A DNA stretch of 64,000 nucleotides from Actinomycetes bacterium (lineage in GTDB: Bacteria; Actinomycetota; Actinomycetes; Streptosporangiales; Streptosporangiaceae): assembly GCA_021792855.1 (NCBI GenBank), contig JAJYTW010000001.1, positions 25,371 to 89,370 on the forward strand. The letters are read 5' to 3'. Numbering within the stretch: the first letter of the stretch is position 1; each line of letters begins with the position of its first letter. Below are positions 1 to 64,000 of this stretch, one piece after another. The notes beneath the pieces were generated by a model, which was not told the origin of the DNA, did no database searches, and worked only from the letters and a program-made list of their open reading frames with translations. The position numbers and the translations under genes are program-made.

Positions 1-683
1 GGGGCCACCGCCCCGGCCGACCGCGTCCTGGGCCGCAGCATCGGCGGGTGCAGCAGGTCGGCGTCGCCACGGCGGTACAACTGCGCCGGTCGCCCGCCCG
101 ATGAGCTCATCGAGCCGGTCTCGACCAGGAACCGCTGCGCGCCGGTCACCTTGCGATGGAAGTTCCTCGGGTCCAGCCGGGTATCCCAGACGATCTCGTA
201 TACCCGCCGGAGTTCGGCCACGGTGAACTCGTCCCGGCAGAACGCGGCGCCAAGCGAGGTGTACTCGAGTTTCGCGCGGGCCCGCTCCACCCCGTCCTGG
301 AGGATGTGGTGGTGGTCGAAGGCCAGTTCGGTCAGGCCGCCGACCGGCTGCCAGCTCATCTGCGGCTGATCCGGGGCCGGCAGGTCCGGCGCCAGGCCCA
401 GGTAGGCGACCGAGACCACACGCTGCCGGGGATCCCGGTCCGGATAGCCATAGGTCCGCAGTTGCTCCAGGTGCACCGGCGCGTCCGGCAGTCCGGCCCG
501 CTCGGAGAGCACCCGGGCGGCGGTCGCTGGCAGATCCTCTTCCAGCCGGATGAAGCCGCCGGGCAGCGCCCAGAGCCCGCGATGCGGACCAGCGTGCCGC
601 CGCCAGACCAGCGCGGACAGGTGACTCTCGCGAACGGTGAGGATCACGAGATCGACGCTGACCGCGACTCTGGGCACCTCCAT
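1..683 (-). CDS. NUDIX hydrolase / NrtR-like regulator (partial, runs off the left edge)
   Basis: Not in the ORF track. My minus-strand translation from ATG at 683 starts MEVPRVAVSVDLVILTVRESHLSALVWRRHAGPHRGLWALPGGFIRLEEDLPATAARVLSERAG, a NUDIX-like region. Confidence 0.85.
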   Translation of the reverse strand, partial: MEVPRVAVSVDLVILTVRESHLSALVWRRHAGPHRGLWALPGGFIRLEEDLPATAARVLSERAGLPDAPVHLEQLRTYGYPDRDPRQRVVSVAYLGLAPDLPAPDQPQMSWQPVGGLTELAFDHHHILQDGVERARAKLEYTSLGAAFCRDEFTVAELRRVYEIVWDTRLDPRNFHRKVTGAQRFLVETGSMSSSGGRPAQLYRRGDADLLHPPMLRPRTRSAGAVA

Positions 684-765
684 ACCGGCAACCTAGCGCG
701 CCCGCCGGAGTTCCCGCGCCACCGCGCGCGTCCGGGCTACGCCCCCGCGCGGCAGGCGGGCCGGA

Positions 766-1287
766 TCAGGGCCTGGCGGCGAAAGCCCGCTCGAACGCCA
801 CCCGTGCCGCGCCGCTGAACAGCACGAAGCGCGCCAGATCAACGCTGCTAACCGCGGATCGCACCGCCGTCAGGGCGATCCGGGCCGCGTCGTCCATCGG
901 CCAGCCGTACGCCCCGGTCGAGATCGCCGGGAAAGCCACGGTGCGCGCGCCGACCTCGTCGGCCACCCGCAGCGACTCGGTGTAGCAGGAGGCGAGCAGC
1001 GCGGACCGGTCGGCCTGCGGCGAGTACACCGGGCCGACGGTGTGGATCACCCAGCGGGCGGCCAGTCGTCCTGCGGTGGTCGCCACGGCCTGGCCGGCGG
1101 GCAGGCCGTCACGGAACGCCCCGGCCCGCAGTTCCCGGCAGGCCGCCAGGATCTCCGGTCCGCCCCGCGCGTGGATGGCCCCATCCACGCCGCCGCCGCC
1201 GAGCAGCGTGGAGTTGGCTGCGTTGACGACGGCGTCCACGTCCTGCTCGGTGATGTCGCCGCGGACAATCGTGATTTCCATCGGCAT
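766..1287 (-). CDS. Macro domain (ADP-ribose binding/hydrolase) protein
   Basis: ITIVRGDITEQDVDAVVNAANSTLLGGGGVDGAIHARGGPEIL...AFPAISTGAYGWP. Confidence 0.95.
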   Translation of the reverse strand: MPMEITIVRGDITEQDVDAVVNAANSTLLGGGGVDGAIHARGGPEILAACRELRAGAFRDGLPAGQAVATTAGRLAARWVIHTVGPVYSPQADRSALLASCYTESLRVADEVGARTVAFPAISTGAYGWPMDDAARIALTAVRSAVSSVDLARFVLFSGAARVAFERAFAARP

Positions 1288-1413
1288 TCCTCGATCTGCG
1301 GGTGTTATCGCTGGTCACGAGCGGCACCTCCGGCGGGCCGCCACCGGAGGCACCGGGCCGGATGCCGGCGGCCTGACTATGTGCTCGCCGGCATTGTCTC
1401 CTATTGTGAGAGC

Positions 1414-1779
1414 ATGAACCGGCTTGGAGAGCTTGAGCGGGCCATCATGGAGGTCCTGTGGGAGTCCGACGACCCCATGACCGTCCGCCAGGTAGGTATC
1501 TGCCTCACTGACCGGGAACTGGCCCACACCACCGTCATGACGGTGCTGGACCGGCTTACCAAGAAGGGCTTCGTACGGCGGCAGCGCGCCGGGCGCGCCT
1601 GGCGGTACCGCCCGGCCGAGAGCCGCGAGGCCTACGTTGCCGAACTCATGCTGACCGCGCTCGACCAGACCGGTGACCGGCAGGCCGCGCTCACCAGGTT
1701 CGCCCGCAGCGTGTCGGGGGCTGAGGCGGCCGCGCTGCGCGCGGCACTCGAGGCCCTCGGCGGGAGCCGCAGGGACTGA
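1414..1779 (+). CDS. BlaI/MecI/CopY family transcriptional regulator
   Basis: MNRLGELERAIMEVLWESDDPMTVRQV...TTVMTVLDRLTKKGFVRRQRAGRAWRYRP; followed by an M56 peptidase gene. Confidence 0.93.
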   Translation: MNRLGELERAIMEVLWESDDPMTVRQVGICLTDRELAHTTVMTVLDRLTKKGFVRRQRAGRAWRYRPAESREAYVAELMLTALDQTGDRQAALTRFARSVSGAEAAALRAALEALGGSRRD

Positions 1780-1785
1780 TCTTCC

Positions 1786-2829
1786 GTGCCGGTCGCCGTC
1801 ATCGTGCTCGGCGCAGTCGCCATCGGCTGCGTTCCCGCAGCACACCTGCTCGCCAGCGCGCAATGGCCGCGCCGGTCGCCTGCCGTTGCCATCGCACTGT
1901 GGCAGGCACTCGGCCTTGGCTGGGGCGTGGCGACGGTCGGGGCGCTTGCCGGGTTCGGCGTGGCCGGCCTGGAAGCAGGGCAGGCCGGGCGGCGGCCGCT
2001 GCTGACCACCGGGGTGAGCACGCTGGCCAGGACCTCGCGGGGCGGCGTCACGACGGCCCCCCGGAGCGGCCCAGGCGCGAGCGTGGCGACCGCCACCGAG
2101 CGCGCCGCACGCGAACTGTTCGGATCCGCCGGGCCGGCGGCCAGGTTCTCGAACGCCATGTACGATCTGCGGCTGGTGTCGCTGATGGCGAGCGTGCTGC
2201 TGCTCGCGGTGCTCTGCTGGATCCTGCTCGCTGCGGTCCAGGGCGTGCTCCGCGCGCGGCACCGCCAGATGGCGCTGCTGAAACTGCTGGCGCACGGCGA
2301 CCCAAAGGTTCCCGGCGCCCTGGTCGTCGACCATCCGGCAGCTACCGCGTACTGCGTGCCAGGGCTGCGGTCGGCGATCGTGATCAGCGCCGGCACCCTG
2401 AACCTGCTCGACCAGGCCGAGCTAGCTGCGGTGCTCGAGCACGAGCGAGCTCACCTGCGGGCCAGGCACGATCTGGTGCTGCTCCCGTTCACCGCCCTGC
2501 TGCGGGCCTTCCGCTGGTCGGCCACGGCCAGGGAGGCCAACCGGGCGGTGTCGCTGCTGGTCGAGATGATGGCCGATGACCGGGCCCGCAGGCACCGCCC
2601 GGCCAGGGAACTGGCGACCGCGCTGCTGCGGGTCGGCGTCTCCGGCGGCGGTCAGGCGCCCACCGGCGCGCTGGCCGCGGCCGACCAGCCAGGCGGCGAC
2701 CTCGCGGCCCGGGTGACCCGGCTGCTCCGGCCGCCGCCCGACCTGCCGCTGTACTCGGCGGTGCTGCTGTGCTCGGTGGCCGCGCTGGTCGTGATCGCGC
2801 CGACCGCGGCGATGCTGCTGCCGCTGTAA
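1786..2829 (+). CDS. M56 family (BlaR1-like) membrane metallopeptidase
   Basis: Hydrophobic N-terminus and AAVLEHERAHLRARHD (HExxH-like) motif; pairs with BlaI. Confidence 0.9.
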   Translation: MPVAVIVLGAVAIGCVPAAHLLASAQWPRRSPAVAIALWQALGLGWGVATVGALAGFGVAGLEAGQAGRRPLLTTGVSTLARTSRGGVTTAPRSGPGASVATATERAARELFGSAGPAARFSNAMYDLRLVSLMASVLLLAVLCWILLAAVQGVLRARHRQMALLKLLAHGDPKVPGALVVDHPAATAYCVPGLRSAIVISAGTLNLLDQAELAAVLEHERAHLRARHDLVLLPFTALLRAFRWSATAREANRAVSLLVEMMADDRARRHRPARELATALLRVGVSGGGQAPTGALAAADQPGGDLAARVTRLLRPPPDLPLYSAVLLCSVAALVVIAPTAAMLLPL

Positions 2830-2834
2830 CGCAG

Positions 2835-3566
2835 TCAGTCCGCGATGCGAATCCGCAGCCGCCGGAAGCCCTTGCCCTTGTTCTCCACCTTGACGACCTC
2901 GATCCGGCCGATCTGCGCGGTGGAGGCGACGTGCGTTCCGCCGTCGGCCTGCTGGTCCAGGCCCACGATGTCGACGATCCGGACGTCCTTCACCTCGGCC
3001 GGGACCAGGTTCGTCGCGGTGCGGATGATGTCCGGGATCTCGAACGCCTCATCCCGCGGCAGCACCCGCACGTCGATCCGGCGGCCAACGGCGATCTCGG
3101 CGTTGCAGGCGGCTTCCACGGCTTCCTTGAAGCCCGGCGGGACCTCCGGCAGGTTGAAGTCCATCCGGGCGGTACCCGGCTCCATGTTGCCGCCGGTGAC
3201 CAGCGAGCCATAGTCCCGGAACACCACGCCGCACAGCACATGCAGGCCCGAGTGCGTGCGCATCAGGGCGGTCCGCCGGTCGTCTTCCACCGCGCCGCGG
3301 ACCGCGGTGCCCGGCGGCGGGACCGGGTCGCCCTCGGCCGGGATCAGGAAGAGATCATCGCCCTTGCGGGCATCGACAATGCGGGTCTGCACACCGCCCC
3401 AGAGCAGTACGCCGTGGTCCGGTGGCTGACCCCCGCCGCCCGGGTAGAACGCCGAGCGGTCGAGCACGATCCCGTCCTCGCCGGAGGCGAGCACGACCGC
3501 GTCCCACTCGCGCAGGGTCTGGTCGTCGAGTTCGAGCCGGTGCGTCCGCCACTCATCCTGGCTCAT
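2835..3566 (-). CDS. AlaX-like alanyl-tRNA editing protein
   Basis: DRSAFYPGGGGQPPDHGVL, HSGLHVLCGVVF and DGGTHVASTAQIG motifs. Confidence 0.88.
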   Translation of the reverse strand: MSQDEWRTHRLELDDQTLREWDAVVLASGEDGIVLDRSAFYPGGGGQPPDHGVLLWGGVQTRIVDARKGDDLFLIPAEGDPVPPPGTAVRGAVEDDRRTALMRTHSGLHVLCGVVFRDYGSLVTGGNMEPGTARMDFNLPEVPPGFKEAVEAACNAEIAVGRRIDVRVLPRDEAFEIPDIIRTATNLVPAEVKDVRIVDIVGLDQQADGGTHVASTAQIGRIEVVKVENKGKGFRRLRIRIAD

Positions 3567-3600
3567 CGCGTTATCACCACGACCGGCAGCATAGTGCGGG

Positions 3601-3954
3601 TCACCAGGGTCCGTACGGGCCGTTCCCCGACGACCCGCCGCGGCCGATCTGGCTGACCTTCGGCCGGACGTCGGTCAGGTACACCGCCGCCGCCACGAAC
3701 GCGGCGACCTCCAGGATGTTCAGCGCGGAGAAGCCGCCGCTGGCGACGCCGGCCAGGCCGATCACCGCGGCCACGCCCAGGATGATCAGCCATAGCGACT
3801 TGGTCTGCTTGCCGACCGCGGGAAACGCCGCGGTCGGCCTGCGGACCGCGTCGATGAACGCCCAGACCTCGACCCCGAACGCGGCCAGGCCAAGCACCCA
3901 GAAGAACCAGGAGAGCGGCGTATACGCGTTAAATGATGAGAACACGTCAGGCAA
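3601..3954 (-). CDS. DUF2516-like small membrane protein
   Basis: TM segments SWFFWVLGLAAFGVEVWAFIDAVRR and LWLIILGVAAVIGLAGV; next to the XRE gene. Confidence 0.75.
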   Translation of the reverse strand: MPDVFSSFNAYTPLSWFFWVLGLAAFGVEVWAFIDAVRRPTAAFPAVGKQTKSLWLIILGVAAVIGLAGVASGGFSALNILEVAAFVAAAVYLTDVRPKVSQIGRGGSSGNGPYGPW

Positions 3955-3955
3955 C

Positions 3956-4507
3956 CTATCTGCTTGTGGCGTCCGACCACACCGTGGATGGATCGGTTGG
4001 CTCTACCTCGTCCGCCTGGCTGGCATCGCCGGGCTCAGCGGGATCGCCGGGCCTGGCCGACTCGCCGGGTTCCCCGGGGTGCTGAGCCGAGTCTGCCGTA
4101 CCGGCGTCCGCGCCGGGGGCCGCCGGCCCGGATTCGGCTGTCCCCGACCCGCCAGCCGCGTCCGCGGCCCTGACCTCGCGGCGGAACGACTCGTAGATGT
4201 CGATCAGCATCTGCTTCTGCCGCTCGGTGATCTCCGGATCGGCCATGATCGCGTCGACCACGGTGGTGTCGCCAGGCCGGTCTTCCAGGATGCCCGCCTG
4301 GACGTACAGCGCCTCGGCGGAGATCCGCAGGCCCTTGGCGATCTGCTGGAGGATGTCCGCGCTCGGCCGCCGCAGGCCGCGCTCGACCTGGCTGAGGTAC
4401 GGGTTCGACACGCCGGCGGCCTGGGCAAGCTGGCGAATCGAGATCTTCGCCTGTTCCCGTTGCTCGCGAATGTAGGACCCGATACTGCTGACGTTGACCG
4501 GACTCAT
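3956..4507 (-). CDS. XRE family helix-turn-helix regulator
   Basis: IGSYIREQREQAKISIRQLAQAAGVSNPYLSQVERGLRRPSADILQQIAKGL. Confidence 0.92.
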   Translation of the reverse strand: MSPVNVSSIGSYIREQREQAKISIRQLAQAAGVSNPYLSQVERGLRRPSADILQQIAKGLRISAEALYVQAGILEDRPGDTTVVDAIMADPEITERQKQMLIDIYESFRREVRAADAAGGSGTAESGPAAPGADAGTADSAQHPGEPGESARPGDPAEPGDASQADEVEPTDPSTVWSDATSR

Positions 4508-4580
4508 GCGCCCAGTGTCACCGGTAGTGCTTGCAATAGCAAATCAGCCTGCAAGCACAACCGGGCCGTGGCCCGGCCAA

Positions 4581-5567
4581 CTAGCCGAGCACCGGGCGGA
4601 TCTCGCCGACCGGCTGGCCGGCCCCGAGGACCGGCTCGGCGGCCAGCCGGTCCAGCACGGCCAGATCGGTCCCTGGCAGGTCGGCGGCCAGGTCCCGGAG
4701 CACCGCGGCCATCACCACCGGCACCGCGCGCGCGTTGCCGTCGTCGATCTTGACCGCCGCGGCCCGCCCGTCCGGCAGCGCGAACGCGCAGACCCCCTCG
4801 GCGCCGCCCTTCATCAGCAGTCCGGGCACGGCCGTCATCAGGATCGCGTCCGACCGCCCAGTCCCCGACATGACCAGCGGATGCGCCCGCATGGCGTCGG
4901 CCACCCGGCGCTCCGGCGAGCCTGGCTCGGCGAGCACCACCGCGCGGAACGCCCGGGCCAGCCCGACCGGCGTCAGCGCCATCAGCGGCGCGCCGCAGCC
5001 GTCCACCCCGATCGCCGTGACCGGCTCACCGGCCAGGTCCTCGACGACCTGCCGGATCAGGCGCTGCAACGGGTGCTCGGGGTCGCGGTAGCTGGCCGTC
5101 GGCCACCCCGCGGCGACGCAGGACGCCAGCATCCCGGCGTGCTTGCCCGAGCAGTTCATGTGGATCCGGTCCGGCTGGGCACCCGACCGCACCATCGCGG
5201 CCCGCGCGGCCGAGTTCAGCGGCAGGTCCGGCGGGCACTGCAGGTCGTCCTCGGTCAAACCGGCCCCGGCCAGGATCTCCCGCGCGCCGGCGACGTGGAA
5301 GTCCTCGCCGGAGTGGCTGGCGGAGGCCAGCGCGAGCAGTCGGTCGGGCAGGTCAAGGCCGGCCCGGAGCATTCCGGCCGCCTGCATCGGCTTGTTCGAC
5401 GACCGCGGGAACATCGGCCGGTCAATCGCCCCGGCCGCCATCGCGGGCGCACCGTCCTGGCCGAGCACGACCAGCGAACCCCGGTGCACGGACTCGGTGA
5501 AGCCGGACCGGACCACCTCGGCGAGCACCGGGTTCGCCGGGCCGGCCGCCATCGACAACTCGGTCAC
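4581..5567 (-). CDS. Asparaginase (L-asparaginase II type)
   Basis: NPVLAEVVRSGFTESVHRGSLVVL...SNKPMQAAGML...SHSGEDFHVAGAREIL...NCSGKHAGMLASCVAAGWPTASY...GVDGCGAPLMAL. GTG at 5567 overlaps the upstream stop. Confidence 0.93.
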   Translation of the reverse strand: MTELSMAAGPANPVLAEVVRSGFTESVHRGSLVVLGQDGAPAMAAGAIDRPMFPRSSNKPMQAAGMLRAGLDLPDRLLALASASHSGEDFHVAGAREILAGAGLTEDDLQCPPDLPLNSAARAAMVRSGAQPDRIHMNCSGKHAGMLASCVAAGWPTASYRDPEHPLQRLIRQVVEDLAGEPVTAIGVDGCGAPLMALTPVGLARAFRAVVLAEPGSPERRVADAMRAHPLVMSGTGRSDAILMTAVPGLLMKGGAEGVCAFALPDGRAAAVKIDDGNARAVPVVMAAVLRDLAADLPGTDLAVLDRLAAEPVLGAGQPVGEIRPVLG

Positions 5568-6439
5568 TGACCTGCTCCCGGCCGGGCCTGCATGCCGAGC
5601 AAGACCCGGGCCTGGTCGGGCGTCAGCGGGGGCCGCTGGGCGTGCCCGGCCAGCGTCGCCGCCCGCTCGACAAGCTCGGCGTTGCCGGTCACCGGGCGGC
5701 CGCGGGAGAACGTGACCGTGTCCTCCATCCCGACCCGCAGGTGCCCGCCGGCGGCGAGTGCGGCGAACATCACCGGCAGGGTGGTCCGACCGATCCCAGT
5801 CGCCGACCAGGTCGCACCGGGCGGCAGCGCGGACACCGCCTGGACCAGTGTGGCCGCGTCGCCTGGCATCCCGCCGGGCACGCCCATCACCAGGTCGCAG
5901 TGCACGTGCCCGCCGTGCGGCGGGCCGTACTTGTCGAGCAGCCGGTGCAGCGACGCGATGTGGCCGAAGTCGAACAACTCGAACTCGGGCACCACGCCAA
6001 GCTCCTGGGTGCGCACGTATAGCTCGGTCATGAACGACCACGGATTCATGAACACGTCGTCGCCGAAGTTCACCGTCCCGCAGGTGAGCGAGCAGCCGTC
6101 GGGGGCCGCGTCGAGCACCGCCAGCCGCCGGTCGAAGCTGTCGGTGACCGCGCCACCGGTGGATAGCTGCACGATCAGGTCGGTGGACTCGCGGAGCGCC
6201 GCGACGGTGTCCTTCAGGCGGCCCAGGTCCAGCGTCGGCTGGGTGTCGGCGTCCCTGATGTGCACGTGGATCACCGCGGCGCCGGCCGCGCGGCACTCGA
6301 CCGCGGTGGCGACAAGCTCGTCGAGGGTGACCGGAAGCGCGGGGACGTCCGCCTTGGCCGACTCCGCGCCGGTCGGAGCGACGGTGATCAGGGTTGCGGC
6401 CGCGGGGATCGCGGGCCGACTTGTGCCGTGTTCGGTCAT
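5564..6439 (-). CDS. 3-keto-5-aminohexanoate cleavage enzyme family (BKACE)
   Basis: [11 protein letters not shown]...[19 protein letters not shown]...[18 protein letters not shown]...[18 protein letters not shown]...[25 protein letters not shown]. Confidence 0.92.
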
Positions 6440-6596
6440 AGCGTGCGAGCGCCTTTCCGGACATTCCTCGCCTGGGAGGCGACCAGGACGGTCGGTGGGA
6501 ATCATGCACACGCTAGCGGACCGGCCCTGGCCGGTCGGCGCGCGGCCGGCCGGGCGTGCCAGCGGGCCGCAGCCGGGCGTGCGAGAATCCCATCCC

Positions 6597-7022
6597 GTGC
6601 GAGTAGTTGTGCAGCGGGCGAGCGAGGCGAGCGTCACGGTCGATGGCGCGGTGGTCGGCAAGCTGCCGGCTCCGGGGCTGGTGATCCTGGTCGGGGTGAC
6701 GCACGATGACACTCCGGCCCAGGCGGCGGCGCTGGCCGCCAAGGTCTACAACCTGCGGATCATGGCCGGCGAGCGGTCCTGCGCCGACCTGGGCGCCCCG
6801 GTCCTGGTCGTCAGCCAGTTCACGCTGTACGCCGAGACCGCCAAGGGACGGCGGCCGACCTGGCAGGCTGCGGCGCCCGGGCCGGTGGCCCGGCCCCTAG
6901 TGGACGCCTTCGCCGACGCACTGCGCGGACTCGGCGCGCACGTCGAGACCGGTGTGTTCGGCGCCGACATGGCGGTCGCGCTGGTCAACGACGGGCCGGT
7001 CACGCTCATTCTCGAGGCGTAA
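6597..7022 (+). CDS. dtd: D-aminoacyl-tRNA deacylase
   Basis: [17 protein letters not shown]...[12 protein letters not shown]...[18 protein letters not shown]...[21 protein letters not shown]. Confidence 0.95.
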
Positions 7023-7026
7023 CGAA

Positions 7027-7869
7027 TCAGCCGACCGGGCTCGCCGACGGCAGGTGCGCCCGGGCGAACGCCAGCGACTCGGCCAGGTCCGCGAGCCGCT
7101 CCTGGCTATTTAGCGCCCGGCGGGTGCTGATCTCCACCACCACTGTGCCGGTGAATCCGGTGCCGGGCAGCCGCTCAAGCAACTCGGCGCACGGCTGGGT
7201 GCCCCGGCCGGGCACCAGGTGCTCGTCGGGCAGGCCGGTCTTGGTGCCGTCGGTCAGGTGCACGTGCACCAGTCGGTCGCCGAGGTCCTCGGCCATTTCG
7301 AGCGCGTCGGTCCCGGCCACCGCCGTGTGCGACAGGTCGAGGGTGACGTGCGCGCAGTCGAGCCTGCGCGGGTCCCAGTGCGGCGCGTACGCCGCGACCT
7401 CGGTACCCCTGGGCCGGAGCGGATACAGGTTCTCCACCGCGAAGATCATGTCCCGCCGCGACTCCAGCCGCTTCAGGCCGGCCTCGAAGTCACGCGCGTA
7501 TTCGCGCTGCCAGCGGAACGGCGGATGCACCACGACGACCCCGGCGCCGAGCGCGCTGGCCAGGTCAGCGGTGCGCTCCAGCTTGCCCCACGGCTCGCGG
7601 CCCCAGACCCGCTGGGTGATCAGCAGGTTCGGCGCGTGCACGGCGAGCACGGGCAGGTGGTGGTAGTCGGATAGCCGACCAAGCACCTCGGCATCCTGGC
7701 TGACCGGATCGGCCGTAACCATCACCTCGACGCCGTCATAGCCCAGCCTGGCGGCGATCTCGAAGGCGTCCGGTGTCCGTTCGGGAAAGACCGATGACGT
7801 GGACAGCGCGACCGGAATGGCGCGTGCGGCCCCCGGTGTTCCCGCGACTGCGGGCCCGGCCTGTGCCAA
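7027..7869 (-). CDS. Sugar phosphate isomerase/epimerase (AP endonuclease 2-like TIM barrel)
   Basis: [34 protein letters not shown]...[10 protein letters not shown]...[34 protein letters not shown]. Confidence 0.85.
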
Positions 7870-7961
7870 GGCGCATCCCTCCCTCGGTCACCGAGCTACA
7901 TCGGTCACCCGTGCCAGCTTATGCGCCGCGCGTGGCGGCGCTGTCGGTACCCACCGGTACC

Positions 7962-9374
7962 GTGCGTGCCGTGGCGAAGACCTCGGCGGGCTCAGTTTTC
8001 CGCTGCTCAGAGTGCGGCTGGCAGACCAGCAAGTGGGTTGGCCGGTGCGGCGAGTGCCAGTCCTGGGGGACGGTCGGGCAGGTCGCGGTGGCCGGTCCTG
8101 GCGGCCGGGCGGGCCGGGCCGTCCTGCGCGGCATTCCCGGGCCGCGGGCCGCCGCGCCGGCGATCCCGATCTCCCGGGTGGACGCCGCGTCGGCGGCGGC
8201 GCGGCCGACCGGCATGGACGAGCTTGACCGGGTGCTCGGCGGCGGCCTGGTGCCGGGCACGGTCGCGCTGCTGTCCGGCGAGCCCGGGGTGGGCAAGTCC
8301 ACCCTGCTGCTCGAGGCCGGAGCGCTGGCCGCCGAGCGATCGCCGGTGCTGTACGTCACCGGCGAGGAGTCCGCGGCCCAGGTGCGGCAGCGAGCCGACC
8401 GGATCGGCGCGGTCAGCGAGAATCTGTTCCTGGCCGCCGAGACCGACCTCGACGCGATGCTCGCGCACGTGGCGGCGGTGAATCCGGCGCTGCTGATCGT
8501 GGACTCGGTGCAGACCATCACCGCGGCCGGGACCGAGGGCGCGCCGGGCGGGGTTACCCAGGTGCGCGAGATCACCTCCGCGCTGGTCAGCCTCGCCAAG
8601 CAGCGCGAGCTGACCACGGTGCTTGTGGGGCACGTGACGAAGGACGGCTCGATCGCCGGGCCGCGCTCGCTGGAGCATCTGGTCGACGTGGTGCTGCAGT
8701 TCGAGGGCGACAGCCGGGGCCGGCTCCGGATGATCCGGGCGCTGAAGAACCGGTTCGGGCCGACCGACGAGGTCGGGTGCTTCGAACTCGGCGAGTTCGG
8801 GCTGATCGGCCTGCCCGATCCGAGCGGGCTGTTCCTGTCCAGGCAGCACGGGCCGGTGCCGGGCACCTGCGTGACGGTGACACTGGAGGGCCGGCGCCCG
8901 CTGGTCGCCGAGGTGCAGACGCTGGTCTGCCCGGTCGAGGGGGCCGAGCCGTCCCGGCGGGTGACCTCGGGGCTCGACCCGGCCAGGGTCGGCATGGTGA
9001 TCGCGGTGCTGCAGCAGCGGGCCAGGGTCAGGCTCGGCCGGGCCGACATCTACGCGGCGACGGTCGGCGGGGTCAGGCTCGCCGAGCCGTCGGTCGACCT
9101 GGCGGTGGCGCTGGCACTGGCGGGCGCGCTGGCGAACCTGTCCGTGCCGATGGATGTGGTCGCGTTCGGCGAAGTCGGACTGGCGGGCGAGATCCGGACG
9201 GTGGCGGGCGTCGGCCGCAGGCTCAGCGAGGCGAGCCGGATGGGGTTCCGCCGGGCGGTCGTCCCGGCCGGCACCGAGGTCGGCCCGGCCGCGGAGATGA
9301 TGGAGGTGGTCGCGGTGCCCGATATCGCCGCCGCCATCTCCGCCACGTTCGGCGCGGGCCGGGCGACCGGCTGA
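7962..9374 (+). CDS. radA: DNA repair protein RadA
   Basis: FRCSECGWQTSKWVGRCGECQSWGT, GEPGVGKSTLLLEAG, KNRFGPTDEVGCFEL. GTG start chosen at 7962. Confidence 0.95.
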   Translation: MRAVAKTSAGSVFRCSECGWQTSKWVGRCGECQSWGTVGQVAVAGPGGRAGRAVLRGIPGPRAAAPAIPISRVDAASAAARPTGMDELDRVLGGGLVPGTVALLSGEPGVGKSTLLLEAGALAAERSPVLYVTGEESAAQVRQRADRIGAVSENLFLAAETDLDAMLAHVAAVNPALLIVDSVQTITAAGTEGAPGGVTQVREITSALVSLAKQRELTTVLVGHVTKDGSIAGPRSLEHLVDVVLQFEGDSRGRLRMIRALKNRFGPTDEVGCFELGEFGLIGLPDPSGLFLSRQHGPVPGTCVTVTLEGRRPLVAEVQTLVCPVEGAEPSRRVTSGLDPARVGMVIAVLQQRARVRLGRADIYAATVGGVRLAEPSVDLAVALALAGALANLSVPMDVVAFGEVGLAGEIRTVAGVGRRLSEASRMGFRRAVVPAGTEVGPAAEMMEVVAVPDIAAAISATFGAGRATG

Positions 9375-9385
9375 GCGCCGCCCGG

Positions 9386-10165
9386 TCAGCCCAGCCGGAA
9401 CGTCACCGGCGCGCTGACCAGCGAGCCGTCGACAGCGGTGACCGTGTACGTGCCTGCCGGGACCCGGCGGCGGCGGCCGGCGCAACCCGGCGCGGCGGTC
9501 AGCCGGTCCCAGGACATCGAGACCACCGTGGGCACGCCGCGCATCAGCGGCGTGATCAGGCTGCCGGACCCGTCCGTGCAGTAGGACGAGTTCCAGATCG
9601 TCGCCGAGCCCTCCTTGATGACCAGCGCGACGTGCCCGGACCCCACGTTGAATGAGCAGGTCGTCGGCTGGGTGGAGACGATGTTGATGCTGAAGCTGGG
9701 CGCCTGGCCGGCCGCGAACCTGGCCTGCGGGCTGAACACGCTCAGCACGATGCTCGACTTGGCGCAGAACGCGGGCTTGAACTGGAACTGCCCGGACGTC
9801 TTCCCCGGCCGTCGCGACCGGGATGACAGCGGCCTGGACGTGGCGACGGCGCCCTTGCCCTGACCGCCGTGCCCGGTTCCCGCCTTCGCGTGGCGGCCGG
9901 CCGTGCCCGTCGCGGTCGGGTGCCGCGGACTGGACTGCGCGGTCGGGGTCGGCCCGGTGGCCGACGCTCCCGGAGAGGCGCCGGCCGAGGCGCCGTGCCC
10001 GGTCCCAGCGGGTCCGGTGGCACCCGCTGGGACCTTGAGCGCGGTGGAGAGACCCCAGGCGGCGGCGCCGAACACGGCGAGGCCGATCAGGAGAACCATG
10101 AAGCGCCGACGCCAGTACAACCCGGCCGCGCGCTCGGGCTGGTAACGGAACGTGTTCCCCCCCAT
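9386..10165 (-). CDS. Single-pass membrane/secreted protein with Pro/Thr/Gly-rich linker and Cys-containing extracellular domain
   Basis: MGGNTFRYQPERAAGLYWRRRFMVLLIGLAVFGAAAWGLSTAL..., low-complexity linker, then a C-terminal beta-like domain. Confidence 0.75.
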   Translation of the reverse strand: MGGNTFRYQPERAAGLYWRRRFMVLLIGLAVFGAAAWGLSTALKVPAGATGPAGTGHGASAGASPGASATGPTPTAQSSPRHPTATGTAGRHAKAGTGHGGQGKGAVATSRPLSSRSRRPGKTSGQFQFKPAFCAKSSIVLSVFSPQARFAAGQAPSFSINIVSTQPTTCSFNVGSGHVALVIKEGSATIWNSSYCTDGSGSLITPLMRGVPTVVSMSWDRLTAAPGCAGRRRRVPAGTYTVTAVDGSLVSAPVTFRLG

Positions 10166-10316
10166 GTCCTTTGAGTATGCAAGAGCATGCCCGGCCCGCG
10201 GGGATGCCTCGCCGCTATCTCCGGAGCGTGTTTTCGCAGGCAGGAGACTTGCGGAGGGCTTGCCCGCATTCCTAGTGACGTGCCGCCGACGGCGGTCATG
10301 GCAGGATCGATCCGTC

Positions 10317-11216
10317 ATGACCACCAGATTCGAACGGCCGATCGCCGACTGGTTCGCGACCTGCGCAAGGGACCTGCCGTGGCGGGCGCCGGACGCCGGG
10401 CCCTGGGCGATCATGGTTAGCGAGTTCATGCTCCAGCAGACCCCGGTGTCGCGGGTGCTTCCGGCCTACCGGGCCTGGCTGGAGCGCTGGCCGACGCCCG
10501 CAGCCCTCGCCGCCGCCACCCCGGCCGACGCGGTCCGACAGTGGGACCGGCTTGGCTACCCGCGCCGGGCTATCCGCCTGCATGCCGCGGCGACGTTGAT
10601 CGCGGACCGGCACGGCGGGTCGGTCCCTGCGTCGCTCGACGACCTGCGCGCGCTGCCCGGTGTGGGCGACTACACGGCGGCCGCGATTGCCAGTTTCGCC
10701 TTCGGCCAGCGACATCCCGTGCTCGACGTGAACATCCGCCGGGTCCTGGCCCGCCTGGTGACCGGGCGGGATCTGGGCGGCGGGTCGGTCAGCGGCACCG
10801 AGACGGCGCTGGCGGCCGCACTGCTGCCACCGGCCAGCGACGGCCGCGCTGCCCGCTGGAACGCCGCGGTGATGGAACTTGGCGCCCTGGTCTGCACCGC
10901 TGCCCGGCCGGCCTGCGATCGGTGCCCGGTGGCAGTCTCGTGCGCCTGGCTGGCTGGCGGCAGGCCACCGGCCGACCGGCCCCGGCGCAGCCAGACCTAC
11001 CTGGGCAGCGACCGGCAGTGCCGGGGCGCGCTGCTCGCCGTGCTGCGGTCCGCCGCCGGGCCGGTGCCGGTCACCGCCTTCGACGGCTGCTGGCCGGACG
11101 CCGGCCAGCGGGTAAGGGTCCTGGCCGGACTGGTCGGAGACGGCCTGGTGACGCTGTCGGAGAGCGGACTGGCCAGCCTGCCCGGCGAGGGAGCGGCGAT
11201 TCCCGGCGCCGGGTAA
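10317..11216 (+). CDS. mutY: A/G-specific adenine glycosylase (short form)
   Basis: LPWRAPDAGPWAIMVSEFMLQQTPVSRVLPAY...LPGVGDYTAAAIASFAF...VLDVNIRRVLAR; Fe-S cysteines CTAARPACDRCPVAVSC. Confidence 0.93.
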   Translation: MTTRFERPIADWFATCARDLPWRAPDAGPWAIMVSEFMLQQTPVSRVLPAYRAWLERWPTPAALAAATPADAVRQWDRLGYPRRAIRLHAAATLIADRHGGSVPASLDDLRALPGVGDYTAAAIASFAFGQRHPVLDVNIRRVLARLVTGRDLGGGSVSGTETALAAALLPPASDGRAARWNAAVMELGALVCTAARPACDRCPVAVSCAWLAGGRPPADRPRRSQTYLGSDRQCRGALLAVLRSAAGPVPVTAFDGCWPDAGQRVRVLAGLVGDGLVTLSESGLASLPGEGAAIPGAG

Positions 11217-11287
11217 GGCAGCCAGGTCTCCGGGAGCCAGGTGCGAGGACCGCACTTCACCGCCGCCGGATCCGGCGCCGGTGAAAG

Positions 11288-11329
11288 CCGAGGTGGCCGG
11301 CCCGGCAGATGCCGGGCCGGCCACCTCGG
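11288..11329. terminator. Perfect 20-bp inverted repeat with 2-nt loop between convergent mutY and clpC (bidirectional terminator)
   Basis: CCGAGGTGGCCGGCCCGGCA-GA-TGCCGGGCCGGCCACCTCGG. Confidence 0.85.
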
Positions 11330-11349
11330 ACAGGCTGGGGATTCCCCGG

Positions 11350-13911
<2,562 letters not shown>

Positions 13912-14108
13912 TCGTCGCTCCCTCACCTAGCGGTGGGGACGGGCCTTCGCAGTCGCCCGTCCCTGCCGCGCGCTAGCCCTGGTGCCAGGCAAGGCGCCGA
14001 CTGTGGCACATCGCGTCAGCGAGCGATCCACCACACTCCAGAACAACCTTCCCCGGCTGACGGGCGTTCACCCTCATCCAACCGGCCGCGGGGAAACAGT
14101 GTTCCCAG

Positions 14109-14150
14109 GTACGCCGCCAGCGAACGCCGGTCCGTACGCTGCCAGCGAAC
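14109..14150 (-). promoter_or_regulatory. Two tandem ClgR-box-like sites upstream of clpC
   Basis: GTACGCCGCCAGCGAAC (14109-14125) and GTACGCTGCCAGCGAAC (14134-14150); on the clpC strand each reads GTTCGC-N5-GCGTAC. Confidence 0.55.
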
Positions 14151-14152
14151 AT

Positions 14153-14208
14153 GCAACGGCTGGCGACATACCGGCGATGTCGCCTGATGGTATGTCGTCA
14201 GCCGTTGC
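14153..14208 (-). terminator. Long imperfect hairpin between lsr2 3' end and the clpC promoter region
   Basis: GCAACGGCTGGCGACATACC / GGTATGTCGTCAGCCGTTGC, 20-nt arms with one non-Watson-Crick position. Confidence 0.6.
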
Positions 14209-14365
14209 CGAGCGATGACTCACGCTGCGAAAGCCCCATCCAGCACCAGCCGCCGACGCACCGCCGCGTGACTGCCGGTGCCGGTCTGGCAGTACCGGGA
14301 CTGGCCGCACGGCGGGCGCCGTGCCAGGGGCTCTCGGGCCGGAAAGCTTCTCCGGGCCTTGAGAG

Positions 14366-14698
14366 CTAGTGGGCCGCTTCGTACTCGGCGATGATGTTCG
14401 CGGGAATGCGGCCGCGCTCACTTACCTTGTGCCCACGCTGCCGCGCCCACTCCCTGATCTCGGAACTGCGCTCACGGCCCGGGCCACTGCGTGCCTTGCG
14501 GCGCCGTCCGCCCGCCGATGCCCGGCGGGCGTGGTCTGCGAATACGCCGACCTTCTCGCGAAGTTCCTTGCTGTGCGGGCCGCACAGATCGATTTCGTAC
14601 GCGTTGCCATCAAAAGCGAACGATACCGACTCGCTGCCTTCGACCTCTCCATCGTGCGGTAGGTCGCACACTACCGTCACTACTGTCTTGTGAGCCAT
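14366..14698 (-). CDS. lsr2: Lsr2-type histone-like nucleoid protein
   Basis: [39 protein letters not shown]...[29 protein letters not shown]. Confidence 0.95.
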
Positions 14699-14863
14699 GC
14701 TCGTGAACCTTTCTGTTACCTCAGCTATTTAAGAAGCTTAAGCTTAACCTATCCTAGCAAGTGCGCCGATGACAATTCACGGTGCCCGAAACGAGGCGCA
14801 GTTCGAGAGTAGCGTTCCCGCGTACTACTTGAAACCCCGGAGTAACTCTCCGTAATCAGCACA

Positions 14864-15148
14864 TCAGTTACCAGGCTTAGTACCGACATCGTCCTTATCA
14901 TCGGCACCCGCCGGCCGACCACGTTCGGCACCTCTCGATCGGCTTGATGGATTCTGAGGCTTAGCTGAAAGATGCCGATCCGTCGAATCTGGTGCCGATT
15001 GATCGCGTCCCTCGTCGTCTGCCGCGTTCTTGCCGCGGCGCATCTCATGCCTGAGGAATGCTCCCACCGCGAACAGGAACACGGCAGCGACCAAAAAGGG
15101 AGGAGCTAGCACAGTCAGATCGTTGACCACTACCAACCTCCGTGCCAT
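14864..15148 (-). CDS. Small single-pass membrane protein with charged tail
   Basis: MARRLVVVNDLTVLAPPFLVAAVFLFAVGAFLRHEMRRGKNAADDEGRDQ... Confidence 0.45.
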   Translation of the reverse strand: MARRLVVVNDLTVLAPPFLVAAVFLFAVGAFLRHEMRRGKNAADDEGRDQSAPDSTDRHLSAKPQNPSSRSRGAERGRPAGADDKDDVGTKPGN

Positions 15149-16102
15149 GTCGGACTCATGAGCACCGCCCGCGCGGTCGCCAGGCCCGCGCCGACCAGTT
15201 CCGCGGTCACCGAACCGGTGACCGCGGGGCGGATCGACGGCCACCAGGACGGGCCCTGCCAGGCACTACCCGGCGGGACAGCAGCATCCGCCCCCCACGC
15301 CGGACCTTGGCCGAACCGGCCCTGGTCGCGGGGATCAGCGACATTTCGCTGCGGCGGCACAGCTTTCTTGTCGACCTTTCCGACCGCAGGCGTCCAGCGA
15401 CCAGGCGATCCGCCGATGTCCCCCGGACCAGACACATTTGTCGGGGTGCGGGCCGGACAGGAACGGCCACGCCGGGATACGACGTCCGGCCATCCGCGCC
15501 GGTAAGTCCGCGACCACGGACTTCCTGACCGCCAGTCGCATACGATGGCAATCATCGAGCCAGCACGACGCTGGCTGCGGCGCTCCCGCGAGGCGAGGAA
15601 ATTCCGGAACCTCGCCAGATTGAGCCCGGTGCGATCTGCTCTGGAATCGGCCATCGTTTCCTCCTCCTCCCAGCGTGTCACAGTGTCAGCCGGGCCATAC
15701 ATTCCGGCAGAAACCGAGCGAGTAGCACGAACTCCGCCACATCTACGCCGCCTGCGTCTACCATTGCGTCCTAACCAGTCCCGGTCGGGCCATATTCACC
15801 AGGCTACGTCATGCCCGGCACCCGGCCGCCGCGATGCCCGGTGTGCATCGGCCGGACCTAATCCTGCACGGTGCAACCGCCCTTCACGGATTTGCGTGCC
15901 GCGCGCAACCGGGCGACCCGGATATCAGCACCCTCCCTGTCGGTCTTATCCGAGCTATCATGTAAAGGTGCCTCCAGAAGCCAGCTGACCGGTTAATACC
16001 CGGCCGCGCGGTTCCCCGGCATCCGCTTCTCGCGATTCGATGTCGGCCGAATCTCCCTGGGCACCCCGGTGAACAGTGCCCGCGCGGAACACCGGCGGAC
16101 CT

Positions 16103-16134
16103 GTGATGGGGTGATGGGGTGATGGGGTGATGGG
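16103..16134. repeat. Four perfect tandem copies of GTGATGGG
   Basis: gtgatgggx4 in an apparently non-coding interval. Confidence 0.9.
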
Positions 16135-16856
16135 CCCTCCCAGCCACCGGGCCATACCAAGCGGTGCGCCGCCAGACGCATGGTCGCGGGTTTGCGATCG
16201 GCCTTACCGGGCCGACGCGGCCATGCGGTGACTCGGATAACGATCCGGGCCAGGCGTAGTGTCCTGCCGAACAAATTTAGGCCATCCTTATTTTCAAAAT
16301 TCGGCCGTGCCGAACACGTCAACCGTGGCGCGTGCGGGAAAGCAAAACGTGACACGCTATCTGCCCGGCACCTAGGCGCACACCCGCCGGGTAGTCCACG
16401 CCCCGGTAAGTGTTCTCGCCCACTTACCTGACGCACTGGCGTCCGTCCTGTTCCGCGGCATTGGGAGGGTCGGCCCGGAGGTCGGGAGGCGCCTAAGTCA
16501 CTTAGCGTGATCGAATATGTACTCATGGTTTTAAGCGTCCCTTACCGGTCTGTGATTCGGCTTAACCACAGATCACGGCGCGATCACCGGCTTGTATCAG
16601 GTTCGTTGACACGCGCTCTGAACTGCGAAAACGCACTCGCTGCCGGGGGCGGGCAGGGCCCCGGAGCACCATGGTCACATGTTCGGAACGGGCAGGCGTG
16701 CCGACAGTCATGTGCTGGATCTCACCGACCGCCGGCCAAGTTTCCGGGTCGGATGTACACGCAAGCGTTCCGTCCATTATTGTCCATCGCTGTCACTCCC
16801 GTTCCCCGTCGCCTCGTCCGCGGTAAGGACAGGCGGCCGTAGAGAGGAGCGCGCAC

Positions 16857-17930
16857 GTGGAGGGCTCGCCAGGAGGTAGGCACTCCCGCCACCAAACCAG
16901 GGCGACTCGCGCCCGGAACCGGCCGCGCCGGTGGACCGCGCGAGCACGGCTCGGCAGGCGCCTAGCGGCCACAATCGGCGTTACGACCGCTCTCAGCCTG
17001 CTTATCCCCGCCGCGGCGGCGGGGGCCGCTGTCGACGCCCACGGCAGCGCCCCAGTCGGCCTGAGGACGCTGCTCGCCCGGGCGGCGAAGCTATCCGCCG
17101 AGATCGACAACCTCAGCCAGTCGGTTGACGCGCTCCGGATTCAGCTCAGCCAGGCCAGGCAGCAGGTCAGCCTCTCGCGCCTGACAATCCGGCGGGATCA
17201 GCGACTGTTGACGACCGATCAGTACGCACTCGGCATGATCGCCGCTGCCGGGTACATGAGCGGGGGGATCAATCCGTCGCTGCAACTCCTCCAGAGCAGC
17301 AACCCGCAGGCGATGCTGAACCGGGCGTCGATCCTGAGCCAGCTACAGAACGAGAACGGCACCAAGCTCAGCCTCGTCGCCGCGGCCCGCGCCGCTGCCA
17401 TCCGGGCCCGACTGGTGGCTCTCCAGCAGGAGCGCCGGGCAGCCCGGCTCTCCGCCGCGATGCGGGTCAAGGTCGCCCGGATCCAGGCTAAGGAGAACTT
17501 GCTCAACAGCGCCGCGTTCGCTCGCGCCATGACCATCTACCAGCAGACCGGCGCGTACCCGGCGGTCCAGGTCGCCGGCAACTCGGTCGGCGTCCAGGCG
17601 CTCAGGTACGCGCTCACCCGGGTGGGTGATCCGTACGTATGGGGCGCGGCCGGGCCGAACGCCTTCGACTGCTCGGGACTGGTCGTCTGGGCGTACGCGC
17701 AGATAGGCATCTCTCTACCGCATTACACCGGCTACCTGTGGAATTCCGGCGTGCACATCTCCCGATCCCAGCTTGAGCCCGGCGACCTGGTGTTCTTCTT
17801 CCCCGACATCGGTCATGTGGGGATCTACGTCGGCGGCGGGATGATGGTGGACGCGCCCACCTACGGCCAGCCGGTCCAGGTCCAGCCGGTGTTCTGGAGC
17901 GCCTACGTGGGCGCCGTCCGGATCGCCTGA
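16857..17930 (+). CDS. NlpC/P60 family cell-wall endopeptidase with coiled-coil N-terminus
   Basis: ALTRVGDPYVWGAAGPNAFDCSGLVVWAYAQIGISLPHYT...GDLVFFFPDIGHVGIYVGGG. Confidence 0.93.
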   Translation: MEGSPGGRHSRHQTRATRARNRPRRWTARARLGRRLAATIGVTTALSLLIPAAAAGAAVDAHGSAPVGLRTLLARAAKLSAEIDNLSQSVDALRIQLSQARQQVSLSRLTIRRDQRLLTTDQYALGMIAAAGYMSGGINPSLQLLQSSNPQAMLNRASILSQLQNENGTKLSLVAAARAAAIRARLVALQQERRAARLSAAMRVKVARIQAKENLLNSAAFARAMTIYQQTGAYPAVQVAGNSVGVQALRYALTRVGDPYVWGAAGPNAFDCSGLVVWAYAQIGISLPHYTGYLWNSGVHISRSQLEPGDLVFFFPDIGHVGIYVGGGMMVDAPTYGQPVQVQPVFWSAYVGAVRIA

Positions 17931-17940
17931 TCCGGACGGC
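17913..17940. terminator. 12-bp perfect inverted repeat between convergent NlpC/P60 gene and lysS
   Basis: GCCGTCCGGATC-GCCT-GATCCGGACGGC. Confidence 0.75.
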
Positions 17941-17967
17941 GTCGCGGGTGACCGCAGGAGCGGGCGG

Positions 17968-19449
17968 TCACACCGGCCGGACGAGTGGGAACAGGATGGT
18001 CTCCCGGATCGATGCGCCGGTCAGCATGATCAGGACCCGGTCGATGCCCATTCCCATTCCGCCGGTCGGCGGCATCCCGTGCTCCAGGGCACGCAGGAAC
18101 TCCTCGTCCAGTTGCATCGCCTCGGCGTCACCGCCGGCCGCGAGCAGCGACTGCGCCGTCAGCCGCGCCCGCTGCTCGATCGGATCGACAAGCTCGGAGT
18201 AGCCGGTTCCGATCTCCGCCCCGAACGCGACCAGGTCCCAGCGCTCGGCCAGTCGGGGATCGGTCCGGTGCGCCCGGGTCAGCGGCGAGACCTCGACCGG
18301 GAAGTCCCGGTAGAACGTCGGCAGCACGGTCCGCGCCTCCACCAGGTGCTCGTACATCTCGAGCACCACCTGGCCGGCGTTCCAGGACGGCTCAAGGCTG
18401 ATCCCCGCCTGCCCGGCCAGCTTGCGCAGGGCGTCCTCGGACGTGTCCGGCGTGACCTCCTCGCCGAGCGCGAGCGAGATGGCCTCGTGCACCCCGATGG
18501 ACGCCCACGGCCCGCCGATGTCGTGCTCGGACCCATCGGCCCGGCGGATCACCGTGCCGCCCACGCCGGCCCTGGCCGCGGCGAGCACCAGGCTGCGGGT
18601 TAGCTCGCCGATGGTGTTGTAGTCCCCGTAGGCCTGATAGGCCTCAAGCATGGTGAACTCGGGGTTGTGGGTCGCGTCGACGCCCTCGTTCCGGAAATTC
18701 CTGCCGATCTCGTAGACCCGCTCGATGCCGCCGACGACCAGCCGCTTGAGGTATAGCTCGATCGCGATCCGCAGGTACAACTGCATGTCGTAGGCGTTGA
18801 TGTGGGTGATGAACGGCCGGGCGTTGGCGCCGCCGTGCAGAGTCTGCAGCATCGGCGTCTCAGCCTCGAGATAGCCCTGGGCGTGCAGTTCCTCCCGGAT
18901 CGCCCGGGTGACGGCGGCCCGAAGCTCGGCCAGTCGCCGGGCTTCGGGGTTGACGATCAGATCGACGTAACGCATCCGCACCCGGGACTGCGGATCGGTG
19001 AGGCCGGCGTGCTTGTCCGGCAGCGGCCTGAGCGCCTTGGCGGTGATCGCGAAGGAATCGGCGAGCACCGATAGCTCCCCGCTGCGGGAGGTGATCACCT
19101 CGCCGGTGATACCGACATGGTCACCGAGGTCGACGTCGGACTTCCAGGATGCCAGGGCCTGCTCGCCGACCTTGTCCCTGGACACCATCACCTGGATGTC
19201 ACCGGAGCCGTCCCTGATCGTCGCGAAGCAGAGCTTCCCGCCGGTGCGGTACAGCATCACCCGGCCGGTCACACCGACCCGGTCGCCGGTGGCCGTGTCG
19301 GCCGGCAGATCGGCATGGGCCTGCCGCACCTGCTCGATGGTGTAAGTGCGCGGGTAGCCCACCGGATAGGGGTCAGCACCGGCGGCTCGCAACCGCTCGA
19401 CCTTGGCCAGCCGGACCCGGGTCTGCTCGGACAGTTCTTCGTCGTTCAC
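17968..19449 (-). CDS. lysS: Lysyl-tRNA synthetase, class II
   Basis: [30 protein letters not shown]...[29 protein letters not shown]...[21 protein letters not shown]. Confidence 0.96.
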
Positions 19450-19505
19450 CTGCGACAGGCTACCGGCGGCGCGTGCCGGGCTGCGACCGAGATCCGGCTC
19501 GGCCG

Positions 19506-20294
19506 TCAGCCGACGATATTGCGCTCGAACACCAGCCGGAGGCCGATCAGGGTGAGCCACGGCTCGTAGGCGTCGATGATTTTCACTTCCTCGATGACCA
19601 GCGGCGCCAGGCCGCCGGTGGCGATCACGGTCACCGCGCTCGGGTCCTCCGGGGATAGCTCGGCCGCCATCCGGCGGGCGATCCCCTCGACCTGACCGGC
19701 GAACCCGTAGATGATCCCGGACTGGAGCGCCTCCACGGTGTTCTTGCCGACCACCCGGCCCGGCCTGGTCAGCTCGACCTTGAGCAGCTGCGCGGCCCGC
19801 CGGGACAGCGCGTCCACCGAGATCTCGATTCCCGGCGCCAGCGCGCCACCGACGAACTCGCCCTTGGCGCTGACCGCGTCAAAGTTGGTCGAGGTGCCGA
19901 AGTCGACCACGATCGCCGGGCCGCCGTACAGGTGCACCGCCGCCACGGTGTTCATGATCCGGTCGGTGCCGACCTCCTTCGGGTTGTCCATCCGGACCGA
20001 TACGCCGGTCTTGACCCCCGGCTCAACGATCAGGGTCGGCAGGTCGTAGTGGTAGCGCCGGAGCATCTCGCGCATCTCGTGCAGCACGGACGGGACCGTG
20101 GAGCAGAGCGCAATGCCGTTGATGTTCTGCTTGTCGTACCGCGGGTTCTGGGACAGCAGCCCGTTCAGCGTGACGGCAAGCTCGTCGGCGGTCCGGACCG
20201 GATCGGTGGCGATCCGCCAGTGCTCGATGACCTGGTCGCCGTCGAAGATGACCAGGACCGTGTTGGTGTTACCGACGTCGATTGTGAGCAGCAT
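19506..20294 (-). CDS. coaX: Type III pantothenate kinase
   Basis: MLLTIDVGNTNTVLVIFDG...VDFGTSTNFDAVSAKGEFVGGALAPGIEIS...GGLAPLV. Confidence 0.96.
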   Translation of the reverse strand: MLLTIDVGNTNTVLVIFDGDQVIEHWRIATDPVRTADELAVTLNGLLSQNPRYDKQNINGIALCSTVPSVLHEMREMLRRYHYDLPTLIVEPGVKTGVSVRMDNPKEVGTDRIMNTVAAVHLYGGPAIVVDFGTSTNFDAVSAKGEFVGGALAPGIEISVDALSRRAAQLLKVELTRPGRVVGKNTVEALQSGIIYGFAGQVEGIARRMAAELSPEDPSAVTVIATGGLAPLVIEEVKIIDAYEPWLTLIGLRLVFERNIVG

Positions 20295-20301
20295 CTGCTA
20301 C

Positions 20302-21228
20302 CTATCCGGCCCTGAGCAGGTCAAGGCCAATGTCGAGGGCTGGCGCGGAGTGGGTCAGGGCACCGATGGCGAGATAGTCGACTCCGGTCGCCGCCACCTG
20401 CGCGGCGTTCTCCAGCCGGAGCCCGCCGCTCGCCTCGAGCAGGGCACGGCCGGCGGTCGCGGCGACCGCGACCCTGAGCTGCGGCACGGTGAAGTTGTCC
20501 AGCAGGATCAGGCTCGCCCCGGCGGCGACCGCCTCGGCGGCCTGATCGGGCGTATCGCACTCCACCTCGACCGGCAGGCCGGGTGCCAGCCGCCGGACCG
20601 CCTCGAACGCGGCGGTCACCGATCCGGCGGCGGCCACGTGATTGTCCTTGATCAGCGCGGCGTCCGAGAGCGACATCCGGTGGTTGACTCCGCCGCCGCA
20701 GCGGACCGCGTACTTCTCCAGCGACCGCAGACCGGGCAGGGTCTTCCTGGTGTCCCTGATCCTGGCCCGGGTGCCCTCGACGGCGTCCGCCCACCGCCGG
20801 GTGAGGGTGGCCACGCCGGACAGGTGAGTCAGCAGGTTCAGTGCCGTTCGCTCCGCGGTCAGGATCGCTGGCAGCGGACCGTCGACAGTCGCCAGCACCT
20901 GGCCGACCGTGACCCGATCGCCGTCCGCCACCCGGTGCCGGACGCTGATGACCGGGCCGTCCTCACCGGCCAGTTCGAACACCGCCTCGGCGACGGCAAG
21001 GCCGGCCACCACGCCGTCGGCGCGGGTGACGAACTCGGCCGTGCCCCGCTCGGCCGGGGAAATGGTGGCCCGGGTAGTGACGTCCGGCCCGCCGCCGAGG
21101 TCCTCGGCCAGCGCCGTCTGGACCACCCGCACCACGTCGGCGGGATCGAGTCCGAGCCTGATCAGTCTCAGCCCAAGGTCGGCCGAGAGCCGGCCGGCCG
21201 CGGGTGTGTCGTTCTGCTGCTGCGTCAC
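20302..21228 (-). CDS. nadC: Nicotinate-nucleotide pyrophosphorylase
   Basis: TALNLLTHLSGVATLTRRW...RIRDTRKTLPGLRSLEKYAVRCGGGVNHRMSLSDAALIKDNH. Confidence 0.96.
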   Translation of the reverse strand: MTQQQNDTPAAGRLSADLGLRLIRLGLDPADVVRVVQTALAEDLGGGPDVTTRATISPAERGTAEFVTRADGVVAGLAVAEAVFELAGEDGPVISVRHRVADGDRVTVGQVLATVDGPLPAILTAERTALNLLTHLSGVATLTRRWADAVEGTRARIRDTRKTLPGLRSLEKYAVRCGGGVNHRMSLSDAALIKDNHVAAAGSVTAAFEAVRRLAPGLPVEVECDTPDQAAEAVAAGASLILLDNFTVPQLRVAVAATAGRALLEASGGLRLENAAQVAATGVDYLAIGALTHSAPALDIGLDLLRAG

Positions 21229-22949
21229 TGCCGGTGTCCTGCCGATCGGTCGGGCCGCGGGTCTGGCTCATAGTGCACGGTCAATCCGTCGGCGGGCACC
21301 TCCGGATGGGATTTCCAGCCGCCGGGCCCGTCCCCGGCCGCGCCAAGCGTCACGATCAGGTGCCCGATCCAGTCGTCCGACGGATCAGGGAAGTCCTGCC
21401 GCCAGTGGCTGCCCCGGGTTTCGGTGCGGGCCGTCGCGGCGGCGACCAGCGCGGACGCGACCAGGTGCAGGTTCGTCGCCTCCCAGGCGGCCACGGCAGG
21501 CTGGTTGGACTGCCGGTCGCCGATCGCGCGCAGTTCGGTCGCCGCCGCGGCCAGTCCCTCGCCGGAGCGGAGCACCCCGGCCCGCTCCGACATCAGGTGC
21601 TGGATCTGCTCGATCGCGCCGGGGCCGACCAGGCCGGGCGGCCGGTCATCCGGGGCCGGTGGCGCGGACGGCGGCAGCCCGGCAGCGATGTCTGCGGCGA
21701 TCCGCTCGGCGAAGACCAGGCCCTCGAGCAGCGAGTTGGACGCAAGCCGGTTGGCGCCGTGCACCCCGGTGCAGGCGGTCTCGCCGCAGGCGTACAGGCC
21801 GGGCACGCTGGTCCGGCCGCGCAGGTCGGTGCGGACCCCGCCGCTGGCGTAGTGCGCGGCGGGGACCACCGGGATCGGATCGGTGACCGGGTCGATGCCG
21901 TGCGCCAGGCAGCTTGCCCGGATGGTGGGAAACCGCTGTTCCCACACCTGCGCACCGAGGTACCGGCCGTCCAGGTACACGTGATCGGCGCCGGTCTGGC
22001 GCATGACGGTCATGATCGCCTTAGCCACCACGTCTCGCGGCGCGAGGTCGGCCAGCGGGTGCCTGCCGGTCATGAATCTGCGCCCGGACCCGTCGATCAG
22101 GAAGGCCCCCTCACCGCGGACCGCCTCGGAGATCAGCGGCTGCCTGCCGCGCGCCCCGGGGCCGAGCCACATCACGGTCGGGTGGAACTGGACGAACTCC
22201 AGGTCCGCGGCCGTGGCCCCGGCCCGCATGGCCAGCGCTAGGCCGTCGCCGGTCGAGACGGCGGGGTTCGTGGTCGCAGAGTACACCTGGCCCATCCCGC
22301 CGGTTCCCAGCACCACGACCGGAGCGTGCACGGCGCCGACTCCGTCCTGCTGCCCGGTCCCGATCACGTGCAGGGTCAGGCCGGCCACCTGGCGGTCCGC
22401 GGTGAGCAGCAGGTCGAGCGACATGGCATGCTCAATCACGTCGATCCCGGCCCGGTCCTCGGCGCCGCCGCCCGCCCCGGCCAGGGCGAGCAGCAGCGCA
22501 CGGGAGATCTCCGCTCCGGTCGCGTCGCCGCCCGCGTGCGCGATCCGCCGCCGGAGGTGGCCGCCCTCCCTGGTCAGCGCGAGGTCGCCGCCCGCATCGG
22601 AGTCGAACCTGGCGCCGATCCCGATCAGCGCCCGGACCGCGCCCGGACCGTCCGTCACCAGGGCACGGACCGCATCGGCGTCGCAGATCCCGGCACCCGC
22701 GACCAGGGTGTCGGTCAGATGCTGGCCCGGCGTGTCTCCCGGCCCGAGGGCCGCGGCGATCCCGCCCTGCGCCCACTTGGTCGAGCCCTCGTCCAGCACC
22801 GTCTTGGTGATCAGCAGGATTTTCCGGTCCGGCAGGTACCGGTGCACGTTCAGCGCGGTGGTCACCCCGGCGATGCCCGATCCGACCACCACAACGTCGG
22901 CGGTCCGGACCCAGCCCGGCTCCGGCGCCAGCAACCGGCGCGCGATCAC
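21225..22949 (-). CDS. nadB: L-aspartate oxidase
   Basis: ADVVVVGSGIAGVTTALNVHRYLPDRKILLITK...STKWAQGGIAAALG...HYASGGVRTDLRGRTSVPGLYACGETACTGVHGANRLASNSLLEGLVF. Confidence 0.95.
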   Translation of the reverse strand: MIARRLLAPEPGWVRTADVVVVGSGIAGVTTALNVHRYLPDRKILLITKTVLDEGSTKWAQGGIAAALGPGDTPGQHLTDTLVAGAGICDADAVRALVTDGPGAVRALIGIGARFDSDAGGDLALTREGGHLRRRIAHAGGDATGAEISRALLLALAGAGGGAEDRAGIDVIEHAMSLDLLLTADRQVAGLTLHVIGTGQQDGVGAVHAPVVVLGTGGMGQVYSATTNPAVSTGDGLALAMRAGATAADLEFVQFHPTVMWLGPGARGRQPLISEAVRGEGAFLIDGSGRRFMTGRHPLADLAPRDVVAKAIMTVMRQTGADHVYLDGRYLGAQVWEQRFPTIRASCLAHGIDPVTDPIPVVPAAHYASGGVRTDLRGRTSVPGLYACGETACTGVHGANRLASNSLLEGLVFAERIAADIAAGLPPSAPPAPDDRPPGLVGPGAIEQIQHLMSERAGVLRSGEGLAAAATELRAIGDRQSNQPAVAAWEATNLHLVASALVAAATARTETRGSHWRQDFPDPSDDWIGHLIVTLGAAGDGPGGWKSHPEVPADGLTVHYEPDPRPDRSAGHRQ

Positions 22950-23875
22950 CGCCGTCCCCGTCCACGCTGCCCGATCATCCCGATTCCCCCCTGACGGTCG
23001 CCGAAGCGGTCCGGCGTCGATCCCCGTCCTGGCCGTCCCCCCACGGTCAGCCACGCGCTGTCGATCAGCCTGATGCCGCCAACCGCGCCGGCCACCAGCA
23101 TGATCGCCGGACCGCCGAAGCCCGGCCGCACCGGCTCGAAGGTGGCCGGGTCGACGACCGCCAGGTATTCGGTGACCAGCGGGGGCCGTGCGGCCGCCGC
23201 CGCGTCGAGTTCCGCCCGCGCTCGGTCGAGCGCTGCCTGCGCGCCATCGGCGGCCGCTCGCTGGCCGGCCAGCAGGGCCCGCGGGACGGCGAGCGCGGCC
23301 GCCCGCTCGGCGGCCGAGAGCCGGGCGCTCCGTCCGGAGGCCGGGAGACCGTCCTGGTCCCTGGCGTCGGCCGCGGCGACAATCGTGACCGGCAGGTCAA
23401 GGTCCGCCACCATCTGCCTGACCAGGAACAGCCGCTGGGCGTCCCGGTCGCCGATGACGGCCGCGTCCGGTCTGATCAGGCTGAAGATCCGCAGCAGCAC
23501 GGTCAGGTAACCGCCGAGGTCGGCCGGGCCGCCGGATCCCTCGAACACCCGGCCGACCCGGCCGGGGTCCACCGTGACCCGCCCCGGCGCGGTGATCAGC
23601 TGATCCGGCCGGGGCACGAACATCAGGTCCACGTCCTCCGCCGCGCAGAGCGCGAAGTCGCGCTCGGCGGCGTGCTCCCCGCCGTCCGGCCGTTCGCCGC
23701 CGACCAGGGCCACGACCACCGACCCGGCCGGACCCGCGTACCGTCTGGCCACCCGGATCAGGGCCCGGTGCCCGTCATCCAGCGCATCGATCACCGGGAC
23801 CAGCACGACAGGCCGGCCGATGGCCGGCCGGGCAGCGGCGAGCCCGGTCCTGGTGCGCGCAAGGATCGGCGTCAC
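22946..23875 (-). CDS. PanC-like (pantoate-beta-alanine ligase family) protein with divergent catalytic motifs
   Basis: Position overlapping nadB and residual motifs: VPVIDALDDGHRALI, PDAAVIGDRDAQRLFLVRQMVADLDLPVTIV, DGLPASGRSARLS. Confidence 0.75.
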   Translation of the reverse strand: MTPILARTRTGLAAARPAIGRPVVLVPVIDALDDGHRALIRVARRYAGPAGSVVVALVGGERPDGGEHAAERDFALCAAEDVDLMFVPRPDQLITAPGRVTVDPGRVGRVFEGSGGPADLGGYLTVLLRIFSLIRPDAAVIGDRDAQRLFLVRQMVADLDLPVTIVAAADARDQDGLPASGRSARLSAAERAAALAVPRALLAGQRAAADGAQAALDRARAELDAAAAARPPLVTEYLAVVDPATFEPVRPGFGGPAIMLVAGAVGGIRLIDSAWLTVGGRPGRGSTPDRFGDRQGGIGMIGQRGRGRR

Positions 23876-24846
23876 TCCGGCCGTCCCCCGAGCACGCCGA
23901 GCAGCCGCTGCGCGTCCGACGGGCGGAGCGCGCCGACCGCCAGGGCCCGGTCCGCGGTCAGCCGGGCCAGCGCCAGGTAGGCACCGAGGCTGGCGGGCGC
24001 GGCGGCCCGGATCGCGGCGACATCGGTGGCGACCGTCTCGGCATCGCCGCGCGCGGCCGGCCCGGTCAGCGCCGCGTCCCCCAGCGCCAGCGCGTTATCC
24101 AGCGCCGCCGACAGCAGCGGGCCGAGCATCCTGGCCGGGTCAGCGACCCCGGCCGAGCGCAGCAGGTCGGCGGCCGTGGCGACCAGCGTGATCAGGTGAC
24201 TGGCCGTGCCGTCGAGCGCGGCGTGATAGCGGGCCCGCACCTGCTCGTCGATGAAGACCGGCTCACCGCCCATCTCGACGACCAGTGCATCGGCCACCGG
24301 CCTGAGCGGCTCTGGCGCGGTCACCCCGAAGCAGATCCCGGCCATCTTCTCCACGTCGTCGGGTCGCCCGCTGAACGTCATCGCCGGATGCAGGGCGAGC
24401 GGCAGCGCGCCCTGCGCGGTGGCCGGCTCGAGCACCGCCAGCCCGTGCCTGCCGCTGGCGTGCGCGAGCAACCGACCCCGTACCGGGACACCGGCCGCGA
24501 CCAGGCCGCGGACCAGGCCGGGCAGCGCGTCGTCCGGAACCGTCAGCAGGACCAGGTCGGCCCGGGGGATCAGCTCCTCCGGGCGCAGCACCGGGACCGC
24601 CGGCAGGCTGCGGCCGATCCGGCTCAGCGCCGTGTCGGACACCGCGGACACCGCGACCACGCGATGCCCGGCCCTGGCCAGAGCGACGCCCAGCGCCGTT
24701 CCCACCCGTCCGGCGCCGACGATCCCGACCGCGAGTTGCGCGGGATGCGCGAGCGCGTCGGGCGCCGGGCCGGCGCCGCGGCTGGGGTTGTCTTCTCGCA
24801 TCCAGATCTGGTCCTTCTCAGGTACCGGTCGGCCACCCGCGAGCAT
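23872..24846 (-). CDS. Rossmann-like/DUF2520 domain protein
   Basis: LAVGIVGAGRVGTALGVALARAGHRVVAVSAVS...LALHPAMTFSG...ARYHAALDGTASHLITLVATAADLL. Confidence 0.88.
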   Translation of the reverse strand: MLAGGRPVPEKDQIWMREDNPSRGAGPAPDALAHPAQLAVGIVGAGRVGTALGVALARAGHRVVAVSAVSDTALSRIGRSLPAVPVLRPEELIPRADLVLLTVPDDALPGLVRGLVAAGVPVRGRLLAHASGRHGLAVLEPATAQGALPLALHPAMTFSGRPDDVEKMAGICFGVTAPEPLRPVADALVVEMGGEPVFIDEQVRARYHAALDGTASHLITLVATAADLLRSAGVADPARMLGPLLSAALDNALALGDAALTGPAARGDAETVATDVAAIRAAAPASLGAYLALARLTADRALAVGALRPSDAQRLLGVLGGRPE

Positions 24847-24865
24847 AGCCAGGCGGCGGCGCCAA

Positions 24866-25354
24866 TCAGGGCTTACCGCTGCGCTGGCCGTTCATGGACG
24901 GCAGGTCATCGTCGTCATCCGGTGGCTCGGGCGCGCGGCAGGACCGTTCGAGGTAGAGGGCGGCGAGGATCAGGGCCAGCGCGGCGACCGCCGTCACCGC
25001 CCCGGCTACCGCATCGTGCCTGGGCACCGGCTTTTCCAGCATGGTCACGGTGTACCCGACCAGGCCGAGTGCCAGCCCACCGAAGATCGCCCCGGCCAGC
25101 GAACTGGCCTTGGCCAGGGCCACCACCCGCGGCACCGACATCGGCTGCACCGGCTTGGCCCCGGGCCGCCCGCTGAGCCGCACCCGCAGGTTCCGGCCGA
25201 TCAGAAACTCCCCGGCGGCCAGCAGGGTCAGCGCGGGCACGGCCGTCCAGGGCAGCGGCGCCATCGCGGCGAAGGTGGCGGTCAGGATCAGCCAGGCCAC
25301 GACCCCGCTGATCACGACCGCCGCTACCAGCGTCCACGGCTTAGTCGGCTGCAT
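24866..25354 (-). CDS. DUF3180 family membrane protein
   Basis: Four hydrophobic segments; sits between folK and the DUF2520 gene as in many actinobacteria. Confidence 0.8.
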   Translation of the reverse strand: MQPTKPWTLVAAVVISGVVAWLILTATFAAMAPLPWTAVPALTLLAAGEFLIGRNLRVRLSGRPGAKPVQPMSVPRVVALAKASSLAGAIFGGLALGLVGYTVTMLEKPVPRHDAVAGAVTAVAALALILAALYLERSCRAPEPPDDDDDLPSMNGQRSGKP

Positions 25355-25403
25355 CTGCTCGCGTCACCTCTGGTCGGCAGACTGTCTGGTCACCGGTCCC
25401 TCA

Positions 25404-25967
25404 TCAGCTGTTCCCGCCTGAGTGCGGTTCTACCGCTCGCGGCACCCCGTCAGGCGGCCCCAGGCGCAGGCCGGGACCCGGCAGGCGGTCGACTCCCGTA
25501 CGCCCAGTATCCGCCAGTAGTTCAGCCACCGGGCCGCGCCCCGGAATCCGGGCGCCCGGATCGACCTCATGCCAGGGCACCAGCACGAAGCCGCGCTCGT
25601 GCGCCCGCGGATGCGGCAGGGTCAGTTCCGGATCGGCGCTGACCTCGTCACCGCACACGATCACGTCCACGTCCAGCGTGCGCGGTCCCCAGCGCACCGT
25701 CCGCACCCGGTGCAGCGCCTGCTCGGCGGCCTGGCAGCGGGCCAGGATCGCCCGGCCGCCGAGCGCGCTGCTGGCCAGCAGCACCGCGTTCAGGTAGTCC
25801 GGCTGCTCCGGGCCGCCGACCGGGCTGGTCTGGTACACCGCCGACACCGCCGTGCAGCGCAGATCGGGATCCCCGCACAGGATGTCCACGCCGCGCTGCA
25901 GATTGCCCAGCCGGTCGCCCAGGTTGCTGCCGAGCGCCAGCACCACCCGCCGCGGCAGGTCGGTCAA
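25404..25967 (-). CDS. folK: 2-amino-4-hydroxy-6-hydroxymethyldihydropteridine diphosphokinase
   Basis: RVVLALGSNLGDRLGNLQRGVDIL...YQTSPVGGPEQPDYLNAV...RWGPRTLDVDVIVCG...LPHPRAHERGFVL; TTG start inferred. Confidence 0.92.
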   Translation of the reverse strand: MTDLPRRVVLALGSNLGDRLGNLQRGVDILCGDPDLRCTAVSAVYQTSPVGGPEQPDYLNAVLLASSALGGRAILARCQAAEQALHRVRTVRWGPRTLDVDVIVCGDEVSADPELTLPHPRAHERGFVLVPWHEVDPGARIPGRGPVAELLADTGRTGVDRLPGPGLRLGPPDGVPRAVEPHSGGNS

Positions 25968-26332
25968 GCCCGGCTCCGCCGGATGGTGACGCTCATGTCC
26001 CGGAACGGCACGGTCACCGGGGCGTGCGGCTTGTGCACGGTGATCTCCACCTCGGCGACCCGCTCGTCGGCCAGGCAGGTCGCCGCCAGCCGGCCGGCCA
26101 GGGTCTCGATCAGCGCGACCGGCTCGCCGGAGATCACATCGGACAGCCTGGCGGCCAGGGTGCCGTAGTCGGCGGTGAGCGACAGGTCGTCGGCGGCCGC
26201 CGCGGCCCGGGTGTCCACCCATAGCACGGCGTCGGCGACGAACTCCTGGCCCTGCTCGCGCTCGCTCGGCAGCACCCCGTGCCGCCCGTAGGCCCGCAGC
26301 CCGAGCAGGCTGATCCGGTCAAGCTGACTCAT
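25964..26332 (-). CDS. folB: Dihydroneopterin aldolase
   Basis: MSQLDRISLLGLRAYGRHGVLPSEREQGQEFVADAVLWVD...VEITVHKPHAPV. Confidence 0.93.
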   Translation of the reverse strand: MSQLDRISLLGLRAYGRHGVLPSEREQGQEFVADAVLWVDTRAAAAADDLSLTADYGTLAARLSDVISGEPVALIETLAGRLAATCLADERVAEVEITVHKPHAPVTVPFRDMSVTIRRSRA

Positions 26333-27203
26333 GCACGCTCTCCTCATTCCAGCGCGCGGCCACCCGGACCGCGTCGGCGTTCCCCGGCACCGCGTGCACC
26401 CGCACGCACCACGCCCCGGCGGCGGCGGCCAGTGCGGTCATCGCGACGGTCGCGTCGTCGCACTCCAGCGGCGGGCGGGGGGCGCCGGTGCCGGACGCCA
26501 GCAGCCGGCCGATGAAGCGCTTGCGGGAGGCACCGACCAGCACCGGGAACGGCCCGGCCGGGTGGTCGAGCGCGGCCAGCGCGGTCAGCCTGGCCAGCAG
26601 CGCCCAGTTGTGGCTGGGCAGCTTGGCGAATCCGAGACCAGGGTCGATGATGAGCTGGGTGGGCCGGACCCCGGCGGCCGTCAGCGCCGCGACCCGCTGC
26701 GATAGCTCGTCCCGCACCTCGGCCACGACGTCCTCATAGACAGCCAGTTCCTGCATGGTCGCGCTCGGCCCGCGCCAGTGCACCACGATGTAGGGCACTC
26801 CGGTCCGCGCGATCAGGCCGGCCATGGCCGGGTCGGCCAGGCCGCCGCTCACGTCGTTGACAATCCGGGCTCCGACCGCCAGTGCGCGCTCGGCGACGAC
26901 CGCCCGGGTGGTATCGACGCTGACCGTGATGCCTGACTGCACCAGCGCGGTCACGACCGGTTCGGTCCTGGCAAGTTCCTCGGCTTCGGTGATCCGCTCG
27001 GCACCCGGCCTGGTGGACTCACCGCCCACGTCCACGATGTCCGCGCCCTCGGCGGCAAGCTGCAAGCCGTGCGCGATCGCCGCGGTCGTGCCGAACCATC
27101 GTCCGCCATCGGAGAACGAGTCGGGCGTCACGTTGACCACGCCCATGACCAGGCACCGGGAGGCGGCCGGGAGGCCGGGCAGGCGCACTGCGGGACCGGA
27201 CAT
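26319..27203 (-). CDS. folP: Dihydropteroate synthase
   Basis: RCLVMGVVNVTPDSFSDGGRWF...VDVGGESTRPGA...VSVDTTRAVVAERAL...LIIDPGLGFAK. Confidence 0.96.
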   Translation of the reverse strand: MSGPAVRLPGLPAASRCLVMGVVNVTPDSFSDGGRWFGTTAAIAHGLQLAAEGADIVDVGGESTRPGAERITEAEELARTEPVVTALVQSGITVSVDTTRAVVAERALAVGARIVNDVSGGLADPAMAGLIARTGVPYIVVHWRGPSATMQELAVYEDVVAEVRDELSQRVAALTAAGVRPTQLIIDPGLGFAKLPSHNWALLARLTALAALDHPAGPFPVLVGASRKRFIGRLLASGTGAPRPPLECDDATVAMTALAAAAGAWCVRVHAVPGNADAVRVAARWNEESVHESA

Positions 27204-27208
27204 GACGG

Positions 27209-29149
27209 TTAATCTACATCGTCGCCGGCTCGGTCCCGCCGGGGTGATCGCAGCCTGTCCCTGGCCTTCCGGAGCACCCTGCGGACCTCGATCGTGGGCC
27301 AGACCAGAAAGGCCTCGGCTTCCAGCGCGGCGAGTCCGATCCGCACCGCGTCACCTGGCCCGGGGAAGACCATGAACCTGGGCACCCACTCGGGGCTGAA
27401 CTTCGCGTTGAATCGGTACAGCGACTCGATCTGGAACCAGCGGGACAGGAACAGCAGGATCCGGCGCCAGGCCCGGAGCACCGGACCGGCGCCGATCCGC
27501 TCACCACGTTCCAGCGCGGCCCGGAACATCGCGAAGTTGAGCGACATCCGCTTCACGCCGAGGTCGTTCGCCGCCTTGATGGCCGCCACGATCATGAAGT
27601 CGTTCAGGCCCGGCTGAGCCGACCTGTCCCGGCGCATCAGGTCGAGCGACAGCCCGTCGCTGCCCCACGGGACGAAGTGCAGCAGTGCCCGCACCACGCC
27701 GTCCTGGGTCGCGGTCGCGATCACGCACTGGTCATCGCCGGGACCGCCGATCCGGCCCAGCGCCATCGAGAAGCCACGCTCGGTCGGATTGCCCCGCCAG
27801 GTGTCGGCCTGGCGCACCAGGGCCGCGATCTCGGACGGCCGCATGTCGCCCACCCGGCGCACCTCCGCCACATAGCCGGCCCGCTGCACCCGGGAGACCA
27901 TCTGGCGCACGTTCCGCATCTGGCGCCCCTGCAGGCTGAAGTCGGTCGTGCTGATGATCGCCTCATCCCCGAGTTCCAGCGCGGTCAGGCCGCCGGACCG
28001 GCACCACACCTCGGCGCCAAGCTCGCTGCAGCCCATTACCGCCGGCACCCACGCATGCCGGGACGCCTCGTCCAGGAACGCCTCGATCGCTCCCGGCCAG
28101 GCCTCCGGGTCACCGAGCGGGTCACCGCTGGCCAGCATCACCCCCGACAGCACCCGGTAGCCGATGGCGGCCTTGCGGGTCGCGGACCAGATCACGTTCT
28201 TGTCGTCGCGGAGCGCGAAGTACCCGAGCGAGTCCGCCTCGCCGTGCCGGGCGAGGATCTCCCTGATCCCCTCGGCGTCCTCCCGGCTCAGCCGGCCTAC
28301 CGGCTCCGCCGGGCGCAGGAACACGTACGCGGTCACTAGGGCGGTGAGCAGGCCCAGCGCACCGGTCATGATCCCGAAGAAGTCCCCGCGCACCTCCTGT
28401 GCCGAACTGAACTGCACCGGGCCGGTCGCCCCGACCAGCCCGTAGAGCACCGTTTGCACGCGCTCGGCCAGGCTGAAGCTGCCGGCCAGGCCACGCGGCG
28501 CGATATAGGCCAAGCCGATGACGATGTCGGCGGCCAGCAACCCTACGAAAACCCCGAACGCCCGCCAACGGGAGCGCGGGTCACCGATCGCGTAGAACTC
28601 GCCGCGGTAGTACCAGCCGAAGCCGATCAGCAGCGCGGTGATCGCAAACCCGACCGGAGGCACCGACCGGCCGAAGGTGATCACGATGTGGTGCAGCCTG
28701 ATCAGGTTCACCACGGCGGCGAGGATCAGCAGCGCCATGGCCTCCTGCCAGGCACGCCGCTTCCGCCGTCGCAGGCCATGCGACAGCATCAGCAGCAGCA
28801 GGCCGATCACGACCAGTGCCAGCCTGGTCAGGCTGGAGGTGTAGCCGAGCGTGAACGGCGCGGCGCCGGAGATCCGGTGCAGCCGGCTGTGCGGGTGCAG
28901 GTGCAGCGCCAGGTACAGGTTGGAGTCGATGCCGACCGCGATGAAGCCAAGCGCCACGACCATCACCACGAGGCTGGCCGCCCTGGGCACCCACCTGCGC
29001 TGCTGCCTGCGATCGGCGTGCGGCTGCCCGTTCCTGCCGCGCCCGGCACGGGCGTCGCCAGAGCCGGCCGCCGGGTGGGCGGCCGGCTGCGCTCTCGTCG
29101 GTGTGGCCTGCGCTCGCACAGGTCCGTTGAGGTCCGTCATCTCCGGCAA
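27209..29149 (-). CDS. Phosphatidylglycerol lysyltransferase-like (DUF2156) integral membrane protein
   Basis: Multi-TM N-terminus; C-terminal FALRDDKNVIWS...GDPLGDPEAWPGAIEAFLDEA...GLSLDLMRRDRSAQPGLNDFMI...FNAKFSPEWVPRFMVFPG. Confidence 0.9.
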   Translation of the reverse strand: MPEMTDLNGPVRAQATPTRAQPAAHPAAGSGDARAGRGRNGQPHADRRQQRRWVPRAASLVVMVVALGFIAVGIDSNLYLALHLHPHSRLHRISGAAPFTLGYTSSLTRLALVVIGLLLLMLSHGLRRRKRRAWQEAMALLILAAVVNLIRLHHIVITFGRSVPPVGFAITALLIGFGWYYRGEFYAIGDPRSRWRAFGVFVGLLAADIVIGLAYIAPRGLAGSFSLAERVQTVLYGLVGATGPVQFSSAQEVRGDFFGIMTGALGLLTALVTAYVFLRPAEPVGRLSREDAEGIREILARHGEADSLGYFALRDDKNVIWSATRKAAIGYRVLSGVMLASGDPLGDPEAWPGAIEAFLDEASRHAWVPAVMGCSELGAEVWCRSGGLTALELGDEAIISTTDFSLQGRQMRNVRQMVSRVQRAGYVAEVRRVGDMRPSEIAALVRQADTWRGNPTERGFSMALGRIGGPGDDQCVIATATQDGVVRALLHFVPWGSDGLSLDLMRRDRSAQPGLNDFMIVAAIKAANDLGVKRMSLNFAMFRAALERGERIGAGPVLRAWRRILLFLSRWFQIESLYRFNAKFSPEWVPRFMVFPGPGDAVRIGLAALEAEAFLVWPTIEVRRVLRKARDRLRSPRRDRAGDDVD

Positions 29150-29226
29150 ATCGGTGCGGCCCCGGGTCTCGGGGGAATCAGCCTGGTAACAAAGCGACGG
29201 CCACCGGGCCCGAAGCCGCCTGTTCG

Positions 29227-29801
29227 CTACCGGCGATTCATGAGCAGGCTCATGGCTTCCGCCCTCGTCGCATCTGAGCTGCGGAAGCAGCCTCGAACCG
29301 CCGAGGTGACCGTCTTGGCGCCCGGCTTACGCACTCCGCGCATCGCCATGCACAGGTGTTCAGCCTCCACCACAACGATAACGCCCCGGGGTTCCAGAAC
29401 GTTCACGAGCGAATCGGCGATCTGACTCGTCATCCGTTCCTGCACCTGGGGACGCTTGGCGTAGACATCCACCAGCCTGGCAAGTTTCGACAAGCCGGTG
29501 ATCTGCCCCTGCTCGTTTGGGATGTAGCCAATATGGGCGTACCCGAAAAACGGCACCAGATGATGCTCGCAGGTGGAGAACATCTCGATGTCCCGCACCA
29601 GCACCATCTCATCGTGGTCGGCGTCGAACACCGTGGTCAGCACATCTTCCGGGCGCTGCCGGAGTCCGGCGAACTGCTCGGCATACGCCCTGGCCACCCG
29701 GCTCGGCGTGTCCTTGATGCCGTCCCTGGCCGGATCCTCGCCGATCGCGATCAGGATCTCGCGCACGGCGCGCTCAACGCGCGCGAGATCCACCGGCGGC
29801 A

Positions 29802-29805
<4 letters not shown>
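29227..29805 (-). CDS. folE: GTP cyclohydrolase I
   Basis: [63 protein letters not shown]. Confidence 0.97.
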
Positions 29806-31904
<2,099 letters not shown>

Positions 31905-32195
31905 CGATGAGCGGCCCTGCGAGCCGGGCCGTTACCTCCTGCCGAGCCTCGTGTCCCGCCGCCTTCCGGCAGGAGCGCATTGCGTCCGAGAGCATTCCCT
32001 GCGCGGTATTCCCGTTCTCGCCCGCGATAACGCGGGGAAACTGACGGTACACCGAGCCGAGTAGCACCAGCACGTAGGCGGCACTCGGGAAGCCGCGTGC
32101 CCTATGCTCCGCCTCTACCCCATCTCAACGCCATCCAACTCGCGATGTGTTCCCGGCCGCGGAGCGCGGCCTCGGGGGGCAGCGGCGGAGCCGCC

Positions 32196-32750
32196 TCAGT
32201 TGCCGTACATGTGCGGGGCGAGTGTACCGATGAATGGCAGGTTCCTGTACCGCTCGGCGTAGTCGAGCCCGTACCCGATGACGAACTCGTCGTCGATCTC
32301 GAACCCGGTGTAGGCCACCTCCACGGGCATCTGGGCAGCGGCCCGCTTCCGCAGCAGCACGCACACCCGCACCGAGGCCGGCTCCCTGGACTGCAGGTTG
32401 TGCACCAGGTAGGACAGCGTCAGGCCGGAGTCCACGATGTCCTCCACGACCAGCACGTGCTTGCCGGTGATGTCGGCATCGAGATCCTTCAGGATCCGGA
32501 CCACACCGGATGAGGTGGTAGACGACCCGTAGGAGGAGATCGCCATCCAGTCCATCTCAACCGGCAGGTGGACGGCGCGGGCCAGGTCGGCCATCACCAT
32601 CACCGCGCCCTTGAGCACGCCGACCAGCAGAAGTTCGCGGCCGGCGTAATCGGCGTCGATCTGGGCCGCTAGCTCGCGGATCCGCTGCTGTAGCTGATCG
32701 GGCGTGATCAGCACGTTGAGCAGGTCAGGTCCCATGTCCGTGGCATCCAC
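32196..32750 (-). CDS. hpt: Hypoxanthine phosphoribosyltransferase
   Basis: LLVGVLKGAVMVMADLARA...HVLVVEDIVDSGLTLSYL...FVIGYGLDYAERYRNLPFIG. Confidence 0.96.
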   Translation of the reverse strand: MDATDMGPDLLNVLITPDQLQQRIRELAAQIDADYAGRELLLVGVLKGAVMVMADLARAVHLPVEMDWMAISSYGSSTTSSGVVRILKDLDADITGKHVLVVEDIVDSGLTLSYLVHNLQSREPASVRVCVLLRKRAAAQMPVEVAYTGFEIDDEFVIGYGLDYAERYRNLPFIGTLAPHMYGN

Positions 32751-32762
32751 CGCGGCCTCCGT

Positions 32763-33761
32763 TCAGGTTCGGGCGGTGAAGTGCAGCCTGCCATACCGCC
32801 GGGAGCACCGTAGCCCCCCTGGCAGGTCCGTACCGCGCTGCCCTCGCCACCCGGTCACCAGCGCGTCCAGGCCGGCCACATGCGCGGCGGTCAGCGATCC
32901 GGCCGGCGCGCCGGCCGCCACCGCCGCGCGCCGCAGCAGCCTGGTCCGGATCGGGCCGGGCAGGGCAGCCAGCGCCGCAACCTCCAGTCCGGCCCGGTCG
33001 GCGCCGGGCGACCCGATCCGCTCCCCGGCCGCATCGGTTAGCTCGTCGAGCAGATCGGCGTCGGCCCGGATCTGATCGGCGGTCCTGGCCAGCGCCTCGA
33101 TCACGCCCGGGCCCAGCAGGTCCGCCAGCATCGGCAGGACCCGCTGGCGCACCCGGGTCCTGGCGAACGCCGGATCGTCGTTCTGCGGGTCGTCCCAGGG
33201 CGCCAGGCCCGCCGCCGCGCAGGCCGCACGGGTCTGCTCCCGGCGCAGCCCGAGCAGCGGCCTCCGGTACCGGCCGCTGACCGGCGCCATGCCGGCGATC
33301 GATCGCGGCCCGGAGCCCCGGACCAAGCCAAGCAGCACCGTCTCCGCCTGATCGTCCATGGTGTGTCCGAGCAGGATCACCGCGGCGCCGAGGTCCGCCG
33401 CCGCGGCGTCCAGGGCCGCGTACCTAGCCTGCCTGGCGGCTCCCTCCGGGCCGGGGTAGCCGGGTTCGCCACGGGCCGCTACCGCGACCCGGACCGCCCG
33501 CACCGGATCGAGGCCGAGTCCGGTGAGCGTCGCTCGCACCCGGGCGGCCTGCGCCGCCGAGCCCGGCTGCAGGCCGTGGTCGACCGTGACCGCGCCACCG
33601 CGCAGACCGAGCCTGGACGCCTCGAAGCCGAGCGCGGCAGCCAGCGCGAGCGAGTCAGGCCCGCCGGAGCAGGCGGCGAGAACCAGGTCCCCGGGCCGGG
33701 CGTCGGCCAGGCAGCGGCGGACGGCAAGACGCGCGGCGGCGACCGCCGGATCCGGGCCCAC
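32763..33761 (-). CDS. tilS: tRNA(Ile)-lysidine synthase
   Basis: VLAACSGGPDSLALAAALGF...LLGHTMDDQAETVLLGLVRGSG...RRPLLGLRREQTRA. Confidence 0.94.
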   Translation of the reverse strand: MGPDPAVAAARLAVRRCLADARPGDLVLAACSGGPDSLALAAALGFEASRLGLRGGAVTVDHGLQPGSAAQAARVRATLTGLGLDPVRAVRVAVAARGEPGYPGPEGAARQARYAALDAAAADLGAAVILLGHTMDDQAETVLLGLVRGSGPRSIAGMAPVSGRYRRPLLGLRREQTRAACAAAGLAPWDDPQNDDPAFARTRVRQRVLPMLADLLGPGVIEALARTADQIRADADLLDELTDAAGERIGSPGADRAGLEVAALAALPGPIRTRLLRRAAVAAGAPAGSLTAAHVAGLDALVTGWRGQRGTDLPGGLRCSRRYGRLHFTART

Positions 33762-33767
33762 CGTCGC

Positions 33768-34868
33768 TCAGCGGGGCGGCCGGGTGCCGTCCACCCGCGC
33801 CAGCCAGCGCAGCGGGGAGTCGAACTCGTCCCTGGTCGGCAGCGTCTCCGGCGAGGTCCAGACCTGGTTGAAGGCCGCCATCCCGGCCTCGTCCACGACC
33901 GCCCGGACGAACGCCGAACCCTGCTGGTACTGGCGCATCTTCAGGTCGATGCCGAGGATCCTGCGGATCGCCTGCTCACCCCGGGTCGCCGAGGTCCGCC
34001 GGGCATTGAAGGCGGCCCTGATCCGCTCGACCGACGGGACCACCGCCGGGCCGACCGCGTCCATGACATAGTCGCCGTGCCCCTCGACCAGCGTCATGAC
34101 GGAGGTCAGCCGGTCCAGGATCTCGCGCTGGCGCGGAGTCTGCATCACCTCGATCAGGCTGGCGCCGTCACCGCCGCGGACCGCGCCGGACACCACGCCG
34201 GCCACCGAGCGGAGCCGGTTCAGGATGGATGCCGGGTCAAGATCGGAGGCGAGCAGGAACTCCGTCATCTGCTGCTGCACATATGGCCTTAGCCAGGGCA
34301 CCGAGGTGAACTGGGTCCGGTGCGTCTCCTCGTGCAGGCAGACCCAGCGCCGGAAGTCGTGCGGGTCCACCCCGAGTTCCCGCTCCACCATCACGATGTT
34401 GGGCGCCACCAGGGTGAGCCGCCCGGGCGGCGCCTGGTCGACCGGGCGGTCCGGGTCTGGCGGCAGGAACAACTCGTACTGGCCGAGCACCCGGCTAGCC
34501 AGATAGACCAGGATCAGGCCCGCCTGCATGCCGGTCACCCGGGAGCCGACCGCGGTCACGACCGAGCCGCCGGGCGGCGCGACGCCGACCTCCCGCATGT
34601 GCTCGACCAGCGGGTCAAGCACGACCTGGAAGCCGGAGATGTTGGCCCGGATCCAGCCGGGCCGGTCCACCACCGCGACGGCGCCGCCGTCGTCCCCGCC
34701 GGATAGGCCGGTGACCTCGCGCACCGGCTCGGCCACCACAGCCGCCTGGTCGCGCAGTTCGGCCACGACCTGACGGGCCTGCGCGATGCTGACCTGCGGG
34801 CCTGGCCTGACCCACCGGATGGCGGTCGAGGCGGCAACGTTCCAGTCGATCATCTGCGAGCTGCTCAC
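33768..34868 (-). CDS. Zinc-dependent metalloprotease (DUF2342-like)
   Basis: VCLHEETHRTQFTSVPWLRPYV...LTSVMTLVEGHGDYVMDAVG. Confidence 0.88.
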   Translation of the reverse strand: MSSSQMIDWNVAASTAIRWVRPGPQVSIAQARQVVAELRDQAAVVAEPVREVTGLSGGDDGGAVAVVDRPGWIRANISGFQVVLDPLVEHMREVGVAPPGGSVVTAVGSRVTGMQAGLILVYLASRVLGQYELFLPPDPDRPVDQAPPGRLTLVAPNIVMVERELGVDPHDFRRWVCLHEETHRTQFTSVPWLRPYVQQQMTEFLLASDLDPASILNRLRSVAGVVSGAVRGGDGASLIEVMQTPRQREILDRLTSVMTLVEGHGDYVMDAVGPAVVPSVERIRAAFNARRTSATRGEQAIRRILGIDLKMRQYQQGSAFVRAVVDEAGMAAFNQVWTSPETLPTRDEFDSPLRWLARVDGTRPPR

Positions 34869-34901
34869 CCTCCCACCGTACGTGGCGGCGGGCGATATCG
34901 G

Positions 34902-36359
34902 TTACCCGCAGCCGCAGCCGGCCACCGCACTAGCCAGTTGCGCCAGCGTCGACATGGCCAGCAGCAGGTGCTTCTTCGCGAAGCTGTCGCCCATGAAGAC
35001 GAAACCGAGCAACTGCCCGCCACGGGTGTAGGCGATCCCGGCCATCGCCGCGACCGAGGACAGATTCCCGGTCTTGGCCCGGACCGTGCCGAGGGCCGCC
35101 GGGGAGAACGGGCCGAAGTAGCTGCCGGGCGCGAGCGTCCCGGAGAACCCGGCGACCGGGGCACCGATGATCACGGACCGGAACCGTGGCCTGGCCAGCG
35201 CCAGCCGGAGCAGCCGGATCAGCGCCCGCGGCGTGATCGAGTTCAGCGGGGACAGCCCGCTGCCGTCGTAGATGCGGATGCCCCGCACGCCCAGCCGCGC
35301 ATCCACCGCCATCACCGCGGCAGCGCCGCCGCTGAACGTGGCCGGCCGACCGGTCGCGATCGCGACCTGCCTGGCCAGCGTCTCGGCGATGACGTTGTTG
35401 CTCTCGACCAGCATCTGGCCGATGATCTGGGTCAGCGGCGGCGAGGTGACCGCCGCCAGCAAGCGGCCGCGCCCGGCCCTGGGGACCGCGGCCGGCTGGC
35501 CGAAAACCGTGATGCCGTCCCTGGCCAGCCAGGTGGCGTAGGCCCGGGCGGCGTCCAGCCCCGGGGTCATCGACCTGGGCAGGAAGTTGACCGGATCGTC
35601 GGAGTTCTCCGGGGTGCCCTGCGAGGTCAGCCTGCCCTGGTCCACCTCCAGGCCGGTGATCGGCGCGACGTTGCCGGTGCTGATGTAGTTGTCCTTGGCG
35701 CCGAGCGCGGGCCAGCCGGCGGCCTGCACCGGGCCGCTGAACAGCGCCTGGTCGTAGCCGAGCCGGACCGAGCGCACGCCGCTAGCTCGCAGTGCCCGTG
35801 CGGTCCGGGCGGCCAGCGCGGCCAGGGTGGCCGGCTGCGGGTAGTCCGCGGCCGGGAACGGCGCGGCGGCGAGCGTCGGGTCACCGCCGCCGATCAGCAC
35901 GATCCTGGCGCCACGCGCGGTCAGCGGGCCCGCGGCACGCACCGAGGTGGTGAAGGTGGCCGCCGGGCCGAGCACCGCCAGGGCGGCGGTCGCGGTGGCC
36001 AGCTTGGTGGTCGATGCGGGCGTGAAGCCGGTGGACGCGTTCTGCGCGTACAGCACCCGCCCGGTCGTCAGGTTGGTCACCAGCACCCCGACGTGCGGCC
36101 CGAGTCCGCCCCCGGCGATCAGCCCGGAAAGGGCGCTGGCGACCCCGGCGGAGGTGGCGCCGACGGCGCGGCCCGGCAGGATCCCGGTGGCGGGCCGCGG
36201 CCCGGGGCCGGCCGCGGTGACCGGCGCACCGGACACCCTGGGCACCGCCAGGCGGGCCAGCCTGGCCGGAAGCATCTTGGCGACCGCCACACCGGCGCCT
36301 ACCGTGAAGAGACCGAGCACCGCGAGCGTCGCGACAGCCATCCGTGCCAGCCGGTTCAC
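34902..36359 (-). CDS. dacB: D-alanyl-D-alanine carboxypeptidase/endopeptidase (DacB/PBP4 type)
   Basis: [23 protein letters not shown] (SxxK), [16 protein letters not shown] (SxN), [19 protein letters not shown] (KTG). Confidence 0.93.
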
Positions 36360-36480
36360 CGTCCGCGCTCTCCTTGATGCCAGGTCCCGCCGGGACGGGT
36401 CGTTGACACCAGAGGGTATACATCAGGGCGGGGGGCGTACGCCGAGGCAGCAGAAACTACGTTGGGCAGGAGACCGGTTC

Positions 36481-36993
36481 GTGGTATTCGATGTCGTTAT
36501 AGAGATCCCTAAGGGTCAGCGCAACAAGTACGAGATGGATCACGAGACCGGCCGGATCCGGCTGGACCGGATGCTTTTCACCTCGACCAGGTACCCGGCC
36601 GATTACGGGTTCATCGAGCACACGTTGGCCGGCGACGGCGATCCGCTGGACGCGCTGGTCCTGCTGGACGAGCCCACGTTTCCCGGCTGCCTGATCTACT
36701 GCCGGGCGATCGGGATGTTCCGGATGCGCGATGAGAAGGGCGCCGACGACAAGGTGCTCTGCGTTCCGGCCACCGATCCGCGGATGGCGCACCTGACCGA
36801 CATCGAGGACGTCCCGGAGTACGACCGACTGGAAATTCAGCACTTCTTCGAGGTGTACAAGGCGCTCGAGCCTGGTAAGGAAGTCGAGGCCGCGAAGTGG
36901 GTGGGGAGGCAAGCCGCCGATGATGAGATCGAGGCATGCCGGCAGCGGCTCGCGCGGGCCGAGGGCCGGGCGGAGGACTCTGGTGACGGCTGA
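36481..36993 (+). CDS. ppa: Inorganic pyrophosphatase
   Basis: [66 protein letters not shown]. Confidence 0.97.
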
Positions 36994-37786
36994 CCGGTCG
37001 TCCGCCGCCCGGCCGGCGGACGACCCAGCGCGACCCGCCAGCGACGTGCCGCGATCCGGCGAGGCCGGGGCCGGCGCGGAGACCAGGCCGACCCGGCCGC
37101 TCAGCGACGCCGAGGCGCTTGGCCTGCGCAACGAACCGCTGCTGCGGGACCTGAACGAGGACGACGCGATCACGATCCGGCCGCACGTCCAGGTGACCGC
37201 CCTGCAACGGGGCGATCGGCTGTACGGTCAGGGCGATCTCGGTGACCGGCTCTACGTGGTGATCGACGGCAAGGTCAAGCTCACCAGGACCGCGCCGGAC
37301 GGCCGGGAGGTCCTGGTCCGGGTGGAGGGGCCGGGCGGCATGTTCGGCGAGCTTGCCATGTTCGACCCCGAACTGCGGACCGCCACGGCGACCGCGGTAA
37401 CCGACGCGACGCTGGCCGGTCTGGCGCACGAGGACTTCCGGCAGGTGCTCGAGACCCGTCCCGGCGTGGCGATGCACATGCTGAAGGCGCTCGCGCAGCG
37501 ACTGCGCGAGGTGACCGAGACCAACACGAACCTGATCTTCACCGACGTGCCCGGCCGGGTCGCCAAGGCGCTGCTCGAACTCGGCGACCGGTTCGGCGTC
37601 GAGCAGGACGACGGAATCCTGGTCAGCCACGACCTAACCCAGGAGGAACTCGCCCAGCTTGTCGGCGCCTCCCGCGAGACGGTGAACAAGGCGCTCGCCG
37701 ACTTCGCGACCCGGGGCTGGATCCAGCTTTCCGCCAAGTCGGTGCTGCTGCTCGACCCCGACCGGCTCCGGCGCCGGGCCAGGTAG
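36983..37786 (+). CDS. Crp/Fnr family transcriptional regulator
   Basis: [21 protein letters not shown]...[30 protein letters not shown]...[30 protein letters not shown]. Confidence 0.94.
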
Positions 37787-37813
37787 GCCCGGACGCTACC
37801 TGGCGAACCGGAA

Positions 37814-38656
37814 TCAGCCGGAATCCCGCGGCCTGCCGAAGCCGTCCGGAAGCTCGCCAAGCTCGCCCAGGTAGGCGAGCTGAGCCCGGACCGAGTACTC
37901 GGCGACCTGCCACAGCGCCCGGTCCACGTCGGCGTACACGCGGGCCACGATCTCGGCCGCCGACCGGTCCCCGGCCGCCAGCGCGGCCCTGATCTCGGCG
38001 AGTCGCTCCGCGCGATGCGTTAGGTAGTAATCGAGGGTTCCCGCCGGGTCGGCGAGCAGCGGTCCGTGACCCGGCAGCAGCGTCGCGAGCGGCGCGCTGT
38101 CGGCCAAGGTCCGGAGCCGGTCCAGCGAAGCCAGGTAGTCGCGCAGGCTGCCGTCGCCAGCGATCACGGTGGTGCCTCGGCCGAGCACCGTGTCGCCGGT
38201 CAGCACGGCCCGGTCGGCCCGCAGGTACAGGCTCACCGAGTCGGCCGTGTGACCGGGCGTGCCCAGCACCTCGATCTCGCAGCCGCCGTCGGTGACCACC
38301 GTGCCGGGCGGCAGGCCCTCGCTGCCCAACCGGAACGCCGGATCGACCGCGCGGACGCCGGCCCCGGTCAGGCGGGCCAGGGTGCGGGCGCCGGCCGAGT
38401 GATCGAGATGACCGTGGGTGAGGATGATCGCCGCGATCCGCTGCCCGGCGCGCTCGGCGGTCGCGCGCACCCGCAGCAGATGCGCCTCGTCATCCGGCCC
38501 GGGATCCACCACGACCGCGGTAGTCGAGCCAGGCTCGGCGATCAGGTAGCTGTTGGTGCCGTCCAGCGTCATCGGGGATGGGTTGGGCGCGAGCACGCAG
38601 CGCGCCCGCGCGGTGCCCGAGCCGTCGATCCCCCGGTCCGCTCCGGCCGAGCTCAC
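37814..38656 (-). CDS. MBL fold metallo-hydrolase
   Basis: IILTHGHLDHSAGARTLARLTG...VLGTPGHTADSVSLYL...AVLTGDTVLG...LLPGHGPLL. Confidence 0.94.
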   Translation of the reverse strand: MSSAGADRGIDGSGTARARCVLAPNPSPMTLDGTNSYLIAEPGSTTAVVVDPGPDDEAHLLRVRATAERAGQRIAAIILTHGHLDHSAGARTLARLTGAGVRAVDPAFRLGSEGLPPGTVVTDGGCEIEVLGTPGHTADSVSLYLRADRAVLTGDTVLGRGTTVIAGDGSLRDYLASLDRLRTLADSAPLATLLPGHGPLLADPAGTLDYYLTHRAERLAEIRAALAAGDRSAAEIVARVYADVDRALWQVAEYSVRAQLAYLGELGELPDGFGRPRDSG

Positions 38657-39516
38657 AGCGGGTACTCCCGGTCGCCGGGAACCGCCAGCCAGACCGCGCC
38701 GTCGGCAACGAAGAGTTCCGGCAGCAGCGGCGTGACCTCGCGCCGGTCCGCCAGCACCGCTGCGACATCCGGGTACCCGGCGAGTTCGGCCAGGGTCACC
38801 GCGGTCGGCAGCCACAGCTCGATCTGCCCGGCCCGGCCCGCCTCGATCGCCGCGGACGGCGCGATCCACTGCACCGCCGCGGCCTCCCCGCCGACATCCC
38901 TGGTCCGCTGGCCGACCGGCAGCGCGGCGGCGAAGAACCTGGCATCGAACCGGCGGGGCTCGGCCTTCGGGGTGATCCACCTGGCCCACGGCCGGAGCAG
39001 GTCCGAGCGCACGATCAGGCCGCGCCTGGCGAGCATCCCGGCTAGCGAGAGCGAGTGGTCGAGCAGCGCCTGCCGGTCGGCCTCCCAGTCGGCGCCGGTG
39101 GTGTCGGCCACCACCGAGTCCGCCGACTCGCCGGCCAGCAGTACCCCGGACTCCTCGAAGGTCTCCCGCACGGCCGCGCAGACCAGCGCCCTGGCGAGGT
39201 CGGGCGGGGCATCGAAGACCCGGCCCCAGTGCTCGGGATCCGGCCCGGCCCAGCCGACCCCGTCCTCGGCGTCCCGCAGGTCCACCGACCCGCCGGGAAA
39301 AACGTAGGCGCCAGGAGCGAAGGCCATCGACGGCTTGCGCCGCAGCATGTAGACCTCGAAGCCGGCGGACCGCTCCGGCCCGGGCCCCGGCTGCGTTACG
39401 GGCCGGAGCAGCATGACCGTCGCGGCGTCCCTCGGAGTCACCGGCTCAGCGCCGCCGTCGAGCACGCCCCGGACCGCCGCGGCCACGTGCTCGGGCACCC
39501 GCACCTGGTCCTTCAC
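38653..39516 (-). CDS. NUDIX hydrolase
   Basis: MAFAPGAYVFPGGSVDLRD...ALVCAAVRETFEESGVLLA. Confidence 0.92.
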   Translation of the reverse strand: MKDQVRVPEHVAAAVRGVLDGGAEPVTPRDAATVMLLRPVTQPGPGPERSAGFEVYMLRRKPSMAFAPGAYVFPGGSVDLRDAEDGVGWAGPDPEHWGRVFDAPPDLARALVCAAVRETFEESGVLLAGESADSVVADTTGADWEADRQALLDHSLSLAGMLARRGLIVRSDLLRPWARWITPKAEPRRFDARFFAAALPVGQRTRDVGGEAAAVQWIAPSAAIEAGRAGQIELWLPTAVTLAELAGYPDVAAVLADRREVTPLLPELFVADGAVWLAVPGDREYPL

Positions 39517-39526
39517 TGCCGCCCGC

Positions 39527-40006
39527 TCAGTCGCTGACTTCGGCGATCAGCTCGATCTCGACCGGCGCGTCCAGCGGCAGCACGGCCATCCCGACCGCGC
39601 TGCGCGCGTGCCGTCCGGCCTCGCCGAATACCTCGAGCAGCAACTCGCTCGCCCCGTTCACCACCTGCGCCTGGCCGGTGAAGTCAGGAACGCTGGCCAC
39701 GAACCCGGTCACCTTCACGATCCGGCGGATGCTGGACAGGCTGCCGGTCACCGATACCACCGCGGCCAGCGCGTTCAGGGCGCAGGTGCGCGCCAGCGCG
39801 GCCGCCTCGTGCACGCCCACCTGGCCGCCGACCTTGCCGGTCGCCAGCAGTTCGCCCTCGACCACCGGAAGCTGGCCCGCCGTGTAGACGTGGTCGCCGG
39901 TCCGGACCGCGGGCACGTAGGCGGCCAGCGGCGGGGTCACCGAGGGCAGCGTCAGCCCGAGCGCCGCCAGCCGCTCCTCGGGCGAGCCGCCGTGCGGCGC
40001 GGTCAC
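39527..40006 (-). CDS. RidA family protein
   Basis: VRTGDHVYTAGQLPVVEGELLATGKVG...LNALAAVVSVTGSLSSIRRIVKVTGFVAS. Confidence 0.92.
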   Translation of the reverse strand: MTAPHGGSPEERLAALGLTLPSVTPPLAAYVPAVRTGDHVYTAGQLPVVEGELLATGKVGGQVGVHEAAALARTCALNALAAVVSVTGSLSSIRRIVKVTGFVASVPDFTGQAQVVNGASELLLEVFGEAGRHARSAVGMAVLPLDAPVEIELIAEVSD

Positions 40007-40158
40007 TGGCGCGGCCGCTTCAGATAGGCGACGAGCTGCTCAGAGTTCGGTCCGGGCACGACGGCGACAAGCTCCCAGCCGTCGTCGCCCCAGTTGTCCA
40101 GGATCTGCTTGGTCGCGTGCACCAGCAGCGGCACGGTCGCGTACTCCCATTTCTGCAT
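40003..40158 (-). CDS. DUF4177-like small protein (51 aa)
   Basis: Below the ORF-track cutoff. My translation: MQKWEYATVPLLVHATKQILDNWGDDGWELVAVVPGPNSEQLVAYLKRPRQ; overlaps the RidA start. Confidence 0.85.
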   Translation of the reverse strand: MQKWEYATVPLLVHATKQILDNWGDDGWELVAVVPGPNSEQLVAYLKRPRQ

Positions 40159-40191
40159 GGGCGTAACCTTAGCCGCCCGGCCGCGCCGGGC

Positions 40192-41247
40192 TCAGGACTG
40201 GCGTCCCTCCGCCCGCTCCGGCGCGGGCACTGGGTCCGCGGGCACCGGGTCCGCGGGCAGCGGGTCAGCGGCGGGCGCCTCGGGCAGGTCAGGGTCGGGG
40301 ATCCGGGCGTCCGGGATGGCGGGCACCGGCGGGATCGCGATCGAGTCGTCGGACATCAGTTCCCGCGCTTCCTGCGCAGGCGATCGGCCCTCGATCGCGG
40401 CCTCGGCGGCGGCGACCTCGGCGGCGCCGGTGTCCTCCGGCAGAGCGGACTGGCCATCCGCCTCGGGCGCGGCCGCGCGCCGACCGCCGGCCGCGTGCTC
40501 GAAGAAGCGCAGCAACTCCACCGGGACCGGCATCACCAGGGTGCTGTTCTTCTCCGAGGCCACCTCAACGACGGTCTGCAGCAGCCGCAACTGGAGCGCT
40601 GCGGGGTCCCTGGCCATCACGTTGGCCGCGGCCGCGAGCCGCTTGGAGGCCTGGTACTCGGCGTCGGCGACGATGATCCTGGCCCGCCGCTCCCGCTCGG
40701 CCTCGGCCTGCCGGGCGATCGACCGCTTCATGCCCTCGGGCAGCGAGACGTCCTTGATCTCGACGCTCTCCACCTTGACCCCCCACGGGATCTCGGTGAC
40801 GTCGTCGATGATCCGGCATAGCTGCCGGTTCACCCGGTCCCGCTCGGAGAGCAGTTCGTCCATCTCGGACTGGCCGATGATCGACCGCAACGAGGTCTGA
40901 GCCCGTTGCGATACGGCGAACATGTAGTTCTGCACGTTGATGGTCGCCTTGATCGGATCGACCACCTTGAAGTACACGACGGCGTCCACCCGAACGCTGA
41001 TGTTGTCCTTGGAGATGCCCTCCTGCGCGGGCACCGCCATCGCGACGATCTGCTTGTTGACCTTCTGGATCTTGTCGCCGATCGGGCGGATGAAGGTCAG
41101 TCCGGGCTGGCGGGTCTCCGGCAGCACCCGGCCGAACCGGAAGACGATCCCCTCCTCGTACTGCTGGACCTGCTTGACGCTGCGCCCGAGCAGCACCAGA
41201 CCTCCGGCCGCCACGAACGCTATGACACCCAGCAGCGCATCCAACAT
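40192..41247 (-). CDS. SPFH/slipin (stomatin-like) membrane protein
   Basis: YEEGIVFRFGRVLPETRQPGLTFIRPIGDKIQKVNKQIVAMAVPAQEGISKDNISVRVDAVVYFKVVDP. Confidence 0.93.
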   Translation of the reverse strand: MLDALLGVIAFVAAGGLVLLGRSVKQVQQYEEGIVFRFGRVLPETRQPGLTFIRPIGDKIQKVNKQIVAMAVPAQEGISKDNISVRVDAVVYFKVVDPIKATINVQNYMFAVSQRAQTSLRSIIGQSEMDELLSERDRVNRQLCRIIDDVTEIPWGVKVESVEIKDVSLPEGMKRSIARQAEAERERRARIIVADAEYQASKRLAAAANVMARDPAALQLRLLQTVVEVASEKNSTLVMPVPVELLRFFEHAAGGRRAAAPEADGQSALPEDTGAAEVAAAEAAIEGRSPAQEARELMSDDSIAIPPVPAIPDARIPDPDLPEAPAADPLPADPVPADPVPAPERAEGRQS

Positions 41248-41438
41248 GGCCGACACCTTCTTATCCCGGGGTAGGCCCCGGATTCTCCGGATATTGCTAG
41301 CTGTCGTCACCTTCAGCCTAGCCAGCCAGCGCAACGGGCCGCTATCTCCTCGGCGGCGGGTCCCTGAGCACCGGCTATGCCCTAGCGGCGCCGGGACCGC
41401 GCCCCCGCAGCGACCGGCCGGCCGGCGCGGATAGCCTC

Positions 41439-42449
41439 ATGGTCGTGAGCGTGCGGGATACCGACTGGGATGGCGTGCGGCTACACGTGGTAACCGGCAA
41501 GGGCGGGACCGGGAAGACCACCGTGGCAGCCGCGCTTGCGCTTGCCCTCGCCTGCGACGGCAGGCGCGTGCTGCTGATGGAGGTCGAGGGCCGCCAGGGG
41601 ATCGCCCAGCTTTTCGACGTGCCGCCGCTGCCCTATGAAGAGCGCCGGGTGGCCGTCGCGCCGGCTCAGGACGGCAGGCCCGGCGGGGATGTGTTCGCGC
41701 TGGCCGTCGACCCGCAGTCGGCGATGATCGACTACCTGGAGATGTTCTACAACCTGCGGCAGGCCGGGCGCGCGCTGACCAAGCTCGGCGTACTCGACTT
41801 CGCCACCACGATCGCGCCGGGGCTGAGCGACGTGCTGCTCACCGGCAAGGCGGCCGAGGCGGTCCGGCGCAAGTCCGGCGGCAGCCCGGTGTACGGCGCG
41901 GTGGTCATGGACGCGCCGCCCACCGGCCGGATCGGCCGCTTCCTGAACGTGACCTCCGAGGTCTCCGGGCTCGCCAAGGTCGGCCCGATCCGGGGACACG
42001 CCGACACCGTCCAGAACGTCATCAGGTCGCCGCAGACCGTCGTGCACTTCGTCACCCTGCTCGAGGAGATGCCGGTTCAGGAGACCCTGGACGGCATCGC
42101 CGAACTGCGCGAGATCAGCGCAGGCGAGATCCGGCCCGGCGGGATCTTCGTGAACATGACCCGCCCCGGAGCGGCCGAGCTAGCCGACCGGGGCGACGGC
42201 GACCGGCAGGCCGACATGCTGAGCTTGGCGCTCAAGGCAGCAGGTCTCGGCGACGACCCGGACCTGGCCGCCGACCTGGCCGCCGAGCTTTCCGACGAGG
42301 AGCGGACCGCCCGGGCCCAGCAGGCCCAGCGCCGGCTGCTCGACGCCCCGGGTCAGCCCTGCTATGAGCTGCCGCTGATCTCCGACGGCATTGACCTGGC
42401 CGGGCTGTACCGTCTGGCCGCCGAACTCCGCGGTCAGGGCGCCGCATGA
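41439..42449 (+). CDS. ArsA-family (Get3/BagA-like) ATPase 1
   Basis: VVTGKGGTGKTTVAAALALALACDGRRVLLMEVEGRQGIAQLF...DYLEMFYNLRQAGRALTKLGVLDFATTIAPGLSDVLLTGK. Confidence 0.9.
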   Translation: MVVSVRDTDWDGVRLHVVTGKGGTGKTTVAAALALALACDGRRVLLMEVEGRQGIAQLFDVPPLPYEERRVAVAPAQDGRPGGDVFALAVDPQSAMIDYLEMFYNLRQAGRALTKLGVLDFATTIAPGLSDVLLTGKAAEAVRRKSGGSPVYGAVVMDAPPTGRIGRFLNVTSEVSGLAKVGPIRGHADTVQNVIRSPQTVVHFVTLLEEMPVQETLDGIAELREISAGEIRPGGIFVNMTRPGAAELADRGDGDRQADMLSLALKAAGLGDDPDLAADLAAELSDEERTARAQQAQRRLLDAPGQPCYELPLISDGIDLAGLYRLAAELRGQGAA

Positions 42450-42495
42450 GCCCGGCGCACCGCTCGCGAACCACCCGTACGACCCTGAGGGCCAG

Positions 42496-43653
42496 ATGAC
42501 CGCGCACCCCACCCCGCTTGCCGTCGACCAGCTGATCGACGACCGCCGTACCAGGATCATCGTCTGCTGCGGCTCCGGCGGCGTCGGCAAGACCACGATC
42601 GCGGCGTCCGTCGGGCTGCGGGCCGCTGAGCGCGGACGGCACGTCGTGGTCCTGACCGTCGACCCGGCCCGGCGGCTGGCCCAGTCGATGGGGCTGACCT
42701 CGCTGGACAACACCCCCAGGCAGGTGTCCGGGATCCAGCCGGACGACCCGGACGCGCCGGGCAGCATGCACGCGATGATGCTCGACATGAAGCGCACCTT
42801 CGACGAGATCGTCGAGGCGCACGCGGACCCGGACCGGGCCGCCCAGATCCTGGCCAACCCGTTCTACCAGTCGCTCTCCTCGAGCTTCGCCGGCACCCAG
42901 GAGTACATGGCGATGGAGAAGCTGGGGCAGCTTCGCCGCGCCGACGAGTGGGACCTGATCGTCGTCGACACGCCGCCGAGCCGGTCCGCCCTGGACTTCC
43001 TTGACGCCCCGCAGCGGCTCAGCCGGTTCCTGGACGGGCGGCTGCTGCGGCTGCTGGTGGCGCCGGCCAAGTTCGGCGGCCGCACCGGGCTGAAGATGTT
43101 CAACGTCGGCTTCGGGATGGTGACCGGAGTGGTGACGAAGATCATCGGCGGCCAGTTGCTCCGCGACGTGCAGACCTTCGTGTCCGCGATGGACACGATG
43201 TTCGGCGGGTTCCGGGAGCGCGCCGAGTACACCTACCGGCTGCTGCGGGCCCCGGGCACCGCATTCCTGGTGATCGCGGCGCCCGAGCACGACGCGCTGC
43301 GCGAGGCCTCGTACTTCGTCGAGCGCCTGGAGCAGGACGAGATGCCGCTGGCCGGGCTGATCCTCAACCGGGTGCATGAGTCGCCGGCCGACCGGCTCTC
43401 CGCGGCCCGCAGCCTGGCCGCCGCCGAATCGCTGCAGGGCTCCCGGGGCGGCGACCCGACCGGCCTCGGCGAGGTCGCGCTGCGACTGCACGCCGAGCGG
43501 ATGCGGCGGATCGGTTCGGAGCAGCGACTAGCCCAGCGGTTCACCACCGCGCATCCGCTGGTCCCGGTCGCCACGATCCTGGCTCAGCCCGACGACGTGC
43601 ACGATCTGGCCGGGCTGCGGGCTATCGGATCGGCCTTCGGCGCCAACAGCTAG
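42496..43653 (+). CDS. ArsA-family (Get3/BagB-like) ATPase 2
   Basis: IIVCCGSGGVGKTTIAASVGLRAAERGRHVVVLTVDPARRLAQSMG...DLIVVDTPPSRSALDFLDAPQRL. Confidence 0.92.
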   Translation: MTAHPTPLAVDQLIDDRRTRIIVCCGSGGVGKTTIAASVGLRAAERGRHVVVLTVDPARRLAQSMGLTSLDNTPRQVSGIQPDDPDAPGSMHAMMLDMKRTFDEIVEAHADPDRAAQILANPFYQSLSSSFAGTQEYMAMEKLGQLRRADEWDLIVVDTPPSRSALDFLDAPQRLSRFLDGRLLRLLVAPAKFGGRTGLKMFNVGFGMVTGVVTKIIGGQLLRDVQTFVSAMDTMFGGFRERAEYTYRLLRAPGTAFLVIAAPEHDALREASYFVERLEQDEMPLAGLILNRVHESPADRLSAARSLAAAESLQGSRGGDPTGLGEVALRLHAERMRRIGSEQRLAQRFTTAHPLVPVATILAQPDDVHDLAGLRAIGSAFGANS

Positions 43654-43770
43654 CGAACCGCGGCCCGCCCGCGTCGATTGGGCGCGCGAGGCCGGAGCGA
43701 TGCGCCCGGATCTCGTTACTCGCGCCAAAACGGCCGCAGGCCGAAACGGCCCGGGAAACGACCGGACCGG

Positions 43771-44079
43771 TCAGCTAGCGACCAGTTCGCTCGAGATGCT
43801 CTCGTACTTGTCCCTGGCGCTTTCCAGCAGTTCCCGCCAGGAAACGACATCGGACCGGCGGCGGAGCAGTGCACGGCGCTCACGCTCGGTCATGCCGCCC
43901 CAGACGCCGAACTCGATCCGGTTGTCCAGGGCATCGGCCAGGCACTCGGTGCGGACAGGGCAGCCCCGGCAGATCAGCTTGGCCCGGTTTTGCGCCGCCC
44001 CCTGGACGAATAGCTCGTCCGGGTCAGTGCCCTTGCACGCGGCGCGAGCGGTCCAGTCCATGATCCACATGTTGCCCAA
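43771..44079 (-). CDS. WhiB family Fe-S transcriptional regulator (WhiB4-like by context)
   Basis: AACKGTDPDELFVQGAAQNRAKLICRGCPVRTECLADALDNRIEFGVWGGMTERERRALLRR. Confidence 0.95.
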   Translation of the reverse strand: MGNMWIMDWTARAACKGTDPDELFVQGAAQNRAKLICRGCPVRTECLADALDNRIEFGVWGGMTERERRALLRRRSDVVSWRELLESARDKYESISSELVAS

Positions 44080-44398
44080 CTCCTCCTGATCGTCACGCCC
44101 GTAAGCGGGTCGTCACGCCCGGTGGCGCTTCGCTGCGGTCTGCGGGGTGCGCACAGGCTGCAGCACCCCAAGTGATGGTCGCGAAAGAGTAACCTACGGA
44201 ACTCGCGCCCGGCACGCTAGTCCCTGGCAGGCCCATTTCTCGGATAGCCCCTATGGACTATGCGGACTGCGCACAGTAGCCATCTCGCAACCGTCAGCAA
44301 CATTGCCCGCCGCTGCGCGGACCCTGGACTGGGGAAAATCACCCCCCCGTGATCTCCTACCTCATGTTCTAGTCAGGTCGGCAGCGTAACCTGTTGCC

Positions 44399-46627
44399 GT
44401 GCCAAGTCCCCTTCGCCACGCCGGCATCAAGGCCGTTGGCGTGCTCATCGTGTTCACCGCCCTGACCGGGGTCCTGGCCGGCATGATGTTCATGCCGGTC
44501 GTCGGCCTGGCCGGGATCGTCACCAGGAACGCCGCCAAGGCGTTCGACAACATGCCGGTGGCCGGACTCGGGGTGGTCCCGTCGCGGTCGGAGATCCTGG
44601 ACTCATCCGGGCACCTGATCGCGTACTACTACCCCGGCTACCCCAACCCGATCTACCGGGTGCCGGTCAGCTACCAGCAGATCTCGCCGGTGATGCGCAA
44701 CTCCATCGTCGCGATCGAGGACTCCAGGTTCTGGCAGCACGGCGCCATCGACCCGCGGGGCACGCTCCGCGCTCTGGTGAGCACCCTGTCGGGCAGCCGA
44801 GTGCAAGGCGGGTCCACGCTGGCCCAGCAGTACGTCAAGAACGCCTGCATCGTGACCGCCACCTCCGCGACGCAGCAGGCCGCCTGCGACGCCTTCAGCA
44901 TCACCAGGAAGCTGCGGGAACTGCGGATCGCCGCGAACGTCGAACACCAGATGACCAGGAAGCAGCTACTCGCCGCCTACCTGAACGTCGCCTATTTCGA
45001 CAACCAGATCCGCGGCATTCAGGTTGCCGCCCAGTTCTACTTCTCCACCACGGCGGCCAAGCTGACCCTGCCCCAGGCCGCGCTGCTGGCCGGACTGGTG
45101 GAGAACCCGGCGGCCTACGACCCGCTGGTCTTCCCCAAGGCCGCGCTGGCCCGCCGGAACGTGGTGCTGGCCCGGATGGCACAACTCGGCTACATCTCGC
45201 AAGCGACCGCGGTCAAGACCGGCAACGAGCCCCTCGGCCTGCACATCTCACCGGTGCCGCTGCAGACCGGCTGCACTAGCCCGAGCGCGGCGAAGTCCGC
45301 ATTCTTCTGCGACTACGTGCTCGCGGTGATGTCCACCGACCCCGCCTACAAGCAGGCCTACTACGACCTGACCCACACCGGCGGGATGAAGATCTACACC
45401 ACGCTGAGCGCCACCGACCAGAGCGCGGCCAACCAGGCCGTGAACTACGTCGCGCCGGCCAACTCCTCGTACTACAATCCCGGCGGCAACGTGGACACCG
45501 AGGTGCTGATCCAGCCGGGCACCGGTGACATCCGCGCCCTGGCCGTGGACCGGCCGTACGGGTACACCGCGGGGTACGACAGCATCGACTACGCGGTGAA
45601 CGCCCCCTACCACGGCGGCGCCGGCGTCCAAACCGGGTCGTCCTCGAAGCTGTTCACCCTGGTCACTGCGCTAGAGCAGGGCACGCCATTCGGATTCAAC
45701 CTGAAGGTGCAGTCCCCGACCACGGTCACCGGCTACACCAACTGCCAGGGGCAGCCGCTCCAGCCGTTCAGCCTGGCCAACGCCGAGGGCCCGAGCAAAG
45801 GTCTGCAGGACTGGACGCTCTACAACGGCACCGCCCAGTCGATCAACGTCTTCTACGCCCACCTAGAGCTCAAGGTGGGGCTGTGCAACGTGGTGCGGAC
45901 GGCGGCCGCGTTCGGAGTTACCCGGGCCGACGGGCTTTCCCTGCTGAAGACCGACCCGCATCTGCCGAAAGGCAATAACCTGTCAGCGGACAACTACCCG
46001 TCATTCACGCTCGGCTCGGTGTACGTCGCGCCGATGAGCATGGCCGCCGCCTACGCGACCGTCGCCGCTCGCGGCATCTACTGCAAGCCGATCGCGATCC
46101 GGGCGATCGTCGACATCAGCGGGAAGCACCTGCCGGTGCAGTCCGCCGACTGCCACCGAGTCGTCTCGCAGGCCGTCGCCGACGCGGCGAACTTCGTGCT
46201 GCAAGGCGTTATCACCAGCGGTACCGGCACCGGCCGCAGCATCGGCATCCCGGCCGCAGGCAAGACCGGCACGGCGAACGGCGGGTACTACGCGGACTGG
46301 GCCGGGTACACGCCACTGCTGGCAGGCTACGTCTCGGTGTTCAACCCGTACTTCCCGACCACCAAGGGCGCGATGATCGGCAACAACGCGTGCTACCGGG
46401 ACCTGTCCGGGCTCACCTGTCCAGGGTTCATGTACGGGGCCAATGCCCCGGCGGCGACCTGGCAGTACACCTTCCTGCACCTGCACCTGCCTGCCGTTCC
46501 GTTCGTCAATCCGCCGTACAACCCGTTCTTCACCCTGGGCAACGGGTTCAACTCGCCGCAGCCCAAGCCCAAGCCCAAGCACAAGCACGGCGGCGGGAAC
46601 GGCGGCGGCGGGAACGGACACCGCTGA
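44399..46627 (+). CDS. Bifunctional transglycosylase/transpeptidase penicillin-binding protein (PonA2-like)
   Basis: EDSRFWQHGAIDPRGTLRALVSTLSGSRVQGGSTLAQQYVKN; TGSSSKLFTLVTAL (SxxK), SIN (SxN), GKTGTANGG. Confidence 0.95.
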   Translation: MPSPLRHAGIKAVGVLIVFTALTGVLAGMMFMPVVGLAGIVTRNAAKAFDNMPVAGLGVVPSRSEILDSSGHLIAYYYPGYPNPIYRVPVSYQQISPVMRNSIVAIEDSRFWQHGAIDPRGTLRALVSTLSGSRVQGGSTLAQQYVKNACIVTATSATQQAACDAFSITRKLRELRIAANVEHQMTRKQLLAAYLNVAYFDNQIRGIQVAAQFYFSTTAAKLTLPQAALLAGLVENPAAYDPLVFPKAALARRNVVLARMAQLGYISQATAVKTGNEPLGLHISPVPLQTGCTSPSAAKSAFFCDYVLAVMSTDPAYKQAYYDLTHTGGMKIYTTLSATDQSAANQAVNYVAPANSSYYNPGGNVDTEVLIQPGTGDIRALAVDRPYGYTAGYDSIDYAVNAPYHGGAGVQTGSSSKLFTLVTALEQGTPFGFNLKVQSPTTVTGYTNCQGQPLQPFSLANAEGPSKGLQDWTLYNGTAQSINVFYAHLELKVGLCNVVRTAAAFGVTRADGLSLLKTDPHLPKGNNLSADNYPSFTLGSVYVAPMSMAAAYATVAARGIYCKPIAIRAIVDISGKHLPVQSADCHRVVSQAVADAANFVLQGVITSGTGTGRSIGIPAAGKTGTANGGYYADWAGYTPLLAGYVSVFNPYFPTTKGAMIGNNACYRDLSGLTCPGFMYGANAPAATWQYTFLHLHLPAVPFVNPPYNPFFTLGNGFNSPQPKPKPKHKHGGGNGGGGNGHR

Positions 46628-46642
46628 CCCCGCGTCCGGCAT

Positions 46643-46669
46643 CCCGGCCCGTGCACGCAGCGGGCCGGG
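46643..46669. terminator. Inverted repeat between convergent PBP and GatB/YqeY genes
   Basis: CCCGGCCCG-TGCACGCAG-CGGGCCGGG. Confidence 0.65.
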
Positions 46670-46696
46670 CGGCTGAACTGCCCGGGCCGAGAGGCG

Positions 46697-47152
46697 CTAG
46701 CCGCCGAGCTGGCCGCGGACTATCGCCGCGATCCGCGATCCGTCGGCCCGGCCGACCATCTTGCCCGTCACCACCTTCATGACCTGTCCCATCGCCTTCG
46801 GCCCGGTCGCTCCGAGGTCACCGATCGCTGCGACAACGATCTCGGTGATCTCCTCGTCCGTTAGTTGCGACGGAAGGTAGCGGGCCAGTATCTCGCCCTC
46901 GGCTAGTTCCGCCCTGGCCTGGTCGACGCGCCCGGCGCCGCTGAACGCATCGGCGGCCTCCCTGCGGCGCTTTGCCTCGCGGGCGATCACCCGCTCGATT
47001 GCGGCATCGTCAAGCTCCCGGGCCTGGGCCCCAGATACCTCCTCCTTCGAGATCTCGGTCAGCACCATGCGCAGAGTCCGGGTCGCGGTCTCGTCCCGGT
47101 CCTTCATCGCGGTTGTCAGGTCGGCCCGCAGCCGATCCTTCAGCTCAGACAT
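46697..47152 (-). CDS. GatB/YqeY domain protein
   Basis: MSELKDRLRADLTTAMKDRDETATRTLRMVLTEISKEEV...YLPSQLTDEEITEIV...GPKAMGQVMKVVTGKMVGRADGSRIAAIVRGQL. Confidence 0.93.
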   Translation of the reverse strand: MSELKDRLRADLTTAMKDRDETATRTLRMVLTEISKEEVSGAQARELDDAAIERVIAREAKRRREAADAFSGAGRVDQARAELAEGEILARYLPSQLTDEEITEIVVAAIGDLGATGPKAMGQVMKVVTGKMVGRADGSRIAAIVRGQLGG

Positions 47153-47398
47153 AACCTCATCCTGCCGTCCTGACCGTTCCCCGGCCTCGTCAAGTATGGC
47201 CAGTGCGCTGGCGATCATCCCTGAACTGGGCCGGCGCAATGTCGCCGATCGGAGCTAGACGGTCCGCCATGCGACGTCACCGGGGCGCACCACGGCCCAA
47301 CCCGGCATCCAGCCGGGCGTAGCCGACGTTGGCCGCCCGCGACCGTCGACCGACGCGTCCCACGGCCCGTAGCCGATGTCCGCATGACCTGGTGTAAG

Positions 47399-47442
47399 CC
47401 TGGTCGGCCCGAACCCTCCAACCCGAGTCCGGGCCGACCAGG
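47399..47442. terminator. 13-bp perfect inverted repeat upstream of the metallophosphoesterase gene
   Basis: CCTGGTCGGCCCG-N18-CGGGCCGACCAGG. Confidence 0.55.
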
Positions 47443-47466
47443 TCAGTGCGCACGCCGTGGCACCAT

Positions 47467-48387
47467 ATGGTGATGCGTCCCCATACCCTGCTCGGTACCG
47501 CCGCGGTTGCCGGGACCGCCGTCCTGGGTTATTCGGCGGTTGTCGAGCGCAACTGGTTCACCGTGCGCTGGTGCCAGATTCCGGTGCTGCCCGCTGGCTC
47601 CGATGCGCTGCGGATTCTGCACATCACGGACCTGCATCTGACCCCGGGCAGGCACCGCCTGCTGTCATTCTTGCGCACCCTCGACGCCCTTGGGCCCGAT
47701 CTAGTCATCAACACCGGGGACTCGATCGCCCATCCGCGAGCCGTTGCGCCATTGCTCGATGCCCTTGGCCCGCTGCTCGAGCGCCCGGGCGTATTCGTGT
47801 ACGGGTCGAACGACCTGTACTCCCCGATGCCAAAGAACCCGACCCGCTACCTCTGGCGGACCAGCGCCGACGAGCACAAGCGGCACGTCCCGGACCTGCC
47901 GTGGGCAGAGCTTGGCGCCGGGTTCGAGGCTGCAGGCTGGATGAACGCCAACAACAGCAGGAGCAGGATGAAGGTCGGCGAGTTCGACATCGAGGTAGCC
48001 GGCGTTCACGACTCCCACATCAAGCGGGACAGGTACGCGCTGGTCGCCGGGCCAGCCGACCCGGCGGCGGACCTGCGCCTGGGCGTAATGCACTCCCCGG
48101 AGCCTGCAATCATGGACAAGTTCGTCGCCGACGGATTCGACCTGCTGCTGGCCGGTCACACCCACGGCGGCCAGGTCTGTCTGCCAGGCGCGGGAACACT
48201 GGTGACGAACTGCGGTCTCGATCGGGCCCGGGCCCGCGGTTTGAGCCAGCACCCGTCCGGACCGGGGCCGCGGCAGCGCGCGTTTCTGCACGTCTCGGCC
48301 GGGCTGGGCACCTCACCTTTCGCGCCAGTCCGATTCTGCTGCCGTCCGGAGGTATCCGTGCTCACGCTAGTGCCGCGGATGGGCTAG
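47467..48387 (+). CDS. Membrane-anchored metallophosphoesterase
   Basis: [38 protein letters not shown]...[13 protein letters not shown]...[16 protein letters not shown]. Confidence 0.93.
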
Positions 48388-48404
48388 AGTACATACGCGG
48401 TCGC

Positions 48405-48481
48405 CGGGGTGTGGCGCAGCTTGGCAGCGCGCTTCGTTCGGGACGAAGAGGCCGGGAGTTCAAATCTCCCCACCCCGACCA
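48405..48481 (+). tRNA. tRNA-Pro, anticodon CGG (CCA encoded)
   Basis: CGGGGTG acceptor pairs with CACCCCG-A-CCA; anticodon arm CTTCG-TTCGGGA-CGAAG; T-arm GGGAG-TTCAAAT-CTCCC. Confidence 0.95.
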
Positions 48482-48540
48482 CAGGTCAGAGCCTTAATTC
48501 AGTTGTGTGAGCGAGTCTCAGCGACTGGCTGGCGGGCTCC

Positions 48541-48560
48541 GATTGCACATTGATTGCACA
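48541..48560. repeat. Two direct copies of GATTGCACA, 11-bp period, between tRNA and integrase stop
   Basis: GATTGCACATTGATTGCACA. Confidence 0.7.
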
Positions 48561-48561
48561 C

Positions 48562-49722
48562 CTACCCTTCGTCGGCCTTGCGCTTGGCGAGGGCGTCTCG
48601 CGCCGCAGCCAGGTCTTCCGGTCGCGCATGCACATAGGTCTTCATGGTGAAGCTGGCGTCCGTGTGCCCGAGCCATTTGGCGATCACGTCAGGTGACACG
48701 CCCCGATGGGCCAGGTAGCTTCCCGCAGCATGGCGGCTCGCCGTATACGGCGTGATCTTCCGGACACCGGCCTGCCTCATAAGCCGGTACCAGACGCGTC
48801 GGAGCCGGTCGGGCGCGTACGGCAAGCCGAGCTCGTCGCACACGACATAGTCATCGCCCTGGTACGCCTCACCCGCGGCGAGCTTCTCTGCGGCCTGAAG
48901 TGCCTTAAATGCCTTGAGCTGGGTGACGAGAGTCCGGTCCAACGGCAGAGTCCGCTTCCCCGCTGCGGTTTTCGGCGCCTTCTCAACTGGCTTGCCGTCC
49001 ACGACTGTCCGCACGCCCTGGATGCGCAGCGTGCCCGCGGTGAGGTTCAGGTCGCGGTGCCAGCGCAGGCCGCACGCCTCTTCGGGACGCAGTCCGAGGC
49101 ACTGGAGCGTGATAACGGGGGCGAGCCGGTCCCGCTCAGCGACGGCCTCGAAGCGGGCAGTCTCCTCGTCACTCCACAGTTCGTGTGCGGGTGCGGCCTG
49201 CTTTGGCCGCTTGACGCGCCTGCACGGGTTATAAGCGATGAGCCGCTCATCGAGGGCGTCGTCGAGGGCGAGCTGGAAGATGGCCAGGGTGTCGGCAATC
49301 GTCCTGGCGCTCAGCCCGGTCCCCGGCTTGCCGCCACGCCTACGGCCTTGCGTCTGCATCCACGAAACGAGACCGTCGATGTCAGTTCTTGCCAGCGACT
49401 GGAGCTTTCGGTCGCCGAGACGCTCCCGGACCGGCCGGAGGAGATGTCCGGCCTTCGCCCGAGTGGCCTCTTCAAGGTCGCGCGTATGCGCTGTTTCCCA
49501 GCCCTCAAGGTAGGCGCTGACGGTCGGGCCACCACGCGCGACGTAACGCCGCTCATGCACTTCCCGGATGATCCGGGCGTGTTCGGCGACCGCGTCCTTC
49601 CGCCGGTCGAACGAGCGATAGACCTGGAGTCGCTTGCCGCTTGGGTCGCGACCGGCGCTGACCCGAAACCAGTAGTAGGTACTGCCATCCGGTCGCGTCC
49701 CAGACTTGATCGGGTCAGGCAT
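48562..49722 (-). CDS. int: Tyrosine recombinase/integrase
   Basis: LQCLGLRPEEACGLRW...ITPYTASRHAAGSYLAHRGVSPDVIAKWLGHTDASFTMKTYVHA. Confidence 0.94.
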   Translation of the reverse strand: MPDPIKSGTRPDGSTYYWFRVSAGRDPSGKRLQVYRSFDRRKDAVAEHARIIREVHERRYVARGGPTVSAYLEGWETAHTRDLEEATRAKAGHLLRPVRERLGDRKLQSLARTDIDGLVSWMQTQGRRRGGKPGTGLSARTIADTLAIFQLALDDALDERLIAYNPCRRVKRPKQAAPAHELWSDEETARFEAVAERDRLAPVITLQCLGLRPEEACGLRWHRDLNLTAGTLRIQGVRTVVDGKPVEKAPKTAAGKRTLPLDRTLVTQLKAFKALQAAEKLAAGEAYQGDDYVVCDELGLPYAPDRLRRVWYRLMRQAGVRKITPYTASRHAAGSYLAHRGVSPDVIAKWLGHTDASFTMKTYVHARPEDLAAARDALAKRKADEG

Positions 49723-50506
49723 CAGCGGCCTCCCCGGGCCGATGCTGGCCCTCGGCACCACGCCATGCGGCTTCGGCGGCAGCTATATAGGCACGTAGTT
49801 CTGCCAGCATCGTCCTGGTGACGAGACCCCGTTGGGCCTGAAGGCTTCGCGGCGAGAGACGCTGAACGTCGCCAACCCTGCGATCCCGCTCTTCAACGTA
49901 AGTGCGATGTCCCCAGAGCGCTCGCGCAGCGACCTTCACGACTACAGGGTCGACGTTGAGTCTGCGAGCAGCATGTCGCTCAGCGTCCGTCGGCGGGTAG
50001 TAGGCCATGCGTACATCGCCGTGCGTCAAGTCCTCGGCGTAGTACCTGATGGGCGCTAGTAGTTTCTGGATCCGGTCATGCTCCGGCTGCGCGCGCTTCA
50101 GTGCATCGGCGACCACTGCGTCACCTGGAAAGTGCATCTGGATTGAGTCGCTGTCCTCAGGCACTTTGTCAACGGTCCCGTCGAGCACCGCGCGTATGGC
50201 GCCAGGAGTCATCGCCGCGCCGTCGCCAAGTTGTATCGGCTCATTGGTATCGGGTAGCAGCCTCTCTAGCGAGACCTCGAGAGCTGCACATATCAGCACG
50301 ATCTCATCGAGGCGCGGTCGGCGCAGCCCTGCTTCGAGGGATCCGACGGTGCTGGTACGCCAGCTAGTCAGGCCGTGATAACGGAACGCCCGCGCGGCGT
50401 CTTCCTGTGTCCAGCGCTTCTCCACGCGGGCCGCCGCGACGCCCTTGGCAATCAAGTCATGCATCCGCACCTGCCAATTCTGCGCACTCCCTGGTGCATG
50501 AGTCAC
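49715..50506 (-). CDS. XRE-type repressor-like protein with C-terminal extension
   Basis: AARVEKRWTQEDAARAFRYHGLTSWRTSTVGSLEAGLRRPRLDEIVLICAALEVSLERLLPD. Confidence 0.8.
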   Translation of the reverse strand: MTHAPGSAQNWQVRMHDLIAKGVAAARVEKRWTQEDAARAFRYHGLTSWRTSTVGSLEAGLRRPRLDEIVLICAALEVSLERLLPDTNEPIQLGDGAAMTPGAIRAVLDGTVDKVPEDSDSIQMHFPGDAVVADALKRAQPEHDRIQKLLAPIRYYAEDLTHGDVRMAYYPPTDAERHAARRLNVDPVVVKVAARALWGHRTYVEERDRRVGDVQRLSPRSLQAQRGLVTRTMLAELRAYIAAAEAAWRGAEGQHRPGEAADA

Positions 50507-50516
50507 CGTACATCGT

Positions 50517-50542
50517 CAGCTACCCGATAATCAAGGTAGTTG
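50517..50542. promoter_or_regulatory. Candidate operator (imperfect inverted repeat) in the divergent regulator intergenic region
   Basis: CAGCTACC-CGATAATCAA-GGTAGTTG. Confidence 0.4.
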
Positions 50543-50610
50543 ACTCGCGGATTGCGGTGCGAGTAGCGTGCTGCCATCTACCCTGATACCGAGATACATG
50601 GCGGTGATGA

Positions 50611-50823
50611 GTGCCAACAGAACTGCGCCGATGGCGCAAGCGCCAGGGGTGGACGCTCGGGGACGTCAGCGGGCTGACGGGCATCAGCGTCAGTCACCTG
50701 TCCCTCATCGAGCGCGGGCTGCGCGAGCCGCCGCCGCGCCTCAAGGTGCGGATTGCCCGGGGTGTCGGCGCGACCGTCGCCGAGGTCTTCCCGACGCCTG
50801 GGGATGAGGCGATCAACGTATGA
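50611..50823 (+). CDS. Small XRE-family HTH protein (Cro/Str-like)
   Basis: LRRWRKRQGWTLGDVSGLTGISVSHLSLIERGLREPPPRLKVRIARGVGATVAEVF. Confidence 0.88.
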   Translation: MPTELRRWRKRQGWTLGDVSGLTGISVSHLSLIERGLREPPPRLKVRIARGVGATVAEVFPTPGDEAINV

Positions 50824-51065
50824 GGCAGCCGACTCTGGAGGAGATCCGAGCCTGGCCGGCCGCCGTCAGTATCGGCGTGGCGTCGACCGCCTATGGGATA
50901 TCGAGAAGTCACGGGTACGACCTGGCGGCGCGGGGCGAGTTCCCGGCCCGGACGATCCGGTGCGGCGCACGGTGGGTCGTCGTGACCGCTGACATCGTGC
51001 GCCAGCTCAGCCCGGGCGGCACGCCGCCAGGCTCGCCAGGAGGTGCGCGTGCCGATGCCGCCTGA
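50820..51065 (+). CDS. Excisionase-like HTH DNA-binding protein
   Basis: TLEEIRAWPAAVSIGVASTAYGISRSHGYDLAARGEFPARTIRCGARWVVVTADIVRQL. Confidence 0.8.
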   Translation: MRQPTLEEIRAWPAAVSIGVASTAYGISRSHGYDLAARGEFPARTIRCGARWVVVTADIVRQLSPGGTPPGSPGGARADAA

Positions 51066-51219
51066 CATGCGAGACGGCCCTCGCGCCGCGAGGCCCGAGA
51101 GCCGCCCCAAGACTGCCGCCGCCGCCAGGCAGATCAGCAGGTCTCGTGCTGTCAATGTACCTGGTGGCGGTGACGACCGGCCGATGACGGCGGCTCGCCG
51201 GAGGCGCGCGACGCCATCC

Positions 51220-51420
51220 ATGCGCGTGAGCTTGTTTGCGCCTTCGGCTCAGCGTGGGTGGTGGTGGTTCACTGGCAGGTGCCGGGTGTGCGGCTCGACG
51301 GCTTTCGGCCGGGTGCGGACCCGGGAGCAGGCCGCGGGGATCCGGCGCGCTTCCTGCGGCCACCGGGTCGAGCTGACCGTGGCCCGCGTCTACCTGGCTC
51401 CGCCCGGCGGTGAGGTATGA
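51220..51420 (+). CDS. Small Cys-rich (zinc-ribbon-like) hypothetical protein
   Basis: GWWWFTGRCRVCGSTAFGRVRTREQAAGIRRASCGHRVELTVARVYL. Confidence 0.6.
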   Translation: MRVSLFAPSAQRGWWWFTGRCRVCGSTAFGRVRTREQAAGIRRASCGHRVELTVARVYLAPPGGEV

Positions 51421-53957
51421 GGGGCGACGGTGGCGCGGCCGTCGAGCGCGTACTTGCCGCCCTGCGAGCCCACGGCAGCCGCGTCGAGGGCCGCGGCGGG
51501 TCGTGGATGGCACAGTGTCCCTCGCATGAGGACGGTACGGCCAGCCTGAGTATCACCCGCGGCGCGACCCAGCCGGTCGCCCTGGTCTGCCTGGCAGGTT
51601 GCGCGACTGATGATGTCCTCGCGGCGATCGGGCTGACCTACGCGGACGTCAGCGCGCCGGCGTCTCAGCGGGCAGACGTCTGGACGCCCGCCGGCCCGGC
51701 GGTCGCCGTGTACGACTACACCGACGAGGCAGGAAGACTGCTGTTTCAGGTGCTCCGGACGGCCGGCAAGGAGTTCCGGCAGCGCCGTCCGGATCCGGGT
51801 GCCCGCTCAGGGTGGAAGTGGTCGACCGGCGGCGTCCGGCGCGTCCTCTACCGGCTGCCGCAGGTGATCGAGGCAGTCGGCGCGGGACAGACGATCTGGA
51901 TCGCCGAGGGCGAGAAGGATGTGGAGGCTCTCGAGCGCGCCGGAGTCGTCGCGACCTGTAATCCCGGCGGTGCCGGCAAGTGGCGCGGCGAGTACGACCG
52001 GGTCCTAGCCGGGGCCGACGTCCGCATCGTCCAGGACCGCGATGAGCCCGGCCGTAAGCACGGCCTGGCCGTGGCGGAGGGCCTGCGCCGCGCCGGCTGC
52101 ACAGTCACGGTCTGCGAGGCGCTGGCCGGCAAGGACGCGACGGATCATCTGGCGGCCGGTCACTCGCTCGACAGCCTCAGCGTCGTGCAGAGCGACCCGG
52201 CGCCGCGCTCTGAGTGCGCGCCCGGCGCCGAAGCGCCCCGCGAGGGCCGCAGCCCGTCCCAGGCGACCCAAATCCGCCAGCTCGCGCATGAGCGGTACCG
52301 GCTGATCCGCGGCGACGACGGGCAGCCCTACGCTGTCGCGATCACCGGCCCGAATATCGCTCGGCCGCTGCGCGGCAAAAGCGGCCTGCGGTCCCTGCTA
52401 GCGAGGCTCTACGCGGACGCGCACCGCGGCAGCGTCCCGTCTCAGGGCGCCCTCACCGACGCCATCACCGCGCTGGAGGGAGACGCGGACGGTGCCGACT
52501 CCGAGCCGATGCACCTGCGGGTCGCGCCGTACGACGGCGGCGTCGTCCTGGACCTCGGCACCCCAGACGGCCGCTGCGTCGTTGTGCGCCCCGGGGGCGG
52601 CTGGCGCATCGAGTCCCGGTCCCCCGTCCTGTTCCGCCGCACGCAGCTCGTCGGCACCCTGCCGGACCCGCTGCACGGCTCGACGATGGACGGCCTGCGT
52701 GATCTCCTGAACGTGGACGACTACCAGTGGCCCGTCATAGTCGGCTGGCTCCTGGCCGCTCTTAAACCCGACTGCCCGCACCCGATCCTCGCCCTGCTCG
52801 GCGAGCAGGGTACCGCCAAGTCGTCCGCCGCGCGGATGCTGATGCTCCTCATAGATGCCTCGCCCGCGCCGCTCCGGTCGCCGCCGCGTGACCTGAAAAA
52901 CTGGGCCGTTCAGGCGGCTGCGTCGTGGACGGTATGCCTCGACAACGTCAGCACCATCCCGCCGTGGCTTTCAGACACTCTCTGCAAGGCGGTCACGGGT
53001 GACGGGCTGGTGGACCGGGCACTGTTCAGTGATGGCGACGTCCACGTCCTCGCATTCAAGCGCGTGGTGGCACTGACGGGCATTGACACAGGCGCGCTGC
53101 GCGGCGACCTAGCCGAGCGTCTCCTCCCGGTGGACCTGGCGCGCATCGGAGACGAGTCGCGGCGCGCCGAGGAGTCGGTCGCGGCGGCCTACGCTGACGC
53201 CCGCCCCGGCGCGCTCGGCGCGCTCCTCACCCTCCTGAGCGACGTCCTCGGCAGGCTGCCTGCGATCAGCCTGGACCGCATGCCGCGGATGGCCGACTTC
53301 ACCCGGGTGCTGGCGGCGCTGGATGAGGTGACGGGGTGGGAGTCCCGGGCGGCCTACGAGCGTACGGCCGAGGATGTCGCCGAGTCCGTCATCGGCTCGG
53401 ATCAGTTCGCCGACGCCGTACGGCACCTGCTGGATCGGCTCGACGGCGAATGGGAGGGCACCACCAGTGAGCTGCTCGGCCATATAACGCCGGAAAAGCC
53501 TCCGAGGTCGTGGCCTGGCAGCGCGCAGGCCGCGCGGGGTGAGCTGCGGAGGGTTGCGCCCGCGCTCAGGCGCCAGGGCTACGTTATCGAGCCGCTGCCC
53601 CGGACCAGCAGGTCGCGTCCCTGGCGGCTGGCTCCACCACCTCACAACGAGGGCGACCATGAGGGCGAGAGTAGCCGTCGTACATCGTCATCATCGTCAC
53701 CATCGTCACTCACCCCCGCTGACCTGCCCGAACTCAGTGACGATCCCGGTGACGATGCTGTGACGATGCTGCCCGGCGCGTCCCCATCGTCACACCCATC
53801 GTCACCCCGCCGACCTGCCCGCGACCTGCGGAAACAGCCGGCCCGTGACGATGGTGACGATGGTGACGATGGCACGCAGCCATTCTCCGCACCGCCGGGC
53901 GGCATGCGCGGCGCGTCCTTCTGGGCATCCGCCGATGGCGAGGAGTGGTCGGCGTGA
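51417..53957 (+). CDS. Primase (CHC2-like Zn finger + Toprim) fused to D5-like helicase/ATPase
   Basis: MAQCPSHEDGTASLSITRGATQPVALVCLAGCATDDVLAAIGL; TIWIAEGEKDVEALERAG...VRIVQDRDEPGRKH (Toprim); ILALLGEQGTAKSSAARML (Walker A-like). Confidence 0.85.
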   Translation: MRGDGGAAVERVLAALRAHGSRVEGRGGSWMAQCPSHEDGTASLSITRGATQPVALVCLAGCATDDVLAAIGLTYADVSAPASQRADVWTPAGPAVAVYDYTDEAGRLLFQVLRTAGKEFRQRRPDPGARSGWKWSTGGVRRVLYRLPQVIEAVGAGQTIWIAEGEKDVEALERAGVVATCNPGGAGKWRGEYDRVLAGADVRIVQDRDEPGRKHGLAVAEGLRRAGCTVTVCEALAGKDATDHLAAGHSLDSLSVVQSDPAPRSECAPGAEAPREGRSPSQATQIRQLAHERYRLIRGDDGQPYAVAITGPNIARPLRGKSGLRSLLARLYADAHRGSVPSQGALTDAITALEGDADGADSEPMHLRVAPYDGGVVLDLGTPDGRCVVVRPGGGWRIESRSPVLFRRTQLVGTLPDPLHGSTMDGLRDLLNVDDYQWPVIVGWLLAALKPDCPHPILALLGEQGTAKSSAARMLMLLIDASPAPLRSPPRDLKNWAVQAAASWTVCLDNVSTIPPWLSDTLCKAVTGDGLVDRALFSDGDVHVLAFKRVVALTGIDTGALRGDLAERLLPVDLARIGDESRRAEESVAAAYADARPGALGALLTLLSDVLGRLPAISLDRMPRMADFTRVLAALDEVTGWESRAAYERTAEDVAESVIGSDQFADAVRHLLDRLDGEWEGTTSELLGHITPEKPPRSWPGSAQAARGELRRVAPALRRQGYVIEPLPRTSRSRPWRLAPPPHNEGDHEGESSRRTSSSSSPSSLTPADLPELSDDPGDDAVTMLPGASPSSHPSSPRRPARDLRKQPARDDGDDGDDGTQPFSAPPGGMRGASFWASADGEEWSA
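53683..53871. repeat. Cluster of 11 copies of 9-mer CATCGTCAC/GTGACGATG in alternating orientation blocks
   Basis: Forward 53683, 53692, 53701; reverse 53737, 53749, 53760; forward 53785, 53797; reverse 53845, 53854, 53863 (first and fourth have one 3'-terminal mismatch). Confidence 0.95.
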
Positions 53958-54310
53958 CAGCGCTAGTCCACCTGCTGCGCCAGGGACGCCGGGCGCATCT
54001 CTGGATCGACGAGAGCCCCGCCGGGCGCCTGGTGGTGCGGGGCGACAGAAGACATGCGGCCCTCGCGGATCAACTGCTCGCCCGAAAGGCTGACGTGCTG
54101 TCCGTCGTCCACCTATGGAACGGCCGCACGCCGATACTCGACTGGCGCCGCGCCCGTGTCGCCGACGACCCCGCGCCCTGCGTTCTCTGCCGGCGCAGCA
54201 CTCTGCTCCGCGACCCCTGGGACAACCTTCCCTGTCACAAGACGTGCGCCGAGGCCGCCATCCGATGGGGTGCCGTACCAGTGATCTCCGACAAGAGGCA
54301 AGTCGCATGA
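53954..54310 (+). CDS. Protein with TubC_N-like N-terminal region and Cys/His motif
   Basis: VTALVHLLRQGRRAHLWIDESPAGRLVVRGDRRHAALADQLLARKADVLSVV...PCVLCRRSTLLRDPWDNLPCHKTCAEAA. Confidence 0.6.
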   Translation: MTALVHLLRQGRRAHLWIDESPAGRLVVRGDRRHAALADQLLARKADVLSVVHLWNGRTPILDWRRARVADDPAPCVLCRRSTLLRDPWDNLPCHKTCAEAAIRWGAVPVISDKRQVA

Positions 54311-54558
54311 GCACCGGCCACCTTCGGCTCGACGACGCCACCAGGCGGCGCCTGCTCGAACTCCGCGGCCTCGACCACCTGCTCCGCGAGCCCGGCCACC
54401 AGCCCTTCTGCTCGGACGGTCCCTCGAACCCGGCCAGCACCAGCGCTTCATCGTACAGCGGACCCGCAGCCGCCTTCTGGCCTACTATGATCCTGAATCC
54501 GTCTAATCTCCTGAAATTAGCTAATAGGTATTTTCGGACATTTTTGGGGAACTGGTGA
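54307..54558 (+). CDS. Hypothetical protein
   Basis: Start overlaps upstream stop (ATGA); MSTGHLRLDDATRRRLLELRGLDHLLREPG... Confidence 0.5.
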   Translation: MSTGHLRLDDATRRRLLELRGLDHLLREPGHQPFCSDGPSNPASTSASSYSGPAAAFWPTMILNPSNLLKLANRYFRTFLGNW

Positions 54559-55463
54559 TGTTTGTGGCGCACCGGAATGCGGTCGACAAAGAGGGCTGGA
54601 CGGTCTTCGGGTTCGTACTCCTTATTGGAACGCTCGTCTTGCCATTTTTTATTTTCCGCCAGAATGGCATGATCTCGGCCACCGGATGGATCGTCGAAGT
54701 TACATGGCTCGCCGTGATTTCTGGATTGATCATATTCCTGGCGCGCAATTCAATTCGCAAGCGCAGAGTAGAAGCCGCAACAAGAGGGATCACCTTCACG
54801 TCAGGCGGAGTGCCTCGAACTGTCTACAATGTCATCAACCCGGAGCTCTCTGCCAACAGCAGGAGTCTCACTAAAAATCTCACGGCAAGCCAGATTGTGA
54901 GAACTTCCGCGCTTGATACGAGCAGCAAGGTGACATTGTCGCGGGCGCAGGACGCAATTAAATACGTGCTCACCTCCACAGTCTATTCCGAGAACCAGCT
55001 CGAGCGCGCCGCGGCGGAGCCGACGTTGCGAAGGCATGAGTGGTCTATAGCCGTTGACCTGCGTGACATAACAAGCCTTCGCAGAGAGCAGCTTAGGATG
55101 CGGCAGTTGCATGCCGGCAGTAATCCGGGTCCGCTAACCGGGGCAGTGATTAACGCCCAGGACGACGCCCTGCGGCAGAAACTGGCTAAGATAGAGTCAA
55201 TTGTCGACGCCATGGAGAAGTACGCCGGTCACGTCAGGGCTGCCGACCAGGCACGCCAGGACTGGAAGTCTGCGGCAGAGATTTCGAAGCTTAACGCGAA
55301 ATTCACAGATCTCGTCGCAGGAACTGCAGCTGATGAGTATTACCTGCGGGAGGCGGAGGACATGACACATGAAGCGAGCGTCTTCCAACAGTCACTTGCG
55401 CGGGCAAATTTCGCAGCTCGATCCTTGTTCTTGCCTGACACGCTTACGGATTATTCTGACTAG
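54555..55463 (+). CDS. Two-TM membrane protein with long alpha-helical C-terminal domain; locally lower GC
   Basis: WTVFGFVLLIGTLVLPFFIF and GWIVEVTWLAVISGLIIFLA, then a charged helical region (REQLRMRQLHAG...KLAKIESIVDAMEKYAGHV). Confidence 0.75.
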   Translation: MMFVAHRNAVDKEGWTVFGFVLLIGTLVLPFFIFRQNGMISATGWIVEVTWLAVISGLIIFLARNSIRKRRVEAATRGITFTSGGVPRTVYNVINPELSANSRSLTKNLTASQIVRTSALDTSSKVTLSRAQDAIKYVLTSTVYSENQLERAAAEPTLRRHEWSIAVDLRDITSLRREQLRMRQLHAGSNPGPLTGAVINAQDDALRQKLAKIESIVDAMEKYAGHVRAADQARQDWKSAAEISKLNAKFTDLVAGTAADEYYLREAEDMTHEASVFQQSLARANFAARSLFLPDTLTDYSD

Positions 55464-55872
55464 AGAAAGGGTCAGCACTCGCATCTGGGCAGTTCAGGGA
55501 ACAGCGGCCCTACAGGCAGACTAACGCATGTGCATGCGGCACCGTCCGGCCATCTCTACTGCGACCTGTCTGCCCTGCAGGCAGACGTTTCAACGACCGT
55601 CGGCGCGAAGGGCGCGTCGCTGGAGAGCGGATCGCGGCTGATGACCCTCGTAGTCGCCCAGCAGGTTGAGAGCGACTGCCAGAGCGTCAACCCAGGTGGT
55701 ATCCGCCGGCTGCGCTTCGGCCAAGTGACCGTCATACTCAGAAAGCGGACTGGTCCCGCTCTTCGGTGGGGGAACTGGGCCGTCCCCCGAATGTCCGATG
55801 ACGGGCCTACATTGCGACTGCGCCGGCTCGCACACCCTTGCGACCGTTTCCCCCGAGATATCGGAGTCCACC

Positions 55873-56280
55873 ATGCACTGGTCGTATCCTCGTGCTGCCG
55901 CCGCCAGCGCGGCAGCGGTTCTCTCTGTCGCCGCGTGCGGGTCTTCCGCGGCCCCGCCTCACTACGCTGTCGCGCCGGCCACGTCTGCGCCTGCGGTCCT
56001 GACCGATTCCCAGGCTACCCAGATCTGCGACAGCTTCTCCGCATGGCTCAAGAAGGCAGTCAACCAGGACATGCCACGCCTCAGCGCCTCACTTCAGGCC
56101 GATGAGAGCGAGGCGCAGGGGACTCAACTCGGCGCGGACCTGCAGACGCTGGACGGCGACCTGCAGAGCATCAACTCGGCCGCGCTGACGCCTCAGTATC
56201 CGGGGCAGCCCAGTGACGTCCAGCTCATCATCACCGACTGCCAGGGATACGGCGTTCAGGTGAAGAACCCCCTACCGTAA
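55873..56280 (+). CDS. Putative lipoprotein
   Basis: MHWSYPRAAAASAAAVLSVAACGSSAAPP (signal peptide + lipobox LSVAAC). Confidence 0.7.
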   Translation: MHWSYPRAAAASAAAVLSVAACGSSAAPPHYAVAPATSAPAVLTDSQATQICDSFSAWLKKAVNQDMPRLSASLQADESEAQGTQLGADLQTLDGDLQSINSAALTPQYPGQPSDVQLIITDCQGYGVQVKNPLP

Positions 56281-56319
56281 GCCCACCGCGCATTGATAAT
56301 CATCAGAAGGGCGACCCCC

Positions 56320-56703
56320 GTGACTGATCTCGATCCGGCACATCGCGATTCCCGCAGCGCCATTCGGAACGTCATCCGTAGGCTGGGGCTTGCAGTTGTC
56401 GTGGCCGTTGCCGCATCAGGCTGGACAGCTTATGCAGTGCGGCCACCGTCCGTTCACGTGGTCACCCGCACACGCACCCGGGTCCGCACCGTGACCGTCA
56501 CCAAGACCACTCCGCCGGTCACCCGCTGGCGGACTCGTACACGCACCATCACAGTCGAGAGTCCCGGTCTGGTGACCTGCGCCCAGCAACTCTGGCAGGC
56601 CTGGGCAAACCAGGCGCCCATCGCCGCGAACATGAACAATGTCGAACCCACTTACGCCGCGGCATGCGAGCCGTATAACCAGCAGATCATCCCCGGGGGG
56701 TGA
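56320..56703 (+). CDS. Single-pass membrane protein with Thr/Arg repeat linker
   Basis: LGLAVVVAVAASGWTAYAV then VTRTRTRVRTVTVTKTTPPVTRWRTRTRTITVES. Confidence 0.65.
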   Translation: MTDLDPAHRDSRSAIRNVIRRLGLAVVVAVAASGWTAYAVRPPSVHVVTRTRTRVRTVTVTKTTPPVTRWRTRTRTITVESPGLVTCAQQLWQAWANQAPIAANMNNVEPTYAAACEPYNQQIIPGG

Positions 56704-56815
56704 GACTCGCTATTTGGGCTGGCGGGCAAGGCCGCTGGGGTGAAGTCCTGGGGTCCAGATTCCTCTCCGCGCTGAGCCGAAGGTCCGCGAAGTCCGCACA
56801 GATAGGCGCCTTGAT

Positions 56816-57607
56816 ATGAACGCATCGCCCAACCCCGCGTCTGTCCAGTTCCTCGCCGAGGCCATTCCCGTGCTCAAGGCCGGTCTAGACGTCGTGCCGC
56901 CGGGTGGTCGGAAGCGGCAGGGCAGCAAGGCCGAGCGACTGCACGCCTACCTGCGGTTTCAGGACGCGGCACACGCGGCGCTCATGTGGCCGGGCTGGCT
57001 TACGGTCACCGAGCAGGCCGTCCGCGCGAAGGATGTGACCGCGGCGCAGGTATGGGCGGATCTCGCCCAGAGTCGGGGCGCCGCCGCGGAGTTGCTCGCC
57101 GCGCTCAGCGAAGTTCGGATAGTGGGGAATCCGGAGCCGCGCCGCCTTGCGGAGGAGATCGCGACCCTGCTTGTCGAGCTGATGGACGCGAAGCTTCCCG
57201 GCACGCCTTCCTCTGTCCGGCTGAAGGTCGCCGGGGGCATCTATGCACGGGCTGGCCGACCAGCCGTGGAAGCGGCGCGAGACCGCTTCCCGGCCATATC
57301 AGACACGGTCGACAGCATTCAGGCACATGTGGACCCGGAAGTGCGGCAAGAGGCGCAGCGGCGATTCAGCGACTGCCAGCGCGCGCTCGGCTTGTGGCAC
57401 AAGAAGTTCGTCCTGGCATGCCGCGATGACCTCGGCTACGGCTCGCCGTGGTGGCAGCGCAGCAGTTGCCCGCGCAGGGGCCGATGGCAGTTCTGGCGTA
57501 AGCCGGACCTCTGGCCGGGCGGCTGGCCGCCCCCGGACGCAGCCGACCTGATCGGGGACGCCCGGCAGGAATGGAAGGCACGCGACGCTGCGGCTGAGGA
57601 CGGCTGA
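56816..57607 (+). CDS. Hypothetical alpha-helical protein with Trp/Cys-rich C-terminus
   Basis: 263-aa ORF; C-terminal GYGSPWWQRSSCPRRGRWQFWRKPDLWPGGW. Confidence 0.65.
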   Translation: MNASPNPASVQFLAEAIPVLKAGLDVVPPGGRKRQGSKAERLHAYLRFQDAAHAALMWPGWLTVTEQAVRAKDVTAAQVWADLAQSRGAAAELLAALSEVRIVGNPEPRRLAEEIATLLVELMDAKLPGTPSSVRLKVAGGIYARAGRPAVEAARDRFPAISDTVDSIQAHVDPEVRQEAQRRFSDCQRALGLWHKKFVLACRDDLGYGSPWWQRSSCPRRGRWQFWRKPDLWPGGWPPPDAADLIGDARQEWKARDAAAEDG

Positions 57608-57613
57608 CATTCT

Positions 57614-57778
57614 CGTATTGACGCTGCTGACCTGCGTCTTTGTCGCGTTCGCGGTAGAATTATGGTGATGGCCGACGCGTGCTGCGGCCTGGTTGTCCAT
57701 ACGGTGCCGTTCCGCGACGCCGATCCGTATTGACGACCGGCAGCATGCACGACGCGTCCATACAGTGCGTATTGACGA
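57614..57778. repeat. Three copies of CGTATTGACG plus two TCCATAC(G/A)GTGC upstream of an RHH gene
   Basis: CGTATTGACG at 57614, 57726, 57768. Confidence 0.75.
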
Positions 57779-57789
57779 GACGGAGGCTT

Positions 57790-58173
57790 GTGGCAGCGAC
57801 CACCCCGGTACAGCTCCGCATCCCTGACGACCTCCTGGCCCGGATCGACGTCGCGGCCGAGGACACCAACCGCACCGCCTGGATCCTGACCGCCGTACGG
57901 TACGCGCTCGAGGACCCCGGCCCGGGCGCCTACCCTGGCGAGCATTTCCCCGCGTCTGGCGCGCTCGTCGCTGGTGAGCCTTCACCGGGCGTGCTCTGCA
58001 TGGGTGCGGGCTGCTGGCAGCGGGACACGTCCCGGTACGGCCTCCGCCGGTTGCCGCTGTGCCCGGCCTGTGCGGCCGCGCTGACCGGCGCCGAGTACCG
58101 GAAGCCTCAGCCGGTGATCCCGCCCGCCTGGCGGGCCAGCCGCGGCAGGCAGACGACGGGAGCCGCGTCGTGA
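57790..58173 (+). CDS. Ribbon-helix-helix-like DNA-binding protein with Cys-containing C-terminus
   Basis: PVQLRIPDDLLARIDVAAEDTNRTAWILTAVRYALED; later CMGAGCW...LCPACAAAL. Confidence 0.7.
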   Translation: MAATTPVQLRIPDDLLARIDVAAEDTNRTAWILTAVRYALEDPGPGAYPGEHFPASGALVAGEPSPGVLCMGAGCWQRDTSRYGLRRLPLCPACAAALTGAEYRKPQPVIPPAWRASRGRQTTGAAS

Positions 58174-58328
58174 CGACACCCGCCTGCCCGGTCTGCGGGA
58201 CATCGGTACCGCGTGCCCTCACCGGCCACGCCCACTGCTCGGCCAGGTGCGAGCGTGCCGCGGCTCTCCGCACCCTGGCCGGCACCCTGAACAGCGCCCC
58301 CAGCGGCGCGGGAAGCGACCCAGCATGA
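58170..58328 (+). CDS. Small zinc-finger-like protein (52 aa)
   Basis: VTTPACPVCGTSVPRALTGHAHCSARCERAAALRTL; GTGA overlap with upstream stop. Confidence 0.65.
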   Translation: MTTPACPVCGTSVPRALTGHAHCSARCERAAALRTLAGTLNSAPSGAGSDPA

Positions 58329-58795
58329 CGACTGACATCCGGCCCGAGGTGGTCGACGGGATCTGCGACGCCGTCCACCGAGCCGCGTCCGCCCGCCTGG
58401 GCGGCGAGCCGTGGGAGCACCTTGACCGGGAGGGCCGCGAGCGGTGCCGCACCGCGACCCGCGCCGAGCGGGAGCAGGCCCGCGCCATCATGGCCGCCGA
58501 CGTCGCCGACCTGATGACCGCCTTCGACGCCCGGTGGGAAGGCCGCGCCGACGCGATCGACTCCGAAGCGCTCACCCTGGCCGCCATGGCCGGCGTCGGC
58601 GACGGCGAGCCCGGCTTCCCCGACGACATGGCGACCGTGTACGTGCTGACCGCCCGCGACCCCGGACCGCGACGTGCACGTGCCGTCGCCGACGCGATCA
58701 TCCGCCGCTGGCCCGCCGACCGCCGCGCCGAGTACGAGCGCCGCACCGGCCGCAGGCTCCCCGCCGACGTACCCCCGCCCCCGGCAGCCGGCTAG
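58325..58795 (+). CDS. Hypothetical protein
   Basis: MTTDIRPEVVDGICDAVHRAASARLGGEPWEHLDREGRERCRTATRAEREQARAIMAADVADL...; ATGA overlap. Confidence 0.65.
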   Translation: MTTDIRPEVVDGICDAVHRAASARLGGEPWEHLDREGRERCRTATRAEREQARAIMAADVADLMTAFDARWEGRADAIDSEALTLAAMAGVGDGEPGFPDDMATVYVLTARDPGPRRARAVADAIIRRWPADRRAEYERRTGRRLPADVPPPPAAG

Positions 58796-59436
58796 CTGTT
58801 GTCGCCCGGCCCGATCGCCTCCGCAGCCCGGGTGACGTACTGCGCCCCGGTACGCGACATGCGGTCCAGGCCGGCATCGAGCGCCCGGTCCGCGATGCCC
58901 AGATCGCGGGCGATCCTCGCGTACGACATCGGGTCCAGGCCCACCTTCGACCGCAGCCGGGAAGCGTGCGCGTCGGCCATCCTCCAGACATCCACCGGAG
59001 CCTTCGTGCCCGGCATCGGCGGGGCGATCATGTCGTCCACGCTCATCTGGCAGACGTACTCGAACAGAACCTCTGCGACGGCCTCCGCGCGCGCCCAGGC
59101 CCCGGCCGCGCTGGCGAACGCCGCAGTGCGGACATGGTCAGGCATCGCCGGGTCCTCGAGGACTGCGAGCAGGATCGCCTTCGCCCGCGGCGCGATCACC
59201 GACTCGCTATACGCACCATGCTTCAGCGCAGCCTTGTTCTCCGGGCCGAACGGCGGCCAGGAATATCCCCGGGCCGGACCGCCATGACCAGGCCCCTGCG
59301 ACTTCCCCCGCGACCCGGAACTAGGTTCCCCCGCATCGCCCGGATCTTCCCCCACGTCTTCCCCCGCTGGCACACCCCTTAGTGGGGAAACTCCCCGCTG
59401 CTCGTCCCTCGGAACTCTCGGCTTACGCCCTGCCAC
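58792..59436 (-). CDS. Terminase-small-subunit-like protein
   Basis: FGPENKAALKHGAYSESVIAPRAKAILLAVLEDPAMPDHVRTAAFASAAGAWARAEAVAEVLFEYV...RLRSKVGLDPMSYARIARDLGIAD, resembling actinophage TerS-like proteins. Confidence 0.6.
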   Translation of the reverse strand: MAGRKPRVPRDEQRGVSPLRGVPAGEDVGEDPGDAGEPSSGSRGKSQGPGHGGPARGYSWPPFGPENKAALKHGAYSESVIAPRAKAILLAVLEDPAMPDHVRTAAFASAAGAWARAEAVAEVLFEYVCQMSVDDMIAPPMPGTKAPVDVWRMADAHASRLRSKVGLDPMSYARIARDLGIADRALDAGLDRMSRTGAQYVTRAAEAIGPGDNS

Positions 59437-59574
59437 ACGCCTCCCAGACCAACTGTCAGCACCACCGCGAACAGCACCGGAACTGGAAGCCCGCGCGTCC
59501 GTTCGCGTAACTATGAAATTACTCGGAAACGTTGCGCGCACGGCGGTTCCGGCGCACGCCGCGCGCACGAGCCG

Positions 59575-60204
59575 TCAGCCGTCGCCCCGGCCGGTGCCGC
59601 TTGCCTCGTCGCGGATCCTGGCGATGTCCAGATGCCGGTACAGCGTCGACCGGCTGACGCCGATCACTTCGGCGATCCTGGTCGCGCTCATATCCGGGTG
59701 CTCGGTCGCCAGTAGCGTGGCGGTCGCGATCTGGTCCCGGGTGATGCTCGGCCCGCGCTTGGGGAGTGTTCCCCCGTGCCTGATCTTCGCGGCAGCCAGT
59801 CCCTCGCGCGTCCGCTCGGCCGTCATCGCGGCCTCCCATTCAGCCATCGCGGACGCGATGTGAAAGAAGAATTTGCCGGTCGGCGTGGTCGTATCTACCG
59901 AGCCGTCGAGTGCCTGGAGCTGGACGCCGCGCTCGCCGAGCAGGTTGATGATGTCCACGAGGTTGACCAGGGACCGGCCGAGCCGGTCCAGCTTCGTGAC
60001 GACCAGAACGTCGCCGTCGCGGAGCACCGCGAGGCAGCGGTCCCACGCTGGCCGGCTCCGCAGCTTGCCGCTCTGGCCGTCGTCGATGTAGATGTTTCGC
60101 TCGTCCACTCCGGCGGCCACGAGCCGCTGGACTTGGTTGTCAACATGTTGTGCCTTGCGGGACTTGGCCGGAGCCATGCTCACCCGCGCGTATCCAACTA
60201 GCAC
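59575..60204 (-). CDS. Serine recombinase (resolvase/invertase)
   Basis: MLVGYARVS...VVTKLDRLGRSLVNLVDIINLLGERGVQLQALDGSVDTTTPTGKFFFHIASAMAEWE...AEVIGVSRSTLYRHL. Confidence 0.95.
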   Translation of the reverse strand: MLVGYARVSMAPAKSRKAQHVDNQVQRLVAAGVDERNIYIDDGQSGKLRSRPAWDRCLAVLRDGDVLVVTKLDRLGRSLVNLVDIINLLGERGVQLQALDGSVDTTTPTGKFFFHIASAMAEWEAAMTAERTREGLAAAKIRHGGTLPKRGPSITRDQIATATLLATEHPDMSATRIAEVIGVSRSTLYRHLDIARIRDEASGTGRGDG

Positions 60205-60222
60205 TTCATCTATCCCTTCGGT

Positions 60223-60256
60223 GATGCCCGGCGCCGGATCCGATGCCCGGCGCCGG
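60223..60256. repeat. Two exact 15-bp direct repeats GATGCCCGGCGCCGG, period 19, upstream of the serine recombinase
   Basis: 60223-60237 and 60242-60256; the second contains palindrome CCCGGCGCCGGG. Confidence 0.9.
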
Positions 60257-60265
60257 GCTGGTGAC

Positions 60266-61372
60266 CTAGCTCAAACTCGCGAACCACGAGTCCAACTCGT
60301 CGGCCGCGTCCTCGTCCTCGTCTGGCATCCCGCCGGTCGTGCATAGCTCGGCGCACGCGGCTCGCACGCGATCGCCCCACTCACGGCTGGCCGCGTCGGC
60401 TGCGACCACCAAGGGCTCCCAGATCTCGGCTTCCCGGTTGCCGATGCCGTCTGGCATGTCGGGGATTTCGTCGCCGAGCCCTACGAGTGCGGTCGCCGCC
60501 CAGCGTGCGAGCTGGGTCGTCAGGACCGTGGCGGCCCGGCGGGCGTCGGCGTCCCAGCGCGGTGCCCGGAAGCCCTCCGGAGCGCGCCGCATCCTGATGC
60601 GGATGCACCGGGTAATGGTCGCGGCCATGCGCCCGCCAGTCGCGGTCTCAACGGCGTCCAGGCCGGCCATCATCAGCGCCCCGAACGTCGGGATGCGGTC
60701 GACCTGGCCGCCGCGAACGCGGGCCCAGCTTGAGCCGCGGACGTAGCCATCATTGACAAGCCCTCTGAGCGCGGCTTTCCGCTCGCCGCGGCCGAACAAG
60801 ACATCGATCTCATCGAGTGCGAGCGTCGCGTGCAGCTTGCCGACCGCGTGAGCGATGGCCGGCTCGGACGGCTCGGCGAAGATCTCCGGCGCCGGGCACA
60901 GCCGGGCCACGAGCCGCATGGCGTAGCTCTTGCCGCTGCCGGGCTCGGCGCTGGAGAACAGCAGCCGGGGTGAGGCCTGCCATACGAGCGTCCCGGTGGC
61001 ATCGCGGGCGTGCGCATGGGCGATCCAGGCGGTAGCCGCAACGAGCGCTGCCTCCGATGGCCAGACGGCATAGTGGGCGAGCAGCCCATAGACATAGGTC
61101 AGGAGCCGGTCGCCGTCCATCGCCGGGGCGCTGCCGGCCCGCGCGACCGTGCCCGGCTGCCGGACGGCCACGGTGCCGGTCAGCACCGGGACGCTGGCCG
61201 CGGCGAGCGCGTCGGCAGCCGGTCGCGCTGCCCGCTCGGCCCGGCGCTCGGCTGCCCGCTGGCGCAGCTCGGCGAGCCGGTCAGCACCGGCCGCGCGCTT
61301 GGCCAGGTCGCCGCAGTCTTCGCAGACGGGCTTGCCGTTTCCTGGTCGCTCCGGGTGCCGGCAGCCGGTCAC
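60266..61372 (-). CDS. DUF3631-domain ATPase-like protein
   Basis: GCRHPERPGNGKPVCEDCGDL; LLFSSAEPGSGKSYAMRLVARLCPAPEIFAEPSEPAIAHAVGKLHATLALDEIDVLFGRGERKAALRGLVNDGY. Confidence 0.85.
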   Translation of the reverse strand: MTGCRHPERPGNGKPVCEDCGDLAKRAAGADRLAELRQRAAERRAERAARPAADALAAASVPVLTGTVAVRQPGTVARAGSAPAMDGDRLLTYVYGLLAHYAVWPSEAALVAATAWIAHAHARDATGTLVWQASPRLLFSSAEPGSGKSYAMRLVARLCPAPEIFAEPSEPAIAHAVGKLHATLALDEIDVLFGRGERKAALRGLVNDGYVRGSSWARVRGGQVDRIPTFGALMMAGLDAVETATGGRMAATITRCIRIRMRRAPEGFRAPRWDADARRAATVLTTQLARWAATALVGLGDEIPDMPDGIGNREAEIWEPLVVAADAASREWGDRVRAACAELCTTGGMPDEDEDAADELDSWFASLS

Positions 61373-61506
61373 GACGTCCCGTCCAGGTCTGCGAACAGGT
61401 CCGGCGTCCCGCACGGATCCGGCTTGGCGAACAGGCTGGTCTGTACCGGCTTCGCGGTCGTGTCGAATGCGTCCGGCGTCATCATCAGCCAGTCGGTCTC
61501 GGTCAT
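61369..61506 (-). CDS. 45-aa protein MTETDWLMMTPDAFDTTAKPVQTSLFAKPDPCGTPDLFADLDGTS
   Basis: Not in the ORF track; strong GC3 bias; its TGA overlaps the downstream GTG (GTGA). Confidence 0.65.
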   Translation of the reverse strand: MTETDWLMMTPDAFDTTAKPVQTSLFAKPDPCGTPDLFADLDGTS

Positions 61507-61507
61507 T

Positions 61508-61936
61508 GCGGTATGCCTCCTCGGCGGCGCTCACCTGGCGCCGGTAGTCCGTGATCGTGACTCGCGGATTGCTCCGCCAGAACTCCAGAAGTTCCCAGCT
61601 CGCCCAGTGCTCGGCCCGGTCGGCAGGTCCCGACCAGAGCGACCACGGATCGATGCCGCGCGCCCGGCCGGCCGCGTTGACCAGGTAGCCGTTGGTAGCC
61701 GACTCGGCGGCCATGAATTGCGCGTAGGCGGCATCCCGCCATTCCCGCGCGACCGGGTCCTGGCGCCGGCGCTGCCGTGCCCGGTCGGCTGCCCTGCGAC
61801 GCTGCTCGGCCCGCGCTACGTCGCCGAGCACAGTCCCGGCCAGGTCGGCGAGCGCGGCATCGTCCATCACGCGCATCTCGGCCGCCAGGTCCGGGTCGCC
61901 AGCCAGATCGACCGGCTCGGCCAGCAGCGCGGTCAC
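61508..61936 (-). CDS. Actinobacterial mobile-element hypothetical protein (true 3' end uncertain; same frame continues into the DUF3631 ORF)
   Basis: VTALLAEPVDLAGDPDLAAEMRVMDDAAL...FMAAESATNGYLVNAAGRARGIDPWSLWSGPADRAEHWASWELLEFWRSNPRVTITDYRRQV. Confidence 0.6.
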
Positions 61937-62376
61937 CGGAGCGCCGCCGCGGCGTCGCAGTAGCCGTCGTAGTACCGCTCGCCGAGCGCTTCGCGGAGCG
62001 GCGCGTTCGCGGCGGTGGTCGGCTCGGTCTGGCCGAGCGCCGTCATAAGCCCCGCGGAGTCGTCGTCGGCCAGGTCTAGTGCCCGTCGCCCGGCGTAGGC
62101 ATCCACCGACCCGAGCCGGTATGCCTGGCCGAGCAGGTCGGCGACGGCATCGGCAGGCTCGGCGGCCACGCGCCCGGCCCGGACGCGCTCGCAGTCGCAC
62201 GCCATGCAGAACGGCGCGCCGTCGTAATCGATCGAAGCGCTGCCGTGCCGCGGGCATCCGACGCTCATGGCGTCGATCTCGGCATCGGTCGCGCCGTCCG
62301 CGCGCCACAGTCGGACGCTGCGCTGCCACTCGCTAGCGGACATCGTCCGCACGCCGGGCGTAGAGTCTTGTGCCAT
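61933..62376 (-). CDS. Hypothetical protein, first gene of the leftward replication-like operon
   Basis: MAQDSTPGVRTMSASEWQRSVRLWRADGATDAEIDAMSVGCPRHGSASIDYDGAPFCMACDCERV; GTGA overlap with the next gene. Confidence 0.7.
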   Translation of the reverse strand: MAQDSTPGVRTMSASEWQRSVRLWRADGATDAEIDAMSVGCPRHGSASIDYDGAPFCMACDCERVRAGRVAAEPADAVADLLGQAYRLGSVDAYAGRRALDLADDDSAGLMTALGQTEPTTAANAPLREALGERYYDGYCDAAAALR

Positions 62377-62641
62377 CGGGATCTCCTACGGATCTCGGTC
62401 ACGTCCCGGGACGGTTGCCGCCGTCGCCGGGACCCTTTGTTTCATCTGACGCTAGCACAGATCCTTAGTTGGGTGGGACGAAATCTGACACAATCGCATC
62501 GGAGTTTTCCCAGCGCGCGCACCACCGGCTCGGCGTGCCAGTAGACAGCCGTCAGATGACACGCCCGCTCGGCCAGTTCGCGCGGCTCGGCGTGGCGGAC
62601 AGCTTCCCCGGTGCACCTAGACCGTCTGAGCGTTCGCGTCG

Positions 62642-62689
62642 CGCATCGGCTCGACCTTCCCGCCGGTCGCATCGGCTCGGCCTTCCCGC
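62642..62689. repeat. 22-bp direct repeat, period 26, in a longer degenerate repeat region
   Basis: CGCATCGGCTCGACCTTCCCGC (62642) and CGCATCGGCTCGGCCTTCCCGC (62668). Confidence 0.8.
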
Positions 62690-62935
62690 TCGGCCAGGTG
62701 ACCGCCCGCCGGTCGCGTAGCCTTCCCGGCCGCGCTGGAGCTGCCCGCGATCGACCGGTGCTCGCCTTCCCCGGTTGGTCGCGTCTGATCGCTCAGACGG
62801 TGTCGCGCGAGTTTTCCCTACGACAACTTCGTTGCCATATTTCACGCCTCTTTTGGCTGGGGTGAGCGTGCCGAGGGTGCCTCGGTGCGTGCCGTTTCCC
62901 GGGATACCGGGTCCGGCGCTCGTATGCTGCCGGCC

Positions 62936-63487
62936 ATGGCATTTCCGTGGGACGCGCTGATTGCCTCCGGCGCGACACTGGTGGGCACTCTCGGCGGCGT
63001 CGGCCTGAAGGGGCGCCAGGACGCGGGCCGCGAGGAACGGCTGGCGGACCGCGCGGACCGGCGGGCACTGGGCGACCGTCAGCGGGCGGCGTATGTCGGC
63101 CTGGTGGTTGCCGCTCGTGCTTCCCTGCGTAATCTTCGGGCGCTGCGCCTGGCGTACAACGCCGACCTCACGGATACGCCGGAGGCTAAGCGTGCCTTTG
63201 ATGAGTCGCCTCGCCTGAGCGATGCGCTCAACGCGGCGGCAGTGACGGTCCAGATCGTGGCCCCGGAGGCAGCCGATGCGGCCCGGCGCGTCTATGCGGC
63301 CGCTAAGGTTGTGGACGACATGTACCAGGAGCGTTCCATCGCGCTCGTTGGCTGGGAGCGGGCTACCGGGATGAAGGACGGGCAGGGCTATCCCGCGTTC
63401 GACATCGCGAGGGCCGAGTCGCTGTGCGATGCCCTGGATGCCGAGATCAGCGATTTCATCACGGCCGTTCGCCCCGAGGGCAACTAG
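62936..63487 (+). CDS. Membrane-anchored hypothetical protein
   Basis: MAFPWDALIASGATLVGTLGGVGLKGRQDAGREERLADRADRRALGDRQRAAYVGLVVAARASLRNLRAL... Confidence 0.65.
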   Translation: MAFPWDALIASGATLVGTLGGVGLKGRQDAGREERLADRADRRALGDRQRAAYVGLVVAARASLRNLRALRLAYNADLTDTPEAKRAFDESPRLSDALNAAAVTVQIVAPEAADAARRVYAAAKVVDDMYQERSIALVGWERATGMKDGQGYPAFDIARAESLCDALDAEISDFITAVRPEGN

Positions 63488-63600
63488 CCCGGTTTCCGCC
63501 GTTTGCTAATTTTAGTTTCTTTACTCTATTTCGTACCTCTTCGCCTGATGGGCCTTTGGCCGGTCAGCGGGTAAGCGCCGGGGAGTTGCACCCTTGGCGG

Positions 63601-63977
63601 CTAGGACTCAGGCAGGCTGGCGTGCGCCTCCTCGCGTAGTGCGTCGAGCGCAGTCTTTGCCTGCCATGCGACGTGACTCCATGCGCCCGGCCAGCTTGGA
63701 GGCGGGAATGCCAGGCCGATCTTGCTGAACGCTGTCACCGCCTTGTGCCTGGCATCGCCGTGTTGGGCACCGTTGCGGATCCGTGTGAGCGACAGAAGAG
63801 AGTCCACGGCGTCGCACGCGCGAACGGCGGACTCTCCGTCCAGCCTTTCCTGAAGATAGTCGCGGAGAGTCTGCCCTGCGTTCCGCAGCTCAGGCTGGTT
63901 CCGGTGTCTCCCGGATGGTGAACGTGCAGGTCAGCAGGGTCTGGGTTGGTGGAAAGGGCGATATAGCCTAGTGACAC
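63601..63977 (-). pseudogene. Possible frameshifted/truncated hypothetical gene
   Basis: C-terminal-looking frame ELRNAGQTLRDYLQERLDGESAVRACDAVDSLLSLTRIRNGAQHGDARHKAV... has a TGA upstream and no obvious ATG; an upstream frame starts MSLGYIALSTNPDPADLHVHHPGDTG. Confidence 0.35.
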
Positions 63978-64000
63978 GACTAGAGCGCTTTGGCCTTGCA

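Follow-up and report, generated by a model that had tools for sequence, protein, structure and literature searches.

The linear plasmid pSLA2 carries iterons that are internal to its rep1 gene. In the O-gene origins of lambda and Stx phages, the iterons lie within the initiator gene and encode a protein spacer, to which extra iterons add residues (PMC7466680). SaPI Rep and SCCmec Cch2 are initiator helicases whose C-terminal DNA-binding domain recognises short repeats located directly downstream of the gene (PMC7581432). In PLE satellites, RepA and origin specificity have swapped together, repeatedly, between related elements (PMC8263062). For Streptomyces plasmids, one report describes the rep/iteron loci of pFP1 and pFP11 as bound by their Rep proteins, and replication of pWTY27 requires repA, repB and a 300-bp iteron segment on which RepA leaves footprints (PMC3583192).

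Here we analyzed a window of 64 kb, meaning the whole stretch of DNA presented above at its full length. We propose, with a probability of roughly 85%, that an array of 9-mers (53683-53871) serves as iteron origin for an integrated element next to tRNA-Pro, and that this origin is located inside the coding sequence of the element's own initiator.

Results

A candidate initiator gene in an element beside tRNA-Pro

The features on which the description of the element relies are the following.

48405-48481: tRNA-Pro(CGG), detected with ARAGORN
48562-49761, minus strand: tyrosine integrase of the same element (Pfam PF00589), adjoining tRNA-Pro
51417-53957, plus strand: rep gene, 846 aa, recognised as an ORF with PHROG primase matches and identity to a pFP11 protein
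53349-53663, plus strand: predicted winged-helix DNA-binding domain (residues 645-749; model pLDDT 84), just 5' of the array

Judged by its gene content, the element is an integrated one, marked by the integrase, an HTH regulator and tRNA-Pro(CGG). Its right end is not visible because the contig stops at the window end, so that it could be a conjugative element, a prophage or a satellite; a search of the window for a further att copy of the tRNA end gave none. A resolvase/invertase gene (59575-60204, minus strand) lies inside or beside the element. Also on the minus strand, a 687-aa ORF (60266-62329) has two recognisable regions, one for phage head morphogenesis (residues 172-271) and one of DUF3631 (residues 580-666), DUF3631 being a marker of the RepAM initiators of actinomycete conjugative elements (PMC3218068).

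The rep product comprises a Toprim-type primase N-terminal part, a helicase resembling pFP11 RepA, a winged helix and a low-complexity tail. For the N-terminal part, a match to phage DNA primases was obtained (PHROG 6088, E=6e-31). Pfam yielded no match for the protein at E 0.001 and weak matches to Toprim and T7-primase at E 0.01-0.02. Residues 281-724 are 45.2% identical to the pFP11 protein encoded at 25356-27077. In the model, the winged helix has the order helix-helix-strand-helix-helix-strand-strand; a PDB fold search with this model returned no significant match, and nothing was found by a PDB sequence search. The whole-protein model, built from three sequences, was poor (pLDDT 42, with very low confidence after residue 744) and serves only as a hint that the Rep tail may be disordered.

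Opposed blocks of eleven 9-mers within the 3' end of rep

An exact search for CATCGTCAC/GTGACGATG over the whole 64-kb window recovered nine 9-mers, all within 53692-53871, compared with a mean of 0.75 copies and a maximum of 3 in shuffles of the window. Two further copies, CATCGTCAT at 53683 and GTGACGATC at 53737, depart from the 9-mer by a single outer base, giving a total of 11 copies in 189 bp inside the 3' end of the rep gene. The array is organized as follows.

53683-53709, plus strand: forward iteron block 1, three tandem 9-mers at 53683, 53692 and 53701, the first with one mismatch
53721-53818, plus strand: two GACCTGC boxes (53721 and 53812), each array half having one between its forward and reverse blocks
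53737-53768, minus strand: reverse iteron block 1, copies at 53737 (one mismatch), 53749 and 53760 (other frame)
53785-53805, plus strand: forward iteron block 2, copies at 53785 and 53797
53845-53871, minus strand: reverse iteron block 2, three tandem exact 9-mers at 53845, 53854 and 53863

This arrangement bears out the preliminary description of the locus, which had listed eleven 9-mers in forward (F) and reverse (R) blocks FFF RRR FF RRR; nine of them are exact and two have one mismatch. Forward block 1 pairs with the last reverse block as an inverted repeat of 27 nt, 96% complementary. The two orientations had also been placed in the same reading frame. This is correct for 10 of the 11 copies, which share one frame, and incorrect for the reverse copy at 53760, which is read in another and encodes V-T-M instead of D-D-G. 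A search of the 4.7-Mb assembly detected no paired 9-mer copies outside the array. GACCTGC boxes also occur at equivalent sites in the nearest relative, L006, at 6302 and 6392, in both array halves.

The array is constrained as DNA

The 9-mers had been proposed to function at the DNA level. They might instead be a by-product of the low-complexity Ser/Asp-rich tail, generated by slippage or maintained by selection on the protein, with no role as DNA. Inside a block the copies do recur in tandem every 9 bp, a pattern expected of slippage, and the tail peptide of L006 is also similar; slippage, however, cannot yield inverted copies. We then resampled the coding sequence over 20,000 trials, keeping the peptide fixed and drawing synonymous codons from the rest of the rep gene. 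The resampled sequences contained a mean of 0.19 exact 9-mers and at most 3, and none of the 20,000 reached the observed 9. The copy at 53760 likewise speaks against a by-product of the tail and strengthens the DNA-level argument, since it lies in the other reading frame.

L006, whose protein is 68% identical to the window Rep, retains 10 of the 11 copies in the same order (FFF RR FF RRR), the third reverse copy being degenerate. In the ten copies that can be aligned, the window and L006 differ at 5 of 90 bases, each time at the first or last position of the 9-mer. In the gene body, third-position identity is 0.49 and about 50% of codons match at identical residues, with the same codon used for 9 of 25 serines and 27 of 41 aspartates; within the ten aligned iterons, the Ser/Asp codons are the same in 20 cases out of 20. 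The preliminary description had named as contrary evidence a homologue that keeps the peptide and loses the 9-mer through synonymous changes. We looked for this case in L006, the sole relative with the motif, and found the opposite. The array is constrained as DNA, and neither chance nor repetition of the peptide explains the 9-mers. The proposal of DNA-level function is supported by the resampling and by codon conservation in L006, as well as by the concerted array replacement described below.

Arrays of different sequence recur at the 3' end of related rep genes

With the helicase part as query, we searched 151 genomes of the same order and found the helicase in 27. In the clearest loci, the ORF contains a mixed-orientation array that occupies roughly the stretch from 500 to 130 bases ahead of the stop, and each locus has its own 8-9-mer: AGCGTCCA in L201 (11 copies), AGCGTCAC in L207 (8 copies), CAGCGTCC in L208, AGCACCCG in L205, L211 and L225, AGCCTCCG in L202 and others, and CAGCACCC also in L205 (9 copies). 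Weaker members of the family have arrays only slightly above background, and no array above background was detected in the helicase relatives L200, L206, L212, L213 and L224 or in the plasmids L229 and L230.

Beyond the array, the frame of most helicase relatives runs on into a C-terminal zinc ribbon of the CxxC type, which is lost in the window rep and partly kept in L006. Since the frame continues through the array into the zinc ribbon, the array appears to encode a linker that is free in sequence but kept in frame. The low-complexity tail had been regarded as a by-product of the origin; we revise this to a linker whose frame is maintained and beyond which most relatives have the zinc ribbon. 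In a tree of the helicase domain with 31 rows, the array has the in-ORF position in 24, and the in/out label requires 3 changes. One six-row clade contains a mixture of iteron types, and L201 and L225 are sister rows with different iterons.

The array is located 3' of the stop in the plasmid homologues L228, L231 and L235 and in the chromosomal locus L223, and several hundred bases after the helicase gene in pFP11 (L114), L115 and L116. In pFP11 it consists of 9 copies of AGGGACGC. The rep gene and iterons of pFP11 studied in the literature are presumably those found here, judging from a later paper and from their position. That the arrays of plasmid relatives lie outside any rep coding sequence is a further argument against a by-product of the tail.

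We also scanned Toprim-primase loci over roughly 7 kb each, requiring an array of 6 or more copies. Most loci had no array by this strict criterion over that span. Of the 19 that had an array of at least 6 copies, 16 carried it where the rep genes end or slightly beyond, 1.7-2.3 kb downstream of the primase start; in the other three (L024, L126 and L128) it lay upstream.

Short-repeat arrays can also be centromeres. The array could thus be a partition centromere bound by a ParB-like protein, encoded by the element or by a plasmid, with the proximity to rep incidental; pFP11-type plasmids do have parA within about 1.5-2 kb of their array. Yet the element genes that we examined in the window included neither parA nor parB, the array goes with the rep gene and not with par genes across loci, and the pFP11 iterons are reported to be Rep-bound (PMC3583192). 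We consider a centromere improbable and retain the reading as an iteron origin.

Several other repeat sets were observed. In the Clostridiales-type loci L022, L023, L024 and L050, 5-6 copies of CAAGATGG in direct orientation lie close to the start of the primase gene or ahead of it, possibly the upstream iteron set of another clade. In L126 (4579-4646) and L128 (4404-4595), ACAGAGAC direct repeats and palindromic TCGCGAGA repeats lie upstream of the Toprim primase genes. GGGAACCAC/GTGGTTCC repeats were seen by eye in L062 at about 1420-1560 (minus strand), directly 3' of the primase-ATPase gene. An exact 18-mer scan of viral contigs gave mostly isolated or single-orientation copies with no apparent link to rep; the copy that it returned in L062 falls within the helicase coding region, the GGGAACCAC-like cluster 3' of that gene being a different one. 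The iterons of very distant loci appear, again by eye, to share 5'-GTG. Finally, the ATPase of the viral contig L175 is RecA-like, and here too a GTCCCAGG array lies in frame ahead of a C-terminal zinc ribbon. The same layout with a different ATPase and a different iteron suggests that it arose more than once.

Two elements of one genome differ in every iteron

Genome G213 carries two elements, L201 and L225, whose rep DNA shows 96.4% identity over the 1589 bp that precede the array and 95.2% over the 168 bp that follow it. The array of L201 contains 11 exact AGCGTCCA and no AGCACCCG, and that of L225 contains 10 exact AGCACCCG and no AGCGTCCA. Such a concerted change in both orientations is expected of DNA binding sites and not of a peptide repeat. 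Arrays that differ in concert at all copies are also hard to reconcile with a by-product of the Ser/Asp-rich tail, an explanation that we regard as having almost no chance of being correct.

The presence of different iterons in two elements of one cell could point to another role. In iteron plasmids, iterons often double in control and incompatibility, and the array might be an operator or copy-number control site through which Rep or a repressor regulates rep or pairs elements, with no part in initiation. The array is located at the 3' end of the gene, however, and not at the promoter. By analogy, pWTY27 also argues against control as the only role, since deletion of what would be the equivalent iteron segment abolished its replication (PMC3583192). 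A purely regulatory site therefore seems unlikely, and an iteron origin remains our preferred reading.

The proteins of L201 and L225 show about a dozen residue differences 5' of the array, about two of them in the winged helix. As the winged helix is almost the same despite the different iterons, either one or two residues set specificity or the iterons have another reader. The residue after RA in the motif STRAxGQLKR covaries with iteron type in most rows, L211 being an exception. We tentatively suggest, while rating the odds at somewhat less than even, that actinobacterial integrated elements include a class of coding origins in which the array is an in-frame exchangeable cassette between winged helix and zinc ribbon; specificity could then switch as one unit at the cost of only one or two changed winged-helix residues in Rep, such as the one after RA. 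If so, near-identical elements could share a cell or escape origin-directed attack.

A proposed model for initiation at the array

The iteron origin put forward in the preliminary description is supported at the level of sequence by the constraint tests, the concerted replacement and the homology to the pFP11 repA/iteron plasmids (PMC3583192). In our model, the element would excise, and Rep would then bind the 9-mers through its winged helix, assembling as facing complexes on the opposed blocks. Having melted the DNA, Rep would load itself for unwinding and priming. The 9-mers are kept as DNA sites, and the encoded peptide would be a mere linker that must stay open, its open frame allowing the C-terminal zinc ribbon to be made in most relatives.

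Against the model, the array is not adjoined by an AT-rich melting region, the nearest AT-rich 60-mer in the window being about 611 bp after it, and L199 (the same locus as L006) shows no AT trough, its lowest 60-mer having 55% GC. DnaA boxes were not above chance, and none was found near the array. The nearly unchanged winged helix of the G213 pair and the relatives in which no array was detected weigh against the model as well. At 54500-55000, about 600 bp after the array, several hundred bases have a GC content of 47-54%, down from about 70%, and this stretch could be a melting region or a foreign insert.

Discussion

An iteron origin inside its own rep gene is of a known kind, exemplified by lambda O. 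The present array is very probably the start point of replication of its own element, and in this family the array sequence varies across relatives while the gene stays open. Many relatives share the arrangement with different site sequences, which implies that the sites change together without closing the frame. These loci make up a large group of replicons that are simple to recognise and in which the rep gene itself reveals the likely origin. Natural pairs that differ mainly in iteron type open two questions to testing: by what route an initiator alters its origin specificity, and by what means a gene preserves its open frame when all copies of an embedded site are replaced. The set could also supply minimal replicons for actinobacteria that are hard to handle.

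The pFP11-type theta plasmids of Streptomyces resemble the window in having a homologous helicase-type Rep (45% identity) and mixed-orientation short iterons of similar words (GCGTCCC versus TCGTCAC), in their case 3' of the gene. They differ in having a separate Prim-Pol gene upstream and an array outside the ORF, whereas the window has a fused Toprim primase and an array within the ORF, as well as an integrated, tRNA-linked element. Since its primase part is fused at the N-terminus and there is no separate Prim-Pol directly upstream, the window locus is related to the pFP11 arrangement without being a member.

SaPI Rep and Cch2 are initiator helicases with a C-terminal DNA-binding domain, as is predicted for the window Rep. 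Their arrays lie outside the gene and they have no fused Toprim primase, unlike the window, and neither PHROG nor Pfam linked the window Rep to these families.

With lambda O-type origins, the window shares the location of iterons inside the initiator gene, the ORF at 51417-53957 spanning the array. Lambda O is not a helicase-primase, whereas the window initiator is; Pfam gave no O-type match for the window Rep, and its PHROG matches were to primases only. Lambda-type iterons adjoin an AT-rich tract, and no such tract adjoins the window array, which is further distinguished by copies of 9 bp that are set in opposed blocks and occupy the 3' end of rep. By analogy, the window array would work like an O-gene origin but is not one.

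PLE satellites, like the relatives of the window, have origin iterons that vary between related elements. In PLE the whole DNA-binding domain changes together with the origin, whereas in the G213 pair the array changes and the winged helix differs by about two residues.
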